A stretch of DNA of 64,000 nt from Moorella thermoacetica (lineage in GTDB: Bacteria; Bacillota; DSM-521; Neomoorellales; Neomoorellaceae): contig NZ_CP012369.1 in assembly GCF_001267405.1 (NCBI RefSeq), positions 1,080,001-1,144,000 of the forward strand, given 5' to 3'. How positions within the stretch are numbered: position 1 is the first letter of the stretch; each line of letters opens with the position of its first letter. Both the position numbers and the translations under genes were made by a program. The notes beneath the pieces were generated by a model. That model saw only the letters and a list, made by a program, of their open reading frames with translations. It was not told the DNA's origin and searched no databases. Positions 1 to 64,000 of this stretch are shown piece after piece.

Positions 1-2034
1 ATCAAAGCTATTGTTGACTGTCAGGGTGGCCGAGGTCAGGATCACAGCCTGCTTGCGGGAAAAGAGAAGTTCTGCCAGCAGGGGACCAATATCCAGGGGG
101 GCGGAGCGTAAGATATACTGGCCATGGTTATTCTTTTCCAGCCAGCTGACGCTGGTGGCCGGGTCGGCATCAAGGATCTGCCCCAGATCATAGCTGTACT
201 GGGCAACAACGGCGGCGAAATTACCGGCATCGGCAGCAAACTCGCCGGCCCCGGCAGCGCTCAATAACTCCGAGAGGCGCTCCAGGCGACTGGCCAGGCC
301 GCTGAGGTTTTCCTCCAGGCTCCCGAAGACTGACAGCAGGTTGTCCCAAGCAGGGGTTTCCTTTAAACGGCTGGTGAAACGCAGGGTATAACCCGCCTCT
401 TCCCAGCGGGCGGCATCACTTAACCTGCCCAAGCTCTCCCAGAACTCCTGCCAACCGGCCAGGGTTGCTGTTACTGTTAGTTCCATATCCTCCAGGAAGT
501 CTGCCAATTCAAGGTTCCCTTCCGGAGGTAAACGGCGGGCGAGATTGCGGACCCGACCCAGGAAGCTATAGGCCTGCTCACCCCGGCCCAGGCGGCGAAA
601 GAAAAGCTCACAGCTGGCCTGGCTGACACTGCTCCCCAGGTGTTCGGTAGCCGCCTCCTCCAGGTGATGGGCTTCATCGATAATCAGGTAGGGGTAGTCA
701 GGCAGGACCTGGTTGTTTAAGCGGATATCGCTCAGTAAAAGGGAATGGTTCAAGATCAGGATATTGGCAGCCTCAGCCTCCCGGCGGGCGGCATTGACAA
801 AACATTCATCGTTGAAGGGGCAGGCGCTACCGGTGCAGGTCTCGGTATCGGCCGCCAGGGCAAATTTGAAGCCTTCTTCTTCCGGGGTAAGTTTCATTTC
901 GCTCCAGTCGCCGCTGGTTGTTACCTCCAGCCAGCGTAAAACCCGCATGGCGAAGAGACGCTCTGCCTCCCCGGCCGGCGGGTTGGCCAGGTAGTCCCGC
1001 AACTTCCGCCTGCAGATATAGTTGCTCCGTCCTTTAACCAGGGCCGCCTTAAAGGAAAAGGGCAGGAGTTCCCGTAGCTGGGGCAGGTCCTTCTGCCAGA
1101 GTTGTTCCTGCAGGCTGATGGTATGGGTGGCAATGGCTACCCTCTTTCTCTGGCTACAGGCCCAGTAAATCGCCGGCAAAAGGTAGGCCAGAGATTTGCC
1201 GGTCCCTGTGCCGGCTTCTACTGTCAGGTAGTGATTGCCGGCCAGGGCCGAGGCTACAGCCCTGAGCATTTCCACCTGCTGGGGACGGTATTCATAACCT
1301 GGTATCTGCTCGGCCAGCAGACCCCTGTGGTCCAGCATGGCTACCAGGTCGTCGACATTAAAGGCCGGCAAGGTTCCAGACTGCGGGGAGGGTACCCTGG
1401 TCGGGGCAAATAACCCGGTAGCGGCCACTTCAAAATGGCTGGCTGGCGTTCCCTGAACCAGAGCAGCCCGGAACCAGGACTGGAGGCCGACCGGGGCTAG
1501 GTTCAGGAGTTTTGTCAGCAGGTTTTTGTCCAGTTCCAGGGTGGCCTGCCAGAGGTTCTCCAGGAGGCGGGCGGTAGTTAACACATCATCCAGGGCGCGA
1601 TGATGGCCGGTAGCTTCGAGGGTCAGGTACTTGCTCATATAATCCAGGCGGTGAGAAGCCAGGCAGGGAAAGAGAATCCGGCTCAGGGCAAGGGTATCCA
1701 GCAGCGGGGAATGCCAGCCGTGGCCCAGGGCTTGGTTTAGGAAGGCCAGGTCAAAGGTGCCGTTATGGCCTACTGGGATGGCATCCCTGAATAAATCCAG
1801 CAACCCGGGCAAAACTTCAGGAAGGGGGGGCGCCTCGCGGACCATGGCGTCACTAATACCCGTCAACCTCTCGATGGCCGGGGGTATAGGCCGGCCCGGG
1901 TTCACCAGGGTTTGAAACTGGCGGGTAATGTTGCCTCCTTCCAGGCGGACGGCAGCAATCTCAATTATTCTGTCCCGGGCTGGATCCAGGCCGGTGGTTT
2001 CCACATCCAGGACGACATAAGTCTGGGGGAGCAT
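1..2034 (-). CDS. dinG: DinG-type ATP-dependent helicase with N-terminal DnaQ-like exonuclease domain (3' end cut by window edge)
   Basis: The reading frame is open from an ATG at 2034 to the window edge (678 codons), so the C-terminal helicase motifs are missing. Residues 7-17 carry the DEDD exonuclease motif (Asp10, Glu12 in DVETTGLDP), followed by a typical proofreading-exonuclease domain to about residue 175. A Walker A motif (EAGTGTGKS) lies near residue 270 and a DEAH box near residue 450. Between them, cysteines near residues 340 and 400-410 (ICRRK, CTGSAC, DEC) match the 4Fe-4S domain of XPD/DinG helicases. Family knowledge: superfamily 2, 5'-3' DNA helicase acting in repair and replication-conflict resolution; the exonuclease-fused form is common in Firmicutes. 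The gene follows the biotin carrier gene on the same strand with a 28-nt gap. Confidence 0.9.
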   Translation of the reverse strand, partial: MLPQTYVVLDVETTGLDPARDRIIEIAAVRLEGGNITRQFQTLVNPGRPIPPAIERLTGISDAMVREAPPLPEVLPGLLDLFRDAIPVGHNGTFDLAFLNQALGHGWHSPLLDTLALSRILFPCLASHRLDYMSKYLTLEATGHHRALDDVLTTARLLENLWQATLELDKNLLTKLLNLAPVGLQSWFRAALVQGTPASHFEVAATGLFAPTRVPSPQSGTLPAFNVDDLVAMLDHRGLLAEQIPGYEYRPQQVEMLRAVASALAGNHYLTVEAGTGTGKSLAYLLPAIYWACSQRKRVAIATHTISLQEQLWQKDLPQLRELLPFSFKAALVKGRSNYICRRKLRDYLANPPAGEAERLFAMRVLRWLEVTTSGDWSEMKLTPEEEGFKFALAADTETCTGSACPFNDECFVNAARREAEAANILILNHSLLLSDIRLNNQVLPDYPYLIIDEAHHLEEAATEHLGSSVSQASCELFFRRLGRGEQAYSFLGRVRNLARRLPPEGNLELADFLEDMELTVTATLAGWQEFWESLGRLSDAARWEEAGYTLRFTSRLKETPAWDNLLSVFGSLEENLSGLASRLERLSELLSAAGAGEFAADAGNFAAVVAQYSYDLGQILDADPATSVSWLEKNNHGQYILRSAPLDIGPLLAELLFSRKQAVILTSATLTVNNSFD

Positions 2035-2062
2035 TTAAATACACTTCCTCTTCGGAAACCGT

Positions 2063-2449
2063 TCAAGCCAAAGTAACCAGAGGCTGGCCGCTGCTGACGG
2101 TGGCTCCGGCCTCGACCAGCACCTCCCGGACAACCCCCCCGGCCGGAGCCGGGATCTCGTTTTCCATCTTCATAGCTTCAATTATCACCAGTACCTGGCC
2201 GGCAGTCACCCTCTGGCCGGGTTTAACTCTTACCTCCACTACCGTACCCGGCAGGGGAGCGGTAACGGTCCGGTTATCCCGCAGCGGCGGGGTGGGAGCT
2301 GCTGCCAGACGGCCGGATCGCGGGATAACCGCCGCTGCCGGTGGAGCCATCATAGCAGGAGAAACAGGCGGCCAGGCCGATTCCGGCCTTTCCTCTACTT
2401 CTACCTGAAAGGTTTCACCATTGACCGTTACTTGAAAATGCCTTTTCAA
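2063..2449 (-). CDS. Biotin carboxyl carrier protein of an acyl-CoA carboxyltransferase/decarboxylase
   Basis: The 128-residue protein ends in a biotinyl/lipoyl domain (about residues 55-128) with the biotin-acceptor motif EAMKMEN, the second Met-Lys pair marking the biotinylated lysine. An N-terminal beta segment and a Pro/Ala-rich linker precede it, as in gamma or biotin subunits of methylmalonyl-CoA or oxaloacetate decarboxylases. The start is a TTG at 2449 with AAGGAGG nine bases upstream, and it overlaps the end of the preceding small subunit gene by 4 nt. It carries CO2 between the biotin-dependent partner and the carboxyltransferase encoded upstream. No biotin carboxylase gene is visible nearby. 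Confidence 0.88.
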
Positions 2450-2670
2450 ACCGCCGGTCTCCTCCTTTCGAAGGCCATGGAATTATTGATTAATTCCTGG
2501 CGACCGGCCAGGCTCCAGCGGCGCAAGGGCCGGTCCTGGGGCCGGATAGATGTGATTTGCCAGGAGGTCGTTGCGGGAGTCATATAAACGGCTACGGCGG
2601 CGGTGATGGCGGCTACGATTTCCGCCGGTATCATTGCCGGGCGGGGTGCTGTCTGGAGATAGGCTAACAA
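2446..2670 (-). CDS. Small subunit of the carboxyltransferase complex (OadG-like position)
   Basis: This 74-residue protein lies between the carboxyltransferase and the biotin carrier gene, where many Firmicutes and archaea encode a small accessory subunit. It has an Ala-rich N-terminal helix ([17 protein letters not shown]) and a basic C-terminal part containing ITSIRP and SLAGRQEL, similar in arrangement to small proteins found beside methylmalonyl-CoA carboxyltransferases. It starts with TTG at 2670 behind AAGGAGG (7-nt spacing), 19 nt after the mmdA stop. A role as assembly or anchoring subunit is inferred from gene order; I see no convincing membrane segment. Confidence 0.6.
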
Positions 2671-2689
2671 ATCCGTTCCCTCCTTTTCC

Positions 2690-4243
2690 CTAGACAGGGA
2701 AGTTGCCGTGTTTTTTACCCGGGCGGCTTTCCCGTTTACTGAGCAGGGTCAGCAGGTTCCGGATCAAATGGGGGCGGGTCAGAGCCGGGTCGATAACAGC
2801 ATCAACCAGCCCCAGGCCCGCGGCCACATAGGGGTTGGCAAACTTATCGCGGTAAGCGGCGACTTTTTCCTGCCGTACCCGGGCCGGGTCATCTGCCTGG
2901 CTGATTTCCTGGCGGAAGATTATATTAGCAGCCCCCTCGGGACCCATGACGGCTATTTCCGCTGTAGGCCAGGCAACGACATGATCGGCTCCCAGGGAGC
3001 GGGAGCACATGGCCAGGTAGGCACCGCCGTACGCCTTGCGCAGGACGAGGGTGAGTTTGGGTACCGTGGCCTCGGCGAAGGCATATAACAGTTTGGCCCC
3101 ATGACGGATAATGCCTCCCTGTTCCTGTTCCACCCCGGGAAGGTAGCCGGGGGTATCCACCAGGGTCAGGAGGGGTATATTGAAGGCGTCACAAAAACGC
3201 ACGAAACGTGCTGCTTTATCGGCGGCGTTGATATCCAGGCAACCGGCCAGGTACTGGGGCTGGTTGGCCACAATACCTATAGTATACCCCGCCAAGCGGG
3301 CCAGGCCAATAACCATATTGGCGGCATATTCACCTTGAATCTCCAGGAACAGGCCGTCATCAACCACTCCGTAGATGATTTCCTTCACGTTATACGGTTT
3401 ATTAGGATCGACAGGCACCAGTGCCGCCAGGTTGGGATTCTGGCGCTCAGCCGGGTCAGAACTGGGCCTGAAGGGCGGGTCCTCCAAGTTATTGGCAGGT
3501 AAATAATCCAGCAGGGTGCGAATCAAGTGCAGGCAATCTTCTTCCGTTGGCGTCCGGAAGTGGGCCACCCCGCTCCTGGTGGCATGGGTGACGGCACCTC
3601 CCAGCTCTTCCGCGCTGACTTCTTCCCCCGTGACGGCTTTGATTACCTGGGGGCCGGTAATAAACATCTGGGCTGTATTATCAACCATAAAAATGAAGTC
3701 CATTAGCCCCGGCGAATAGACGGCGCCCCCGGCACAGGGGCCCATAATAGCGGCGATTTGGGGAATAACCCCTGAAGCATGGGTGTTGCGGCGGAAGATT
3801 TCCCCATAACCATTGAGGGCCGCTACCCCCTCCTGGATACGGGCCCCGCCGGAATCGTTCAAACCTATGACCGGCACACCGGTTTTCAGGGCTAGATCCA
3901 TGACCTTACAGATTTTGGCAGCATGCATCTCCCCCAGGGAACCGCCCATAACGGTAAAATCCTGGGCATAGACGTAGACTGGCCGACCATTTATGGTCCC
4001 GGAACCGGTAACTACACCCTCACCAGGTGTTTCTATGTCCTGCATGCCGAAATCAGTGGCCCGGTGGCGCACAAATTGATCCAGTTCCAGAAAACTGCCG
4101 GGATCCAGCAATAGCTCCAGCCGTTCCCGGGCCGTTAACTTGCCGGCAGCGTGCTGCCGGGCTACCCGTTCTTCACCACCGCCGGCCATAACCCTGGCGC
4201 GCCTGACTTCCAGGTCGGCCAGCCTGGCCGTTATATCTTCCAT
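2690..4243 (-). CDS. mmdA: Methylmalonyl-CoA decarboxylase/carboxyltransferase alpha subunit
   Basis: The 517-residue protein is a full-length carboxyltransferase of the propionyl/methylmalonyl-CoA family. It has the N-terminal signature GKLTARERLELLLDPGSF, the oxyanion-hole glycines of the acyl-CoA site (NDSGGARIQEG, GPCAGGAVYSPG) and the biotin-site half (TPGYLPGVEQE, AYGGAYLAM). Reaction: transfer or removal of the carboxyl group between an acyl-CoA and carboxybiotin. It heads a three-gene unit with the small subunit and the biotin carrier. The integral membrane beta subunit of sodium-pumping decarboxylases is not adjacent, so a soluble transcarboxylase is an equally good reading. Confidence 0.88.
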   Translation of the reverse strand: MEDITARLADLEVRRARVMAGGGEERVARQHAAGKLTARERLELLLDPGSFLELDQFVRHRATDFGMQDIETPGEGVVTGSGTINGRPVYVYAQDFTVMGGSLGEMHAAKICKVMDLALKTGVPVIGLNDSGGARIQEGVAALNGYGEIFRRNTHASGVIPQIAAIMGPCAGGAVYSPGLMDFIFMVDNTAQMFITGPQVIKAVTGEEVSAEELGGAVTHATRSGVAHFRTPTEEDCLHLIRTLLDYLPANNLEDPPFRPSSDPAERQNPNLAALVPVDPNKPYNVKEIIYGVVDDGLFLEIQGEYAANMVIGLARLAGYTIGIVANQPQYLAGCLDINAADKAARFVRFCDAFNIPLLTLVDTPGYLPGVEQEQGGIIRHGAKLLYAFAEATVPKLTLVLRKAYGGAYLAMCSRSLGADHVVAWPTAEIAVMGPEGAANIIFRQEISQADDPARVRQEKVAAYRDKFANPYVAAGLGLVDAVIDPALTRPHLIRNLLTLLSKRESRPGKKHGNFPV

Positions 4244-4279
4244 GGTTTGACTATCCCCTTTCTTATTCCCTACCTCTTT

Positions 4280-4309
4280 ATATTACCAGGTCATAAGGGT
4301 TGCTTGCAA
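4280..4309 (-). promoter_or_regulatory. Candidate sigma-A promoter for mmdA operon
   Basis: On the minus strand TTGCAA (4309-4304) and TAATAT (4285-4280) are separated by 18 nt, about 40 nt upstream of the mmdA start. This is the best promoter-like sequence in the 222-nt gap between thiL and mmdA; otherwise I see nothing recognisable in that gap. Confidence 0.4.
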
Positions 4310-4465
4310 GTACCTTCTTCTCAAAACCGTTCTTTCTTTGGCAGGCCTTGCCCGCCCTCCCTCCGTGGTCCCGGCTGCAAACGAAACCGAGCGGGAGTTT
4401 TCATTCTTGCGCAGCTGACTGCTTACAGCCATAGCGCCCCCGGATAAAGATCAGGGGCCCCAGGG

Positions 4466-5479
4466 TTATCTATCCAGCTGGAAGTGGTTATAACCCCCTG
4501 GCGTCAAGGGTAGCACTCGGCCGCTGTGGTTTATGGTAATACCCTCTTCTGCCGGGACGACCCTGCCGATGACCGTCACCGGCGTCCTGCAGGCCCGGTT
4601 CACAGCTTCCCGAACGGCGTCTACTTTATCCGGCCGGCAGGCCAGCAGGAGCTCAAAGTCTTCGCCGCCATAAAGGGCGTAATCCAGGGGCTCCTTATGG
4701 TATATAGCCGCCAATTGCCGGGTGGCCGGAGCGATGGGGATGGCCCCGGCCTCCAGGACTATTCCCACCCTGGAAGCCGTCGCCAGGGTATAGACCTCCG
4801 CTACCAGGCCGTCGCTGATGTCATCGGCCGCCGTGAGCCCACCGGCCTTCAGGGCGGCACGGATTTCCACTACCCGCGGGGTAGGCCGGAAGTGGCGTGC
4901 CCGGGCCCAGGCGATGACCTCCGCCGGGGCCGGGCGGGGACTGAGCAGGGTATCCAGACCTGCGGCAGAGCCCCCCAGGTCGCCGGTTACTAGCAGAATA
5001 TCCCCGGGCTGGGCACCGTGGCGGTAGAGACAGGCATCATTTTCCACCCGTCCCAATATGGCCAGGTTGATTACCATGGCCCTGGGGGAAGAGACCGTGT
5101 CGCCACCAATTATATTTACTCCAAAACGCTGGCCACATTCCCGCAGGCCGGCGTAGAGCTCGTCCACAAACTCGACCTGCTGCTCCGGCCTTAAAGCCAG
5201 GGATACCAGGGCCTGTTCTGGTATCCCCCCCATGGCGGCAATATCGCTGACATTAACAGCCATGGTTTTATAACCTATTTCCCGGGGGGTAGCTGTGGCC
5301 AAGGTAAAGTGGATATCCTCCACCAGCATATCCGTCGAAGCCAGGGTCAGGAAACCAGGTTCTCCCTTTAATACGGCGGCGTCATCACCGATCCCCATAA
5401 CTACCCTGGCCGGGTCCACTATGGCCCCGGCCTTTAAGCGTTCTATAAGTCCAAATTCCCCTACTTCTTTAAGTTCCAA
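4466..5479 (-). CDS. thiL: Thiamine-monophosphate kinase
   Basis: The 337-residue protein matches the whole length of ThiL in the AIR-synthase/PurM-like kinase family. Visible motifs are GIGDDAAVL with metal-binding aspartates (residues about 29-36), STDMLVEDIHF, the ATP-site segment IIGGDTVSS and the C-terminal GGEDFELLLAC. It phosphorylates thiamine monophosphate to the active cofactor thiamine diphosphate, needed here for pyruvate:ferredoxin oxidoreductase-type enzymes. The start is a TTG at 5479; an in-frame TAG lies just upstream, so no longer start exists. The Shine-Dalgarno (AAAGGAG) is unusually far (about 13 nt). Confidence 0.93.
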   Translation of the reverse strand: MELKEVGEFGLIERLKAGAIVDPARVVMGIGDDAAVLKGEPGFLTLASTDMLVEDIHFTLATATPREIGYKTMAVNVSDIAAMGGIPEQALVSLALRPEQQVEFVDELYAGLRECGQRFGVNIIGGDTVSSPRAMVINLAILGRVENDACLYRHGAQPGDILLVTGDLGGSAAGLDTLLSPRPAPAEVIAWARARHFRPTPRVVEIRAALKAGGLTAADDISDGLVAEVYTLATASRVGIVLEAGAIPIAPATRQLAAIYHKEPLDYALYGGEDFELLLACRPDKVDAVREAVNRACRTPVTVIGRVVPAEEGITINHSGRVLPLTPGGYNHFQLDR

Positions 5480-5533
5480 GGCTTGCTACTCAACTCCTTT
5501 TCCAGGCTATTACCATCTTGCCATAAGTAAAGG

Positions 5534-5559
5534 GCCGGTGCAAGGTTTTTAACACCGGC
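5534..5559 (-). terminator. Terminator-like hairpin at the 3' end of the 5549-6103 gene
   Basis: A 7-bp stem GCCGGTG/CACCGGC surrounds an A-rich loop and overlaps the stop codon of the minus-strand gene. It is followed on that strand by CCCTTTACTT, only weakly T-rich, so termination strength is uncertain. Confidence 0.4.
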
Positions 5560-6103
5560 CGGCAGGAACAAGTATTCTCTGAAGTAAAGCCAGGATATCC
5601 TGGAGGCGTTCCTTGATGAAGGCGTCCCCGGGATCAACCTCATGGGCAGCCCAGTAACTGGCCAGGGCCTGGGCAAAACGGCCGTGGTACTCGTGGATTA
5701 CTCCCAGGGCTAGCTGCGCTTCCAGGTCCCGGGGATCGTTTTCTGCCCGGCGCAGGTAGACAAGGTACTTCTCCTCGTTTTCCAAAAAATCCTGTTCAAA
5801 AAAGGCACTCCCTATTTTAACCCGCCAGGCATAGGTGTCGTCCTGGACCTCGAAGGGGCAGCTACTATTGAAACGCAAACCGCGGTTTTTCAGGGACTTG
5901 CGGAAGTAACGGCAGAAGGCACAGCGGCCGTCATAACCCAGGCCCTGAATGCTCAATTCATTGTCCTTAAAGTTTATGCCGGCATAAGTGGGGATGCGTT
6001 CCCGGGCAAGTTCCAGATAGTAGTTGATGGTTTTGGCTTCACCGGCGTGCCGTGGTTTCAGGATTATCTGGCAGGTAGTCGGGTTGTTTCTTCCAGTAGT
6101 CAT
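5549..6103 (-). CDS. Conserved-looking protein of unknown function with C-terminal TPR-like segment
   Basis: I do not recognise this 184-residue protein. The middle contains a possible metal or Fe-S site (CAFCRYF, with a further Cys in NSSCPFE). The C-terminal 60 residues (DLEAQLALGVIHEYHGRFAQ, then ALASYWAAHEVDPGDAFIKE) look like one or two tetratricopeptide-type helical repeats. It starts with ATG behind GGGAGAGG. It lies between thiL and a DUF3786-like gene on the same strand but is separated from the latter by about 390 nt. No signal peptide or membrane segment is visible. Confidence 0.7.
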   Translation of the reverse strand: MTTGRNNPTTCQIILKPRHAGEAKTINYYLELARERIPTYAGINFKDNELSIQGLGYDGRCAFCRYFRKSLKNRGLRFNSSCPFEVQDDTYAWRVKIGSAFFEQDFLENEEKYLVYLRRAENDPRDLEAQLALGVIHEYHGRFAQALASYWAAHEVDPGDAFIKERLQDILALLQRILVPAGRC

Positions 6104-6166
6104 TACCTCTCCCCCATTCTCCTGCTACATCCTATGGTTGTGGAGGAGAGAAAATGACTGGGTAAA

Positions 6167-6194
6167 TCATCCCCCGCCGGTGTCGGCAGGGGAT
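6167..6194 (-). other. GC-rich stem-loop in the gap upstream of the 5549-6103 gene
   Basis: An 11-bp stem (ATCCCCTGCCG paired with CGGCGGGGGAT, one wobble) with a 4-nt loop lies in the intergenic stretch 6104-6291. There is no T-run on either side, so it may be a processing or weak termination signal. Nothing else is recognisable in that stretch. Confidence 0.4.
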
Positions 6195-6291
6195 GGCTTT
6201 AATTCTAATAACCGTGGTAACCAGCTAGAAGGGGGTCTTCCGGACCTGGCAGGCCAGGTATTGCCCCACCGGGCAGGGTGCCGCCGAACCT

Positions 6292-6501
6292 TCAAGGTGA
6301 TAAAAAAGTTGCCTCCTCCCAGCCCGGACCATCTACTTTCCCGTCCGGCTCCAGGAGCAGGCTGGCGGTAAACTCCGGACGGCCATTACAACTGCGCCGT
6401 TCCGGGAGAATCCTTTCTCCCCCCAGGACCAGTTCGAGACGGTAGTCCCTTACGGCGGCTCCTAAACTGACGCTGGCGCCATGCTTGAGGGCGGCGTCTA
6501 C
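6292..6501 (-). other. Coding-like 70-codon open frame without a start codon, overlapping the end of the DUF3786-like gene
   Basis: Downstream of the DUF3786-like stop (6498-6500) the alternative frame stays open for 70 codons to a TGA at 6292-6294. It reads like a real soluble protein segment (for example RDYRLELVLGGERIL, PEFTASLLLEPDGKV). No ATG, GTG or TTG is available in frame. It may be a frameshifted C-terminal extension of the upstream gene, or a decayed small gene. Confidence 0.4.
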
Positions 6502-7109
6502 CTCCCGGCCAGGTTTTTTAAGCGTTTAACCAGGTATTCCGCCAGGACGGCAAAGTCCTCGGTGGCCAGCATCTCAGGGGCCGAGGCGTCAAAGAGGATG
6601 GTGCCCCCGGGTGGGAATTCTTCATCTCCGGCCCAGATGACCAGCCGTACCGGTAAACAGGGAAAGGGGTTCAGTTCAACTGCAGCATCACCCTGGTCAA
6701 CGGGCCTGCCACCCAGACCCTCCCCGGCCCGGAGGAGGCTGGCCGGCTGCGACCCGAAGGTGCGAATGAGGGGTAAGACGGCCCGGCCGTAAAAAGGCTG
6801 CTGGTAAATAAGACCACCGGGTAATTCTTTAAAGGATATCCATTGGCCCCTCAGGGCGGCACCAGGTCCCGTTAAGTAGTGCAGGATTAATACCTGGAAG
6901 CGGGGATCAACCGGCTCCCCGTTAGCTGTACTGACATCCCCGGCCGGGTGGGTTATGTGGTAAATTTCGTTTAGAGAAGGCAGGCTTAAAAAACCCTTTT
7001 CCACTTCCCAGCTGACCTTTTTGTATTTAGCTATCTCCTCTACCCTGATTTTAGCCAGGTCTACCTTCGCCCGGGCCAGGGTGACGTCCAGATTATAAGG
7101 CAGAGCCAT
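6498..7109 (-). CDS. DUF3786-like protein
   Basis: The protein (203 residues from the chosen start) resembles the DUF3786 family, which is frequent in anaerobes carrying corrinoid or CODH enzymes and has no assigned function. Typical features are the N-terminal YNLDVTLARAKVDL segment, VLILHYLTGPG, WISFKELPGG and a C-terminal FDASAPEMLATEDFAVLAEY. ATG at 7109 is preferred over an ATG 51 nt upstream because AAAGGGG lies eight bases before it. The following 70-codon coding-like stretch in another frame suggests that the 3' end may be frameshifted. Confidence 0.7.
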   Translation of the reverse strand: MALPYNLDVTLARAKVDLAKIRVEEIAKYKKVSWEVEKGFLSLPSLNEIYHITHPAGDVSTANGEPVDPRFQVLILHYLTGPGAALRGQWISFKELPGGLIYQQPFYGRAVLPLIRTFGSQPASLLRAGEGLGGRPVDQGDAAVELNPFPCLPVRLVIWAGDEEFPPGGTILFDASAPEMLATEDFAVLAEYLVKRLKNLAGR

Positions 7110-7265
7110 GGAAAATACCCCTTTCTGGGTGATAAACCTCATTAATCGGCCCTGGAACAAAAAGTATTAAAATAAGCCCGCAATGAAAACCTGGTATTTT
7201 GCAGCTTCCGGAGGGCGGCAAAAAAGTTGGATTAGCAGCTAAAGTTTACCATACTTTAACCAAAA

Positions 7266-7292
7266 ATAAAAGCCGGCTGGGTACCGGACTTT
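7266..7292 (-). terminator. Probable terminator after the small gene at 7300-7431
   Basis: On the minus strand an imperfect GC stem (AGTCCGG against CCGGCT) is followed by TTTTATTTTT, just downstream of the small acidic gene's stop codon. Confidence 0.5.
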
Positions 7293-7299
7293 AGCTAAG

Positions 7300-7431
7300 C
7301 TAATGCAGGGGTACGACTATGCAGTTATTTTTTTCTTCTTCTTCATTTGCCAGGAGCTTTTCCAGCTCGTCGGCACTGACAAACCGGTAATCTACCTCTT
7401 CCCCCTTAATCCAGGTCAGCAGGTAATCCAT
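7300..7431 (-). CDS. Small acidic protein of unknown function
   Basis: A 43-residue acidic protein (start MDYLLTWIKGEEVDYRF) follows a GAGGAGG sequence. The same frame is open further upstream to 7551, but the upstream part is rich in rare residues and lacks a good ribosome site, so the internal ATG at 7431 is preferred. It follows the phosphatase gene by about 120 nt on the same strand and is followed by a terminator-like hairpin. No family recognised. Confidence 0.4.
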   Translation of the reverse strand: MDYLLTWIKGEEVDYRFVSADELEKLLANEEEEKNNCIVVPLH

Positions 7432-7553
7432 AACCTCCGCCGCCTCCTCTTGGTATTTTGTATACACTATCCTGTCTTCAGGATAACACCTGGCGGCGGA
7501 AAATGCAAGAAAAAATTTTAAAAAAGACCGGGCTTGCATTAGACATGGCAATC

Positions 7554-9236
7554 TTATTTGGTAAACATCAGCATATTGGTGGCGGCATCATACTTGTAGC
7601 TGAAACCAAAGAATTCCTCCAGGTCGGCAGCCGGTATAAAAAGAGTATTTTTGTCCATCAGGCTACTGCCGGGCAGGTTTACTTCCTGGCCGTTGATGGT
7701 GGCCCGGGCGCTCTTGCTGGCCATTTGCACCTTGTCTTTACCATAAACGATGGTTACGCTGCCGTCATCATACCAGGCCACATTGCCGCCCAGGAACTGC
7801 ATAAAGGCCCTTACGGGGATATACCACTGGCCATTGACCTGCTTGGGGGTTACCGGCAGCAGGGGCTGCTGGAGCATGTTACCGAAGATCACCAACCTGG
7901 TGGAGTTATATTTAGGCGGGACAATAGTCTGGGGCGTATCCAGCCCGCTGGCTTTATCGATGGTGTAGGTATCGATGGGGGTGCCATCTTGCTTCATAGC
8001 CCTGAGGGTCAATTTATCCCCATTCAATTCAGCTACAATATAGTTGGGTTGATCTTGAGGGTCGTAGAAGAAGGCGTCCCATACCTTGGCCGACAGGTCG
8101 GGGTAATACTTATTACCGCTTCTACCGGTGAGATAGTAGATGGTGCCTTTAGCCGGGCTGCTGACAAACTTATCGCCGGCTATGGGGTAGGTCCGCGCGA
8201 CGGCATGGTCGTGGCCGTTAAAAACTACGTCAACGTGGTATTTATCGAAGAGGGGCTGGAAGGCGGCTTTAATATCTTCGTTGGTACGGGTAGCCTTATT
8301 ATAATAAGGTGTTTTATGGAAGAAGACCAGTTTCCAGGGCTTATTGGTATTCTGAAGGTCTTTTTCCAGCCAGGCCTTTTGGGCCGCCAGAATATCCCCG
8401 GCCACACCCTTTTCTTCTTCTTCCTGGCTGTCGAGCATTACAATATGGGCGTTCCCATAATCAAAGGAATAAGCCTGGCCTTTCAGGCCCTCCGGGCCGT
8501 TCTGGGGCAGTTTGAACTGGGTAGTCCAAAAAATCGGTTTAGTTGAATGGCCATCAGGCGGGTTGTAAGTCTCGTGGTTGCCCTGGGTGGCCATGGCCGG
8601 GATGGTATCAATAACACCTTTGGCGGCCTCGAACCATTTATTCCAGTGGACATAATTCTGTCCCTGTTCGACCAGGTCGCCGACATTGACAAAGAATTTA
8701 GCGTCGGTGTTAGTTTTGAAGGCGTTCTGGATGGTATCGTGCCAGGGTTTATATTCCGGATTTAGGGGGTCGCCGCTCTGGCTGTCGCCAAAGATAAGGA
8801 ATTTGAAAGAGTGAGTGTTGCTGGCTTCTGTGGTGAAGGTGTGGATGTCGCTCCAGTTGGTGCCGTCGCCAACCCTATAGATATACTCGGTGCCGGGTTC
8901 GAGGCCGGTAAGGGTGGCGGTATGGATGTTCATATCCCCCAGATCGGAGGTAAACTTCTGCACTGTAGCTTCTACGGTAGCGGCTTTGCCGGGGAAAGAG
9001 GCCTTATCCGCGGCTTTGGCATACTGGACAAGCCCCCTGGCTATAGTAATGTTAGTTCTCCAGGTAATGGTCTGGGTTGTCAGGGGATCTTGGGTCCAGG
9101 TGAGGGTAATATGATCCGGTTGGGCCGAAGCACCTAGATCATACTGGGGGGTGCCAGCGGCAGAGGAAGCAGCCGGGGCCGCCAGCATAGTCACGGCTAT
9201 AACTACAGCCAGGAAGAGGGCAGCAAACTTCTTCAT
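7554..9236 (-). CDS. Secreted purple-acid-phosphatase-like metallophosphoesterase with C-terminal stalk domain
   Basis: The 560-residue protein begins with a signal peptide (basic MKKF, hydrophobic core, AAPAASSA cleavage region). A fibronectin-like N-terminal domain (about residues 38-135, ending TYIYRVGDG-type motif) is followed by a calcineurin-like phosphoesterase domain with all five metal motifs: FGDSQSGD, NVGDLVEQG, QGNHET, HKTPYY and GHDHA. The last 110 residues form a copper-amine-oxidase N-terminal-like repeat domain (WYIPVRAFMQFLGG), a common cell-surface stalk in Firmicutes. It probably hydrolyses phosphomonoesters outside the cell. ATG at 9236 has AAGGAG about ten bases upstream. 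Confidence 0.9.
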   Translation of the reverse strand: MKKFAALFLAVVIAVTMLAAPAASSAAGTPQYDLGASAQPDHITLTWTQDPLTTQTITWRTNITIARGLVQYAKAADKASFPGKAATVEATVQKFTSDLGDMNIHTATLTGLEPGTEYIYRVGDGTNWSDIHTFTTEASNTHSFKFLIFGDSQSGDPLNPEYKPWHDTIQNAFKTNTDAKFFVNVGDLVEQGQNYVHWNKWFEAAKGVIDTIPAMATQGNHETYNPPDGHSTKPIFWTTQFKLPQNGPEGLKGQAYSFDYGNAHIVMLDSQEEEEKGVAGDILAAQKAWLEKDLQNTNKPWKLVFFHKTPYYNKATRTNEDIKAAFQPLFDKYHVDVVFNGHDHAVARTYPIAGDKFVSSPAKGTIYYLTGRSGNKYYPDLSAKVWDAFFYDPQDQPNYIVAELNGDKLTLRAMKQDGTPIDTYTIDKASGLDTPQTIVPPKYNSTRLVIFGNMLQQPLLPVTPKQVNGQWYIPVRAFMQFLGGNVAWYDDGSVTIVYGKDKVQMASKSARATINGQEVNLPGSSLMDKNTLFIPAADLEEFFGFSYKYDAATNMLMFTK

Positions 9237-9456
9237 AATACCATCACTCCTTCTTTTTTGGTATATTCAGCATAGCACTTTATTCTTAAGTTCTGTTTAT
9301 TCTTCTGTAAAAAGAATGTAAAATTGGCGTAAAATTTATGTAAAACCTGGTTTTTAAGGTTGGGAAGGTAAGGGTAACCGGAGTATAAAATAAAAAGGGC
9401 CGAACTTCCCGGCCTCTTTGTTGCTGTATTTTTTTAGTAAAGGGATATAAAATAAA

Positions 9457-9479
9457 GGTTTCGAGTTATCCCCGAAACC
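9457..9479 (-). terminator. Rho-independent terminator of the tRNA operon
   Basis: On the minus strand GGTTTCG and CGAAACC form a 7-bp stem followed by TTTATTTT, 11 nt after the tRNA-Lys CCA end. Confidence 0.8.
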
Positions 9480-9490
9480 CTTGCAAACAC

Positions 9491-9566
<76 letters not shown>

Positions 9567-9571
9567 ATAGA

Positions 9572-9648
<77 letters not shown>

Positions 9649-9666
9649 TCACCAATTGCAAGTGAT

Positions 9667-9695
9667 ATTATAGTACAGAACGCAATGGAAGTCAA
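9667..9695 (-). promoter_or_regulatory. tRNA operon promoter
   Basis: On the minus strand TTGACT (9695-9690) and TATAAT (9672-9667) are spaced 17 nt apart, ending 18 nt before the tRNA-Arg 5' end: a near-consensus sigma-A promoter. Confidence 0.85.
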
Positions 9696-9758
9696 CAATT
9701 TGTGGGCTCTATAATAAAAAGTATGGGATAGCATGGGTAGAGATGGAAGGACAGGGTC

Positions 9759-10037
9759 TTATTTGCTGCCTATCAGGAGCAGGCACCGGATGCCCAGGTA
9801 AAAAGCGGTAGTTGCAGCCATAATACCAAAAACTAATCCCAGCCAGCCAATACCGGCAGCCAGTCCCAGGGCCACCTGGACATTCTTGTAGGTCATGTAA
9901 GCGCTCAGGCTTAGAATAAAGATCTTCAGGACCAGCAGGCCACGTAACGTTACCACACGCACTGCCTCGGCCGCTGCCGGCTGGATCTTTTTTCTTTCCT
10001 TCTCCGGCGCACTTATAATCCGGCGGGGGTCGTCCAT
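9759..10037 (-). CDS. Small membrane protein of unknown function
   Basis: This 92-residue protein has a charged N-terminus (MDDPRRIISAPEKERKK) and two hydrophobic segments, roughly residues 33-50 and 54-86 (VALGLAAGIGWLGLVFG). It is likely a two-helix inner-membrane protein. It lies downstream of a decayed efflux adaptor fragment and the ABC permease, in the same direction. The ribosome site is weak and no family is recognised. Confidence 0.5.
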   Translation of the reverse strand: MDDPRRIISAPEKERKKIQPAAAEAVRVVTLRGLLVLKIFILSLSAYMTYKNVQVALGLAAGIGWLGLVFGIMAATTAFYLGIRCLLLIGSK

Positions 10038-10089
10038 GGCGGCTATCCAGAGGGAAATGCCGGTAAGCAGGAGATATATGGCATCCCCC

Positions 10090-10374
10090 AGCCGTCAACA
10101 ATACGGTAAACATAACGCTGACCCTTTCCTTCCTGGACGGCTTCAAAGGGGACGGTCAGGGCCCGGGGCTTGCTGGCGGTAGTAACCTTTAAGTCGACGC
10201 TGTAACCGGGTTTGAGCAGGGGCGCCGGCCCGGCCAGGGCGATAACGGCCTCCACCGTCGTCTCCGAACTCTGCTGGGACTGCCGGGTCACCGCCGCCGG
10301 GGCCACCAGGGCTACTTTTCCCGTGTAGGTCGTGCCCCAGAAGGCGCGGCCGGTGATGGCCACCATCTGTCCGG
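10090..10374 (-). pseudogene. Remnant of an HlyD/RND-type efflux periplasmic adaptor
   Basis: In a frame without its own start, the residues immediately after the permease stop read like the C-terminal half of a membrane-fusion protein: VAITGRAFWGTTYTGKVA, ETTVEAVIAL, LLKPGYSVDLKV, ALTVPFEAV and RYVYRIVDG. These are the beta-barrel and membrane-proximal segments of MacA/EmrA-like adaptors. The N-terminal coiled-coil and lipoyl parts are absent, and the frame runs into unrelated sequence at the 3' side. I infer a deletion remnant fused to the end of the ABC operon. Confidence 0.75.
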
Positions 10375-11049
10375 CTAACGAATCTCCCGGCGGACAAAGG
10401 CCCGCCGGGCCAGGACCAGGAAAAAGACAAAGCAGGCCACTGTCAGCAAGGCCAGGAGTACCCCGGCTGCTACCAGAGATAAAGGAAACGGCCCCATAGA
10501 ACCCATGTAGAGCTTTTGCCAGAGGGTGACGATGGTAAACCTTTGCCAGAGGGTGACGATGCCAAACCAAAAGGCAAACCAGGTGATAAAGGAGGCGATC
10601 CTGGCAGCCTGCATACCGAAACGGAAGAATAGCCACAGGGTCGGACTGTAAACAATAGTAATAATAGCCAGGGAAGAGATAATGCTCCAAATGACCTCCG
10701 GACCGGTAATTGTTTTTAAGCCAGTGACACTAATAAAGGCTACTATAACCAGTCCACAGACTTCGCCCAGAAGACCCCCCAGGACCAGTTGCATAAATTT
10801 GGCATCTACTATTTCCCTGGCCGGGACGGGTAGGAGCCGTAAGAAGCTGAGGCTATTGTTTTTATCCTCGATTGACAGGGAACTGAGGACCAGGAGATAG
10901 GCGGTGATCCCGCTGCTAATGGTCAGGACCGCCGCCGCTCCGCCACGGAAGCCGAAAAAGTAGCTAAAAAATAGCAGAACTAAAACCCACCAGGCCTGCC
11001 GCCGTAAGAGATAATAATCCTTCGTTACTAATCCCCACATAATTATCAT
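10375..11049 (-). CDS. ABC-2 type transporter permease
   Basis: The 224-residue protein has about six hydrophobic segments and the fold of small ABC-2 permeases that pair with YtrB/BcrA-type ATPases. It begins directly after the ATPase gene (1-nt gap). Residues around 160-180 contain a tandem duplication (IVTLWQRFT then IVTLWQKLY), caused by a 27-bp repeat in the DNA. Substrate unknown. The GntR gene upstream suggests induction by an envelope-active compound. Confidence 0.85.
   Translation of the reverse strand: MIIMWGLVTKDYYLLRRQAWWVLVLLFFSYFFGFRGGAAAVLTISSGITAYLLVLSSLSIEDKNNSLSFLRLLPVPAREIVDAKFMQLVLGGLLGEVCGLVIVAFISVTGLKTITGPEVIWSIISSLAIITIVYSPTLWLFFRFGMQAARIASFITWFAFWFGIVTLWQRFTIVTLWQKLYMGSMGPFPLSLVAAGVLLALLTVACFVFFLVLARRAFVRREIR
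10518..10571 (-). repeat. 27-bp tandem duplication inside the ABC permease gene
   Basis: Two adjacent 27-nt units each begin GCCAGAGGGTGACGATG on the plus strand and match at about 22 of 27 positions. The unit length is a multiple of three, so the reading frame is kept and nine residues are repeated in the protein. Confidence 0.85.
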
Positions 11050-11967
11050 CTAAGCCTCCTCTGCCTTCTGCCACTCGTTACCAGTCAGGATAAGCATAAT
11101 CTCTTCCAGGCCCAAAGGCCGGCGGGTAACCTCGTCTGCCGCTAAAAGCCGCAGTTCCTGCAGCAAGCGCGGGTTGTAAGCGTCGGTAACGGCCGCTACC
11201 TCCAGGCCGCTTTCTTTAACGTATGGCACCAGGCGCTGCACCTGCCGGAGCTGGCCGGCGTCTTTTAACCGGAAGGTAAGCTCCTGCCACTGCTCCAGGA
11301 TGGTTTCCTTGTCGCCGGCCAGGGCTATCCGGCCACCTGCGATATAGGTCACCCGGTCGGCCACCTTCTCGATATCTTCGATGATATGGGAGGAAAAGAA
11401 CACCCCCCGGGTCTCGTCCTGAATTACTTCCAGCAGTTCTTGGACCAGGGTATGACGTACCACCGGGTCCACCCCGGAGGTGGGTTCATCCAGGATTAAA
11501 ACCTCGGGCCGGTGGGCCAGGGCCAGGGCTACCGCCAGCTTGGTACGGTTGCCCTTGGAGAGCTGCTTGACTGTTTTATTGCCGGGAACATGGAATTTTT
11601 CCAGCAGGGTGCGGAAAAAGGCGTCGTCCCAGGTGGGATAATAGCGGCCCAGGAAATTGCCCAGCCAGTAACCGGTGGCTTCTTCGTACAGCTGGTTATC
11701 CTCCGAGACATAACCCAGGCGGGACTTGATGGCTACCTCGTCCCGATCCCAGGTCCGCCCCAGCACCTCTACCCTGCCGCCGTCCGGCCGGATCAGGTTG
11801 GTGATAATACGGATGGTGGTAGTCTTCCCGGCGCCGTTGGGACCGACGAAGCCCAGGATACATCCCGGTGGTAATTCCAGGTTAATGTCCTGGAGCTGGA
11901 AACCGAGATACCCCTTGCTTACTCCCGACAGGCGGATAAGCGGTTGCGTTGCACTCAAATCAGGCAC
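11050..11967 (-). CDS. ABC transporter ATP-binding protein (BcrA/YtrB type)
   Basis: The 305-residue protein has Walker A GPNGAGKTT (about residues 42-50), signature QLSKGNRTK, Walker B VLILDEPTSG and the H-loop SSHI, followed by a roughly 85-residue C-terminal extension usual in drug or lantibiotic exporters. The GTG at 11967 is immediately preceded by GGGAAG. A TTG nine bases downstream (11958) has better Shine-Dalgarno spacing and may be the true start. It sits between its GntR regulator and its permease. Confidence 0.9.
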   Translation of the reverse strand: MPDLSATQPLIRLSGVSKGYLGFQLQDINLELPPGCILGFVGPNGAGKTTTIRIITNLIRPDGGRVEVLGRTWDRDEVAIKSRLGYVSEDNQLYEEATGYWLGNFLGRYYPTWDDAFFRTLLEKFHVPGNKTVKQLSKGNRTKLAVALALAHRPEVLILDEPTSGVDPVVRHTLVQELLEVIQDETRGVFFSSHIIEDIEKVADRVTYIAGGRIALAGDKETILEQWQELTFRLKDAGQLRQVQRLVPYVKESGLEVAAVTDAYNPRLLQELRLLAADEVTRRPLGLEEIMLILTGNEWQKAEEA

Positions 11968-12075
11968 CTTCCCTTAATCGAATAGTCATTTTTGCTACTC
12001 ACCCTGTCCTCCCACCGGGCTACCGGAGGGCCTCAGGGTGGTACGTGGTAATAGGAGCATTTGACTCTGCTGCCT

Positions 12076-12465
12076 TTACCCGGGTGGTTCCCCTCCCCAT
12101 TCAAGGAGTTCCTCCAAGAGTGCCCGGAGCTCTTGATCCTGCATGCCTACCCGCCTGGCTTCCTGGATGGCGGCCTGGAGGTGTTCCTTTACCCGGGCCT
12201 GCTTCAGGGAGGCTACCATCTCTGGCCGGACCCCGGCTACAAAGGTCCCCAGGCCCGGGCGGGTAATAAGCAGGCCTTCCTTTTCCAGCTCCAGGTAGGC
12301 GCGTTTGGTGGTGATCATGCTGGTGGTCAACTCTTTAGCCAGCTCGCGGATAGAGGGCAACTGGCTGCCAGGGGGCAGTTCACCGGCCAAAATTTTGGCT
12401 CGTATCTGTTCCACTATTTGCTGATAGAGGGGAACCGGGTTCCGTGGTGAAATGGAAAATAGCAT
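12076..12465 (-). CDS. GntR-family transcriptional regulator (YtrA subfamily)
   Basis: The 129-residue protein has an N-terminal winged-helix domain (PLYQQIVEQIRAKILAGELPP, then GSQLPSIRELA) and a short helical tail, the hallmark of YtrA-type regulators of ABC exporters. It is the first gene of the operon. The 19-bp palindrome just downstream of the predicted -10 element is the likely operator, so repression of its own operon is inferred. Confidence 0.9.
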   Translation of the reverse strand: MLFSISPRNPVPLYQQIVEQIRAKILAGELPPGSQLPSIRELAKELTTSMITTKRAYLELEKEGLLITRPGLGTFVAGVRPEMVASLKQARVKEHLQAAIQEARRVGMQDQELRALLEELLEWGGEPPG

Positions 12466-12513
12466 CTTTTTTACCTGCCCGCTTTATTCTAACCCTGTTA
12501 TCTGTATAGCACC

Positions 12514-12532
12514 GTATATATTATATATATAC
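12514..12532 (-). promoter_or_regulatory. Putative GntR operator
   Basis: The palindrome GTATATATTATATATATAC directly abuts the -10 element on its downstream side, where a repressor would block RNA polymerase. Confidence 0.65.
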
Positions 12533-12560
12533 ATTATAGCTAAAAAAATAGCCCTGTCAA
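12533..12560 (-). promoter_or_regulatory. Promoter of the GntR-ABC operon
   Basis: On the minus strand TTGACA (12560-12555) and TATAAT (12538-12533) are separated by 16 nt; both hexamers are perfect consensus. Confidence 0.8.
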
Positions 12561-12583
12561 GGGGGGAACGGATAACTAGAAAC

Positions 12584-13147
12584 TTAAAAGATACTTTCTA
12601 CTTGCACTTCCAACCCGGCTATCACCCGCGACCTTACCGTCCCCTGCTGCTCCGCTTCCTGGTCCAGGACGAACTTTCCGTCCCGCAAACAAAAGACTTG
12701 CACCGATTTTTGCTGGGGATCGACAATCCAGTATTCCCTGACACCACTCTTTTCATAAACCTTATATTTACTGCGCAGGTCGTAATAGCCGGTACCGGGG
12801 GAAAGAATCTCCACCACTAAATCCGGGGCGCCCTTAATGCGCTTCTCTTCTATAATGTCCAGCCTCGAGCTGGCAATGAAAATAATGTCCGGCTGGTAGG
12901 TTTCTTCTTCATCCAGGTAGACATCAACCGGGGCATATAAGATAATCCCCAGCCCCTTTTCCAGGACAAAGCCTGCCATTTGTAATTCCAATTTCATGGA
13001 TACCATCTGGTGATAGGGTGTCGGTGAAGGCGTCATTACCAGTTCCCCCCCGATTAACTGATAGGGCGACCCTTCCGGTAAGCGGCAATAATCCTCATAG
13101 GTATACCGTTGCCGGCCTGCAGCCAGTTCCGCCAGGGTAAGGCTCAT
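12584..13147 (-). CDS. Uma2 (DUF820) family putative PD-(D/E)XK nuclease
   Basis: The 187-residue protein shows the Uma2 hallmarks: an N-terminal YTYEDYCRLPEG, YQLIGGELVM, the catalytic-core strands QPDIIFI and APDLVVEILSPGT, and KYKVYEKSGVREYWIVDP. Asp, Glu and Lys in these strands would form the restriction-nuclease-like active site. The family is widespread and its cellular role is unsettled. ATG at 13147 is chosen over an in-frame GTG at 13156 because AGGAGG lies eight bases before the ATG. Confidence 0.85.
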   Translation of the reverse strand: MSLTLAELAAGRQRYTYEDYCRLPEGSPYQLIGGELVMTPSPTPYHQMVSMKLELQMAGFVLEKGLGIILYAPVDVYLDEEETYQPDIIFIASSRLDIIEEKRIKGAPDLVVEILSPGTGYYDLRSKYKVYEKSGVREYWIVDPQQKSVQVFCLRDGKFVLDQEAEQQGTVRSRVIAGLEVQVESIF

Positions 13148-13382
13148 CTCCTGCACCTCCTCATCTGGTAGTTGATTTTATTCCTGGTAGCTTTTTCTTT
13201 ATTTTACTACGGTGGTTAGCAAACAGGCAAGGGATAAAGGGGCGTGGTGGCAGCGGTAGGTTTTATCCTGGGTCTGAATAGCAAGGACTTGGGGTCAGGC
13301 CTAGTATCTGGTATAATGAGGCCTTGAAAACGATGCAAACAATTCTAAGATGCCCACCCGGAATGGAGAAAGGTAGACCGTC

Positions 13383-14168
13383 GTGTTTAAAATATATGAG
13401 ACCGCCTGTCGCAGCGCCCTCAACCGTTCCCGTATTCCAGGCATTGATTACTGTTTGAACCCTTACACCGGGTGCAGCCATAGGTGCATCTATTGTTACG
13501 CCAGTTGCATGGCACGCTTCAATGGCCATCAGGAAAAATGGGGTTCCTTCGTCCAAGTCAAGACGAATTTTATCGAAGTACTGGCGGCCCAGTTACGGCG
13601 GCCCAAAAAGGGAAAGGTTATGCTGGCCAGCGTTACCGATGCCTACCAGGCTATCGAAAGAAAATATGGCCTGACGCAAAGGTGTTTGGAATTATTAACC
13701 GCGAGTGGATTGGAAGTATCTATTCTTACCAAGTCCGACCTGGTCCTCAGAGATGCAGAGCTTTTAAAAGCAATGCCCGCCGAGGTCGGCTTTACTATTA
13801 CTACCCTGGATGACAAACTGGCCCGGCTGTTGGAGCCCGGCGCGCCGCTTCCATCCCGGCGCCTGGCGGCCCTGGAAAAGCTGGCCAGGGCCGGCATCAG
13901 GACCTGGGTTTTTGTCGCCCCGGTGATACCCGGCCTGACGGATGCTCCTGAAGACCTGGCCGCCATAACAAAAGCGGCCACCAGGGCCGGCGCGCAGGAA
14001 GTAGACTTTGACCCGTTAAATTTTTACCCTGCAGCCGTATCTGGTATAAGAGAACTCATTTCCAGGTACTGGCCCCGGGCTAAGAGCGCTTTTGATCATG
14101 CTTGCCGCCACCCGGCTGCCTATCGGCAGCTGCTGAAAGAGATAATCAAGCATAGCAAATCCTGTTGA
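13383..14168 (+). CDS. Radical SAM protein (SPL-like, Rv2578c type)
   Basis: The 261-residue protein carries the radical SAM cluster motif CSHRCIYC (CxxxCxxC; about residues 33-40) within NPYTGCSHRCIYCYA, typical of a family related to spore photoproduct lyase whose substrate is unknown. Further family features are SVTDAYQAIERKYGLTQRCL and VFVAPVIPGLTD. It starts with GTG at 13383 after GAGAAAGG and ends just before a perfect terminator. It is monocistronic and one of the few plus-strand genes in this half. Confidence 0.88.
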   Translation: MFKIYETACRSALNRSRIPGIDYCLNPYTGCSHRCIYCYASCMARFNGHQEKWGSFVQVKTNFIEVLAAQLRRPKKGKVMLASVTDAYQAIERKYGLTQRCLELLTASGLEVSILTKSDLVLRDAELLKAMPAEVGFTITTLDDKLARLLEPGAPLPSRRLAALEKLARAGIRTWVFVAPVIPGLTDAPEDLAAITKAATRAGAQEVDFDPLNFYPAAVSGIRELISRYWPRAKSAFDHACRHPAAYRQLLKEIIKHSKSC

Positions 14169-14170
14169 TA

Positions 14171-14190
14171 GGCGCCGCAGCGCCTTTTTA
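14171..14190 (+). terminator. Terminator of the radical SAM gene
   Basis: AGGCGC CGCA GCGCCT followed by TTTTT, beginning two bases after the stop codon. Confidence 0.9.
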
Positions 14191-14215
14191 AAACGTGGTA
14201 TCGGCACGGATATCA

Positions 14216-14274
14216 CCCCCTGTACTTGCGGAACCCCGGATGGTTTTCCATCCGAAGCCGGGGGTGTCAGGGGT
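14216..14274. repeat. Nested inverted repeat downstream of asrC
   Basis: Outer arms ACCCCTG/CAGGGGT enclose CCCC/GGGG and a perfect inner stem GGATGG-TTTT-CCATCC. The element has no T-run. It may be a processing structure or a small palindromic insertion. The rest of the 14191-14434 gap shows nothing else recognisable. Confidence 0.55.
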
Positions 14275-14434
14275 ATTTCCGGAGCCACCAGGGCCTCGCC
14301 CTGCAATTTTCCACGAAACTGACGACATGCCCACCGTCGCCGCCGCTCTGTATGCCGTTATTTAATAATTACCTCACCTATCTTCGGTTGCCAGTAGGTC
14401 TTGAAGTCATATCATGGTATAACTGGCACCCCAA

Positions 14435-15418
14435 CTATTTGCTCCACAGCAAGTCGCGGTCGTAGCTGTAGCCGTAAAAGGGCAATTCCCGGGCCACCCG
14501 GCCTTTCGGACCCAGATCAACACCATCCAGGAGTTCATCCCTAAAGACCTGGTAGCCCGTGCGGTCGACGATATAGCCAACGTGCTCCTTGGGCAGGGAG
14601 CGATCAATGTGCCGCTCAATATAACGGTACAGGTTGGCGATTACCTGCAGGACGGCCTTTTCATCAATACATTCCAGGAAGTTGGCCGCCAGGCGCGGGC
14701 TCTTTTTCCCGGTGCGACCCAGGGCCACGATCCGGTAGTACTGGCGCCCCCTGGTCCAGGCCGCCATGGGACATTGCAGGATACACTCGCCGCAGCCCAG
14801 GCAGCGCTTGCCGTCGCGTTCCACCTGGTAATTGACCAGCTCCAGGGCGCCGACGATAAACTGGCGGCAGTTCTTGACACAAGCCTGGCAGGCGATACAG
14901 CGGCCGGGATCATACTCCGGCTCCACCTGGCCGATGATGCCGATGTCCTGGAGGTGGGCCTTGATGCAGTCGTTGGGGCAACCGGTAATGGCAATCTTGA
15001 CGTGGTAGTGGTTGGGATAGATGAGACCTTCGATTTTTTGCGCCAGGGCCGTGGTGTCAAAGTTGGCAAAGGGGCAGACTCTGCTGCCAATGCAGGCCGT
15101 GACGTTCCGGGTGCCCGCCGCCGGGTAACCGGCATGGATATTCTCGATGGCCACTCCCAGGGCGGCCTCTTGTTGCAACATAGGTGCCAGCAGTTGGTTT
15201 ACCTCCGGTACTTTGTCAAGGGGTATGCCGGGGATTTCAAAACCCTGGCGGGTAGTCAGATGAACGGTACCGTTGCCGTAGCGCCGGGCTATATCCTGGA
15301 TTAAGCCTAAATATTCGGCCGCCAGGTGCCCGCCGGGCACCCGGAGACGCAGGGCCGTATAACCCCTGCGGCTGGTAATGCGGTAGGCGTTCTTGATCAA
15401 TTCTTTCGTATTATACAT
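14435..15418 (-). CDS. asrC: Anaerobic sulfite reductase subunit C (siroheme/Fe-S catalytic subunit)
   Basis: The 327-residue protein contains the siroheme-4Fe4S pair of motifs ACIGSRVCPF (Cx5C) and GCPNDC (Cx3C). They are followed by two ferredoxin-type clusters (CIACQACVKNC and CLGCGECILQC). It reduces sulfite to sulfide with electrons delivered from AsrA and AsrB. ATG at 15418 follows GGAGGAGG. It is the last gene of asrABC, 14 nt after asrB, and full-length for the family. Confidence 0.93.
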   Translation of the reverse strand: MYNTKELIKNAYRITSRRGYTALRLRVPGGHLAAEYLGLIQDIARRYGNGTVHLTTRQGFEIPGIPLDKVPEVNQLLAPMLQQEAALGVAIENIHAGYPAAGTRNVTACIGSRVCPFANFDTTALAQKIEGLIYPNHYHVKIAITGCPNDCIKAHLQDIGIIGQVEPEYDPGRCIACQACVKNCRQFIVGALELVNYQVERDGKRCLGCGECILQCPMAAWTRGRQYYRIVALGRTGKKSPRLAANFLECIDEKAVLQVIANLYRYIERHIDRSLPKEHVGYIVDRTGYQVFRDELLDGVDLGPKGRVARELPFYGYSYDRDLLWSK

Positions 15419-15432
15419 GGCTCCCTCCTCCT

Positions 15433-16233
15433 TCAGTCGACCAGGTCCCGGGCCCGGCTATAGTTAAACACCGGCCCTTCCAGGCAAACGTATACGTCGT
15501 TGATCTTGCAGTGACCGCACTTGCCCAGGCCGCAGTGCATCCGCCGCTCTAGGGAGACCCAGATTTGCTCCGGTTTGATCTGGCATTTAATAAATTCGGC
15601 CACGGTAAATTTAATCATCAGAGGCGGCCCAACGACAATAATCCTGGCATCATTTTTCAGGGGGATTTCCTTAACGAATTCCGTTACCAGGCCCACCTTA
15701 CCCGACCAGCCGGCCTGGCCCTGATCAACCGTGAGGATGGTGGGAAAAAGGCCTTGCCAGCGTTCAATATCCGTGCGGAACAGGATATCAGCCGGCGTTT
15801 TGAAGCCCAGGAGAAGGTTAAGGCCAGCCAGCTCTCCCGGGTGGCCCGCATAGTAGTTGATTAAGCCCTTCACCGGGGCTACCCCGGTACCACCGGCGGC
15901 AACCACCAACTGGTGCCCGGCAAATTCATCCCTAGGGAAGCCGCTGCCATAGGGCCCGCGGAGGTATACGGTATCTCCCGGTTTTAGTTGGTGTAAAGCA
16001 GTGGTTACCTTGCCCACCCGGCGGATAGTTAGCTCGATATAGCCCGGACCGGCGTCGCTGACGGATATAGGTGCCTCCCCAACCCCCGGCAAGGAAATCT
16101 CCACGAACTGCCCCCAGGCCGGTTCTATATCCGTGGCCAGCCGGAAGGTATAGTCCACGCCGGTCTGGGGCTGGATGGCTAACACCTGCGCAGATGCGGG
16201 AAGATAAGGATTGGCAATCTGGTTGGCAATCAC
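15433..16233 (-). CDS. asrB: Anaerobic sulfite reductase subunit B (flavin/Fe-S electron-transfer subunit)
   Basis: The 266-residue protein resembles the ferredoxin-NADP reductase-like family: an FAD-binding barrel (RGPYGSGFP), an NAD-binding half (VVAAGGTGVAPVKGL) and a C-terminal 2Fe-2S cysteine set (MHCGLGKCGHC, VCLEGP). It passes electrons from NAD(P)H or AsrA to AsrC. The GTG start at 16233 overlaps the asrA stop by four bases (GTGA), indicating translational coupling. Confidence 0.93.
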   Translation of the reverse strand: MIANQIANPYLPASAQVLAIQPQTGVDYTFRLATDIEPAWGQFVEISLPGVGEAPISVSDAGPGYIELTIRRVGKVTTALHQLKPGDTVYLRGPYGSGFPRDEFAGHQLVVAAGGTGVAPVKGLINYYAGHPGELAGLNLLLGFKTPADILFRTDIERWQGLFPTILTVDQGQAGWSGKVGLVTEFVKEIPLKNDARIIVVGPPLMIKFTVAEFIKCQIKPEQIWVSLERRMHCGLGKCGHCKINDVYVCLEGPVFNYSRARDLVD

Positions 16234-17252
16234 GCCCCGGCACCTCCGTTCATTAACTGGCTTAAAGTATTGACACAGCGAGCGAAAGAGATGTATTCCG
16301 GGCAGACTTCTTCACAGCGGCCGCAGCCGACGCACATATTGATCCCAAACCGGCGGCGAAAGTCATCGATTTTATGCAAGACTTTGAAGCGCATGCGTTC
16401 GCCCCGGTCCTCACGTACTTTGTGGCCGCCAGCCATATCGGTAAAGCCGTCGATCTGACAACTCGCCCAGACCCGCCGGCGTTCCCCCCGTTCCGGGTTA
16501 TCCCGATAAAATATATCCTGGACGGAAAAGCAGCTACAGGTTGGGCAGGAGAGGGTGCAACGGCCGCAGGCGATACAGCGGGAGCTATATTCCCGCCAAA
16601 GTTCGTGTTGAAAAAGGCTGGTATCTACCCGGTCCGGCACTTTAACGGTCAGGGAATTCTCCTGCACCCAAACCGGTTCTACATCAGCCGGCTGGCCGTA
16701 GCGCTCCCCCAGGGAAAGCCACGGCTCGGCCAGGGCCTGGAGCAGGTAATAACTGCCTTCCGGGCGCAGGGCCGCCTGGTGGCCGGTAGCCCTGTTCGTG
16801 CCCATAGAGACACAGAAACAACCGGGGAAGCTCTCCTGGCATTCCATCAGTACAAAATGGGTATGCTGGCGCCGCCGGGCATAATAATTGTCCGCTGCGG
16901 GCCCGTTTTCCAGGAAGATTTTATCCAGACGGGTAACGGCGTTGAGGTCGCAGGCGCGGATAAAAACCACAGTTTCCAATATTTCTGAGGCTTTCAGGGC
17001 GGACTCGGTTATTTCCCCATCGGAGAAATAAAAGAGGCTCTCTTTAATCGGAAAGAATACTTCCTTGGGCGAGAAAGTTGTCCTGGCATCCCAAACCACA
17101 TCGGCCAGGCCCTTTACCGGGCCATAAGTAATTAGATCCGTACCGGCCAGGCGGCCTTTACCGGCGTAACGTACCGGCCCGAAAACCCGTCTGCTGGTAA
17201 CCAGTTCGTCCAGCAGGGCCGCTAACCCCGCCGGCGTTAATTTGTACCCCAT
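16230..17252 (-). CDS. asrA: Anaerobic sulfite reductase subunit A (4Fe-4S subunit)
   Basis: The 340-residue protein has two ferredoxin-like cysteine clusters near its C-terminus (CIACGRCTLSCPTC and CVGCGRCEEVCPEY) and an N-terminal domain like hydrogenase beta subunits. It is the electron-input subunit of the sulfite reductase. ATG at 17252 is preceded by GGGGAG. An FNR-type palindrome lies 84 nt upstream. A 75-bp copy of its 5' end, without a functional start, is found at 17546-17620. Confidence 0.92.
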   Translation of the reverse strand: MGYKLTPAGLAALLDELVTSRRVFGPVRYAGKGRLAGTDLITYGPVKGLADVVWDARTTFSPKEVFFPIKESLFYFSDGEITESALKASEILETVVFIRACDLNAVTRLDKIFLENGPAADNYYARRRQHTHFVLMECQESFPGCFCVSMGTNRATGHQAALRPEGSYYLLQALAEPWLSLGERYGQPADVEPVWVQENSLTVKVPDRVDTSLFQHELWREYSSRCIACGRCTLSCPTCSCFSVQDIFYRDNPERGERRRVWASCQIDGFTDMAGGHKVREDRGERMRFKVLHKIDDFRRRFGINMCVGCGRCEEVCPEYISFARCVNTLSQLMNGGAGA

Positions 17253-17335
17253 GTCTCACTCCCCCGAAAATATGGTGCTGTTTGAGCTGATTTTGTTCTG
17301 TTCCCATTGTAATCCAGAAGGTACCCATATAAAAA

Positions 17336-17347
17336 TGATGTATATCA
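17336..17347 (-). promoter_or_regulatory. FNR/CRP-family binding site upstream of asrA
   Basis: The palindrome TGAT-GTAT-ATCA matches the core of FNR-type sites (TTGAT-N4-ATCAA). Its distance from the asrA start would suit activation of asrABC by an anaerobic or redox regulator. The regulator is not encoded in the window. Confidence 0.55.
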
Positions 17348-17424
17348 CAAATCGTAAAAATAATCCTTGCCCGGCCGGAACTCCTTAAGTAAAATCATGA
17401 AAAGAAAAACAGGAGAAACCGCCA

Positions 17425-17535
17425 ATGCCCGTTGATCACGACCGCCTGTTCAAGGAACTGCTGACCACACTTTTTCCGATCCCTGCAAGAGAAGTTGTCG
17501 GTAGAACTCCAACCCGAGGAGGTGCAAAGGGTCAG
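17425..17535 (+). pseudogene. Remnant resembling an Rpn/PD-(D/E)XK recombination-promoting nuclease
   Basis: An ATG after an AGGAGAAA ribosome site opens a frame (MPVDHDRLFKELLTT) typical of the N-terminus of Rpn-type nucleases. After about 20 codons the resemblance jumps to another frame whose residues (LSVELQPEEVQRV) look like a later part of the same protein. The fragment thus appears to be internally deleted and frameshifted. Family assignment is from memory of the motif and is moderate. Confidence 0.5.
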
Positions 17536-17545
17536 TGCATGCGGG

Positions 17546-17620
17546 TGGTAACCAGTTCATCCAGCAAGGCCGCCAACCCCGCAGGCGTTAATTTGTACCC
17601 CAGGTCTCACCTCCCCGAAA
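17546..17620 (-). repeat. Partial duplicate of the asrA 5' end
   Basis: These 75 bases match 17195-17269 (the asrA ribosome site, start and first codons) at 68 of 75 positions, in the same orientation. The start codon position has changed (CAT to CAG on the plus strand), so the copy cannot start translation. Together with the nuclease remnant it fills the 454-nt gap between asrA and fetB. Confidence 0.9.
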
Positions 17621-17706
17621 TGGGATGTGTGAGGTGGTAGTCCATATCACGGACGGCGATGGTGCCCTCTCCCCTGCTGACGAATGAGGTATCAAACTGG
17701 AAATCG

Positions 17707-18492
17707 TCAGCGCTGGGACGGCGGTTTCAGCTGGTGGTTGGGCGTAAAGTAATAGCGGTAGGCCAGCAGGGTGGCGGTAATGGTAGTCAGGGCCGTAGCG
17801 GCGGCAACCATATAAGTGACGACGACCTGGTACCTGACAGCTGCCGCCGGGCTGGCACCGGCAATGATCTGACCGCTCATCATTCCTGGCAACTGGACAA
17901 TACCCACCGTCATCATAGTGCTGATGGTCGGTAACATGGCCGCTCGCAGGGCCGAACGCAGGTAAGGCAGGACTGCCAGGTAGGCAGTCGCCCCCAGGGA
18001 CAGGGCCGCCTCGATCTCCTCCCGGTGGGCATTGATCTCCCCTGTTAAACGGTTGATGGCCAGGGCGGCACCGATCATGGCGTTGCCAACAATCATCCCG
18101 GCGATAGGAATAATATATTGGGGCTGATACCAGGGTTTTACCTTTAAAACAATGCCAATGACAATGGCCAGGGTTATAATCCCGCCCAGTGCTATGGCCA
18201 AGAGCATAATGACGAATAACTCGGGCCAGCGCTCCTGTTGCCGGTGAAAGGCGTTGGCGGCAGCCACCAGTAACATGATACCTAAAGCCAGGACGACCAG
18301 GTACCAGCGATCTAGGTTAAAAATCACCTGCAGCAGGTAACCGACGGCCGTTAGCTGGATAAATGTTCTGAGGGTGCCGATAAATAGATCTCTGTGAAGG
18401 TCCAGGCGCTGCCACAAAGAAACAGCCAGGGTGATCCCTACCAGCATCAGGGCCAGACCTATATCACCAAGGCCGATATTGATATACTGCAT
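17707..18492 (-). CDS. fetB: FetB-like (UPF0014) ABC transporter permease
   Basis: The 261-residue protein has about seven hydrophobic segments and the UPF0014 signatures: GTLRTFIQLTAVGYLL, IPIAGMIVGNAMIGAALAIN, EAALSLGATAYLAVLPYLRSA and VQLPGMMSGQIIAGASP. Known members (FetAB, YbbL/YbbM) export iron or affect metal resistance. The gene begins two bases after the end of the interrupted ATPase frame. With that partner truncated, the transporter may be non-functional unless the stop is read through. Confidence 0.88.
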   Translation of the reverse strand: MQYINIGLGDIGLALMLVGITLAVSLWQRLDLHRDLFIGTLRTFIQLTAVGYLLQVIFNLDRWYLVVLALGIMLLVAAANAFHRQQERWPELFVIMLLAIALGGIITLAIVIGIVLKVKPWYQPQYIIPIAGMIVGNAMIGAALAINRLTGEINAHREEIEAALSLGATAYLAVLPYLRSALRAAMLPTISTMMTVGIVQLPGMMSGQIIAGASPAAAVRYQVVVTYMVAAATALTTITATLLAYRYYFTPNHQLKPPSQR

Positions 18493-18494
18493 CC

Positions 18495-19274
18495 TTATCC
18501 CTCCAACTCCCCGGACAGGAAGAGCCTGCTGCGGGGGTCCCGCGGAGCAGTAAAAAACTGTTGGGCCGGAGCTGTTTCGACTATTTCGCCGCGATGCATA
18601 AAAAGGACTTCGTCGGCAATTTAGCGGGCCTGGTCCAAGATGTGGGTAACCAAGATAATGGTTAGTCCTAAACGGGATTTCAGGTCGACCATCAGGTGCA
18701 GGATATTGGCCGCCGCCGTAGGGTCGAGGGCCGACGTCGGCTCATCGAGGAGCAGAACCTCCGGTTCGTTGGCAAGGGTACGGGCCAGGGAGACCCGCTG
18801 CTGCTGGCCGATGGAGAGGCTGTCCGCCCGGCGGTCCAGGAGTTCGGTACCCAGGCCCACCATCAGGATTAATTCCCCGGCCCTATCCCGGGACAGCGGT
18901 ATGCCCCGCAGGCGAGGGCCATAGCTGATATTCTCCAGCACCGTGCCGGGAAAGAGGGTTGGTAGCTGCCGGACCATCCCAACCCTCCGGCGCAGGGTAA
19001 ATATATTGAGGCTCTGCAAGTCCTGGCCGTCAAGGGTAATCCTGCCGGCAGCCGGGTCCTCCAAACGGTTTAGAAGCCTGAGGAGGCTGGATTTACCGGA
19101 ACCTGAGGGCCCGAGAACGGCGGTGATTTTCTCTTTAAGAAAGAAAGTAGTTATCTTGTTCAGGATAATGGTGGTCGTTACCTCACCGGCGGCATTATGG
19201 CCGGGACGCTTCAGGGTTACATCCTCTAGCTCAAATTTTGCTTCACCCATTATATACTCCCCTCCACGGGGCAA
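18495..19274 (-). pseudogene. fetA: FetA-like ABC transporter ATP-binding protein, interrupted by an in-frame TAA
   Basis: The frame encodes Walker A GPSGSGKSS, signature SIGQQQRVSLA, Walker B LLLDEPTSALD and the H-loop VTHILDQAR. A TAA at 18623-18621 then stops it after 217 codons. The same frame continues for 41 sense codons (IADEVLFMHRGEIVE onward) to a stop three bases before fetB, exactly the C-terminus expected for the family. A single base change (CAA or AAA to TAA) explains it. The truncated protein keeps all nucleotide-binding motifs and may retain partial function. Confidence 0.85.
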
Positions 19275-19315
19275 AGTTCTCCTTTAAAAGAAAGTTTATG
19301 CCAAATCATATGATT

Positions 19316-19378
19316 ATTGGTTGGCTTTCTGGGGACTGGGATGGCTCCAGGCTTCGGTGGTTCTCAGCTAGCAAACTT
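19316..19378 (-). promoter_or_regulatory. Leader element shared with feoA (copy upstream of fetA)
   Basis: On the minus strand this stretch shares AGTTTGCTAGCT, a following ACC, a CCCC-A-rich segment with AAGCC, and AAC-AATAAT with 30533-30599 upstream of feoA. The order and near-identical lengths (63 and 67 nt) are kept. Upstream of it is a strong hairpin (AGCCCC/GGGGGCT) and a TGCC/GGCA stem. Both copies end about 40-50 nt before an iron-transport gene, so a metal- or metabolite-responsive leader RNA is inferred. I cannot assign it to a known class. Confidence 0.5.
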
Positions 19379-19510
19379 TAGACTCAGTTGCTTTTAGCGG
19401 CGGGGGTGGCTTGGCTTTATCTTTGCCTGTTCGTGGCAGAGACGTCAGCCCCCATGAGGGGCTCCCCCACCAATCATAACTACAGTTCAGGAGGTCTTTC
19501 GCCCCGGGGT

Positions 19511-19547
19511 AAAATAAAAACCCCTTCCCGGATTTTAAGAAGAGGTT
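19511..19547 (-). terminator. Terminator of the SAM-I riboswitch
   Basis: On the minus strand AACCTCTTC pairs with GAAGGGGTT and is followed by TTTATTTT, directly after the aptamer; this is the expected transcription-off expression platform. Confidence 0.85.
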
Positions 19548-19560
19548 GGACAAGAGTCAA

Positions 19561-19660
19561 CTTATCTTCCAGGAGGTTTCCTGCGGCACTTGGCACCTTC
19601 CGGCTAAATAGCGGGGTTGCCGGGTTTCATCGGGGCCCTCCCTCCACCTCTCGCGATAAG
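19561..19660 (-). ncRNA. SAM-I (S-box) riboswitch
   Basis: The minus strand shows the complete S-box core. It opens CTTATC..GAGAGGTGGAGGGA, has GGCCCCGATGAAACCCGGCAACC with the diagnostic kink-turn/ligand bases, then GGAAGGTGCCAA and the closing GATAAG of P1. It binds S-adenosylmethionine and would terminate transcription when SAM is plentiful. The next gene downstream is the fetA-like frame, about 240 nt past the terminator, an unusual target for an S-box. Confidence 0.95.
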
Positions 19661-19691
19661 CCGTGGGATGTTTTGCAGTTTTGTTAATAAA

Positions 19692-19721
19692 TTAATACCA
19701 CTACCTGGGTGATGGTGTCAA
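19692..19721 (-). promoter_or_regulatory. Promoter of the SAM riboswitch transcript
   Basis: On the minus strand TTGACA (19721-19716) and TATTAA (19697-19692) are 18 nt apart, about 30 nt upstream of the aptamer. Confidence 0.75.
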
Positions 19722-19776
19722 GATACCTTCGGCGTAAGTTATCCCTCCATCTCACGCTGAAGGGGCCGGGAGCCTT

Positions 19777-19878
19777 TCACCTGCCTGCCATAAGCTGGAG
19801 GGTAGACGTTAGCTTCATATATGTGGTACTATCCAAGACGTCGGTATAGAGTGCTCCCAAGGCATATTCGATTGCCAA
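19777..19878 (-). CDS. Candidate small protein, 33 residues
   Basis: A TTG codon preceded by GGAGG at 7-nt spacing opens a 33-codon frame (AIEYALGALYTDVLDSTTYM and on, ending LMAGR). It lies just downstream of the ABC permease gene on the same strand and before the riboswitch promoter. No family is recognised; support is only the ribosome site and protein-like composition. Confidence 0.3.
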   Translation of the reverse strand: MAIEYALGALYTDVLDSTTYMKLTSTLQLMAGR

Positions 19879-19914
19879 GTTCCTGCCTCCGGGTGTCTTT
19901 ATGCTGGGGCGTTA

Positions 19915-20730
19915 TTACAGCTCCACCCGGCGGTTATAAAAAAGCACCGTGGCTATGAAAAGAAGGCCGGTTACCAGCAGCAGGGCCACCGTTCCAGCGT
20001 AAATAGATATATCACCGGAACTGGTAGAATATATACTCAGGTCGCGGAAGTTAAGGGGCAGGCGGATATTGGTAGCCGGCCAGGGCAGGTAATTCAAAAC
20101 TTTTGCCAGCCAGGTAGCCAGCTTGCCAGACACGTACATACCAACCAGGAAAAAGGTTCCTGTCACCCATCCGGAGAATCTCCGCACCGACTGGCCCAGT
20201 AGAGTGCCCAGAAAGGCGAGGAGAACAAAGTTGACCAGTTCAAGTACTCCGTTGACGGCGATTATGGCCAGGATAAGGCGATATTGCCAGATAAGCCGCC
20301 AGATCTCATTATTTATCATAACAAAATCAGCGTTTAAAACTGTTGCCTTAAATAAAGCGCCTGTGGCCAGGAGAGCTGCCAGGCTTAAGAGAATAAACTG
20401 GGTGAGTACCGCCAGGAGCTTGGCCAGGACAACCTGTTGCCCGTTCACCGGCAGGGAGAACAGCAGGTAAACGGTATTGTTCTTCCACTCATCTCCCCAG
20501 ATTTTGAAGGACTCTATAAGGGGCAAAAATCCAGTTATTACAAGCATCATTAAACTGAAAACCAGATGGGTGCCTGGAGGCCAGGTCGCCGTGCTGGCTT
20601 TGTAATACAGGAAAAGATTCCAGAGGAGGATAAGCCCCAGCACCACCATACTCTCCAGGCGCAAATCCCGCAGTTCCTTGCGGTAAAGGCGGCCCAGCTT
20701 CTGCCAGCCGCTGATTTTAGTCGTTGTCAT
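19915..20730 (-). CDS. ABC-2 family transporter permease
   Basis: The 271-residue protein has six predicted membrane segments and begins with a cytoplasmic YRKELRDLR helix, as in ABC-2 exporters. It overlaps the ATPase gene by 14 nt, so the two are translationally coupled. It is the last gene of the GntR-ATPase-permease operon. Substrate unknown. Confidence 0.85.
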   Translation of the reverse strand: MTTTKISGWQKLGRLYRKELRDLRLESMVVLGLILLWNLFLYYKASTATWPPGTHLVFSLMMLVITGFLPLIESFKIWGDEWKNNTVYLLFSLPVNGQQVVLAKLLAVLTQFILLSLAALLATGALFKATVLNADFVMINNEIWRLIWQYRLILAIIAVNGVLELVNFVLLAFLGTLLGQSVRRFSGWVTGTFFLVGMYVSGKLATWLAKVLNYLPWPATNIRLPLNFRDLSIYSTSSGDISIYAGTVALLLVTGLLFIATVLFYNRRVEL

Positions 20731-21418
20731 GGCGGAAAACCTCCTTCATAATGGCCACCAGGGACCGGCCTTCCCGCTGGCGCAAATTTTCGGCCGTACC
20801 GGCCAGCTTAACTCGCCCCCGGTCTATGAAAACCACATCCTCCACCAGCCCTTCAACCTCCGGGATCTCGTGGGTGGAAAGGATGATGGTCTGCTCGCCG
20901 GCACTGTAGTCCTTGACGATGGTGCGGATGATTGCATCACGGGTCAAAATATCGATGCCCGAGAGGGGTTCATCCAGGAGAACATACCTGGCGCGCCGGG
21001 AAAAGGTCAGGAGCAATTTCACCTTGGCCCGCATTCCCTTGGAAATTTTGCTGATCACCATCGACGGTTCCAGTTGCAAGAAAGATAACAGGTCCCGGTA
21101 TTTGCCCTCGTCCCAGTCTTCATAGAAACCGGCAAAGAAACTGGCAGCTTCATTAATGGTCATCCAGGGGTACAGGTAATCAATTTCCGGCAGATAAGCT
21201 ATCATGCTTTTAGTTGTCATACCCGGTGCCCGTCCGTCAATGAGGACCCGGCCGGCGTTCGGACGGTTGAGGCCGGCAATCATCTTCAGGCAGGTCGATT
21301 TGCCGGCGCCGTTGGGCCCGAAGAGACCGGTGATCTTGCCGTCGGCAATCTCCAGGGTGAATTCATCCAGGGCCCTGGTGGAGCCGAAGGTTTTAGTTAC
21401 CCTTTCAAATGCAATCAT
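20717..21418 (-). CDS. ABC transporter ATP-binding protein
   Basis: The 233-residue protein has Walker A GPNGAGKST (residues about 34-42), signature SKGMRAKV, Walker B YVLLDEPLSG and H-loop STHEI. It pairs with the downstream ABC-2 permease. Its start overlaps the GntR stop by four bases. Confidence 0.9.
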   Translation of the reverse strand: MIAFERVTKTFGSTRALDEFTLEIADGKITGLFGPNGAGKSTCLKMIAGLNRPNAGRVLIDGRAPGMTTKSMIAYLPEIDYLYPWMTINEAASFFAGFYEDWDEGKYRDLLSFLQLEPSMVISKISKGMRAKVKLLLTFSRRARYVLLDEPLSGIDILTRDAIIRTIVKDYSAGEQTIILSTHEIPEVEGLVEDVVFIDRGRVKLAGTAENLRQREGRSLVAIMKEVFRHDND

Positions 21419-21789
21419 CTTTTGCCCTCCTCTTCCTGGTCCAACGCCTGGTGCACCAGGCTGAGAATCTCCCCGGCATTTAAACCCAGAGAGCGCATTT
21501 CGGCGATAAAGTGGTTAAGGATGCCACCGGCCAGTTCGGCCTTGATCTCCGGCAGCAGCCCGGGCCGGTTGGATATAAATGTTCCTTGGCCGCGGAGGGT
21601 TTCCAGGAGGCCCATAGCCTCCATCTCCCGGTAGGCCCGCTGGACGGTGTTGGGATTGACCTGCAGTTCCTCGGCCATTTCCCGCTGGGAGGGGAGCTTT
21701 TGGCCGGGCTGGAGCTCGCCCCGGGCTAACTGTTTCTTAATGGCTGCAATAATCTGCAGGTAAATGGGACGGGAATTGTCAAATTCCAT
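21415..21789 (-). CDS. GntR-family regulator (YtrA subfamily)
   Basis: The 124-residue protein has the winged helix (PIYLQIIAAIKKQLARGELQ, then PGQKLPSQREMAEELQVNPN) and a short tail. The start at 21789 is chosen because GAGGAGG precedes it; an upstream start at 21828 would fall inside the operator. It very likely represses its own operon through the tandem palindromes just upstream. Confidence 0.9.
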   Translation of the reverse strand: MEFDNSRPIYLQIIAAIKKQLARGELQPGQKLPSQREMAEELQVNPNTVQRAYREMEAMGLLETLRGQGTFISNRPGLLPEIKAELAGGILNHFIAEMRSLGLNAGEILSLVHQALDQEEEGKR

Positions 21790-21818
21790 CGGCCTCCTCA
21801 CCTTTCGATATAGATAGC

Positions 21819-21848
21819 AATAGTGCACTATTGCAATAGTGCACTATT
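21819..21848 (-). promoter_or_regulatory. Tandem GntR operator
   Basis: Two perfect copies of the 14-bp palindrome AATAGTGCACTATT are separated by GC, lying directly downstream of the -10 element. Confidence 0.85.
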
Positions 21849-21877
21849 ATTCTAACCCAGATCGGGAAAGGCGTCAA
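21849..21877 (-). promoter_or_regulatory. Promoter of the GntR-ATPase-permease operon
   Basis: On the minus strand TTGACG (21877-21872) and TAGAAT (21854-21849) are 17 nt apart; the operator begins at the next base. Confidence 0.75.
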
Positions 21878-21906
21878 GGTTAAATAACCTAAAGGGACAA
21901 AAAACA

Positions 21907-21935
21907 CCCCTCCCGTGGTAATACTCCGGAAGGGG
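21907..21935 (-). terminator. Terminator of the methyltransferase gene
   Basis: On the minus strand CCCCTTCC and GGGAGGGG form the stem, followed by TGTTTTTTG, about 35 nt after the stop codon. Confidence 0.7.
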
Positions 21936-21968
21936 CAATACTTTGATAATCATCTTTGGCTGGCCTCT

Positions 21969-22661
21969 TTAGTCTTTATAACTCACAGCGGTGATAAAGC
22001 CACCATTGGTACGACCCTCACGGGCGGCGGCAGCCTCGATGGCCAGGGCTTCATCGACTTTGGTGCCGTCGAAGTCAGGGCCAAAGAAGAGGACGGCTTT
22101 ACCCTGGACGTTTTTACCGGGCATGGCGGCCAGAAGTTCGTCCAGGGTGTAGAATCTGGCGTACCGGAAGAGACAATCCGGCTCCCGGGCTGCCCGGGCC
22201 TCATAATGGCGGCTCCAGAGGCTGTTGCCGCCGATGAGGCCGATGACCATCCTCCCCCCGGGCTTCAACACGCGGTAACTCTCTTCCAGGACGGCCTTTA
22301 AATCCGGGGCAAACTCCAGGGCCGTAACCGATACTATCTTGTCAAAGGTATTATCGCCAAAGGGCAAATTCATGGCGTCGGCATGGAGAAACTCAATCGC
22401 CAGGCCAGCGTCGGCCGCCTTTTTCCTGGCTTTGGCCAGCATGGGATCAGATATGTCGATACCCGTCACCTTTACGCCCCTGCGGGCCAGTTCCAGGGAG
22501 AAGTTACCGGTACCACAGCCGACGTCTAGGATATGTTCTCCGGCATGGGGGTCCAGGTAAGCATAGATAGGCTCCTTTTCCACCCGGTCGACCAGGGCTC
22601 CCAGGGGACGCGTATACCAGTCGTCGTAATCCCCGGCTTTACGATCAAAGATTTCAGCCAT
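21969..22661 (-). CDS. Class I SAM-dependent methyltransferase
   Basis: The 230-residue protein has the glycine-rich SAM-binding motif LDVGCGTGNFSLEL (about residues 44-57), the acidic GIDISDPML and the post-I motif FLHADAMNLPFGDNTFDKIVS, as in UbiE/Methyltransf_11 proteins. The substrate cannot be told. ATG at 22661 is preferred over an upstream in-frame TTG because AAAGGGG is nine bases away. Confidence 0.88.
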   Translation of the reverse strand: MAEIFDRKAGDYDDWYTRPLGALVDRVEKEPIYAYLDPHAGEHILDVGCGTGNFSLELARRGVKVTGIDISDPMLAKARKKAADAGLAIEFLHADAMNLPFGDNTFDKIVSVTALEFAPDLKAVLEESYRVLKPGGRMVIGLIGGNSLWSRHYEARAAREPDCLFRYARFYTLDELLAAMPGKNVQGKAVLFFGPDFDGTKVDEALAIEAAAAREGRTNGGFITAVSYKD

Positions 22662-22728
22662 AGTTGCCAACCCCTTTCAGGGAAAAGTTTTACCGGCGCC
22701 TTTTACCTCTGGTATACCATATTCGCCC

Positions 22729-22938
22729 TCAACGGCTTTTTTCCTCTTCCCTGGCAAGTAACTGGCGCCATTCAGCCAGTTCTTTTTCCAGGCGTTTAAT
22801 AGTGGCCTCGTATTCCCTCGCGACATGACCCGGTACATGACGGCCCGTCTGACCGAGGACGAAGTTTTTTTCTTCGATTATTTCAGCAAGTTGATCGTTT
22901 AATCTCCGGATGTTTGCTTCAATCTCAGTTCTATCCAC
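22729..22938 (-). CDS. Small coiled-coil protein of unknown function
   Basis: The 69-residue, highly charged protein is helical nearly throughout, with heptad-like stretches (RRLNDQLAEIIEEKN and TIKRLEKELAEWRQLL). It starts with GTG at 22938 behind GGAGGGG. It precedes the methyltransferase gene by about 70 nt on the same strand and may be co-transcribed. No family recognised. Confidence 0.65.
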   Translation of the reverse strand: MDRTEIEANIRRLNDQLAEIIEEKNFVLGQTGRHVPGHVAREYEATIKRLEKELAEWRQLLAREEEKSR

Positions 22939-23031
22939 TTTTTCCCCTCCCGGAAAGCACTAAATTTCGATCCGCAGGTAGTGGCTAGTTTCTTTCCCAT
23001 GGTCAATTATACCATAATAGAAAATGAAAAA

Positions 23032-23047
23032 GGACCCTTGCGGGTCC
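23032..23047 (-). terminator. Terminator of the 23049-23375 gene
   Basis: GGACCC-GCAA-GGGTCC followed by TTTTTC on the minus strand, beginning right after the stop codon. Confidence 0.9.
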
Positions 23048-23048
23048 C

Positions 23049-23375
23049 TTAAGCTAATTCTTGCTGCACAATGACCTGGTCTTCTGCCAGCTGGGTCTTA
23101 TACTGTCCTTTATTAAACCCATGCTCCAGCAGCCACTGGGTCAGGTGCTTACCGCCAATTTCCCCTATTTTACCCTTGGCGGCCAGCCTTAACTTTAAAT
23201 TACTAGGGTCATCGCTCTTTCTTAATATCAGGCGCCGGCCATCCACGCCAATCATTACGTAATTGCAACCGCGTAGATGCTGAAAAGCAGCACCTCGCAG
23301 ACGAATACCATTACTGGAAACGCTCAGATCGCCTCTGGCACTGCGATTGGGCCAACGAGCCCGGTAAATTTCCAT
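23049..23375 (-). CDS. Hypothetical protein
   Basis: The 108-residue basic protein is not recognised. It contains beta-rich segments (GDLSVSSNGIRLRG, NYVMIGVDGRRLILRK) and a helical C-terminal part (GGKHLTQWLLEHGF). The start at 23375 is chosen for its AGGGGG ribosome site; the frame is open further upstream. It is followed by a strong terminator, which supports it being expressed. Confidence 0.6.
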   Translation of the reverse strand: MEIYRARWPNRSARGDLSVSSNGIRLRGAAFQHLRGCNYVMIGVDGRRLILRKSDDPSNLKLRLAAKGKIGEIGGKHLTQWLLEHGFNKGQYKTQLAEDQVIVQQELA

Positions 23376-23472
23376 AACATCAAACCCCCTGTGGTTAATA
23401 TTAGGTTTGATGTTAGTATTACCCATAAAAGACTCTAAAATACCTGCTCCCATTACGACCTGGATCTAGATT

Positions 23473-24261
23473 TTACGAGCACCGGTAACCCAGGTGCTGA
23501 CTAATCTTCAGGGCAACCTGAACGACAGCCGTGGCCAACCTACCGGTTAACACTTCTGTTGGTATACGGTTCGCCGGGCCTGATAAGCTTACGGCAGCGA
23601 TAACTTTATCCTCATGGTTGAATACCGGCGCTGCTACACAGCGAACCTCATCTTCCCTCTCACCTTGATCCAGGGCAAAACCCTGGCTGCGTATTTTTTG
23701 CAACTCATACCTGAGCTGCTGAGGTTCGCTGATAGTTGCCGCCGTATAAGGTAAAAGGGGTACATCTTTAAGGTACCTGGTCAGCAGTTTATCATCCAGA
23801 TAAGCCAGCAGTACTTTGCCGGCGGCGGTACAGTAGGCCGGAGCCCTGGTACCGGGCCGGGCCAGCATCTTTATAATCTGATTGGACTCCACCTAGTCAA
23901 TGTAAACAACCTCATACTTATCGAGAATTGAGAGGTTGACTGTTTCGTTAAAATCATCCACCAGCTGGTTTAGTAAGGGGCGGGCGATAGCCCGGATATC
24001 CAGGCTGTAGAGGGCCCGGTTACCTATTTCAAAGGCTTTGATCCCCAGGCGGTAGCGGCCCTGGTAGGGCTCCTGTTCCACCAGACCATGAGCCGCCAGA
24101 GCGTTTAATAAACGGTGGACGGTACTGATGTTTAGCCGCAACTCGGCGCTAATGGCAGAGAGCATCATGGGGGAGCCTTCCCGGGCCATGACCTCCAGGA
24201 TGGTCAGGGCCCGGTCGACTGCCTGGACACCCTTTGTTTTATTAACCCTGGTCACCGGCAA
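23473..24261 (-). pseudogene. IclR-family regulator interrupted by an in-frame amber codon
   Basis: A TTG start behind GGAGGG opens an IclR protein: winged helix (AVDRALTILEVMAREGSPMM, then LSAISAELRLNISTVHRLL) and the beginning of the effector domain. Translation meets TAG after the residues EVVYID. The same frame continues (VESNQIIKMLARPGTRAP onward) to the normal end of the effector domain. The paralogue at 26163-26966 reads VVYIDQVESN at this point, so the TAG stands exactly where a CAG glutamine codon is expected. The rest of the gene shows no other damage. Confidence 0.88.
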
Positions 24262-24292
24262 GTCAGCTCCCTCCTGGTGAGGATTAATCTAA

Positions 24293-25933
24293 TTAACTAA
24301 GGAGAATCTTCCGGGCTAATTCGTCCTGAACGTCGGTAATAAAGGGTATACCTGTTTCGGCTTCGGTTTCCCGGTTAGCGGAAGCGATATCATTTCTGGT
24401 GATTTGATCCAGGGAGAATTTGCGGGCTCCAGCCATTAATTGCTGTAATCCTGCCGTCAGTTTGTCGGCTAGTGTCCAGAAGGCAATGGCACCGTAAGGA
24501 ATATTCTTCATCTCCTCAGCGCCGACTTTCTTTTGAACATCATAGTAACCGGCAAAAATCTCTTCAGCTTTCGTACCTAATTCGGCCACAGTCCTGGGTA
24601 AACTATCCCAGTTTCCGTTGACTTTCGCGCGTCTTTCAGGATGGAGCACACCTTCAATGTTGGACCCGACAAAGCCCGGAATCATTAAGGCTCGCCCCAT
24701 ACATACCAGTTTAACGTAAGGCGCACCCAAAGCTAAAGCTTTGAAAATATGATCTTCCCTGGCCAATCCGCCGGCAAAGGCCATATCGACAACTTTCTTA
24801 CCCCTGGCAGCTAACAGGCTGGCATATTCATAGGCTTTAGAATGAAGCAGAATAGAGGGAACGCCCCAGGTTTCCATCATGTTCCACGGGCTCATGCCGG
24901 TACCGCCGCCTGAGCCGTCCACGGTAAGCAAATCAAGTTTCGCATCAGAAGCGAGCTTGATAGCCATAGCCAGGGCTTCCATTCCATAGGAGCCGGTCTT
25001 CAAGGTAATCCGCTTGTAGCCCAGTCCGCGGAGGTACTCAATGGCTGTCATAAAGTTTTCTCTCACCTGCTCAAAACTGGTGAGATTCGTATAGCCCAAG
25101 CGGCTGTGGCGGGCAAAGGATCTAATAGCCCCGCTCTTAAAGGCTTCCTGAACTTCCGGAATGGTTGGATCAGGATCGACCACATAGCCCCTGTTCTTCA
25201 AGAAGATGGCATACTCGAGATCGGTAACCTGAATTTCTCCGCCGATGTCCTTGGCGCCCTGACCCCACTTCAGCTCCAGAATAACCTGATCGCCGTACTT
25301 CTCGATAACGTATTCGGCCACACCGTTGCGGGTGTCTTCTACGTTCATCTGGACGATAATGGCACCAAATCCATCATAGTATTTCAAGTAGGTCTGAATA
25401 CGTCGATCCAATTCCGGGGCTTTGACAATCCTACCATTTTCAATAACGGCTTCCTTGTCAATCCCTACGACATTTTCCCCAATAACGATCGGGATTCCAA
25501 CCAGGGCAGCACCTATAGAAAAGGAATCCCAGTACTTCGCGGCGATAAAGGTAGATCCTAAGGCTCCCGTCATGATCGGGGCTTTGACTTTGGTTTTTAC
25601 CTCACTACCAAATTCGGTTTCGACATTTACATTGGGGAAAATACAGTCATCAGCACTATTGGAGAGGCCTTTTGTTAGACCATAAGCGCCGTAGTTGTAT
25701 CCCAGGATCCTCAAGGAGTTATAAGAAATTCCTACATGGGTTGTGTTTGAGCTTCCGGCTGTAACAGTACCGAAATCCCGGGGATAGAGGAGCTTGCGCC
25801 CCACCATGCTGGACATCCAGGTCTCGCATTTCCCCTGGCAATCTGCCCGGCATAAGGTACATAGACCAGATTCTGCCGGATTGCCGCGATTAACGGTTCC
25901 CAGGACATCATTTTGTTTTGGCCATTGAATCAT
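24293..25933 (-). CDS. Glutamate synthase-like FMN-binding protein (GltB2/archaeal-type domain)
   Basis: The 546-residue protein matches the central/FMN part of glutamate synthases. It has an N-terminal cysteine group (CTLCRADCQGKC) likely to bind an Fe-S cluster, the FMN-binding barrel with TVDGSGGGTGMSPW and MAFAGGLAREDHIFKALALG, and VKLVCMGRALMIPG. The glutaminase domain is absent, as in stand-alone archaeal-type enzymes. It may be an amidotransferase-type synthase or another FMN oxidoreductase. Two IclR genes flank it, suggesting substrate-responsive control. Confidence 0.85.
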   Translation of the reverse strand: MIQWPKQNDVLGTVNRGNPAESGLCTLCRADCQGKCETWMSSMVGRKLLYPRDFGTVTAGSSNTTHVGISYNSLRILGYNYGAYGLTKGLSNSADDCIFPNVNVETEFGSEVKTKVKAPIMTGALGSTFIAAKYWDSFSIGAALVGIPIVIGENVVGIDKEAVIENGRIVKAPELDRRIQTYLKYYDGFGAIIVQMNVEDTRNGVAEYVIEKYGDQVILELKWGQGAKDIGGEIQVTDLEYAIFLKNRGYVVDPDPTIPEVQEAFKSGAIRSFARHSRLGYTNLTSFEQVRENFMTAIEYLRGLGYKRITLKTGSYGMEALAMAIKLASDAKLDLLTVDGSGGGTGMSPWNMMETWGVPSILLHSKAYEYASLLAARGKKVVDMAFAGGLAREDHIFKALALGAPYVKLVCMGRALMIPGFVGSNIEGVLHPERRAKVNGNWDSLPRTVAELGTKAEEIFAGYYDVQKKVGAEEMKNIPYGAIAFWTLADKLTAGLQQLMAGARKFSLDQITRNDIASANRETEAETGIPFITDVQDELARKILLS

Positions 25934-26085
25934 TTCTTTTTCGCCCCCGCTTTTAATGAATTTTTGCTTTCATCCAAGGCTTATTGATTATCATATGGTG
26001 AAAGCTATTTTCGCAACCCCAATCTTTATTTTAAAGGGAGGGATCAAGCCTGTCAACGAAATGGTTTTTCATAATGTAAAAATAA

Positions 26086-26126
26086 TTAAGCGCCCCGTAT
26101 TTTGTATACTTATAAGGGACGCTTAA
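26086..26126 (-). terminator. Terminator of the intact IclR gene
   Basis: On the minus strand TTAAGCGTCCC pairs with GGGGCGCTTAA (one wobble or mismatch) and is followed by TTATTTTTA, in the gap before the glutamate-synthase-like gene. Confidence 0.75.
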
Positions 26127-26162
26127 ATTAACTTGTATTTAATTTTGAAAGCAGTTTTCATT

Positions 26163-26966
26163 TTACCCTTTATCCTGATAGCCCAGGCGTTTGGACATCT
26201 CCCGGGCAACACCAAGTACAATATCAACCAGCTCATTGTTTAAATAATAATTGGTAATGCGCGTGTGGGGTCCGGAAACACTTATAGCGGCGACTATCTT
26301 TCCCTCATGGTTGCGAATTGGAGCGGCAACGCAGCGGACATCCTCGTCCCTTTCCCCCAGGTCAATGGCATAGCCCTGGCGCCGGATACGCTGCAACTCT
26401 TTTTTGAGGATAGCCAGGTCCGTAATTGTCTCGCTGGTGTAGCGTTCCAGAATAACCCCGTCAAAGAGCTTGTCTAGTTCGTCATCAGTTAGTGAACTGA
26501 GAAGCATTTTACCGGAACCGGTGGCATGGGCCGGACCGCGGCTGCCCACCCTGGCAAACATGCGGACAATGACGATATTGTTGGATTCCACCTGGTCGAT
26601 ATAAACTACATCGCGCCCGTCCAGGATGGCCAGGTTGGCCGTCTCATTACAGCGTCGTACCAGTTCCTCCAGAAAGGGACGGCCGATGGTCTGCAGGTCC
26701 TGGGCATAGAGGGCAGTTTTCCCCATGGCAAAAAGCTTCAACCCAAGCTTGTAGCGGCTGGTTTCCGGCTCTTGCTCGATATACCCCCTGACAATGAGGG
26801 TGCTCAGAAGCCGGTGTACGGTGCTTATATTTAACTGGACTTTATCGGCCAGGTCGGTGATGGCCATGGGGGTACCGGCTTCCGCCAGGGCATCCATGAT
26901 GGCTAAAGCCCTTTCTACCGCCTGGACTGTTTTACCTTCTTCGCCGTTTATTTTTTCTTTGGCCAT
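26163..26966 (-). CDS. IclR-family transcriptional regulator
   Basis: The 267-residue protein has the N-terminal winged helix (AVERALAIMDALAEAG, LNISTVHRLLSTL) and the full effector-binding domain (YIDQVESNNIVIVRMF, ATGSGKMLLSSL, DEDVRCVAAPIRNHEGKIVAAISVSGP). It is closely related to the interrupted copy on the other side of the glutamate-synthase-like gene. ATG at 26966 has GAGGG upstream; a GTG 27 nt further up lacks one. Confidence 0.92.
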   Translation of the reverse strand: MAKEKINGEEGKTVQAVERALAIMDALAEAGTPMAITDLADKVQLNISTVHRLLSTLIVRGYIEQEPETSRYKLGLKLFAMGKTALYAQDLQTIGRPFLEELVRRCNETANLAILDGRDVVYIDQVESNNIVIVRMFARVGSRGPAHATGSGKMLLSSLTDDELDKLFDGVILERYTSETITDLAILKKELQRIRRQGYAIDLGERDEDVRCVAAPIRNHEGKIVAAISVSGPHTRITNYYLNNELVDIVLGVAREMSKRLGYQDKG

Positions 26967-27130
26967 TACAGCTTCCCTCGCAAAGGTACTCACGCCGGCT
27001 GGCGTTGTTTTCTTTCGCTCCCAGGGTCCTCATGGATCGGCCTGGGCCAGCTTTTTGTGAAACTGATTTTCACTATATCTTAATTTTAGTTTGCCTTATT
27101 AAGGGCTGTCAATAGAAATAAATAAAAAAT

Positions 27131-27144
27131 CCCGCCGAAGCGGG
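27131..27144 (-). terminator. Terminator of the small cysteine-rich gene
   Basis: CCCGC-TTCG-GCGGG followed by ATTTTTTATTT on the minus strand, immediately after the stop codon. Confidence 0.9.
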
Positions 27145-27345
27145 TTATTTGCCGGGGGGTACCTGGTCACAGGCGATCATGCCCTCGTAACACTCGTTAC
27201 ACAGGAACTGGCCACAGGTGGGGCAGATTTTCATATCAGGGGGGTTGGCATCCAGACAGTCATAGCAGTAAGCTGTATCGCAATGGCGGCAGATAATGCC
27301 CTCGACATTTTTGGCTTTACACCTGTCACATACCGGGATCCTCAT
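27145..27345 (-). CDS. Small cysteine-rich (double zinc-finger-like) protein
   Basis: The 66-residue protein carries four CxxC pairs or near pairs (CDRCKAKN, CRHCDTAYCYDC, CPTCGQFLCNEC), enough for two or more zinc sites in a treble-clef or B-box-like arrangement. ATG at 27345 is favoured because AAGGAGG lies eleven bases upstream, whereas the upstream GTG lies inside that sequence. It follows no obvious partner gene; function unknown. Confidence 0.75.
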   Translation of the reverse strand: MRIPVCDRCKAKNVEGIICRHCDTAYCYDCLDANPPDMKICPTCGQFLCNECYEGMIACDQVPPGK

Positions 27346-27420
27346 TAACCAGAGCACCTCCTTATACTATATGTTCCTTCGCTTTTAAATGTAAATATCC
27401 TGCCAGGGCGGTAAAAATAA

Positions 27421-27440
27421 AAGCTCCTTTACAGGAGCTT
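27421..27440 (-). terminator. Terminator of pduL
   Basis: AAGCTCC-TGTAAA-GGAGCTT followed by TTATTTTT on the minus strand, 15 nt after the pduL stop. Confidence 0.9.
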
Positions 27441-27454
27441 CGGGAGGGCTCTTC

Positions 27455-28069
27455 TTAGCTCACCAACCCCAGGGCTTCCGCTGCTGCCGGGGTGAGTACC
27501 TGGACCATATCGTTATTATTCAACAGGCAAGCATTGGCCTCGTCGGTATCAACGTGGAACTCCAGGCGGAAATTGGGGTTTACCCTCACCAGGACATTGG
27601 TAAAAATTAATCCTCGTTCGCCACCCACCTGGACAGTTACCAGGTCTTTGTCTTTTAAGCCGTATCGTTTGGCCTCATCGGTGTGCATGTGGATGTGGCG
27701 CAGGGCGATGATTACACCTTGCTTAAGGGTAACTACCCCCGCCGGTCCTACCAGAACACAACCGGGAGAACCCTCATGATCGCCAGAATCGCGGATGGGA
27801 GGATTGACGCCAAGTTTAAAGCTATCTGTCCGCGATATTTCCACCTGGGTATAGGACCGGAGCGGGCCAAGGACACGCACCTTTTCTAGTACACCCTTGG
27901 GCCCTACTATAGTAACTGTTTCCTTTGCGGCAAACTGCCCCGGTTGGACTACATCTCTAAGTTTAATTAATTCATAGCCAGGCCCGAAGAGAGTCTGGAG
28001 ATGTTCCCTGGTAAGGTGCACATGCCGCCCGGATACACCTACAGGCACTTCAAGGAGAATATTTTGCAT
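27455..28069 (-). CDS. pduL: Phosphotransacetylase, PduL type
   Basis: The 204-residue protein has the two PduL beta-barrel halves with conserved zinc-binding histidines (GVSGRHVHLT at residues about 11-20; LRHIHMHTDEAKRYGL). PduL converts acyl-CoA and phosphate to acyl phosphate. In M. thermoacetica, which lacks the classical Pta, PduL enzymes make acetyl phosphate in the final step of acetogenesis. ATG at 28069 has GGAGGAG five bases upstream. No microcompartment genes are adjacent, consistent with a housekeeping role in acetate formation. It is monocistronic. Confidence 0.93.
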   Translation of the reverse strand: MQNILLEVPVGVSGRHVHLTREHLQTLFGPGYELIKLRDVVQPGQFAAKETVTIVGPKGVLEKVRVLGPLRSYTQVEISRTDSFKLGVNPPIRDSGDHEGSPGCVLVGPAGVVTLKQGVIIALRHIHMHTDEAKRYGLKDKDLVTVQVGGERGLIFTNVLVRVNPNFRLEFHVDTDEANACLLNNNDMVQVLTPAAAEALGLVS

Positions 28070-28195
28070 TTAGACTCCTCCCCCTCATTCTTCCCGGCTG
28101 TCCATGCAACCGTTAAGGACTAAATATCTACCATTCAACCACATTATAATGCCATTCGGCGGCGTATGACAAGAGGGAGGATTATATTCAAAATG

Positions 28196-28366
28196 TTAAA
28201 TTTCTGTGGTCTTCCTATTGAACGCTATCTGGCGATGGATGCAACCCCGGCACTGGCCGTTGCAATTACTTATCAGAGGGGTATGACAACGGGGGCAGCG
28301 GAGTTGCCGGGGGTCTTTTACCGGGTAGCCGCATCGAGGGCATTTACTAGTGCAACCGGTTAACAT
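28196..28366 (-). CDS. Small eight-cysteine zinc-ribbon protein of the feo operon
   Basis: A 56-residue protein is encoded 16 nt downstream of feoB. Its ATG at 28366 is preceded by GAGGAGG with 10-nt spacing, and that ribosome site overlaps the feoB stop region. Cysteines at 5, 9, 12, 24, 27, 35, 39 and 42 form CPRCGYP, CPRCHTP and CNGQCRGC motifs, suited to two zinc or Fe-S sites. It has no membrane segment, unlike the FeoB-associated membrane protein, and does not resemble FeoC. A role in the iron transporter (metal sensing or assembly) is inferred from position only. Confidence 0.75.
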   Translation of the reverse strand: MLTGCTSKCPRCGYPVKDPRQLRCPRCHTPLISNCNGQCRGCIHRQIAFNRKTTEI

Positions 28367-28382
28367 GACTGCCAGTCCTCCT

Positions 28383-30227
28383 CTAAATCAAGATGTGGGA
28401 GATTACCCCGCCAATGAGAAAGGCCAGCAACAGAATGGTCGGCCAGATGATGACCCCTTCCCGCCAGCCCCTCTCCTTGAAGATAACCAGGGCCGAAGCA
28501 ATACAGGGTACAAAGATGGTAATAGTAGTCAGGGCGACGAGAGATTGGGCCGGCGTCAGGGGTAAACTGTACAGGCCAGCGGCGCCAAAATCCCGCCGGA
28601 CGAAGCCCATGATAAAAGCGGTAGCCATTTCCTTGGGGAGCTGCAGCCAGTTGACGGTAACCGGTGCCAACAGGTTTTGCAGAGCAGCCAGGAGGCCGGT
28701 AACCTGGAGAATACCAATCAGCAGGGCGCCGCCAGCAAAGAGGGGCGCGGCTTCCTGGATAAAGGAACTGGCTCGGGTGGCAGTTTTTTTTAGAATATTA
28801 ACAGGCTGCGGCCAGCGCAGGGGCGGGAGGTCGATAAAGAGATCACTGGGCTGGCCCGGCAGTAGCCAGTTCAGGGCTGTCCCGGTCAGCACCAGGATAC
28901 TGCCTATCAGGATGATATACAGTATAGTATAGCCGTGCCCCAGGCGCACCAGCATGCTGGTGATTACCGCCAGCTGGGCCGAGCAGGGTATGGCCATGGC
29001 CAGGAGAAAAGTGGCGATCCGACGTTCACGGTTACTCCCCAGCAACCTGGTGGTTATCGTGGCTGCCGTTACACAGCCAAAACCCAGGATAATGGGGATG
29101 ATTCCCCGCCCATTTAAACCCAAGCGCATGAGGGCCCGGTCCACCAGGACGGCAATCCGCGGTAGATAACCGGAGTCCTCCAGGGTTGATAGCCCCAGGT
29201 AGAAGCCCAGCACCAGGGGCAATAAAAGTCCCAGGATATAGGTTACCGTCATGGTCAGGATGCCGAATTCACCGATTAAAAGGGCTCCCGGAACGGAAGT
29301 CGGCGGTAGCCATGGGCTGATCAGGTTGCGGATAAAGGGTTCATAATACCCCTTCATGATTATGTCTTCAGTGATGCCCACAACTGTCTGGGCAATAAAG
29401 ACACCGATAAATTCATATAACAACCACAAGGCCACCAACAGGATGGGTATACCTGTCAGGGGTTGCATCATCCAGCGGCTGAGACGGGTACCCCAGGAAG
29501 CCCCGGTACTGGTCTCCTTAATTACGGCGGCAACTATGGCGTCGACCCGCCGCCGCCGGGCCAGGTAGATCTCTTCCTGACGATCTATGGGTTTAAGATG
29601 GTGGCGGGCAGCCACATAGGGATCACCCTCCAGGATAAGTAGAGCCTCGGCCCGGCTGTGGGTCTTATGTTGTAACAGGGGTAGCATCTCTTCCAGTTCA
29701 GGCAGGCTATTGCCATGCCTGGCACGGGCTACAGCCTGCTTAACCTCCTTTAACCCCTGGCCTTTCACAGCCACGGTGGGAATAACTGGTACCCCTAGAA
29801 GCCGCTCCAGTTCCTTGACATCGATGGTTATGCCCTGACGGGTGGCTTCATCGACCATATTGAGGGCGACGACCATGGGTATACCCATGTCAATGATTTG
29901 CTGGGTCAAGAAAAGGTCTCGTTCCAGGTGAACGGCATTGACGACGTTGATGACGATATCGGCGCCCAGGATAACGTCCCTGGCTACCTTCTCTTCATCG
30001 TTAAAGGAAGATACCCCATAAACGCCGGGCGTGTCCAAAATAAAATCACTACCTACCCGGGCATGACTGATTTCCAGGGTGGTACCGGGAAAATTAGATA
30101 CATCCACATAAAGGCCGGTAAAGGCGTTAAAAAAGACTGATTTACCGACGTTGGGGTTGCCGGCCAGGACTATTTTACGGACACCGGCAGGAATGTTGAG
30201 GTCCTGATTAAGATCGTGGCAGGCCAT
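28383..30227 (-). CDS. feoB: Ferrous iron transporter FeoB
   Basis: The 614-residue protein has an N-terminal G domain (G1 GNPNVGKSV, G2 NFPGTT, G3 DTPG, G4 NMVDEA) and a helical guanine-dissociation region. It is followed by the FeoB membrane core with gate motifs (GFGCVTAAT, SCSAQ-like IPCSAQLAV, and a C-terminal IFVPCIASALVIFKERG). It imports Fe2+ across the cytoplasmic membrane. ATG at 30227 follows AAGGAGG by seven bases; a longer frame to 30272 lacks such a site. The gene overlaps feoA by 20 nt. Confidence 0.95.
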   Translation of the reverse strand: MACHDLNQDLNIPAGVRKIVLAGNPNVGKSVFFNAFTGLYVDVSNFPGTTLEISHARVGSDFILDTPGVYGVSSFNDEEKVARDVILGADIVINVVNAVHLERDLFLTQQIIDMGIPMVVALNMVDEATRQGITIDVKELERLLGVPVIPTVAVKGQGLKEVKQAVARARHGNSLPELEEMLPLLQHKTHSRAEALLILEGDPYVAARHHLKPIDRQEEIYLARRRRVDAIVAAVIKETSTGASWGTRLSRWMMQPLTGIPILLVALWLLYEFIGVFIAQTVVGITEDIIMKGYYEPFIRNLISPWLPPTSVPGALLIGEFGILTMTVTYILGLLLPLVLGFYLGLSTLEDSGYLPRIAVLVDRALMRLGLNGRGIIPIILGFGCVTAATITTRLLGSNRERRIATFLLAMAIPCSAQLAVITSMLVRLGHGYTILYIILIGSILVLTGTALNWLLPGQPSDLFIDLPPLRWPQPVNILKKTATRASSFIQEAAPLFAGGALLIGILQVTGLLAALQNLLAPVTVNWLQLPKEMATAFIMGFVRRDFGAAGLYSLPLTPAQSLVALTTITIFVPCIASALVIFKERGWREGVIIWPTILLLAFLIGGVISHILI

Positions 30228-30486
30228 AGATACGCCTCCTTGCCAGGGATTTAACCGGAGCCGGAGCGGCAACTGGTTCCACGGTAATTTTTTCAGCCAG
30301 GCCCCTGCCGATAGCTATTTCCTGGTGGTTTTTGGCGATGATTATGGGGCCTCCCGGGATGATATTGGTACAGGTGACCAGTTCCCCTTCGGCTATACCA
30401 AAGCGAATGGCCTGGGCCCGGATGCCTGGTCCGGGCAGAGCCAGGATACGGATGCGCTGTCCTTTTTTGGCTTTGTCCAGGGTCAT
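30208..30486 (-). CDS. feoA: Ferrous iron transport protein FeoA
   Basis: The 92-residue protein is a small SH3-like barrel (RIRILALPGPGIRAQAIRFG, GELVTCTNIIPGGPI) as in FeoA, which modulates FeoB. ATG at 30486 has AAAGGAGG about eight bases upstream. A 240-nt leader separates it from a Fur-controlled promoter. Confidence 0.92.
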   Translation of the reverse strand: MTLDKAKKGQRIRILALPGPGIRAQAIRFGIAEGELVTCTNIIPGGPIIIAKNHQEIAIGRGLAEKITVEPVAAPAPVKSLARRRIYGLPRS

Positions 30487-30532
30487 GGCGTCTTCCTCCT
30501 TTGAAAAAAGGGTACTACCAAATTTGGCGATT

Positions 30533-30599
30533 ATTCGTTGGGCTTCCTTGGGGCTGGAGGGTACAGTCTACGGGATCCGGGTGTTAAGCTAGCAAACTT
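30533..30599 (-). promoter_or_regulatory. Leader element shared with fetA (copy upstream of feoA)
   Basis: This copy has the same ordered blocks as 19316-19378. A hairpin AGCGAAC/GTTTGCT ends in the conserved TTTGCTAGCT, and a GTTGCC/GGTAAC hairpin lies about 40 nt further upstream (near 30630-30645). A CCCTCC within the element could pair with the feoA ribosome site. No intrinsic terminator is evident, so control of translation is the more likely mechanism if it is a riboswitch. Confidence 0.5.
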
Positions 30600-30702
30600 G
30601 GCTTTTATGGTTCGCTGGTTGCATTTCGTTACCGTGGGCAACGCTTCAGACCTTATCACCTTATACTTATGTCCGTTATTTCAGTACATGCTCGGATCTA
30701 AT

Positions 30703-30717
30703 TGATAAACATTATCA
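30703..30717 (-). promoter_or_regulatory. Fur box 1 (downstream of feoA promoter)
   Basis: TGATAAACATTATCA differs at one position from the 7-1-7 Fur consensus and is the core of a 19-bp perfect inverted repeat (30701-30719). Confidence 0.8.
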
Positions 30718-30733
30718 ATGAGCTTCTATGAAT

Positions 30734-30762
30734 ATATTATGGTAAATGATAATCAATGTCAA
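30734..30762 (-). promoter_or_regulatory. feoAB promoter
   Basis: On the minus strand TTGACA (30762-30757) and TAATAT (30739-30734) are 17 nt apart. Fur boxes overlap the -35 region and the predicted transcript start region. Confidence 0.8.
30747..30761 (-). promoter_or_regulatory. Fur box 2 (overlapping the -35 element)
   Basis: TGATAATCAATGTCA matches the 7-1-7 Fur consensus with two mismatches in one half and covers most of the -35 hexamer. Confidence 0.6.
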
Positions 30763-30779
30763 TGGGTTTTAAAGAAAAA

Positions 30780-30801
30780 GGCATCACTTTTTGGTGATGC
30801 C
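30780..30801 (-). terminator. Terminator of the helicase-loader operon
   Basis: GGCATCACC-AAAAA-GTGATGCC followed by TTTTTCTTT on the minus strand, overlapping the last codons of the DnaI-like gene. Confidence 0.9.
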
Positions 30802-31596
30802 TTCCCGGCTTATGATATAACGAATATCTTCGGCCACTGGCAGGTGGAAGGATTGACAGAGCTGGATTATCCGGGAGGTCGTCCGCTCCCCCAGGTATTC
30901 TTCCAGGGCCTTCAGATCCAGATTACTGGTTATCACCGTCGGCAACTCATTGATTAGGCGGTAGTTGATCAGGGAATAGATTTTGTTACAAGTCCACTCA
31001 GTGTAGTTATGGGCGCCCAGATCGTCAAGGATAAGGATAGCCACCCCCCGGGCCGCATCAATGAGTTCGAGTTCTGTATGGCTATTGTCCAGGGAACGGC
31101 GGTCATAGGTGGCGCGAAGGGCATCGAGAAGATCGGGGACGACGGCGAATAGAACCTCCCTCCCGGCGGCAGTCAGGGCGTTGGCAATGGCTGCTGCCAG
31201 AAAGGTTTTACCACTTCCTACCGGGCCGAAAATAAAAAGGCCGCGGCCGTGATCCTCCTGGCGGTAGGTGTTGACAAAGCGACGGGCTGCCTCCAGGCAA
31301 TGGCGGGCACTATCATAATATGTAGTTCCCGTCAGCTCATCCTTCAGGGTGCGGGAGTAATACTTGAGATCGAAGTTCTGGAAGGTATACCGGCTGAGCT
31401 GGGGTGCCAGGTTGGCTGCCCGCAGGCGGTTTTGCCAGGCCTTTTGTTGCATGCAACGACAGCGGTAAGCACGGCCGTCCCGAATGATCAACCCCCGGTC
31501 GCGGCACAGGGGGCACTGGTAATGGGGGCTGGGCGCCGGTATGTTGGGTGGCTGGTTTTTGGTCACAAGGTTGGGGGGGATACGGATCCGTTCCAT
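30784..31596 (-). CDS. DnaI/DnaC-like replicative helicase loader ATPase
   Basis: The 270-residue protein has a zinc-binding N-terminus (CPLCRDRGLI, CRCMQQK) and an AAA+ domain with Walker A GPVGSGKT, Walker B AILILDDLGAH and sensor 1 VITSNLD. It is the ATPase that loads DnaB helicase. It follows a DnaD-like gene by 15 nt, the usual Firmicute arrangement of primosome genes. Confidence 0.88.
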   Translation of the reverse strand: MERIRIPPNLVTKNQPPNIPAPSPHYQCPLCRDRGLIIRDGRAYRCRCMQQKAWQNRLRAANLAPQLSRYTFQNFDLKYYSRTLKDELTGTTYYDSARHCLEAARRFVNTYRQEDHGRGLFIFGPVGSGKTFLAAAIANALTAAGREVLFAVVPDLLDALRATYDRRSLDNSHTELELIDAARGVAILILDDLGAHNYTEWTCNKIYSLINYRLINELPTVITSNLDLKALEEYLGERTTSRIIQLCQSFHLPVAEDIRYIISREGITKK

Positions 31597-31611
31597 GGTC
31601 AGGCCTCCAGT

Positions 31612-32361
31612 TTAACCCTCCGGGTTGAGACGGTAAAGTTCGCGATACTTGTCCCTGGTGCCGGCCGGATTTTCCGTTTTAATCCGCCTGATTTTCCTTT
31701 TATTTTTTTGCTCATCGTGGTCAATGGCCTGGGCAACGGTACGGATGTTATGGCGTAGCCAATCCCGGAGAATAGAATCGATATACCTGAAATTAAGAGC
31801 ACCGCGCAGTACCGCCCGCCGCAGGGCTTCCTGCAATAACTCCACAGACAGGCGGTCGTCCTGGCACCATTCCCTGAGCTGTTCGCTTTCCAGGGGAGAC
31901 AGGGGCCGGCCAAACTCCTTTTCAAAGGTACGGTACAGTTCTCCGTACTTAACCGCTGTTGGGGCCGCCTCCTTTTCAGGCGTGATTGCCAGGTTATAAT
32001 CCCCCAGGGCTATCCGGGTTAGTTTCGTCCACAGGGGTGCAAAGGAAAAGGTGTTCTGCCAGCGGCCCAGGACCTGGTTATAATAGGGTTCTACGGCCAG
32101 GAGCTTTTTTTCAATCAGGGAGGCGATCAGGTTCTTGATCTCCTCTTCATCGACACTCATGTACTGGCGGAGTTTTTCCGGGGCCGGGAAACGTTCCTGC
32201 TCCACCTGGCGCCAGTGAAAGAGGTGGATTAAAACCATCATTTCTAATTCCGTCAGGCCCAGGCGGGTGTAGAACTTTAACAGCATATCGGGAATAACCA
32301 AGCTACCACATTCCAGCATGGACGCTGTTAGGAGCTCGTAGTTATTACCGCTGATGGCCAT
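31612..32361 (-). CDS. DnaD-domain primosome protein
   Basis: The 249-residue protein has an N-terminal winged-helix DnaD-like domain (LGLTELEMMVLIHLFHWRQ) and the C-terminal DnaB2/DnaD motif (FEKEFGRPLSPLESEQLREW, then YIDSILRDWLRHNI). It remodels origin DNA and helps recruit helicase. It is transcribed leftward together with the DnaI-like loader, divergently from the Asp23-type gene. Confidence 0.88.
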   Translation of the reverse strand: MAISGNNYELLTASMLECGSLVIPDMLLKFYTRLGLTELEMMVLIHLFHWRQVEQERFPAPEKLRQYMSVDEEEIKNLIASLIEKKLLAVEPYYNQVLGRWQNTFSFAPLWTKLTRIALGDYNLAITPEKEAAPTAVKYGELYRTFEKEFGRPLSPLESEQLREWCQDDRLSVELLQEALRRAVLRGALNFRYIDSILRDWLRHNIRTVAQAIDHDEQKNKRKIRRIKTENPAGTRDKYRELYRLNPEG

Positions 32362-32451
32362 TACTTTCCCTCCCCTGGAATCTCGTAGCAGTATTTTATT
32401 ATAGCACCAGGCAGTAATATAACCAAAGACACTCAGGGGTTATAAGGGGCA

Positions 32452-32479
32452 TTGCCTGAATTAGATTTTAGTTTATAAT
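32452..32479 (+). promoter_or_regulatory. Promoter of the Asp23-type gene
   Basis: TTGCCT and TATAAT are 16 nt apart, ending 28 nt before the ATG at 32508. Confidence 0.55.
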
Positions 32480-32507
32480 TAGTTTAGTTAAGGGGAGGTA
32501 AAATCCC

Positions 32508-33341
32508 ATGGATGTTATTGCCCTCATCGGCCCCAGCGGCAGTGGTAAGAGTCACCGGGCCCTGGCAGTAGCCCGCGATTATGCCGCCGAAGCCATTATT
32601 GACGATGGCCTGTTAATCCAGGGCAGCCGGATCCTGGCCGGGGTTTCGGCCAAGGAACAGCCGACCCGGGTGGGGGCCATTAAAACGGCCCTCTTTAACG
32701 ATCCCGAGCGGGCCCGGGAAGTACGGGAGTGCCTGGCTACCATAAACCCGCGCCGGGTCCTGGTAATCAGCACTTCCAGGGAAATGACCCTGCGTATTTG
32801 CGAGCGGCTGGGTATGCCCCGGCCGTCCCGCTGGGTAGATATTTCGGAGATAGCCACCCCCAAGGAGATTTATCGCGCCCGGCAGATCCGCCAGCAGTTG
32901 GGCAAGCACGTGATCCCGGCGCCGACGGTGGAGGTAAAACCGCGCTTTAACGGCCCCCTTATCGAACCCCTGCGCACCTTTCTGCGCCGGCGCCAGGCAC
33001 CGCCGGGAAAGAGCCGGAACCTGTGGGTGGAACAGACAACCGTTCGCCCTACCTTTAATTCCTTGGGGCATTTTTATATCAGCCAGGGCGTCATCGCCCA
33101 GCTGGCCGGCTACCTGGTCGCCACCGGCGGTTTGAGCAGCTCCCGGGTCCAGGTGGAAAATCGGGACGGCAGCCTGGTACTTAACCTGGAGGTAACGGCC
33201 CCTTACGGTGTTTTCCTACCGCCGCTGCTGCAGGCGGCCCAGAAAAGGGTGATGACAAATATTACAAATATGACAGCCCTGGAAGTTGTGGCTGTCAACA
33301 TTACTGTAAGCGGTCTTAAACTGGAGGGTAAAGAAACCTGA
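32508..33341 (+). CDS. P-loop protein with C-terminal Asp23/Gls24 domain
   Basis: The 277-residue protein begins with Walker A GPSGSGKSH (residues 7-15) and a nucleotide-kinase-like N-terminal half (IIDDGLLIQGSRILAG). It ends with an Asp23/Gls24-type domain (about residues 180-275; VIAQLAGYLVATGG, VTAPYGVFLPPLLQAAQKRV). Asp23 proteins are membrane-associated envelope-stress factors; the P-loop fusion has no assigned function that I know. ATG follows GGGGAGG. It is convergent with the beta-CASP gene. Confidence 0.8.
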   Translation: MDVIALIGPSGSGKSHRALAVARDYAAEAIIDDGLLIQGSRILAGVSAKEQPTRVGAIKTALFNDPERAREVRECLATINPRRVLVISTSREMTLRICERLGMPRPSRWVDISEIATPKEIYRARQIRQQLGKHVIPAPTVEVKPRFNGPLIEPLRTFLRRRQAPPGKSRNLWVEQTTVRPTFNSLGHFYISQGVIAQLAGYLVATGGLSSSRVQVENRDGSLVLNLEVTAPYGVFLPPLLQAAQKRVMTNITNMTALEVVAVNITVSGLKLEGKET

Positions 33342-33348
33342 AGGTTTT

Positions 33349-34962
33349 CTAGCCGGCTTTTTCGTCCAGGCCCTGGTTTACCAGGGCCGCTATTTGTTCC
33401 AGCCTGCGTTTGGTACCGGCATAGTCCTGGCGGGCAAAACCGGCCTCCACCAGCGCCTTGAGTTGGACCAGGAGTCGCTGGTAGGCAGCCTCTGCCTCTG
33501 CAGCTGTACTGGTATCTCTGAGGGCAGCTGCCGGTGCCGGGGCAAGCTCTGCCGCTATTGGGAGTAGCTGGACGGTATCCAGCCATCCCGGCACTTCCGT
33601 GGCCAGGCCCAGTTCGGTAGTCAGCAGGCGGGCAAAATCCTCAGCTGCTTCTTTTTCACCATGGGTCACAAATACTTTTCGCGGCGGCTGGTGGAAGGAT
33701 TTTACCCAGTTGAGGAGGCCGGCCTGGTCGGCGTGGGCCGAGAAGCCGTCGATACTGACAATATCCGCCCGGACAGCGATTTCCTCGCCGTGGATACGGA
33801 CCCGTTTCTCCCCTTCCAGCAGGCGCCGTCCCAGGGTACCTGCCGCCTGGTAACCAACCAGGAGAACGGTAGCCTCCGGCCGCCAGAGGTTGTGCTTCAG
33901 GTGGTGTTGTTTAATCCGGCCGGCGTCGGCCATGCCGCTGGCAGAGATTATAATGGCCCCGCCGTGGATTTTATTAATAGCCATGGATTCTTCCGCCGTC
34001 CGGCTGAGGTGCATACCAGGTAAATAAAAGGGGCAAGTACTGCCGTTATGGCTTAGATCTTTGGTTTCAGCATCAAAGTAATCCTGGTGGCGGCAAAAGA
34101 TCTCCGTAGCGGCAACCGCCAGGGGACTATCCAGGTAGATTTTGTCTACCTTGACGGCACCCTGTTGCAGGATGACATTCAGGGCGTACAGGAGGTCCTG
34201 GGTACGTTCCACGGCAAAGGCCGGGATAATCAGGTTACCTCCCTTTTTCATGGTCGCCAGGATAACCTCTTTGAGGAGCTCGATTTTATCTCCCTGGATA
34301 TTATGACGGCGATTACCGTAGGTGGATTCTATCACCAGGTAATCGGTGCTTGCGATAGGAGTTGGGTCATTGACGATGGGCTGGCCAGGATTACCCAGGT
34401 CACCGGAAAAGGTAATCTTAATTTCACCAGCCATGTCCTTGACCCAGAGCTCGACTATAGCCGAGCCCAGGATATGGCCGGCGTCCTGGAGACGCAGGCG
34501 GACACCGGGCAGGATCTCCTGCTCTTCCCGATAGTCCAGGGTCCGGAAGAAATCCAGGCAGGCAGCCGCCTGGGCCGCAGTATAAATAGGTGTTAATATA
34601 GGCAGGCCGGCGCGTTTGTTCTTGCGGTTTTTGCGTTCGACCTCCATCTCCTGGATATGCCCGCAATCTGGTAGAAGGACCCGGGCCAGCTCGGCGGTAA
34701 CCGGAGTTGTGAAGATAGGCCCCTTGAACCCCTGGAGGTAGAGCTTGGGTATGAGGCCACAGTGGTCGATATGGGCATGGGTCAGGATCAGGGCGTCGAT
34801 CGCGCCGGGATTGAAGGGAAAGGGACCGTAGTTACGCTCCTTGATGGCTTTGGAGCCTTGAAACAGGCCACAGTCAATTAGTAAGCGGTAGCGGCCGGTA
34901 TCAAGGAGGTAACAGGAACCGGTAACCGTTCCAGCAGCGCCGCAAAACTGTAATTTAATCAT
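33349..34962 (-). CDS. Beta-CASP metallo-beta-lactamase RNA nuclease (CPSF/YSH1 type)
   Basis: The 537-residue protein has the metal motif HAHIDHCG (about residues 61-68), the GSAIVELW and FSGDLG motifs, and the beta-CASP insert (IESTYGNR, IPAFAVERTQDLL). The final histidine motifs SIDGFSAHADQ and VFVTHGE complete the set. Such proteins act as endo- or exoribonucleases. The last 70 residues form a basic helical extension. Confidence 0.88.
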   Translation of the reverse strand: MIKLQFCGAAGTVTGSCYLLDTGRYRLLIDCGLFQGSKAIKERNYGPFPFNPGAIDALILTHAHIDHCGLIPKLYLQGFKGPIFTTPVTAELARVLLPDCGHIQEMEVERKNRKNKRAGLPILTPIYTAAQAAACLDFFRTLDYREEQEILPGVRLRLQDAGHILGSAIVELWVKDMAGEIKITFSGDLGNPGQPIVNDPTPIASTDYLVIESTYGNRRHNIQGDKIELLKEVILATMKKGGNLIIPAFAVERTQDLLYALNVILQQGAVKVDKIYLDSPLAVAATEIFCRHQDYFDAETKDLSHNGSTCPFYLPGMHLSRTAEESMAINKIHGGAIIISASGMADAGRIKQHHLKHNLWRPEATVLLVGYQAAGTLGRRLLEGEKRVRIHGEEIAVRADIVSIDGFSAHADQAGLLNWVKSFHQPPRKVFVTHGEKEAAEDFARLLTTELGLATEVPGWLDTVQLLPIAAELAPAPAAALRDTSTAAEAEAAYQRLLVQLKALVEAGFARQDYAGTKRRLEQIAALVNQGLDEKAG

Positions 34963-34991
34963 AATTCCTCTCCCGGAAATAATTTTTTCTT

Positions 34992-36206
34992 TTAAGCCTG
35001 GGCTACGGCCCGCTGGTTAAAGGCCAGACGCCGGGCGACAAAGCGTTCCATGCGATTCATGGCTTCTGTCAGGTCGGCCAGGGAGGCGGCATAGGAACAG
35101 CGGATAAAACCTTCGCCACTGGCGCCAAAGGCTGTACCCGGTACTACGGCCACCTTTTCTTCCTTAAGAAGCTCTTCGGCGAAAGTGACGGAATCCAGGC
35201 CGGTGGCAGCTATGGAGGGGAAGATGTAAAAGGCCCCCCGGGGTTCAAAACAATCCAGGCCCATCTCCCGCAGCCGGCTGTAAACCAGGCGCCGTCGCTG
35301 GTCGTATTGCTCCACCATCCTCTCCACGTCCTGGCGGCCGTGGCGCAGGGCTTCCAGGGCCGCCATCTGACCCATGACGGGAGCGCAGAGGATGGTATAC
35401 TGGTGGATTTTAACCATAGCTGCCAGAAAATCGGGATGAGCCGCTACATAACCGATGCGCCATCCGGTCATAGCAAAGGCCTTGGAAAAACCGCTCACCA
35501 GGATGGTGCGCTCCTGCATGCCGGGCAGAGAGGCAAAGGATAACGGTTGGCCCTCATAACGCAATTCTGCATAGATTTCATCGCTGATCACCAGCAGGTT
35601 GTACTTTTCAACCAGCCGGGCAATGGCCTGCATCTCCTCCCGGCTGAGGACGGCGCCGGTCGGGTTATTGGGAAAGCAAAGAATCAAGACTTTACTCCGG
35701 GGGGTAATGTAGTGCTCCAGGCGGGCGGCCGTAAGGGCAAAACCGTCAGTCATTGTCGTCGGGATAGGGACCGGGATACCCCCCGCCAGTTGCGTTATGG
35801 GCTGGTAGGAAACATAACAGGGCTCGGGGATCAAGACTTCATCCCCGGGGTTCAATACCGTCCGCAGTGCCAGGTCGACTGCTTCACTGGCACCAATGGT
35901 CACCATAATCTGCTTCATGGGATCATAGGTCAAGCCGAAACGCCAGGCCAGGTAATCGGCTATGGCCCGGCGCAGTTCGGGCAGGCCGTAGTTGGAGGTG
36001 TACATGGTATAGCCCCGTTCCAGGGATTGGACGCAGGCCTCCCGGATATGCCAGGGAGTGACGAAATCTGGTTCTCCCACCCCGAGGGAGATTACGCCCT
36101 TGGTGCTGGCTACCAGTTCAAAAAAGCGGCGGATTCCTGAAGGCGGCAGATCCCTAACCACCGGTGTGATAAAACGCCTGGCTTCAAAACCGTGGGCAAT
36201 GGTCAT
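34992..36206 (-). CDS. PLP-dependent class I/II aminotransferase
   Basis: The 404-residue protein has the fold-type I signatures: SLGVGEPDF at the N-terminus, NNPTGAVLS, DEIYAELRYEG and the Schiff-base lysine in SGFSKAFAMTGWRIGY. It resembles alanine/aspartate-type aminotransferases. Its start overlaps the Lrp-family gene by four bases, so both are expressed under the upstream T-box. This predicts a role in the biosynthesis or balance of the amino acid that the T-box senses. Confidence 0.9.
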   Translation of the reverse strand: MTIAHGFEARRFITPVVRDLPPSGIRRFFELVASTKGVISLGVGEPDFVTPWHIREACVQSLERGYTMYTSNYGLPELRRAIADYLAWRFGLTYDPMKQIMVTIGASEAVDLALRTVLNPGDEVLIPEPCYVSYQPITQLAGGIPVPIPTTMTDGFALTAARLEHYITPRSKVLILCFPNNPTGAVLSREEMQAIARLVEKYNLLVISDEIYAELRYEGQPLSFASLPGMQERTILVSGFSKAFAMTGWRIGYVAAHPDFLAAMVKIHQYTILCAPVMGQMAALEALRHGRQDVERMVEQYDQRRRLVYSRLREMGLDCFEPRGAFYIFPSIAATGLDSVTFAEELLKEEKVAVVPGTAFGASGEGFIRCSYAASLADLTEAMNRMERFVARRLAFNQRAVAQA

Positions 36207-36685
36207 GGTTGCAACGCCTGCCTCCGGTCTGCTTCTTGATCTTCAAAAATGACGCCATCCTGTTTATACCTTTTAAGGATGAAATGGGTCATGGTACTCT
36301 GGACGTGTTCCAGGGTTGCCAGTTTTTGGGAAACAAAGGAAGCTACTTCTTTGAGGCTCTTACCCTGGACTAGGACCGAGAGATCATACCCCCCTGACAT
36401 GAGGAAAACCGACTTTACCTCCGGATAACGATAGATGCGGCTGGCAATCTCGTCGAAGCCCAGATCCCGCTGGGGTATAACCTTGACGTCAATCAGCGCT
36501 GCTACCTCTTCTTCGCCGGCCTTCTCCCAGTTAATCAGGGTATGATAGCGCAGAATAATCTTTTCTTGCTCCATGGCGGCAATTTCCTTCGCTACCTGGT
36601 CTACCGGCAGGGCCAGCATAATGGCGATTTCTTTAGCGGTTAGCCGGCCGTTGTTTTCAAGGAGATCAAGGATCTTTTTACGCAT
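36203..36685 (-). CDS. Lrp/AsnC-family transcriptional regulator
   Basis: The 160-residue protein has an N-terminal helix-turn-helix (KILDLLENNGRLTAKEIAIM) and an AsnC/RAM ligand-binding domain (VSQKLATLEHVQSTMTHFIL). ATG at 36685 is selected because AGGAGG lies eight bases upstream; longer frames start inside the leader terminator. It is coupled to the aminotransferase and probably senses an amino acid. Confidence 0.9.
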   Translation of the reverse strand: MRKKILDLLENNGRLTAKEIAIMLALPVDQVAKEIAAMEQEKIILRYHTLINWEKAGEEEVAALIDVKVIPQRDLGFDEIASRIYRYPEVKSVFLMSGGYDLSVLVQGKSLKEVASFVSQKLATLEHVQSTMTHFILKRYKQDGVIFEDQEADRRQALQP

Positions 36686-36708
36686 TAACGAATCCTCCTG
36701 TGCCATAT

Positions 36709-36965
36709 AAAAAACCCCTCGCCCCACTCCAAGGGACGAGAGGTTCTTCCCGCGGTACCACCCTCATTGGTCGTACGACCCTGCTTAAGGGCGCTTCCTT
36801 GCGCCTGGCCTTTAACGGGGCCAGCGTCCTACCTTAAGGGTAAACCCTTTTCGGCGGCGGCTCCGGGGTGGCCTTCGGCAGGCCTGCTCCCGGGCTTCCA
36901 CCCTCCCCGGTTCGCTATCAGCAGGAAAACTGCCTACTTCTTCCCATCATTGCCTTTAATCCAGC
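36709..36965 (-). ncRNA. T-box leader
   Basis: The minus strand contains the T-box sequence GGGTGGTACCGCGGGA (36763-36748), then a terminator (CCTCTCGTCCC... to GGGGCGAGGGG and TTTTTT, 36745-36709). A long Stem I precedes it with AG-bulge and terminal-loop sequences. In the specifier region, GAAGGCCACCCCGGAGC, the codon reads GCC (alanine) if the conserved purine follows it, or GGC (glycine) if read one base earlier. Uncharged tRNA would promote read-through into the Lrp/aminotransferase operon. Confidence 0.93.
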
Positions 36966-36980
36966 TTAATTATTGCTTTA

Positions 36981-37010
36981 ATTTTAGCATCGGCCGGTCG
37001 GGGATGTCAA
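36981..37010 (-). promoter_or_regulatory. Promoter of the T-box operon
   Basis: On the minus strand TTGACA (37010-37005) and TAAAAT (36986-36981) are 18 nt apart, with an upstream TGC before the -10. Confidence 0.8.
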
Positions 37011-37018
37011 TATAAAAT

Positions 37019-37981
37019 TTAAGAAGATTGGCGCCAGATGGCTTCGCGGCGCAGGCGCCGGGCCAGGTAAGCCGGATTGGCCAGTTCGTCCCCGGCAACC
37101 CGGCGGATGCTTATGCCTTCCTGGCGGCAATAAAAATCATGGCGCCAGTCGTGATGCCAGGTATCGAGCTCAAAACCCAGCTGACGCCCGGGCAGATAGA
37201 AGGTTATTTTGCCCCCCCGCGTTTCGTAATCCCTGACGATCTCTTCGCCCGGATAGGCTTGGAGGAGAGCCAGGTATAGTGCTTCGGTAGCGGCGGCGGT
37301 AACAACCCTGGTCTCCTGAATATCCTCTTCCGAACCCGGTGCAGTAGCGATTCCTGATGTTGGGTCCTCGTTGCCTTCTTTGCCTGCCGGTTCCGGGGGT
37401 TGTGGGGGTACCGGCGTTGTTTCCGGGAGGGTGGCGGCGGCCCCTGGGGTAGACACTCCCGTGGCTTCCTGGCCCACTCTTTCCTGGACCGCAACCGGGA
37501 TTGCCTCAGGGTCTGCTTTTCTCCCCGGTTCCTCCTGGCCCGACTCTATTTCCTCGCAAACTGGTTCGTCCCTGGCGGTGAGGTCTGTTCCCGCCGGGGT
37601 TGATTCTACCGGTACGACTCCATCGTTGCCAGCTTCGGCGGCGGTGTTCCCCTGGCCTTTCTTTTCCTGCCGGGAGGCCAGGTAACTGGCGATGCCGTTA
37701 CTGATCATCTGCTGGATATCCCGGGGGAAGTTACCAAAGCTTTGCAAGACCCGGCGATCAGGCAGACGCTGGGCGATCAATTGCTCGAGGAGAGCCTGGA
37801 GGTGCTCCTCCCTTCCTTCCAGGACCTCCAGGAGCAAATCTCCCATTTCCTTTACCAGGGTAATCCCCCGGTTTAATTGTTCTTCCCGGGCCGATTCGTC
37901 TTTTAGACTGATGGAGATGGCACACTGGACCAGCTCATCGACACGCTGCAGGACTTCATTTTCCAATCTTTGACTGCGCAA
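37019..37981 (-). CDS. Protein of unknown function with Pro/Glu-rich linker
   Basis: The 320-residue protein has a helical N-terminal domain (about residues 1-110), a low-complexity linker rich in Pro, Glu, Thr and Gly (110-225), and a compact C-terminal domain (FELDTWHHDWRHDF, ISIRRVAGDELANP). It starts with TTG at 37981 behind AGGAGG (9 nt). No family is recognised. It follows the met operon terminator on the same strand and is probably transcribed alone. Confidence 0.6.
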   Translation of the reverse strand: MRSQRLENEVLQRVDELVQCAISISLKDESAREEQLNRGITLVKEMGDLLLEVLEGREEHLQALLEQLIAQRLPDRRVLQSFGNFPRDIQQMISNGIASYLASRQEKKGQGNTAAEAGNDGVVPVESTPAGTDLTARDEPVCEEIESGQEEPGRKADPEAIPVAVQERVGQEATGVSTPGAAATLPETTPVPPQPPEPAGKEGNEDPTSGIATAPGSEEDIQETRVVTAAATEALYLALLQAYPGEEIVRDYETRGGKITFYLPGRQLGFELDTWHHDWRHDFYCRQEGISIRRVAGDELANPAYLARRLRREAIWRQSS

Positions 37982-38056
37982 TCCAATCCACCTCCTGGCA
38001 GCTGTTCCTCCTATCAGTTTATGCGGCCAGGCTGGGAATAAGAACCTTAAAAAAAT

Positions 38057-38076
38057 CCCCGGGGTTAACCCGGGGG
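38057..38076 (-). terminator. Terminator of the acs-hdr-met transcription unit
   Basis: CCCCGGGTTAACCCCGGGG followed by ATTTTTTT on the minus strand, 8 nt after the metF stop. Confidence 0.92.
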
Positions 38077-38083
38077 TCGTTAA

Positions 38084-39004
38084 CTACTCTACCTTGGGAC
38101 GGGGATACAGGCCGGCTTCCTTGACGATGGTGGGGATGATATCTTCCCACATGACGGCCATGATATGGACGCCGGCTACACCCTCGATGGACTGCAGGTG
38201 TTTAATCTGTTCCACACAGATGGCCACCCCTTCGGCCTTGGGGTCGGAGGCTTTTTCCATGCGGTTGACGATTTCGTCGGGGACAATCATCCCGGCCACC
38301 GATTGTTGCATATATTTGGCGGCCCGGGCGGATTTCAGGGGCATGACGCCGGCAATAATTTTGGCTCTTTTATGCAGGCCGCGCTCCCGGACCAGGGCCA
38401 TAAAGCGTTCAAAACGCTCCATATCAAAAATGCACTGGGTTTGAATAAAGTCGGCGCCGGCATTGATCTTCTTCTCCAGGCGCATGACCCGGAACTCAAA
38501 GGGGTCGGCAAAGGGGTTGGCGGCGGCGCCGATGAAGAAGCGGGGTTCCTGGCCCTTAATCTCTTCACCGCAGGCGAATTTTTTCTCATCCCGGAGGTCC
38601 TTCACGATCCGGATCAGCTGGAGGGAATCCACGTCATGGACGTTTTTCGCCGTCGGATGGTTACCAAAAGATTGATGGTCGCCGGACAGGCAGAGGACGT
38701 TCCGCATCCCCAGGCTGTAGGCACCCAGGAGATCACTCTGGAGGGCGATACGGTTGCGGTCCCGAACCGTCATCTGGATAATGGGTTCGCCCCCGGCCTG
38801 GAGGACGTGGACCCCAGCGGCGATACTCGACAGGCGGACGATGGCCGTCTGGTTGTCCGTCAGGTTCATGGCATCAACGTAGTCCTTGAGGAGAGCGGCG
38901 TGCTTCTTGATCTCTGTAGGATCGGCGTGCTTCGGCGGTCCAATCTCACCGCTGACCAGAAATTGCCCCTGGGAGAGGATTTTCGCCATCTTGCTTTCAA
39001 CCAT
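38084..39004 (-). CDS. metF: Methylenetetrahydrofolate reductase, catalytic subunit
   Basis: The 306-residue protein is a MetF-type TIM barrel (FLVSGEIGPPKHADP, LCLSGDHQSFGNHP, FIQTQCIFDMERFERF, AGVMPLKSARAAKYM). It reduces methylene-THF to methyl-THF, the last step of the methyl branch. It overlaps metV by eight bases. In M. thermoacetica MetF is part of the MetVF-HdrABC-MvhD complex; gene order here agrees. It is the last gene before a strong terminator. Confidence 0.95.
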   Translation of the reverse strand: MVESKMAKILSQGQFLVSGEIGPPKHADPTEIKKHAALLKDYVDAMNLTDNQTAIVRLSSIAAGVHVLQAGGEPIIQMTVRDRNRIALQSDLLGAYSLGMRNVLCLSGDHQSFGNHPTAKNVHDVDSLQLIRIVKDLRDEKKFACGEEIKGQEPRFFIGAAANPFADPFEFRVMRLEKKINAGADFIQTQCIFDMERFERFMALVRERGLHKRAKIIAGVMPLKSARAAKYMQQSVAGMIVPDEIVNRMEKASDPKAEGVAICVEQIKHLQSIEGVAGVHIMAVMWEDIIPTIVKEAGLYPRPKVE

Positions 39005-39671
39005 CGATTGTCACATCCTCTCGTACAACTTTCCGCGGCCCGCCATCCCGGGATTTGGACCAGTCCTTGGGCGGCTGGATTTCCATGAGGAGATCCAGTT
39101 TTCCCAGGGCCTGCATCCGGTCGTAGATAAGCTGCCAGGCGCAGGGGGTTTCCGGGTTGACCTCGCATTTGCCACCCTGGGAACCGCCGCAGGGACCGTT
39201 TAAAATGCTCTTGGAGCAGCGGATAATGGGGCAAATACCCCCGGTTTTATAAAGGATACACTCACCGCAGAGGCCGCAGCGTTCTTCCCATACCCCATGG
39301 GCTACGGTGCCGCCGGCAAATTTGGTGTTCAGGGCCGGCACCACCCATTTGTTGTAACGCTCCGCTAGGAACTGGACACCCACACCGCAGGCCAGGGAGA
39401 CAATAGCATCGACATCGTCGGTAACGTATTTGTTGAGCATATCCACGTATTCGGGGTCGCACTGGCGGGTCAGGGTGACTTCAACTGTTTCCAGGGGGTT
39501 GCCTTCTTTTTTACGCAGCAACCGCAATTCGGCGGCCAGAATACCAGTCTCCTTTTCCCCGCCGGCCAGGCAGACGGTCACGCAGCCGCCACAGCCAACC
39601 ACCAGGACCTTTTTAGCATCTTTAATCAAGCCGGCCACTTCGACCAGGGGTTTGCCTTCGGCGATAATCAT
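38997..39671 (-). CDS. metV: MetV, zinc/Fe-S partner of MetF
   Basis: The 224-residue protein resembles the MTHFR C-terminal domain family. It has an N-terminal CGGCVTVC, a middle CDPEYVDM, and the C-terminal cluster CGLCGECILYKTGGICPI plus CNGPCGGSQGGKCEV, all likely metal ligands. It links MetF to the Hdr module in acetogens. It overlaps metF and lies 19 nt after mvhD. Confidence 0.92.
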   Translation of the reverse strand: MIIAEGKPLVEVAGLIKDAKKVLVVGCGGCVTVCLAGGEKETGILAAELRLLRKKEGNPLETVEVTLTRQCDPEYVDMLNKYVTDDVDAIVSLACGVGVQFLAERYNKWVVPALNTKFAGGTVAHGVWEERCGLCGECILYKTGGICPIIRCSKSILNGPCGGSQGGKCEVNPETPCAWQLIYDRMQALGKLDLLMEIQPPKDWSKSRDGGPRKVVREDVTIDG

Positions 39672-39690
39672 CCATATTCACCTGCTTTCT

Positions 39691-40149
39691 TTAAGGGTTG
39701 ACCTTTTGGCTGGGGGTTTTTTCTGTTGCTGCTCCGGGCTTTAATTTCACCGGGCTGGGACCTAGTTTCCGGATGCGGTCGGTAAACTCCCGGGCAATCT
39801 CGGCAAAGCGTGGTCCCATGGCCGCCGAGAGGTTATACATCTCCAGGCGTTCGCCGCCGATACCAATTTCGTCCAGAATTTTCTTGGCCTGCCGTACACG
39901 TCGCTTGGCTCGGAAGTTGCCCTTTAAGAAGTGGCAGTCACCTTCCATGCAACCCAGGACGTAGACCCCGTCAGCCCCGTCTTCAAAGGCTTCCAGTAAA
40001 ACCCGGATATCGGTCTTACCGGAACAGGGCATCTCAATTACCCGGATATTGGCCGGGTATTGGAGACGCATGGACCCGGCCAGGTCGGCGGCCGAATAGG
40101 CGCAGTAGAAACAACAAAAGGCGACGATTTTGGGCTCGAAGTCGGCCAT
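39691..40149 (-). CDS. mvhD: MvhD-like 2Fe-2S electron-transfer subunit
   Basis: The 152-residue protein has the MvhD/HdrA-associated pattern FCCFYCAYSAADLAGS, EMPCSGKTD and YVLGCMEGDCHF, binding a 2Fe-2S cluster. In methanogens MvhD passes electrons from hydrogenase to Hdr; here it sits between hdrA and metV and probably bridges these modules. Its start is 3 nt from the hdrA stop. Confidence 0.93.
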   Translation of the reverse strand: MADFEPKIVAFCCFYCAYSAADLAGSMRLQYPANIRVIEMPCSGKTDIRVLLEAFEDGADGVYVLGCMEGDCHFLKGNFRAKRRVRQAKKILDEIGIGGERLEMYNLSAAMGPRFAEIAREFTDRIRKLGPSPVKLKPGAATEKTPSQKVNP

Positions 40150-40152
40150 TTC

Positions 40153-43100
40153 CTACACCTCCCCGAAGAGGCCGGCTACCTTGGCCAGCAGCTGGTCATC
40201 TTTATAAAATTGCAACTGGATGGCTTTGGCCGGGCACTCACCGGCGCAGGTGCCGCAGCCCATGCACTGGACGGCATTAATTTCGGCGACGTTGCGCTCA
40301 TTGATCCGGGGTACATTGAAGGGGCAGACCCGGACGCACGTCAGGCAGGCAGCGCATTTATTCTCATCGACAACGGCTACCACCCCGCCGACCATGAGGT
40401 TTTCCCTGGCCAGGATGGTACAGGCCCGGGCCACTGCGCCTTCGGCCTGGGCTATGGCCTCGGCGGCCAGTTTGGGGGCGTGGCCGGCACCACAGAGGAA
40501 AATCCCGGCCGTCGGGAAGTCTATTGGCGCCAGTTTGGCATGGGTTTCCACGTAGAACCTATCCTCATTCAGCGGGAGCTTCAACAGGGAAGCCAGTTCC
40601 TCCACCCCGTCCGGGGCCACTGCTCCGGTCGCCAGGACCAGCTGGTCGGGCCACAGGACAAGCTCTTTCCCGGAGTCAGGATCCTTGACCATGACCTCCA
40701 GGAGGCCGATCTCCCGCTGCCGTACCCGGGGCGGGTCTCCGGGATCATAGGCTATAAATAGGACCCCTGCCTCCCTGGCCTGGCGGTAGTAATCCTCCAT
40801 AAAGGCATAGGTGCGAATATCCCGGTACAGGACGTAGACCTGGGCCTCGGGGTTACGTCTCTTAATTGCCAGGGCGTTCTTGATGGTCTGGGCACAGCAG
40901 GTCCGGCTGCAGTAAGGATGCTCCTGATCCCGGGAACCGACGCACTGGATAAAGACTACCTGCTTGTTCTTTTCCTGATCCCAATGACCATCGGCCAGGG
41001 CCTGTTCCAGCCGGGTGTTGGTTATTACCCGCTCGTCCTGGCCCAGGAGATAGGCGTCGGTCTTGATCTCCTGGCTCCCGGTAGCTACGATAACTACGCC
41101 GTGCTCCAGGGTCTGGGTGCGGCGGACGTGTTCCCGGCCCGGTTCGCCGAGGGAAATGGTCGTCGTAAAGTGGCCCTGGTGACCGCCAAAGTCCTCGATG
41201 CGGGCCCGGGTAAAGACCTGGATGCGGGGGTTGGCCTGAACTCTGGTAATCAGATCCCGCAGCAAGGCCTGCAAGTCTTCACCCTCCAGGGTGGTTCGCA
41301 AATTGCGTACCTGGCCGCCGAGTTCGGCTTCCCGTTCAACTATATAGGCTTCAAAACCCTGTTCGGCGACATTCAGGGCTGCCGTCAGCCCGGCGACCCC
41401 GCCACCAATAATCAGGGCCTTCTGGATTACCGGTACCGGCTGCAGGTGCAGGGCTTCGTGGCGTTTGACCTTGGCCACGGCCATGCGGACCAGGTCGATA
41501 GCCTTTAAGGTAGCATTGGCCGGTTCATTACGGTGTACCCAGGAGCACTGGTCGCGAATATTGGCCATTTCGAAGTAAAACTGGTTCAGCCCGGCTTCCC
41601 TGAGGGCTTCCCTGAAGAGGGGCTGGTGGGTGCGGATGGTACAGGAGGCCACCACTACCCGGTTTAACCGGTACTCCTGGATGGCATCCTTGATCTTCTT
41701 CAGGGTGTCCTGGGAGCAGGTATATAGGTTGTCTTCTGCATGAACCACACCGGGGAGTTTGGCAGCAGCCTCGACCACGGCCTTGACATCGACCACACCA
41801 GCAATATTAATACCACAGTGGCAGATAAATACACCTACCCGCGGCTCTTCGCGGCTGACATCCCTTTCCGGCGGGTATTCCTTGGGGGTAATCATGGTGT
41901 TGCGGCCGGGAGCCATGGCAGCACCGGCGCAGGCAGCGGCCGCGCTGGCATTGACTACCGTCTCCGGAATATCACGCGGTCCCTGGAAGACACCGGCGAC
42001 ATAGATGCCATCGCGGGTGGTAGCCACAGGTTCGAAGGGTTGGGTTTTAGCAAAGCCGTAGGGGTTTAACTCAATACCGGTAGCGGCGGCAATTTTTTCG
42101 GCGTCGATGGGCGGTTTTACCCCCACGGCCAGGACAACCAGGTCGAACTCCTCCCGTTGCACCCTGCCGTCTGTGTAATATTGGATGATCAGGTTTTTGG
42201 TCTGGGGATCCTCTTCGACCCTGGAGATCATGGCCCGGACATAACGGACACCCCCGGCCTTGGCAGATTCAACATAACGGTCAAAGTTTTTCCCATAGGC
42301 ACGGATATCCAGGTAAAAGATAGTCGGCTCGATATTGGCGTCGTGTTCCCTGGCGATGAGGGCCTCCTTGGTGGAGTACATGCAACAGATGGCTGAACAA
42401 TAGGGGCTCCCCTCCCGCTCGCAGTCCCGGGAGCCGACGCACTGGATAAAGGCCACCTTTTTCGGCGGTCGCTGGTCGGAGGGCCGTAATACATGGCTCT
42501 CTGTAGGACCGGTGGCGCTCAGGAGACGCTCGAACTCCAGGCTGGTCAAGACATTAGCGTAATAGCCGTAGCCATACTCACCTGCCAGGGTGGCATCAAA
42601 GAGTTCGAACCCGGGCGCCAGGACAATAGACCCTACTTTTAATTTCGTAACCTTTTCCTGTTGCCAGTGCTCAATGGCCTTCTTTTTACAGACGGCTTCG
42701 CATTGGAGACACTCGGAACAAATACCACAGTTCAGGCAGCGTTTGGCTTCGGCTATGGCCTCCTCGGGGGTAAAGCCCTGGTAGACCTCCCGGAAATCCT
42801 TAACGCGCTCTTCTACCGGGGCCATGGCCTGGGCCTGGCGCCGGCCAGGGAAGGGCACCACATTGGGGGGCGGGTCCAGGTGGGGTTCCTTCTCCAGGGA
42901 ACGGCCGGTGGCCAGGTCTTCCCCTTGAAGGTAGCGTTTTACCGATTCCGCTGCCTCGTGGCCACTGGCTACCGCCTCGACCACCGATGCTGGGCCCCGA
43001 ACAATATCACCGCAGGCAAATACTCCGGGCACACTGGTGGCCAGGGTCAGGGGATCAGCTTTGATGAGACCGCGGTTGGTGGCAACCGGGCTCTTTTCCC

Positions 43101-44616
43101 CCAGAAGGGAGAGATCGGCCGCCTGGCCGATGGCCATGATAATTGTATCAGCCGTTAGGGTTTGGGTTACCTCCGGATTATACTGGGGGTTAAAGCGGTG
43201 CTCTTCGTCAAAAACCCGGGTGCACTGCATCAGTTCGATGCCCGTCACCCGCCCCTTGGCTCCCAGGAAGCGTTTGGGACCCCAGGAGGGATGGAGAATA
43301 ATACCCTCTTCCAGGGCTTCTTCAACCTCCCAGGGGTGGGCCGGCATTTCCTCCCGGGACTCCAGGCAGGCCAGGTGGACTTCCCTGGCACCCAGGCGCC
43401 GGGCGGTACGGGCCACGTCAATGGCCACATTGCCGCCGCCAATGACGACGACCTTCTCCCCTACCTCCGGACGGCCGCCCAGGGCCGCTTCCCGCAGAAA
43501 ATTAACGCCCGGTAAAATGCCCTCTAGTTCGGAGCCGTCCAGTTTGAGCATCCGGCTCTGCTGCAGGCCGACGGCAATAATAACGGCGTTATATTCCTTT
43601 TGCAGGTCTTTCAAATTGATATCTTTACCAACAACGGTATTGGGGACAAACTTGATTCCCAGGTTGAGGATGCGCTGCGTTTCCCGGTCGACTACCTCCA
43701 TGGGCAGGCGGTAGCGGGGTATGCCGCCCCGGAGCATGCCACCGGGCTGGTTCAAGGCGTCGTAGATAGTTACCTGGTAACCGGCCAGGGCCAGGTCCTG
43801 GGCGGCAGTCAAGCCCGCCGGGCCGGCGCCGATAATGGCCACCTTTTCTTTCCTGGATGGCAGTTCCGGTCTTCGCTCCTTCTCCCGGGAGGCCTCGGCT
43901 TCCCAGCCATAGTCATAGGCCGCCCGCTTCAGGGTGGCGATGGCAATGGGGTCGTCATACCGCCCGCGGTTACATTCCGTTTCACAGGGGTGATGGCAAA
44001 TGCGGCCGCAAATGCCGGCGAAGGGCATACGCCGGTGGACGACCTCCAGGGCCTCGGCAAATTTACCCTGGGAGATTAAAGCCACATACCCCTGGACATT
44101 GGTGCCGGCAGGGCAGGTGCTGCGGCAGGGCGGCGTCCCCCGTTTGGTAATCAGGTACTTATTGGGAACGGCCTGGGGGAACATCTTGTGAATGGCCTTG
44201 CGGGTACCCATTTCCTGGTTATACTCGTTGGGAATAGATACCGGGCAGGCCTGCTCGCAGTCGCCGCAGGCCGTACACTCCTGGATATTGACATAGCGGG
44301 GCTTTTCCCGAATCTGGACAGTAAAATTACCCTTTTCCCCCTCCACCTTCTCCAGGGTAGCGCAGGTATGCAAGCGGATGTTGGGGTGGTTGGAGGTATC
44401 TGTCATCCGTGGCCCCAGCAGGCACATGGCACATTCATTGGTGGGAAAGGTTTTATCCAGCTGGGCCATGTGGCCGCCGATGGAAGAACTCTCCGTGACC
44501 ATGTGCACCAGGTAACCGGCGTTGGCCAGGTCAAGGGCCGACTGCATGCCGGCGATACCACCACCAAGAACCAGGACAGCACCGACGGCCGGAGTAGTTT
44601 CCTTCTTTGCACTCAT
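40153..44616 (-). CDS. hdrA: Large HdrA fusion: HdrA - NfnB/GltD-like - second HdrA - ferredoxin
   Basis: The 1,487-residue flavoprotein is about twice the usual HdrA length. Residues 17-23 hold the first FAD motif (GGGIAGM) and 114-124 an Fe-S set (CTACGDCEQAC). From about 160 to 590 an NfnB/GltD-like module is inserted (CRSTCPAGTNVQGYV, GICGRICHHPCE, IIGAGPAGLTAA, VIGGGNVAIDVART). HdrA sequence then resumes (CVGSRDCEREGSPYCSAICC). A second HdrA module follows from about 1065 (IIGGGVAGL), with CVGSRDQEHPYCSRTCC. The C-terminus has two 4Fe-4S motifs (CAACLTCVRVCPF, CMGCGTCAGECPA). It would accept NADH electrons in the methylene-THF reductase complex; bifurcation has been proposed for such complexes but is not shown by sequence. 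Confidence 0.93.
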   Translation of the reverse strand: MSAKKETTPAVGAVLVLGGGIAGMQSALDLANAGYLVHMVTESSSIGGHMAQLDKTFPTNECAMCLLGPRMTDTSNHPNIRLHTCATLEKVEGEKGNFTVQIREKPRYVNIQECTACGDCEQACPVSIPNEYNQEMGTRKAIHKMFPQAVPNKYLITKRGTPPCRSTCPAGTNVQGYVALISQGKFAEALEVVHRRMPFAGICGRICHHPCETECNRGRYDDPIAIATLKRAAYDYGWEAEASREKERRPELPSRKEKVAIIGAGPAGLTAAQDLALAGYQVTIYDALNQPGGMLRGGIPRYRLPMEVVDRETQRILNLGIKFVPNTVVGKDINLKDLQKEYNAVIIAVGLQQSRMLKLDGSELEGILPGVNFLREAALGGRPEVGEKVVVIGGGNVAIDVARTARRLGAREVHLACLESREEMPAHPWEVEEALEEGIILHPSWGPKRFLGAKGRVTGIELMQCTRVFDEEHRFNPQYNPEVTQTLTADTIIMAIGQAADLSLLGEKSPVATNRGLIKADPLTLATSVPGVFACGDIVRGPASVVEAVASGHEAAESVKRYLQGEDLATGRSLEKEPHLDPPPNVVPFPGRRQAQAMAPVEERVKDFREVYQGFTPEEAIAEAKRCLNCGICSECLQCEAVCKKKAIEHWQQEKVTKLKVGSIVLAPGFELFDATLAGEYGYGYYANVLTSLEFERLLSATGPTESHVLRPSDQRPPKKVAFIQCVGSRDCEREGSPYCSAICCMYSTKEALIAREHDANIEPTIFYLDIRAYGKNFDRYVESAKAGGVRYVRAMISRVEEDPQTKNLIIQYYTDGRVQREEFDLVVLAVGVKPPIDAEKIAAATGIELNPYGFAKTQPFEPVATTRDGIYVAGVFQGPRDIPETVVNASAAAACAGAAMAPGRNTMITPKEYPPERDVSREEPRVGVFICHCGINIAGVVDVKAVVEAAAKLPGVVHAEDNLYTCSQDTLKKIKDAIQEYRLNRVVVASCTIRTHQPLFREALREAGLNQFYFEMANIRDQCSWVHRNEPANATLKAIDLVRMAVAKVKRHEALHLQPVPVIQKALIIGGGVAGLTAALNVAEQGFEAYIVEREAELGGQVRNLRTTLEGEDLQALLRDLITRVQANPRIQVFTRARIEDFGGHQGHFTTTISLGEPGREHVRRTQTLEHGVVIVATGSQEIKTDAYLLGQDERVITNTRLEQALADGHWDQEKNKQVVFIQCVGSRDQEHPYCSRTCCAQTIKNALAIKRRNPEAQVYVLYRDIRTYAFMEDYYRQAREAGVLFIAYDPGDPPRVRQREIGLLEVMVKDPDSGKELVLWPDQLVLATGAVAPDGVEELASLLKLPLNEDRFYVETHAKLAPIDFPTAGIFLCGAGHAPKLAAEAIAQAEGAVARACTILARENLMVGGVVAVVDENKCAACLTCVRVCPFNVPRINERNVAEINAVQCMGCGTCAGECPAKAIQLQFYKDDQLLAKVAGLFGEV

Positions 44617-44636
44617 ATTTTCTCACAACCTTTCCG

Positions 44637-45509
44637 CTAAGAGGCTGCCAGTAATCCCTGCTGGTGCAAAAGGGGCAGGGGATCGATCAGGTGCTTTCTT
44701 AACCAGGGTGTAGCATTTAGACCCAGGGCCAGGCCTATGATTTCTGTAATAAAGAAAACGGGCAAGAAATCCCCTCCGGCTGGCTGGCGGCTGTCCAGGT
44801 TGGTCTGGCAGAGAGGACAGGCCGTAACTATGGCTACAGCCCCGGCCCGGCGGGCAGCGGCTACGATTTTACCGACCAGCCCTTCGACGATTTGCGGTTG
44901 GGGAATGGCCAGGCTGGCCCCGCAGCATTCATTTTTATGGCTCCAGGACACCGGCATAGCCCCGGCCAGTCGCAAAAGGCGGTCCATTAGCTGGGGCTGT
45001 TCAGGATTAGATTCAAAACTGGCTACTTTAGGCGGCCGGGTCAAGAGACAACCGTAATAGGAAGCCAGGGGCATACCGGCCAGGCTCTTTTTCAGGCGAT
45101 CTTTGATCAAGTTTTCGACCCGGGGATCGGCCAGAACCTCAATGACGTGGCGTACCCGAACCTCACCCCTGTATTCCCGGCCCAGGGCTTGAGCGACCTG
45201 CCGGTTAAGTTCTTGAGCCTCCTGGCTGCCGCCGGCCATAAAAGCCTGGGCGTTTTTCAGGGAATTGTAACAGGCGGCGCAGGGAACCAGCAGATCGTCA
45301 CCGGTAGCCTCGGCCAGTACCAGGTTGTGCAGGGGCAGGGCATGGCTCAAGAAATTGCTGAGGGAGTGACCAGAAGTGGCCCCACAGCAACACCAGTCAT
45401 CCAGTTCCCGTAATTCAATCCCCAGGGCCTGAAAGAGGGCCTCGGTAGAAACGGAGAATTCGGCCGCCGTGGAATGCAGGGAACAGCCGGGGTAATAACT
45501 CAACCTCAT
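44637..45509 (-). CDS. hdrB: Heterodisulfide reductase-like subunit B
   Basis: The 290-residue protein has two CCG domains. The first is YYPGCSLHSTAAEF, WCCCGATSGH, VPCAACYNSL; the second is GCLLTRP, KNECCGASLAIP, TACPLCQTNL. In methanogens this pattern holds the unusual 4Fe-4S clusters that act on heterodisulfide. In acetogens the substrate is unknown and the subunit may only relay electrons. ATG at 45509 overlaps the hdrC stop (ATGA). Confidence 0.93.
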   Translation of the reverse strand: MRLSYYPGCSLHSTAAEFSVSTEALFQALGIELRELDDWCCCGATSGHSLSNFLSHALPLHNLVLAEATGDDLLVPCAACYNSLKNAQAFMAGGSQEAQELNRQVAQALGREYRGEVRVRHVIEVLADPRVENLIKDRLKKSLAGMPLASYYGCLLTRPPKVASFESNPEQPQLMDRLLRLAGAMPVSWSHKNECCGASLAIPQPQIVEGLVGKIVAAARRAGAVAIVTACPLCQTNLDSRQPAGGDFLPVFFITEIIGLALGLNATPWLRKHLIDPLPLLHQQGLLAAS

Positions 45510-46060
45510 TCCCGCCACCCCTTTTCACCCTGGAGTAGGGCCCGGAAACGCTGCCGGTTTTTGATCCCTTCGGGCAGAAGCCGCAGTTTGCGGTGCTGGA
45601 ACATCTTCAGTCCCAGGGGGACATCCTGGAAGTAAGTTCCAGTTTTCAGTTTAAAGGCAATCATCATTCCCAGTTCATGGACCCGGCCCCTACTTTTTAA
45701 CGAAGCCAGGAAGGCCTGGTGGAAGGCAGCAACTTCCGGTAGGGCCGGCTGAATTCCCCGGGCCAGGGCCCGTTGCTTTAGGGCATCGTTGATAGCGGCA
45801 ATATCAATGCCGTTAGGACAGCGGGAAATACAGGTCCGGCAGGCGGCACATTGCCAGATGGTTTTGCTTTTTAAGAGTTCTTCCTCCAACCCCAGCTGGA
45901 CATAACGTACCACCTGATGGGGCATCAGGTCCATGACCGCAGTAACGGGACAACCGCCTGTGCATTTGTGGCACTGGTAACAGCGATTGACAGGTTGTCC
46001 CGATAGTCTGGCCACCGGAGCCACAAGTTGCTGGGAAGGTACAACCTGTTGTTCAGCCAA
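45506..46060 (-). CDS. hdrC: Heterodisulfide reductase-like subunit C
   Basis: The 184-residue protein has two 4Fe-4S motifs (CYQCHKCTGGCPV and CAACRTCISRCPN) in the HdrC layout and passes electrons between HdrA and HdrB. The start is taken as TTG at 46060 with AAGGAGG seven bases upstream. A longer frame to 46120 would run through the terminator hairpin at 46083-46124 and is therefore rejected. Confidence 0.92.
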   Translation of the reverse strand: MAEQQVVPSQQLVAPVARLSGQPVNRCYQCHKCTGGCPVTAVMDLMPHQVVRYVQLGLEEELLKSKTIWQCAACRTCISRCPNGIDIAAINDALKQRALARGIQPALPEVAAFHQAFLASLKSRGRVHELGMMIAFKLKTGTYFQDVPLGLKMFQHRKLRLLPEGIKNRQRFRALLQGEKGWRE

Positions 46061-46082
46061 TCCCCTTCCTCCTTTCGGCGCT

Positions 46083-46124
46083 AAAAAAGCAGGCACCAGC
46101 GTACAGCAATCCGCTGGCACCTGC
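46083..46124 (-). terminator. Strong terminator or attenuator between acsE and hdrC
   Basis: On the minus strand GCAGGTGCCAGCG pairs along 13 bp (two G-T wobbles) with CGCTGGTGCCTGC, followed by TTTTTTAG. It lies only 23 nt before the hdrC start, leaving no room for a new promoter between them. Partial read-through from the acs genes is therefore likely. Confidence 0.88.
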
Positions 46125-46236
46125 CGTCACGGTATTCCCTGGGGGCATTTACGTATTGCTGCTGGCGCTGGAGATTTTGAAGTAGTAATCTTTTAACAAT
46201 GCTTTAATTACATTTCGACGTTACTATGAAAAATTC

Positions 46237-47438
<1,202 letters not shown>

Positions 47439-48410
47439 TTAATAGGCGTTGCTCACCATTAACTGGTCGATATTCTCCTTCACCCTGGCTACGGCTTCCG
47501 GATGGCGCATGAGGAGGATGTGGGCGCCGGCCTGGAGCAGGGCAGTGGCGGTAACGGCTTCCCAGAGGATGCCACGCTCGGTTTCCTTACCCCAGCCCGG
47601 GTATTCGCTCACCGGTGCCGAGGCTTCCTTGGCGCGCCAGGCCTCATAGCCTACGGTGCAGATGACCGGCATGGAGAGCATCTTATCTCCCTGCAGGGCC
47701 CCCAGACGGATGCGTTCCATAATCGAGAAGGAGTATTCAATACCATAACCCAGGCCGCCGATGGACGGGTCGATGACGATATGATCCAGGGGCAGGTTCA
47801 TTTCATTGATCAGGATGTTGAGTTGTTTACAAATGTTAATATCCAGGGGCGAACGGGCGATGATATTATGCTTGTGGACCATGCAGGCTGCCGTTAGGGA
47901 TTTATAGTTTTCCTGTTCAGCGTTACCCAGGAGGAGATTCTCGCCGGCAGCAGCCTCGGCTACTGCTTCCAGGACCTCATGGTCCTTTTCCACATCGCCG
48001 CAACCTACCACTACCAGGGGTACCCCCACGGCCTGCAGGACCTCTTTAACAGTAGCTACGCACTGGTCCACAGAATGGTTGGCGCCTTCGGGGTCGGCCC
48101 CGTCAAGTTTCAGGTAGATAAGGTCAGCACCATACTCGGCTACGCACTTTTGGGCCCAGCGCCCTGGTTCATTAATAACATCGGTGAAGGGATCTTTGAG
48201 AACGTCGGGCCAGTCGGGTACGATATCCTGCACTTCCATACCGATTACCGGCCTGTTGACAATCTCTCCTTCGAAATGGTGGAAAGGCAGGGCAGCATCG
48301 CCACCGACGACGATGGTATGGCTGCGGGTACCCCCCTGGTCTTTGGTGGCGCCCAGGACAACTTTCTGGACGGCAGCTCGGCTACGATCACGTAAAATCT
48401 GGACGGCCAT
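47439..48410 (-). CDS. acsD: Corrinoid iron-sulfur protein, small subunit
   Basis: The 323-residue TIM-barrel protein matches AcsD (CFeSP small/beta subunit) in full length. Conserved parts include the N-terminal [37 protein letters not shown] and [20 protein letters not shown]. With AcsC it binds the corrinoid that carries the methyl group from AcsE to acetyl-CoA synthase. Confidence 0.96.
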
Positions 48411-48430
48411 TTTAAAACACTCCTTTCAAC

Positions 48431-49180
48431 TTAAAACTGGCATCGGGCCAGGATAGCTTTTACTGCTTGAACCGATACGGAAGTTGCCGGCAGATCAAAA
48501 AGGGGTTTACTGTGAATATCATAATCTACTATTTGCTCATCGTAGGGGATAACTCCCGTTAAGGGTATTCCTGTCCTTTCGATCTCCTCCTGAAGGGGGG
48601 CAATATCGCCAGTAGTTTTGGTAACTATCAGGTACAGGTTATTGATTGGCAACTGTAATTCCTGAACCAATTCCCTTACCCTGCCGGCGGAACGGATACC
48701 CCGGGCTGAGGCATCACTGATAACGAATAGATCGCTCACATTTTGGATAATCCGCCGGCTGATGTGCTCCAGGCCGGCCTCGCTATCGATAATCATGTAG
48801 TCATAATTATCGCTCAGGGTTTCCAGGTGTTTCCGTAAAAGATCATTGGGGTAGCAATAACATCCTGGTCCCTGGGGCCGGCCCATAGTTAGCAGGTCGA
48901 AGTCTTTCGTTTCTACCAGGGCCTGGGCCAGCTGGTACTGGACGAATATCTCCTTGCTCATGCCCTCGGGTATGGATTTTGGATTCTTGGTGGCATCCAG
49001 AATATCAGCAATGACTGTGTCTATCTGGACACCCAGGGCTTCATTTAAATTGGCGTTAGGATCGGCATCGACGGCCAGGATGCTGCCCTTTTGCCCCTCA
49101 ATCAAGTAGCGGATCATCAGGGCGGCAAAGGTGGTCTTACCTGTCCCCCCCTTACCGGCTATGGCAATATGACGGGCCAT
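48431..49180 (-). CDS. acsF: AcsF/CooC-type ATPase for nickel-enzyme maturation
   Basis: The 249-residue MinD-family protein has the deviant Walker A GKGGTGKTTFAA and the CooC metal motif CYCYPN. It is paralogous to cooC at 56886-57635. Family members support nickel insertion into CODH or acetyl-CoA synthase. It overlaps the acsV gene by one base and lies 20 nt before acsD. Confidence 0.92.
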   Translation of the reverse strand: MARHIAIAGKGGTGKTTFAALMIRYLIEGQKGSILAVDADPNANLNEALGVQIDTVIADILDATKNPKSIPEGMSKEIFVQYQLAQALVETKDFDLLTMGRPQGPGCYCYPNDLLRKHLETLSDNYDYMIIDSEAGLEHISRRIIQNVSDLFVISDASARGIRSAGRVRELVQELQLPINNLYLIVTKTTGDIAPLQEEIERTGIPLTGVIPYDEQIVDYDIHSKPLFDLPATSVSVQAVKAILARCQF

Positions 49181-51093
49181 TAACCCGACCTCCTTTCGTC
49201 GCCGGACCCATTCCCCACGGATGGGAAGAGTTCCAGCCTGGTATGGGGCAGGAACAGGGCCGATACAAACTCTTCCATGAAGAGGTTGCCGGCTGAAAGC
49301 TCCAGGTAGGTCATCCTGCGGGCCAGTTCCAGGGTTTCCTGCCAGGCCGGCTGGGAAAGGAGGGCCAGCTCGGCTCCCTTCAGGGAAGTATTGCCGGCAA
49401 AAATATATTTCTCCGGCGGTAGGTCGGGTAACAGGCCGATCTCTACGGCATTGGGGATATGGAGGTAATTGCCGAACCCACCGGCGATGATGATCCTTTC
49501 GATGGCGTCTATTTCAAGGGAGACTGTTTTGAGCAGGCTCTGGATGCCGGCGAAAACGGCTCCCTTGGAACGAATAAGGTTTTTAATGTCGGCGGCGGTC
49601 AGGACAATATCCCGCTGGGTACTGCTCTGGGTAGCCCAGGCCAGGACAAATTCCGGGCCTTCGTCAGTGGTACGCAGCCGTGGGGTGGCTACTTCCTGGA
49701 AGTTGCCGGTGCGGTCAATAATACCCGCGCGCCGGAGCTTTGCCAGGCAGTCAATTAAACCGCTACCACATATCCCGGACGGGCGACCACCGCCGATTAC
49801 CTCCAACTCGACTTCCAGGGTATCCGGGTCGATGCTCACCCCTTCGATTGCTCCTTCCATGGCCCGCATACCGCAGGTAATGCCGCTGCCCTCAAAAGCC
49901 GGCCCGGCCGAACAGGCACAGGAGATCAGCCAGTCGCTGTTGCCCAGGACCATTTCCCCGTTGGTGCCGATGTCAATGAAGAGGGTCAATTCTTCACTAC
50001 TGGCAATCCGGGTAAAGAGGGCGCCGGAGACGATGTCCCCGCCTACATAGCTGGCTACCGCCGGGAAGATTTGGACCGGAGCCAGCGGATTAATCTTTAA
50101 CCCCACCTCGGCGGCCTTCAGTACCGGCAATTCGGCTGCTGCCGGTATATAGGGCTGCAGGCGGAGGTACCTGGGGTTTATTCCCAGCAACAGGTGAGTC
50201 ATGGTGGTATTGCCGGCTATAGTTGCTGCCGTTACCTCTGCCGGATCAATTCCCCCGGAAGTCAGGACCGCTGTTATTAAATCGTTAATGGTAGCCAGGG
50301 CCGCCTGGCGTAATTCCTCCAGGCCCCCCTCATTACTGGTGGCGTGAATAATCCGGGAGATAACGTCATCACCATAAACTGCCTGGCGGTTATAACTGCC
50401 CTTGCGCATCACCCGTTCGCCACTGCGCAGGTCCAGCAGGGATACCACTACCGTGGTTGTACCCAGGTCAATAGCCAAGCCGAAGGCTCTTGTTTCCCCC
50501 AGGGGGGTGATCCGGATAAGACGATTACTTCCCGCGGCCAGGGTAACATCTACTTGCCAGTTGGCCTGGCGCAGGCTATCCGGTAACTCCTGCAAGAAGA
50601 CCAGGTCGAGTTGCCCCTCCAGGCCCTTTTCCTTGCGCAGGGTGGCCAGCAGGCGGCTGGCATCACTGGTGTTTTCAGTCAGCGTCGGTTCCGGCAAGAC
50701 CAGGGAGGCAACGCTACACGCCGGGTCAAGGGGATAACTGCCCAGTAGATCAGTCAGGCTGTCCTGCAGGCGTCCTTTATCCTGCAGTAATACCTGGTGC
50801 CGGCCCAGGCGGGATTCCGGTGGGATGGCTATTATAGCATCTCCCATAACCATGGTCTGGCACGCCAGGGAATAGCCCTCTTCCCTTAAACGGGCCGGAA
50901 GATGGCCTCCCCTGACCTCAACTTTCCCCTCCTGGACCTTGATGGCACAGCGACCACAGGTGCCGGCCCCGCCGCAGGTGCTTTTCAGGGGCAGGCCGGC
51001 CTGGTTGGCCGCCTCCATAATGCTGGTACCAGCCGCCACCCGGACGGTGATATTATCAGGTAAAAAGGTGACAGCAAACTGATCCACAGGCAT
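49180..51093 (-). CDS. acsV: Reductive activator of the corrinoid iron-sulfur protein
   Basis: The 637-residue RACo-type protein has an N-terminal 2Fe-2S ferredoxin domain (CGGAGTCGRCAIKV and a later Cys in SLACQTM). A linker and an ASKHA ATPase domain follow (GLAIDLGTTTVVVSLLD, TIAGNTTMTHLLLGI, FIDIGTNGEMVLG, IIAGGFGNYLHIP). It uses ATP to return inactive Co(II) corrinoid to Co(I). It begins 15 nt after acsC. Confidence 0.95.
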   Translation of the reverse strand: MPVDQFAVTFLPDNITVRVAAGTSIMEAANQAGLPLKSTCGGAGTCGRCAIKVQEGKVEVRGGHLPARLREEGYSLACQTMVMGDAIIAIPPESRLGRHQVLLQDKGRLQDSLTDLLGSYPLDPACSVASLVLPEPTLTENTSDASRLLATLRKEKGLEGQLDLVFLQELPDSLRQANWQVDVTLAAGSNRLIRITPLGETRAFGLAIDLGTTTVVVSLLDLRSGERVMRKGSYNRQAVYGDDVISRIIHATSNEGGLEELRQAALATINDLITAVLTSGGIDPAEVTAATIAGNTTMTHLLLGINPRYLRLQPYIPAAAELPVLKAAEVGLKINPLAPVQIFPAVASYVGGDIVSGALFTRIASSEELTLFIDIGTNGEMVLGNSDWLISCACSAGPAFEGSGITCGMRAMEGAIEGVSIDPDTLEVELEVIGGGRPSGICGSGLIDCLAKLRRAGIIDRTGNFQEVATPRLRTTDEGPEFVLAWATQSSTQRDIVLTAADIKNLIRSKGAVFAGIQSLLKTVSLEIDAIERIIIAGGFGNYLHIPNAVEIGLLPDLPPEKYIFAGNTSLKGAELALLSQPAWQETLELARRMTYLELSAGNLFMEEFVSALFLPHTRLELFPSVGNGSGDERRSG

Positions 51094-51108
51094 CCCCTCC
51101 CGTTTATC

Positions 51109-52449
51109 CTATGAAGCCAGGTTGGCCCGGGCAAAGGCCACGATGCCGCTGGCTTCCCTGGGGCCAACGATAACTTCCCATCCAGTTAAGTCTTCCAGTT
51201 TGCCCTTCAGGACGGCGACAGCCCCGGGAATAATGATCCGGTGGCGTTTAACCTTATTGTCCAGGTCCACCTTTTTCATAACGGCGGCGATTTTCTCGGC
51301 TTCAAATTTACCATCGGCATAGGCCGTCAAGACTGACAGTCCGTCGGTATCCACCGAGAGCAGGTAACTGGGGATCTTGGTGCTCTCGATCTCGCCCTCG
51401 ACGGAGTAATAGGTCAGGGAGAAGTTGGTGGTTACGTAGACCGGCGAATTCTCGTTGACGGCACCGATTTCATTCAGTTTCTCCTCTACCCTGATGGGAA
51501 CCTGGGGGTCGGTGTAGAGGTTCTGGCGCCAGGACAAGAGGGGGAGCAGGTGTTCTTTGGCATCGGTGCGTAAAACCACCAAGCTAGCATACTTGGTCAC
51601 ATAGTTAACTGCCTGGAGTACCTCGTCTAATGGATTGGCAGCAGTAGTAAGGGCGATAATGGGATAACCGAAGGAACGGAAACGTTTCTTAATGGCCAGG
51701 CGGCGGATCTGGGTGAAATCCGCGATGGCCCTGGAGGTCTCCCTGGCACCGGGATCGAGGACCAACTGCTTGTGGCCCAGGGCAACGATTTTATCTACCA
51801 GTTCGGCCAGTTCCTCCAGACCGTTACCATAGACGGCCAGGGGGCAGTTGTTTTCTTTGGCCAGGGCGGTCATGGCTTCGTAATTAGCGCCGGTGGCGGC
51901 ATATAAGAGGGGCTTGCGGTCGGCTACTCCTGCTAGGGCTTCCTTTAATACGTCAGGATCATCGGCCATAAGGACAAGGTTTAACTGGGTAGCGGCGGCT
52001 ACACTGGCTACCGCTGCCTTGAAAGCAGCAGGGTCATCGGCATCATGGCGGATGGCTATGGCCTGGATGGTGTAGTGCTGGCCCACCCGGTCGAAGTTCA
52101 GGCCATTTATAGCTTCGACTTTAGCCTTCAGTTCTTCACTGCTCAAGTTGTCGCTAACCTGGATGGCAATGGCGGTTTCATGGTAAAAACGTTTATCATG
52201 GCGGAAGAGTTCCGTCTCATCCCCCATTTCTACGGCAGTCGGCCCGGCGCCCAGGACTACCTTGGCAATGGGTGGTGCCGCGGCCGCGTCCAGGGCCTCC
52301 CGGGCGGCATCTGAAACATACGGACAGGAATCAAGGCTGGCCTTTCCGGAGGCCAGGTTCATGGCGAAGGCCAGACAGGTGGGTGTCCCGCACTCGCCAC
52401 AATTCTTTTTGGGTAGCTGCTTGTAAATCTCCAGTCCCGTCAAAGGCAT
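51109..52449 (-). CDS. acsC: Corrinoid iron-sulfur protein, large subunit
   Basis: The 446-residue protein has the N-terminal 4Fe-4S ligands Cys17, Cys20, Cys25 and Cys42 (KNCGECGTPTC, DSCPYV), then a TIM-barrel domain, and a C-terminal corrinoid-binding domain (RIIIPGAVAVLKGKLEDL). With AcsD it shuttles the methyl group. The gap to acsB upstream holds a 12-bp hairpin. Confidence 0.96.
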   Translation of the reverse strand: MPLTGLEIYKQLPKKNCGECGTPTCLAFAMNLASGKASLDSCPYVSDAAREALDAAAAPPIAKVVLGAGPTAVEMGDETELFRHDKRFYHETAIAIQVSDNLSSEELKAKVEAINGLNFDRVGQHYTIQAIAIRHDADDPAAFKAAVASVAAATQLNLVLMADDPDVLKEALAGVADRKPLLYAATGANYEAMTALAKENNCPLAVYGNGLEELAELVDKIVALGHKQLVLDPGARETSRAIADFTQIRRLAIKKRFRSFGYPIIALTTAANPLDEVLQAVNYVTKYASLVVLRTDAKEHLLPLLSWRQNLYTDPQVPIRVEEKLNEIGAVNENSPVYVTTNFSLTYYSVEGEIESTKIPSYLLSVDTDGLSVLTAYADGKFEAEKIAAVMKKVDLDNKVKRHRIIIPGAVAVLKGKLEDLTGWEVIVGPREASGIVAFARANLAS

Positions 52450-52485
52450 ATTTGTTGACTCCTTTCTTTCATGATTAATTCAGCT

Positions 52486-52523
52486 CGGTTCCGGGGCCAA
52501 TCCCCGGGATAGCCCCGGAACCG
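52486..52523 (-). other. 12-bp intercistronic hairpin between acsB and acsC
   Basis: CGGTTCCGGGGC and GCCCCGGAACCG form a perfect stem with a 14-nt loop that has its own CCC/GGG pairs. No T-run follows. It may stabilise the 3' end of an acsB segment or mark a processing site that sets subunit ratios. Confidence 0.8.
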
Positions 52524-52534
52524 GGTGCAGGCTC

Positions 52535-54724
52535 TCACATAATGGGATCTATGGTCAAGGCCGGGTGTCCCTTTTCCTCCAAGTAGGGCAAGATTTCATC
52601 CACGGTGGTACCGATGGTCTCATCAGCTATTTTATCGATAAAGTCCTCTCCCAGGCCCTCCTCAACACTACGACGTACAAAGTCGTCGTGGAGGAAATCC
52701 TTCAGAGATTTGGGCATCCAGACGATCCGGGCGATACCACCATCGGCGGAAATAAACTTTTTGCTGACGATATAGGTGCGGCCGATGCCCATAAAGCCCG
52801 GGGTCTGGGTGCCACCGCCGATCATCCCGGCCAGGGTAGAGAAGGTCATCCCCGAAGGAGTCATGCCGGCGTGATCCCTGGTGGTAATCATGATGCCGTT
52901 GCACTCCGGCAGGATGGCCATAATGGCCTCAAAGCAACCGCAGGAGGTCATGGGATTCTCCATAAGGGTGTACAGGCAGACCTGTTCCAGGTTACGGTTG
53001 GAAGCTGTATAGAGATAGTCATTTACACTCTTCCAGATACCCTTAATGGGATCAATTTCCCCTTCTTTAGGGATGGGCTGGTTAGGACCGGCATGGTTGA
53101 TTTCATAGGACGCCTTGGCGTCCAGCCAGCTTACGGCTCCACACAGGCCCACCCGTTCCGGGGTGACAATACACACATGGTTGGGGGCAAAGGACTGGCA
53201 GAGGACGCAGGAGTAAAAGGTATCCACTGTTTCATCGGTAAGGCCGCGCATGCGGTCGTCACGTTCCTTGTATTTCTCCCGGGCGACCTCCATATATTCT
53301 TTGACCTTGGCTTCATCGGTAAAAATGGTTACCTGGACCCGGTCCACAATGGCGGGGAATTCTTCTTTCATTTTGGCTACCAGGATTTCACCGTAGTTCT
53401 TGAAACGGAAACCCTTGGCTACGGCATCTTTGCTGACCCGCAACCAGTTGATGTTACGCTGGCCGGTGTGCCAGAGACCTTCACCGTAGTTGATGAAGTC
53501 GTGGATGCGCCGTTCGAGGACTCCTTCAAAATCGGCCTGCATTTTACGGCCATAGATGTCCACCAGAATGCCCAGGGGCAGTTTGCTCCCTTCCGGTATC
53601 TGGTCAATATCAGGACCTATGACTTCAATCTTACCATCAGTGATCTCGGATTCCGAAACGGTGCATACCAGCTCAAAGGCCGGCGTCCGGTTGCCGCCCA
53701 TTTCTACGTACATATCGCCCTTACGGATACTCTCGCCCTCAAAGGCAGGGCCAAAGTTAATGGGCAGATCCAACTTGATCTTGGTGAGCTTGATCCCACG
53801 GGTCTCCATGGCTATCTGGACTATTTTATCATAGTCCTCAACGCTGAAGAACCAATCCGGGATCTGTTTGTCCTCCGGTAGGGGCTGGTCGGTGATTACC
53901 GGAAAGCCGGTAAAGATGGCCCCGAAGGCGGCAGCCGTCTTGACCATGTCATGCTCGCCGAGATAAAGGACAAAGGCGCGGATACGGCGGCGCTGGTAAT
54001 CGCGCTGTTCTTCACGGGCACCCGGGGTAACGCCACCGAACATCATACCAGCCCGCAGGGCATAGTTGGCGGCATGAACAATCTGGGTGAAGTTCCCCAG
54101 GGGATAGGCGATATAGTCAATCCCCAGTTTGACGTTTTCTTCCAGCAGCTGTTCTACCGCTTCATCACAGATGAAGAGCATAAAGCCCATACCCATGAGT
54201 TCCTTGACGATTTTGGCCAGGGCCTTCGAGTCTTTGGCTCGACCCAGGATAATAGCTTCACCCGGAATGGTCCAGTCGACCATCTTGATACCGAAACGGC
54301 GGACAACCGGGTCGCCGATGAAACCCGTCCAGGGTGGGGGCAGGAGGGGTTCATCAGGCTTATATTTAAGGTAACGCAGGGCTTCAATGATCTCGGCCGC
54401 ATACCAGGTGGCTTCCCCGGCCAGGCGGGCATTCTCGAAATTCAGGACAGGGCTTACCTGCGCTCGCTTGCGGTTTAAAATAGGTGGTAAATCCCCCAGT
54501 TTTTTGACCTCTTCCCCGCTGAAACAGCGAATAACCGGCAGGTAATAGGCTGTATCAGGATAACCGACGGGATGGTCGGGACCATAGGTCCGGATGGCCT
54601 GGTTTAAAAGGATTTCCGCGTAACTGGTAGCTGTAATGGCGCCGTGGTAAACCTCCCGGAACAGGGCTACCGGCTCTTTACCTTCTGGAATAGCACCCTC
54701 GAAGATTTTATCAAAATCAGTCAT
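52535..54724 (-). CDS. acsB: Acetyl-CoA synthase
   Basis: The 729-residue protein has the complete A-cluster ligand set at the published numbers: Cys506, Cys509, Cys518 and Cys528 for the 4Fe-4S cluster (CVLC, NHVC, GLCGA), with Cys595-Gly-Cys597 (SCGC) for the distal nickel. It joins the methyl group from AcsCD with CO from the CODH subunit and CoA to form acetyl-CoA. ATG at 54724; acsA lies 20 nt upstream. Confidence 0.98.
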   Translation of the reverse strand: MTDFDKIFEGAIPEGKEPVALFREVYHGAITATSYAEILLNQAIRTYGPDHPVGYPDTAYYLPVIRCFSGEEVKKLGDLPPILNRKRAQVSPVLNFENARLAGEATWYAAEIIEALRYLKYKPDEPLLPPPWTGFIGDPVVRRFGIKMVDWTIPGEAIILGRAKDSKALAKIVKELMGMGFMLFICDEAVEQLLEENVKLGIDYIAYPLGNFTQIVHAANYALRAGMMFGGVTPGAREEQRDYQRRRIRAFVLYLGEHDMVKTAAAFGAIFTGFPVITDQPLPEDKQIPDWFFSVEDYDKIVQIAMETRGIKLTKIKLDLPINFGPAFEGESIRKGDMYVEMGGNRTPAFELVCTVSESEITDGKIEVIGPDIDQIPEGSKLPLGILVDIYGRKMQADFEGVLERRIHDFINYGEGLWHTGQRNINWLRVSKDAVAKGFRFKNYGEILVAKMKEEFPAIVDRVQVTIFTDEAKVKEYMEVAREKYKERDDRMRGLTDETVDTFYSCVLCQSFAPNHVCIVTPERVGLCGAVSWLDAKASYEINHAGPNQPIPKEGEIDPIKGIWKSVNDYLYTASNRNLEQVCLYTLMENPMTSCGCFEAIMAILPECNGIMITTRDHAGMTPSGMTFSTLAGMIGGGTQTPGFMGIGRTYIVSKKFISADGGIARIVWMPKSLKDFLHDDFVRRSVEEGLGEDFIDKIADETIGTTVDEILPYLEEKGHPALTIDPIM

Positions 54725-54744
54725 TAACTGACCCTCCTCATCCT

Positions 54745-56769
54745 CTAGTAACCCTGGCAGAGTTTGGTTTCATAACGTTCAGCTACCTCTTTGTGTACGC
54801 CCAGCTTCCAGGTGCGGTATTCCAGGGCGTCAAGGATCTTCCGGGCAGCTACCTGGGGATCCATTTCGAAGATGAAGTAACCACCATAAACGTCGCTGGC
54901 TATCTGGGTTAGAATACTATAAATGAGGTCGCTACCTTCTACCGGGGGCATGGTGCCGACATGGGTCGGTACGCCGAGGGATACCCACCAGGTGCCGATG
55001 GCGGCAGCCTTACCGCTCATGGCTTCCGGGGCCGAGGCTACGAAGGGCACCTTCGGGGTATCTACGCCCAGATCGTTGGCCATGGCCATCAAGAGGTCGA
55101 CGGCCCGGGAGTTATCCACACAGGAACCCATGTGGAACACAGGCGGCAGGCCGATTTCGATGTTGGCGCCTTCACCCAGGCGTTTCAGGAAGCCCTTGAG
55201 ACCATCGCCGCAGTAGGTTTCCACATTGGCCGGATCCAGGAGGCCAAGCTTTCCGGCGGCCTGGGCGGAGCAACCCGTAGCCACCACAAAGACATTATTT
55301 TTCAGCAGTTCTTTCATTACCGTCAGGTGGGAGTTATCCTGGAACCCTTTGAGGTTGTTACACCCGCAGATTAAGGCTACGCCAGCCAGTTCACCGTCCA
55401 GGATGGCCTGGTTGAGTACCCGGATGGGATTTTGAGCATTCTGGGTAGCCAGGAGTTTGGTCAGGGCTTCAAGGCTCCAGCCGGCGACTACCCGGTTCTT
55501 AATCTGGGGGATGTAAACCGGACGGTTACTTTCTTTTCTTTCCTTGAATGCCTCGATGGCCATGCGGATGGCGGTTTTCGCGCTTTCGATAGCCGTAGCC
55601 GTTTGATAGTCGATATGGTAGGCACCGGGAATCTTGGCGTTATCGGCAGTAGTGATGATCCGGGTATGATAACACTCGGCTACGGCGCTGATGGAAAGCA
55701 TAATACACTGGACGTCGACGCACATGGCGTCAATAGCTCCGGTGCAGATGGCCAGTTCCTGGGAGGCGAAGGAAGTAACCAAGGGGATACCCTGGCGCAT
55801 CAGGACTTCGTTACCGGTGCAGCAGATACCCACCAGGTTGATGCCTTTGGCACCGGCGGCCTTGGCCTCTCCTTCCATCTCCCGCGCCGCCTGGACAATA
55901 ATCTCACTCAACAAGGGATTATGGCCATGGAGGACGAAGTTGACTTGATCCGGATCCAGGACCCCCATGTTGGCTTCGCTGACCACCGGTTGGGGAGTAC
56001 CGAAGAGAATGTCGGAGAAATCAGTAGCTATATGTTCACCCGTATAGTCAGCCAGGGCTACCCTGATGGCGCTGAAGACCAGGTTAACAGGGTCGTTATC
56101 CATACCCATATGGGCCTGATTGACCAGCTCGGAAATAGAGGCATGAATACCAAAGGGAACAACATTGTGGGTACGGAACTTTTCTTTCCGGCCCTCATTA
56201 ATAGTGGTCATCAGCCAGGTGGCTTCACCTTCACCCTTCAAGCGGCGGAAGTCTTCCAGGGCCTTCTCGCCTACCTCCTGGGCCAGTTCCAAAACGCTTT
56301 TGCCTTCTACCTCAATACCCACCCGTCGGCAGACTTCTTTGAGCTTGGCCTCGTCCTTGACGCTATAATCAGGAGCTTTACCTTCGGCCATTTCTACCAG
56401 GGCATGGGCTATATGGTTGCCGTGTTCGCAGTGGGCGGCGGCACCGGTAAGGATCATTAAACCTACATTACGGGCGACAATGGTCCAGGCAGAAGCGCCG
56501 CAAATACCACGGCTGCCAGGGCCATCGGTTGCCTTGATACGGCAGGGACCGGCCATGCAGAAACGGCAGCAAATACCTTCATACCCGATTTTACACTGGG
56601 GTTGCTGGGCGACGAAGCGGTCAAAAGCGGTGATGACTTTGTCATCCTTACTTTTAACCAGCATTTCCAGGACCGCCGGATCTACGGTGCGGTCCCTGTT
56701 TTTGGGTTCCATGACCCGTGGTGCCTCTGAGGGCCTACAATTATGGGAGAGATCGCGGAACCTGGGCAT
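54745..56769 (-). CDS. acsA: Carbon monoxide dehydrogenase, catalytic subunit
   Basis: The 674-residue protein has the B/D-cluster cysteines in an N-terminal CKIGYEGICCRFCMAGPC segment and the C-cluster ligands, including Cys550 (GSCVDNS; position counted), Cys in GICCTGNE, in VQCIML, in LICGCNN and in VATGCSAQ, and His in LHGHNP. It reduces CO2 to CO and feeds it through an internal channel to AcsB. It is the second gene of the operon. Confidence 0.98.
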   Translation of the reverse strand: MPRFRDLSHNCRPSEAPRVMEPKNRDRTVDPAVLEMLVKSKDDKVITAFDRFVAQQPQCKIGYEGICCRFCMAGPCRIKATDGPGSRGICGASAWTIVARNVGLMILTGAAAHCEHGNHIAHALVEMAEGKAPDYSVKDEAKLKEVCRRVGIEVEGKSVLELAQEVGEKALEDFRRLKGEGEATWLMTTINEGRKEKFRTHNVVPFGIHASISELVNQAHMGMDNDPVNLVFSAIRVALADYTGEHIATDFSDILFGTPQPVVSEANMGVLDPDQVNFVLHGHNPLLSEIIVQAAREMEGEAKAAGAKGINLVGICCTGNEVLMRQGIPLVTSFASQELAICTGAIDAMCVDVQCIMLSISAVAECYHTRIITTADNAKIPGAYHIDYQTATAIESAKTAIRMAIEAFKERKESNRPVYIPQIKNRVVAGWSLEALTKLLATQNAQNPIRVLNQAILDGELAGVALICGCNNLKGFQDNSHLTVMKELLKNNVFVVATGCSAQAAGKLGLLDPANVETYCGDGLKGFLKRLGEGANIEIGLPPVFHMGSCVDNSRAVDLLMAMANDLGVDTPKVPFVASAPEAMSGKAAAIGTWWVSLGVPTHVGTMPPVEGSDLIYSILTQIASDVYGGYFIFEMDPQVAARKILDALEYRTWKLGVHKEVAERYETKLCQGY

Positions 56770-56885
56770 ACTGCTTACCTCCTTGGTACATTTAATCCTA
56801 CACCCGTTGGGTTAACAGGTGTTATTACCCATTTTTTTCCGGAGAGAACTCCGGTTCCCCCCGCCGTATACCCCGGTAATCTGGT

Positions 56886-57635
56886 TTAATTCTCTATTAA
56901 TCGGGAAGCCAGTTCAGTAATACCTGTAGCAATAAAGGACTGTGTACTGGTAATCCCGGCTGCCTGGTCAAGGATTGCCGGCTGAAAGGGAATAAGGCCG
57001 ATGACCTCACCTGACGGCAAGTGGTTGAGGATGAATTCTTCATCCCTGTGGTGGCGCAGTTTATTACCTATAAATTTTATTTGTTCAATCCCCAGTTCGG
57101 ACGCCAGTTTTTGGATAACCCGGGCAGTCTGGATGCTTACCAGCGTGGGTTCGGTAACGATGAGCATGGTATCTACACCGCGGGCCGTTCCCCGGGTAAG
57201 GTGTTCGATACCTGCCCCCATATCCAGGACAACCATTTCCCGGCGTTTCAGGAGGAGAGAGTTGATCATGGCATTTAAAACAGTATTTTCCCGGCAATAA
57301 CAGGTAGAACCCCCTGGTTTAATAGCCCCCATTTTCAGGAAGAGGATATTATCGTTTTTTATGGTGAAATCCTCTAGCAGACTATCGACCTCCGGGTTTA
57401 AAGCAAAGAAAGCCCCCTCCCCTCCTGTACGTTCGGCAATGATTTGACGCATGTCGACTATTGGCTTTAGGGTACCCAGCCTTTCTTCGGGGAGGCCAAG
57501 GACCATACCAAGACTAGTATCGGGGTCAGCGTCAACGGCATAGACCTGGTATCCCTGCCCGGCAAAGTATTTAATCAAACCGGCGGCAATAGTTGTTTTG
57601 CCGACACCGCCCTTTCCGGAAATAGCCAGTTTCAC
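56886..57635 (-). CDS. cooC: CooC-type nickel insertion ATPase for CODH
   Basis: The 249-residue protein has the deviant Walker A GKGGVGKTTIAA at the N-terminus, the switch motif VVLDMGAGIEHL and the metal-binding CYCRENTV. CooC inserts nickel into the CODH C-cluster. It is the first gene of the acs operon; ATG at 57635. A small hairpin (CCGGAG/CTCCGG) lies in the 116-nt gap to acsA. Confidence 0.94.
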   Translation of the reverse strand: MKLAISGKGGVGKTTIAAGLIKYFAGQGYQVYAVDADPDTSLGMVLGLPEERLGTLKPIVDMRQIIAERTGGEGAFFALNPEVDSLLEDFTIKNDNILFLKMGAIKPGGSTCYCRENTVLNAMINSLLLKRREMVVLDMGAGIEHLTRGTARGVDTMLIVTEPTLVSIQTARVIQKLASELGIEQIKFIGNKLRHHRDEEFILNHLPSGEVIGLIPFQPAILDQAAGITSTQSFIATGITELASRLIEN

Positions 57636-57877
57636 CTGTACATCAACTCCATTCTTAATCTCTGATCACGAAGATTGCCGGTCAGGTCTATTGTTCGGAA
57701 AAATGGACGTTCATTTTTCTGATTACATTAGTGAACTTCTACACAAAGTTTATTTTTCCTGCTACCATCCTTAAAATCCTGCTTTTAAATTTTGTTGAAC
57801 TTTAACTCGGCAAACAAATTTTTAAACCTGAATTTTGTTCTTTACTTGATGCCCAAAAAGTTATAAAAATTCAACCT

Positions 57878-57925
57878 CGTTTTAGGCCTTTCGGCCTATA
57901 TTATAAAACAATTAGCCTTAAAACG
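57878..57925. promoter_or_regulatory. Long inverted repeat upstream of cooC
   Basis: CGTTTTAGGC and GCCTTAAAACG are inverted repeats (one bulge) about 27 nt apart, enclosing a small AGGCC-TTTC-GGCCT hairpin. It could be an operator or an RNA structure in the 5' region of the acs transcript. Confidence 0.5.
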
Positions 57926-58055
57926 AAATAATTTTTATTTATTTAGGAAAGCACTCACAAAACAACAATCCTGCCCTTACAGTGATCCGTCATAAGCAAT
58001 TTTTATGCACGCTAGCGAGAAGGATACAAAAAATATACACCGAAAACATTAATTA

Positions 58056-58081
58056 GTACACAATGAAAAAAATTTGTGCAC
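58056..58081. promoter_or_regulatory. Inverted repeat in the regulator promoter region
   Basis: GTACACAA and TTGTGCAC (one mismatch) flank a 10-nt A-rich spacer; a plausible operator for the adjacent AraC-type regulator or another protein. Confidence 0.4.
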
Positions 58082-58147
58082 TTACCTGTTAATTGTTCCC
58101 GTTGTAAACTCAAAATAGGGATCCTTCTGTCATCACTCCGCCTTGCG

Positions 58148-58169
58148 CCGCCCGGCGATTTCCGGGCGG
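58148..58169 (+). other. Hairpin upstream of the PocR/AraC gene
   Basis: CCGCCCGG-CGATTT-CCGGGCGG forms a perfect 8-bp stem 72 nt before the ATG, without a T-run. Confidence 0.5.
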
Positions 58170-58241
58170 GTTGACGGGAAGAGGAATCCCGAAATGAGGA
58201 GATTCGTAAATCATTGCCGGTCGTGAGGAGGGCGGGTTATA

Positions 58242-59564
58242 ATGCTGGCGCTAAGTTTGAGCGAAAGAATGGAAGACCTCCAAATAAAAAAGAAGATGGA
58301 AAAGGAGCTTTTCCAGAGGTTGTTAAACTCTTTTTCTTATGCTACGAGGATGTTTTCCGCCATAACAGATTTGGAAGGAAATTGCATACTCTCCTCCGAG
58401 CAGGGTGATTGCGAGTTCTGCCAGCTGGTCAAATCGAGTCCTACCGGAATGGCCCGTTGCCGGAGTTCTTATGCCTGGGCCGGGGAGCAAGCCCTCAAAT
58501 GGAAAGAGCCTTATATTTTCAAATGCCATGCCGGCCTTATCTCATGGGTCTGCCCCTTTTTCTACAGGGGCAAGCACATCGGGAATTTTATTTGCGGCTA
58601 GGTAATGATGTGGCAGCCCGCCGAATTCTGTCATCACTGGATCAGGGAACTGGCGTCTGAGATAGAGCAGGACCCCAACATTTTGTTACAATCCGTAGAC
58701 AGGGTTAAGTCGGTGTCGTCGGTAGAGATCCAGGCCGCGGCCGATCTGGTCTTTATCATTACCAGTTACGTAGCAAAGAGCGAGGGAGAGATCTTTGACT
58801 TCCAGCAAAAATTGCGAAGAGTCGGTTCCTGGATATGGACGGAAAACAAGAAACAGAAGGATGTCGGGAGCCAGACCGCCGGGGGCAACACAGAGCAGGA
58901 CCTGAGCAAGATAGGGAACCAGATCTTTATGGAGATCAGGAGATCAGATATCGATAAGGCAAAAAAGCTGCTAGAGCAGCTCGTCCTGCAGATTTTTATC
59001 CAGAGCAAGGGGCAATTGGAAGTTATCAAGGGGCGCAGCCTGGAACTCCTGAGCTTCCTTATCCGTACGTCGACCGAATACGGAGTAAAGTTCGGGGAAG
59101 TAATCCACTTAAGCGATCTGAAGCTGAGGGAGATAGACGAGGCTGACACCGTAGAAAAGGCTGTCCTCTGGCTTCTGGCGGTGGGAAACGCCTTTATCGA
59201 GTTGATTGCGGAAAGGAATTCCAGCGAGGGAGAGGGCATAATCGACAGAGTTGTCGAATATATCCAGAAAAACTATAGTTCGGAGAGCCTCTCTGTTAAA
59301 GAAATTGCCAGAGCCAGCTACCTGAGCCCGGCATATCTGGGGCAACTGTTCAAAAAAAAGATGGGCTATTCCCTCACCGAGCACATTAACAAGGTGAGGA
59401 TCGAGCAGGCGAAGCTCTTGCTCAGGCAAACCGAACAGACCATTGAGTCGGTAGCTATACAGACGGGTTTTAAAGAGCGCAGTTATTTCTGCAAGGTTTT
59501 TAAAAAAATTACCGGCTTGAGTCCTAACGAGTATAGGAGAAAGAATTTCTCTCCATTGGTCTGA
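58242..59564 (+). pseudogene. PocR/AraC-type regulator interrupted by an in-frame amber codon
   Basis: ATG at 58242 (GGAGG upstream) opens a PocR ligand-binding domain (CEFCQLVKS, KCHAGLISWVCPFF, GKHIGNFICG). It stops at TAG (58599-58601) after 119 codons. The same frame resumes at once (VMMWQPAEF) and runs 320 more codons through a linker to two AraC helix-turn-helix motifs (LSVKEIARASYLSPAYLGQL and IESVAIQTGFKERSYFCKVF). Full length would be 440 residues. It probably controls the adjacent corrinoid/methanol genes in response to substrate. The downstream ATG pair right after the TAG (58605) might allow a separate DNA-binding fragment to be made. Confidence 0.85.
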
Positions 59565-59571
59565 ATATAAC

Positions 59572-59600
59572 ACTGCCCGGGTGAACATCGCCCGGGCAGT
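59572..59600. terminator. Bidirectional terminator-like hairpin between convergent genes
   Basis: ACTGCCCGGG and CCCGGGCAGT form a perfect 10-bp stem between the ends of the regulator gene and the convergent corrinoid protein gene; T-content after it is modest on both strands. Confidence 0.65.
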
Positions 59601-59613
59601 CGTTCTTACCCTT

Positions 59614-60288
59614 TCAACAGGCATAATCCCTTTCGCGGTCACTGCACCGCCTCACCAGGGATTGGGCGATACTGATGGCCTCACGGGCCGAGCTGCCGTA
59701 GGCGTCCGCCCCGATGGACTCAGCAAACTCCTTCGTCACAGGCCCTCCCCCCACCAGCACCCTGACGCTCTTGCGCAGGTGATGCTTCTCCAGGGCCTTG
59801 ATTACCCTGGCCATTTCGCCCATGGTTGTGGTCAGTAGTGCCGACATTGCCAGAATCTCCGGGCGGTGCTGCTCTACCGCCCTGACAAATTCCGCTGGCG
59901 AGACATTCACACCAAGGTCGACGACCTCAAACCCGGCATAACCCAGGGACAGGGCCACCAGGTTTTTCCCGATGTCGTGAATATCCCCCTCCACAGTACC
60001 GATAACGATTTTCTTTCGCTTCTGGAGGCTTTTTTTGGTGTAAGGTTTTAAGGCGAACAGTCCGGCCTCAATGGCGTGGGAGGCGTTGATTACATCGGGG
60101 ATGTAGAAATCAGCTCCCTGGTATTTGTCCAGGGTCTGGATGGTTGCCGGTATCATGGCCTCTTCCAGGATCTCGTCAGCACTCATTCCCATCTGCAGCC
60201 CTGCATTGATTGATTTCAATACACCATTGGCCTCTCCCCTCAGGATGGCGGAAATAATGTCCTGAAATATCTGGGTACGGCCGTTCAA
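59614..60288 (-). CDS. Orphan corrinoid protein (MtaC/MtgC-like)
   Basis: The 224-residue protein has a four-helix cap domain (residues 1-92) and a B12-binding Rossmann domain with cobalt ligand His104 (GDIHDIG), SALLTTTM and VGGGPV. It is a methyl carrier for a methyltransferase that is not adjacent. It starts with TTG at 60288 with only a weak GGTGAT upstream and a long non-coding leader. It is divergent from the methanol cluster and convergent with the regulator. Confidence 0.9.
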   Translation of the reverse strand: MNGRTQIFQDIISAILRGEANGVLKSINAGLQMGMSADEILEEAMIPATIQTLDKYQGADFYIPDVINASHAIEAGLFALKPYTKKSLQKRKKIVIGTVEGDIHDIGKNLVALSLGYAGFEVVDLGVNVSPAEFVRAVEQHRPEILAMSALLTTTMGEMARVIKALEKHHLRKSVRVLVGGGPVTKEFAESIGADAYGSSAREAISIAQSLVRRCSDRERDYAC

Positions 60289-60675
60289 GGTATCACCGGC
60301 TTTCCTGTTTATTCCTTCGTAAAACGTCCCGGTTGGTTGCGGTATACTAAAGGGGACTCCCTCCGGCGAGGCCGAACCTTCCTACCTGAACACCTTCCTC
60401 CCCCTTCCCGCAAGGGAGCCCCCACCCGAACCGGTCAATATAAATTATACACGACAATTCGCTATAAATTAGCCACAAATTATTGCCTATTTAACATGAT
60501 CTTAATATTGTAGTAACGTATAATTCAAGGCGGGGGTACAGGAAATGGTTCTGATGGATCTGAGACTATCAAAAGGGATGTGATGGCAGGAGCTGGCTTA
60601 TGAACTTAAGTTTAGCACAATTCTATCGATAAAGGAAGCTGGATTAATCCATAACCGGGTTGGGAGGTAGATGCG
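60289..60675. other. Divergent intergenic region between two corrinoid-pathway transcription units
   Basis: In 387 nt I see no gene. The leftward side has an extended -10 (TGTATAAT around 60450) and GC-rich stems (CTCCC/GGGAG type near 60400-60420), giving a structured leader of about 150 nt before the orphan corrinoid gene. The rightward side has a TATAAT near 60520 without a clear -35. Confidence 0.45.
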
Positions 60676-61479
60676 ATGCTCATTGTGGGAGAATTGATCA
60701 ACACCAGTCGCAAACCGATTAAAGAGGCAATTGAAAGGGAGGATGCCGCTTATATCCGCGACATCGCGGTGAAGCAAGTTGAAGCCGGGGCTGATTACAT
60801 TGATATCAACTGCGGAACCCTGATTCACAATGAACCGGAGATCATGGCCTGGCTGGTTAATACCGTGAGGGAGGTAGTGGACGTTCCCTTATGTATCGAC
60901 AGCCCCGATCCCCGGGTACTGGAAACAGGATTGAAGCTGGCGACCAGGGGGCGGCCTATGTTAAACTCCATTACCGCGGAACCGGATCGATTCGAGGCAG
61001 TTTTGCCCCTCGCGAAGAGATTTAACGCCAGAGTGGTGGCCCTATGCATGGATAACGACGGGATACCATCCACCGCGGAGAAGCGAATCGAGATCGTCAG
61101 GAAGCTGGTAGAAAACCTGACAGCGGCCGGTGTCGAGAGGGGCGACATCTACATCGACCCGCTGGTGAAGCCGCTCAGCATCAGCGACCAGGCGGGATTG
61201 GAAGTGCTCGAAGCCGTGGGCTTTATCAGACAGGCTTATCCCGATGTGCACATTATTTGCGGTCTCAGCAACGTCAGTTTCGGGCTACCCAACAGGCGGA
61301 TCCTGAATCAGGTCTTCATGGTACAACTTATGACCGCCGGTATGGACTCCTACATCCTGGACCCCCTGGACAGGGAGATGATGGGTTTCTACCATGCCTC
61401 CCGGGCATTGCTGGGTAAGGATCCTTTCTGCGCCGGCTACCTGAAGGCCCACCGCAGCGGTTTGTACAGGCGTGATTGA
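60676..61479 (+). CDS. AcsE-like methyltetrahydrofolate:corrinoid methyltransferase
   Basis: The 267-residue pterin-binding barrel is a paralogue of AcsE. It keeps the functional residues at matching positions: Asp75 (LCIDSPD), Asp161 (YIDPLV) and Asn199 (GLSNVS). It lacks the cysteine/histidine zinc site of MtaA. Placed 114 nt before mtaC, it probably moves methyl groups between MtaC and THF, making methyl-THF directly from methanol. ATG follows GGGAGGT. MtgA of glycine-betaine systems is the closest functional analogue. Confidence 0.9.
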   Translation: MLIVGELINTSRKPIKEAIEREDAAYIRDIAVKQVEAGADYIDINCGTLIHNEPEIMAWLVNTVREVVDVPLCIDSPDPRVLETGLKLATRGRPMLNSITAEPDRFEAVLPLAKRFNARVVALCMDNDGIPSTAEKRIEIVRKLVENLTAAGVERGDIYIDPLVKPLSISDQAGLEVLEAVGFIRQAYPDVHIICGLSNVSFGLPNRRILNQVFMVQLMTAGMDSYILDPLDREMMGFYHASRALLGKDPFCAGYLKAHRSGLYRRD

Positions 61480-61593
61480 TAGCGGCGGTGCTCCGGAAGC
61501 GCGGCAATAAATCGGTTGCATTTCTTTGGCGACCGGTTAAACAAGGTTAAACAAAATAATTTAAATCATTAAAAAGAAGGAGGATTTCTTGCA

Positions 61594-62226
61594 ATGCCCA
61601 CTTATGAAGAACTCTCCCAGGCGGTATTTGAAGGTGATGAAGCACAGGTGGTGGAATTGACCAGGAGTTTGTTGAGCGGCGGAGCGGAACCCCTGGAAGT
61701 GATCAATAAAGGTCTGATCGCAGGTATGGACCGGGTCGGCGTCCTGTTCAAGAACAACGAGATGTTCGTCCCTGAGGTCTTAATGTCGGCCAACGCCATG
61801 AACGCCGGGGTGGAGGTTGTTAAGCAGAGCCAGCAAGCCTTTGACATGCCGTCCGTGGGAAAAATCGTACTGGGAACCGTTAAGGGGGACCTGCACGACA
61901 TCGGCAAGAACCTGGTGGCCATGATGTTGGAGAGCGGCGGCTTCACGGTTTACAACCTGGGGGTGGACATCGAACCGGGTAAATTCGTAGAGGCGGTAAA
62001 GAAGTACCAGCCGGACATCGTGGGCATGTCCGCCCTGTTAACCACCACCATGATGAATATGAAATCAACCATCGATGCCCTGATCGCCGCCGGGCTGAGG
62101 GATCGGGTAAAAGTAATCGTCGGCGGGGCGCCCCTCAGCCAGGATTTTGCAGATGAGATCGGAGCCGACGGGTATGCTCCGGACGCCGCTTCGGCCACCG
62201 AGCTCTGCAGGCAGCTGCTTGAGTAA
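61594..62226 (+). CDS. mtaC: Methanol corrinoid protein MtaC
   Basis: The 210-residue protein has the helical cap (residues 1-85) and the B12 domain with cobalt ligand His101 (GDLHDIG), SALLTTTMMNM and VGGAPLS. It accepts the methyl group of methanol from MtaB. ATG at 61594 follows AAGGAGG. It lies between the methyl-THF methyltransferase and mtaB, in the same direction. Confidence 0.93.
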   Translation: MPTYEELSQAVFEGDEAQVVELTRSLLSGGAEPLEVINKGLIAGMDRVGVLFKNNEMFVPEVLMSANAMNAGVEVVKQSQQAFDMPSVGKIVLGTVKGDLHDIGKNLVAMMLESGGFTVYNLGVDIEPGKFVEAVKKYQPDIVGMSALLTTTMMNMKSTIDALIAAGLRDRVKVIVGGAPLSQDFADEIGADGYAPDAASATELCRQLLE

Positions 62227-62335
62227 GACGGCCGGCCGGGTAGACCTGTCGAAGTAGGAAACCCGGGCGGCAGCCCGGGCTATAGCCGGATGACCCTCAC
62301 GGAACCATGGATTAATAATTATGGAGGGAGCCATA

Positions 62336-63766
62336 ATGGATTACAAGCCTGTTAAAACCTTTAGTGAACTGGAGGTCAAATCCCTGGATGATTTCGTCTA
62401 CGGGATTGCGCCCCATCCCGTAAAAGCAAAGAACGGCATGGTGATCGGCGCAGGGACGGTTTACCCCGAGATCAACATGACCCTCCCGCCGATGAATATT
62501 GAGGAAAGCACCATGCCCGAAGTCAGAAGGCAGTATGCGGAGATGATTGAGGGGATTTTAAAGAGGGCGAGGGACCTGTACGCCCCCGGCATCATCGTGG
62601 AACTGGAACTGCTCCCGGAGACTACCATGAAGCCCGAGTGGGGGATCGAGATTAACAAGATCCTGCGGGACAAGATGCACGAGTACGAGGATAAGTACGG
62701 GCTAAAAAGCCTCCTCAGGTGTACCCCCAACGACACCAGGGAGATTCTCAGGCCGCCGCTGATGAAACGGGGCGAACTCCTGGAAAACATGTTCATCACC
62801 TTTGAGAAATGCGCCGAGGACGGGGCTGATATCCTTTCCATCGAGTCCACGGGCGGTAAGGAGGTCCACGATGAAGCGCTTGTCACCTGCAACATCAGGA
62901 AGGCCATCTTTGCCCTGGGTGTCCTGGGGGTCAGGGACATGCGGTTCCTCTGGTCCAATATAGTCAGGATCGCCGAACGGACCGGCGCTATAGCCGGTGG
63001 AGATACGGCATGCGGGTTTGCTAACACCGCCCTCGCCCTGGCGGAACAGGGAATGATCCCCAGGGTGTTTGCGGCAGTGGACAGGGTGGCCACCATCCCC
63101 AGGAGCCTGGTGGCATTCGAAATGGGTGCCATAGGGCCTGATAAGGACTGCGGCTATGAGGGGCCATACATGAAAGCCATCGCCGGGGTACCCATTTCCA
63201 TGGAAGGCAAAACGGCGGCATGTGCCCATTTAAGTGCCATCGGCAACATCGCCGCCTGTGTGTGCGACATGTGGAGCAACGAATCCGTCCAGAACGTCAA
63301 GCTGCTGAGCGCTCCGGCACCCGTGGTATCCACGGAACAGCTCATCTACGACTGCCGGCTGATGAACGAAGCGGCGGCGGACGGGCGCAGCTTCGCCCTG
63401 AAGATGCGGGACTGGCTGACAGCCTCCGATTCCAGGCTGGATCCCCAGGCCTACGTCCTGAGGCCGGACATAGTGCTGGAGATCAGCCAGGAATTGGTTA
63501 AGGAAAAGGACGCTTTCATTGCGACCAAAAAGGCGGCCGCCCTGGCGGCGGAGGTCATTAAGCGGGGCCTGGCCCGGGGCGAAGTTCAGGTGTCCTCCAG
63601 AGAGAAGAAGTGGTTGGACATCATCAGCTCCCAGATTGAAACAATACCCGACGATTGGGAAGAGTTCTGGTACGAAATACAAAAAGAACTGGACCTCGAA
63701 AAATTTAGGCCGGAGGAATATGATTTAGAGGTAATCATGGCCAGAGGAGCTTCCGCAGGGAATTAG
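62336..63766 (+). CDS. mtaB: Methanol:corrinoid methyltransferase MtaB
   Basis: The 476-residue TIM-barrel protein matches archaeal MtaB over its length. Likely zinc ligands are Glu170 (SIESTGG), Cys226 (DTACGF) and Cys272 (KDCGYEGPYMK), corresponding to Glu164, Cys220 and Cys269 of Methanosarcina. It cleaves the C-O bond of methanol and methylates MtaC. ATG at 62336 has GGAGGGA six bases upstream and is chosen over an in-frame ATG at 62321. Confidence 0.95.
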   Translation: MDYKPVKTFSELEVKSLDDFVYGIAPHPVKAKNGMVIGAGTVYPEINMTLPPMNIEESTMPEVRRQYAEMIEGILKRARDLYAPGIIVELELLPETTMKPEWGIEINKILRDKMHEYEDKYGLKSLLRCTPNDTREILRPPLMKRGELLENMFITFEKCAEDGADILSIESTGGKEVHDEALVTCNIRKAIFALGVLGVRDMRFLWSNIVRIAERTGAIAGGDTACGFANTALALAEQGMIPRVFAAVDRVATIPRSLVAFEMGAIGPDKDCGYEGPYMKAIAGVPISMEGKTAACAHLSAIGNIAACVCDMWSNESVQNVKLLSAPAPVVSTEQLIYDCRLMNEAAADGRSFALKMRDWLTASDSRLDPQAYVLRPDIVLEISQELVKEKDAFIATKKAAALAAEVIKRGLARGEVQVSSREKKWLDIISSQIETIPDDWEEFWYEIQKELDLEKFRPEEYDLEVIMARGASAGN

Positions 63767-63833
63767 TTATTGGAGAGAGGCCCTCCTGTACTTGCCTGCC
63801 AGCAAGGCGGACCGCTGTATAACAGGATTACAC

Positions 63834-63866
63834 CTGGCCCCCTTCTTTCCTCCCCGAGGGGGCCAG
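63834..63866 (+). terminator. Hairpin after mtaB
   Basis: CTGGCCCCC and GGGGGCCAG form a perfect 9-bp stem 67 nt after the mtaB stop; no close T-run, so terminator strength is uncertain. Confidence 0.55.
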
Positions 63867-63910
63867 CCATTCCTCCCTACACAACTTTATAATTTTTATT
63901 TCTAAAAAGA

Positions 63911-63929
63911 AGCTCCCCATGGGGGAGCT
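63911..63929 (-). terminator. Terminator of the gene entering from the right edge
   Basis: AGCTCCCCCATGGGGAGCT followed by TCTTTTTAG on the minus strand; it begins inside the stop codon of the partial gene. Confidence 0.85.
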
Positions 63930-64000
63930 AGGAGTTGCTCGCATCTTTTTTTGTAAAGGAATCCTTGGCGCTACACTCGGGGCATTTCCGGGGCTTGCAA
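63928..64000 (-). CDS. C-terminal end of a protein with a CxxxxCxxC motif (partial)
   Basis: Twenty-three residues and a TAG stop are visible: CKPRKCPECSAKDSFTKK, ending DASNS. The CxxxxCxxC motif suggests a zinc ribbon at the C-terminus, as in small FmdB-like or other zinc-ribbon proteins. The rest lies beyond the window edge. The immediately following terminator supports a real gene end. Confidence 0.55.
   Translation of the reverse strand, partial: CKPRKCPECSAKDSFTKKDASNS

Follow-up and report, generated by a model that had tools for sequence, protein, structure and literature searches.

The 64-kb window analyzed here covers positions 1,080,001-1,144,000 of the chromosome of Moorella thermoacetica DSM 521T (CP012369), which consists of one contig of 2,527,564 bp (PMC4599090). 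Its gene order, acsC-acsB-acsA-cooC-regulator-mtvC1-mtaA1-mtaC1-mtaB1, agrees with the DSM 521 locus tags given in PMC13391211: Mothe_c11780-11790 correspond to CODH/ACS, Mothe_c11830 to the 675-bp gene mtvC1, and Mothe_c11840-11860 to mtaA1C1B1. The cooC gene lies beside the acs cluster (56886-57635, minus strand). The regulator is followed on the opposite strand by a convergent, conserved partner gene, mtvC1 (59614-60288, minus strand), which encodes a B12-binding corrinoid protein, and then by three intact plus-strand genes: mtaA1 (Mothe_c11840; 60676-61479), encoding methyltransferase II; mtaC1 (61594-62226), encoding the methanol corrinoid protein; and mtaB1 (62321-63766), which encodes the methanol:corrinoid methyltransferase and ends in TAG.

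The regulator frame runs on the plus strand from ATG 58242 to TGA 59562-59564 and comprises 440 codons with a single interruption, an in-frame TAG at codon 120 (58599-58601; genome 1138599-1138601). The 5' part (58242-58598) specifies 119 aa, corresponding to the first two thirds of a PocR sensory domain, and is preceded by a strong Shine-Dalgarno sequence, GAGGAGGG (58225-58232; duplex -12.7 kcal/mol). Downstream of the stop, 320 codons remain open: the 3' part (58602-59564, plus strand) continues in the same frame to TGA and encodes the end of the PocR domain, a helical linker and the AraC DNA-binding domain. It begins with GTA ATG ATG, so that the two ATG codons reported in the earlier note are indeed present, at 58605 and 58608 (plus strand), as possible restart sites. 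An open frame flanking a stop is little proof by itself, since the window holds 22 stops with at least 100 open codons on both sides, mostly in antisense frames or at neighboring genes. Both pieces of this frame, however, match one protein family, which identifies an interrupted gene beyond chance.

With the stop read through, the product matches the Pfam profiles PF10114 (PocR; 151.5 bits, cut-off 23.9) and HTH_18 (77.6 bits, cut-off 33.6), and shows the N-terminal PF10114 domain and C-terminal AraC-type helix-turn-helix of a PocR-AraC one-component regulator. The prediction of a PocR/AraC regulator adjoining methanol genes is thus borne out, mtaA1C1B1 lying beside it. On the uninterrupted frame, the PocR domain covers 58299-58781 (Pfam residues 20-180) and the helix-turn-helix domain (HTH_18 / HTH_AraC) 59304-59543, both on the plus strand. 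The TAG had been placed between the ligand-binding domain and the linker and DNA-binding domain; the intact frame holds, but the stop lies inside the PocR domain, with about 48 profile positions left in the C-terminal piece. In a structure model based on a 15-sequence alignment, the stop falls in the last predicted core strand of the PocR domain (residues 111-122); with a mean pLDDT of 79.8 and a pTM of 0.46, the overall domain arrangement of this model is uncertain. A fold search gave significant matches to AraC-type regulators only, through the DNA-binding domain. Three cysteines of the PocR domain (residues 60, 73 and 95, within 58242-58781) occur without exception in 15 PocR-AraC proteins, even where identity is as low as 23%, and may bind a metal or cofactor.

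The public annotation appears to split the regulator into two genes: counting locus tags, 11800 is left for cooC, and the two spare tags 11810 and 11820 for one regulator between cooC and mtvC1. ATCC 39073, whose locus tags Moth_1203 to 1209 were not found in open papers, may carry a single tag (Moth_1205) at this place.

Codon 120 was compared in 11 orthologues, one genome per species, from a search that may omit near-identical records: four from other Moorella species (87-92% identity, full length, uninterrupted) and seven from more distant relatives (about 45-53%), several of them Syntrophaceticus-type. All 11 carry CAG at this codon, and the frame is otherwise intact in DSM 521, so that the TAG is a C-to-T nonsense mutation; the earlier suggestion of an original Gln (CAG) codon proves right. 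A naturally split, two-protein regulator is ruled out, as none of the 11 orthologues has a stop or a split there, and the reading of a disrupted gene, for which split homologues had been named as the counter-evidence, stands. One wrong base in CP012369 would suffice to produce the stop, yet a sequencing or assembly error is highly improbable given the 382-fold Illumina coverage and Sanger gap closure (PMC4599090). The difference is moreover a substitution and not an indel, and the annotation has two tags left for the regulator.

Both halves of the gene bear the mark of strong purifying selection, from which it follows that the stop is young. Between DSM 521 and other Moorella species, dN/dS is 0.06-0.11 before the stop and 0.10-0.12 after it. 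Had the N-terminal half evolved neutrally throughout the DSM 521 branch, it should have accumulated about 66 amino-acid changes, yet a single residue is unique to DSM 521. At the 95% limit, any neutral period took up no more than about 7% of the branch for the N half and 12% for the C half; these values rest on pairwise counts, few species and a rough branch estimate. Selection analysis, through dN/dS and DSM 521-unique residues, thereby rules out an old pseudogene. We conclude with high confidence that the TAG is a recent nonsense mutation.

TAG is known to encode pyrrolysine in methylamine methyltransferases, in corrinoid methyltransferase settings. The open frame and the adjoining corrinoid methyltransferase operon recall such genes, and would suit a full-length regulator made by pyrrolysine insertion, a suppressor tRNA or a leaky stop. 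However, the DSM 521 genome has no pyrrolysyl-tRNA synthetase (best score 24.2 bits against a cut-off of 178.15, which one control genome passes), no tRNA with a CUA anticodon occurs among the 48 tRNA genes inspected of 52 annotated, RF1 is present, and TAG serves as the normal stop of acsC, acsA and mtaB1. These observations make recoding or suppression unlikely. The gene also differs from pyrrolysine TAG genes in being a regulator whose TAG is not conserved, the orthologous site being CAG and never TAG. Assignment to that class was rejected on the absence of pylS and on retention of the TAG in 0 of 11 homologues. Read-through, one of the outcomes initially envisaged, thus finds no support; recoding is already contradicted, and we give it next to no credence.

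Another outcome would be re-initiation just past the TAG, giving a protein of 318-319 aa that lacks the sensor but has the helical linker and AraC domain, and that would regulate constitutively or weakly. The two ATGs stand 3 and 6 nt past the stop, the structure model sets the break after the core sheet and leaves the linker and AraC helices whole, and the C-terminal half is still conserved. A Shine-Dalgarno-like AGGT (58600-58603, plus strand) precedes ATG 58608, where a restart is possible, but this candidate ribosome-binding site is weak, the best duplex in the stretch reaching -5.1 kcal/mol against -12.7 kcal/mol at the true start. The youth of the stop explains the conservation of the C-terminal half equally well. 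A constitutive activator would, furthermore, entail a small methanol/glucose expression ratio rather than one of log2 9-10, and would leave the absence of growth on methanol unexplained. The constitutive DNA-binding fragment proposed in the earlier note keeps its restart codons, but is at odds with the roughly 500- to 1000-fold methanol switching of mta in adapted DSM 521 (PMC13391211); we regard it as very unlikely.

What the intact regulator does is suggested by its neighborhood. Among 11 Moorella genomes, six have mtaB: four of these carry an intact regulator, DSM 521 the amber allele, and a second Moorella species (G009) a remnant. None of the five genomes that lack mtaB has a regulator orthologue. 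All intact-regulator loci in Moorella share the order regulator, convergent mtvC1, mtaA-mtaC-mtaB, and an mtvC1-type corrinoid-protein gene adjoins the regulator in every closer orthologue. Of the adjacency to methanol and acs genes pointed out originally, only the methanol side is thus conserved: cooC and acsA are not beside the regulator at the four other Moorella loci examined, which makes the acs side a peculiarity of M. thermoacetica. Control of acs, as it might be read from adjacency, is weakened by this. The regulator probably controls mta or mtvC1, most likely as an activator of mtaA1C1B1 and/or mtvC1, a role to which synteny, co-occurrence and strain phenotypes point indirectly. In the accessible parts of the methanol study PMC13391211, the word "regulator" is not used and no regulator is discussed.

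The remnant in G009 consists of only the last 78 codons, adjoining a PD-(D/E)XK transposase fragment (L159 10755-11288), and represents an independent loss of the regulator. The mta operon of this species is nevertheless 88-93% identical, with the direct repeat upstream of it kept. Loss of the regulator is therefore tolerated, at least for some time, and the regulator may be dispensable or replaced in such a case.

This repeat, which lies ahead of mtaA1 (60439-60478, plus strand) and is conserved in six Moorella species, comprises TATAAATTANNCACRA twice in direct orientation at a distance of 24 bp. The two copies are the sole exact genome matches of the core pattern, a count that is partly circular as the pattern was derived from them. 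We regard the repeat as a candidate operator, nothing more. Upstream of the regulator itself, no match to the motif was found when up to two mismatches were allowed. Between mtvC1 and the conserved mtaA1 upstream region, DSM 521 and locus L032 contain about 120 extra bases (60289-60438) relative to four other Moorella species.

Strain phenotypes provide the link to physiology. In a side-by-side test of six M. thermoacetica strains, DSM 521T alone failed to grow on methanol and on H2+CO2, and an older report cited in the same study agrees on methanol; DSM 2955T, a spore-sample deposit of the same 1942 isolate, grows on both (PMC6978639). Other methanol growers with sequenced genomes besides DSM 2955T (CP012370) are ATCC 39073 (CP000232), DSM 7417, DSM 103132 and DSM 103284. 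According to PMC13391211, DSM 521 grew on methanol in another laboratory after three consecutive adaptation transfers, and mtaA1B1C1 of the adapted strain was up by log2 9.0-9.9 on methanol, about 500- to 1000-fold. RNA-seq reads of methanol-grown, adapted DSM 521 are public (PRJNA1358060). Adaptation to H2+CO2 likewise needed several transfers (PMC13040438). In the available portions of these published accounts of adaptation, no statement was found on resequencing of adapted DSM 521 cells. Induction of mta by some 500-fold or more means that methanol control is not abolished in adapted cells: either the culture reverted, or the fragment or another regulator suffices.

Loss of methanol-gene control had been put forward as one consequence of the stop, and the strain comparison makes the connection a good lead, DSM 521T being the only one of the six without growth on methanol while DSM 2955T grows. 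Revertants selected after an activator had been lost would account for these phenotypes, but physiological adaptation or control by a different regulator would explain them just as well. DSM 521T and ATCC 39073 also differ by 992 SNPs and 100 kb in size (PMC4599090), so that many other lesions could cause the phenotype and the stop is one candidate among many. It may be among the main reasons why DSM 521T was reported as methanol-negative, although we incline against this.

The reading that we favor, with moderate confidence, is that a recent C-to-T change in the DSM 521 lineage inactivated the likely PocR-AraC regulator of mtaA1C1B1 and/or mtvC1, or uncoupled it from its signal, with consequences for methanol use. 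In the normal state, we infer, the regulator would turn on these genes in response to methanol or the methyl-corrinoid formed from it. In DSM 521, translation would stop after 119 residues, within the sensor domain, and the DNA-binding part would be made weakly, if at all, through restart at ATG 58608. A damaged activator beside intact structural genes and an intact promoter would leave unadapted DSM 521 with little or no growth on methanol, and growth after serial transfer might arise by reversion, pseudo-reversion or suppression, or by slow use of another regulator. Against this explanation, adapted DSM 521 still controls mta by methanol, G009 has lost the regulator although its mta operon is well conserved and its direct repeat is present, and the failure of DSM 521T on H2+CO2 is not obviously due to a methanol-gene regulator.

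These facts speak for a rival view in which the stop, though real, would be of minor effect, with mta under another regulator and the methanol-negative reports stemming from other differences or from unadapted inocula. DSM 521 encodes two other PocR-domain proteins that are candidates for such a role, a corrinoid-PocR kinase with an AraC-type response regulator and a PocR-GAF-HD protein, and PMC13391211 speaks of adaptation and not of mutation. On the other hand, the intact regulator co-occurs with mtaB in Moorella in a conserved order, strong purifying selection indicates that the protein mattered until recently, and methanol does support growth of DSM 2955T, which derives from the same isolate. 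We consider a minor role of the stop somewhat unlikely and retain damage to the methanol regulator as the preferred explanation.

Overall, the locus shows a genuine nonsense mutation of recent origin in the gene that probably regulates the methanol operon of a type strain; it does not introduce a new type of biology. The case resembles nonsense mutations of regulators in laboratory-kept strains, in that a young stop interrupts a gene that is conserved apart from it, and the strain has been kept since 1942; the mutation may have arisen in the laboratory. DSM 521T being both type strain and workhorse of acetogen physiology, the stop offers a concrete possible reason for conflicting reports on its growth on methanol, and a warning that expression studies of adapted cultures may sample selected mutants. 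It also draws attention to a candidate controller of methanol utilization in Moorella, and to the pairing of PocR and corrinoid-protein genes in several phyla.

Two known systems help to place this regulator. Salmonella PocR, which acts on cob/pdu genes, likewise joins a PF10114 sensor to an AraC helix-turn-helix and serves corrinoid-related metabolism; the Moorella protein differs in scoring only 156.4 bits against the PocR equivalog NF047788 (cut-off 500 bits), in adjoining mta and corrinoid-protein genes, and in the stop inside its sensor. MecA, the PocR-domain histidine kinase of the dichloromethane mec cassette, is alike in that PocR has been proposed to detect the one-carbon substrate of a corrinoid methyltransferase system (PMC9768040), but is a two-component kinase as opposed to a one-component AraC regulator.

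Distant PocR-AraC homologues (25-31% identity) also have a corrinoid-protein neighbor at six of nine loci, with Atribacterota and a spirochaete represented. DSM 521 itself encodes a 607-aa fusion of a corrinoid module (B12-binding_2 and B12-binding), PocR and histidine kinase (L169, genome 2102000-2114000, 5540-7363, minus strand). The gene for an AraC-type response regulator comes next, and mtaA- and corrinoid-type genes as well as one for a RACo-type activator adjoin; the fusion looks like a corrinoid-based methyl sensor in a single protein. Adjacency in one case and natural fusion in the other suggest, from gene arrangement, that PocR domains and corrinoid proteins cooperate in sensing methyl donors. 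By extension, MtvC1 might be a non-catalytic, signal-bearing partner whose methylation or cobalt state the PocR domain senses, making MtvC1 and PocR-AraC the unfused form of the corrinoid-PocR-histidine kinase. This specific proposal is speculative and, in our view, unlikely; if true, DSM 521 would be a natural knock-out of a corrinoid-based methyl-donor sensor.

The pairing of PocR-AraC and corrinoid-protein genes is kept across several phyla, in convergent orientation among Moorella relatives and on the same strand in several distant homologues (59614-60288; L006-L008, L034-L043). The third PocR protein of DSM 521, the PocR-GAF-HD protein with its HD_5 domain (G000:C1:2151367-2151825; L168 4769-6946, minus strand), suggests that a possible cyclic-di-GMP phosphodiesterase may also receive PocR signals.
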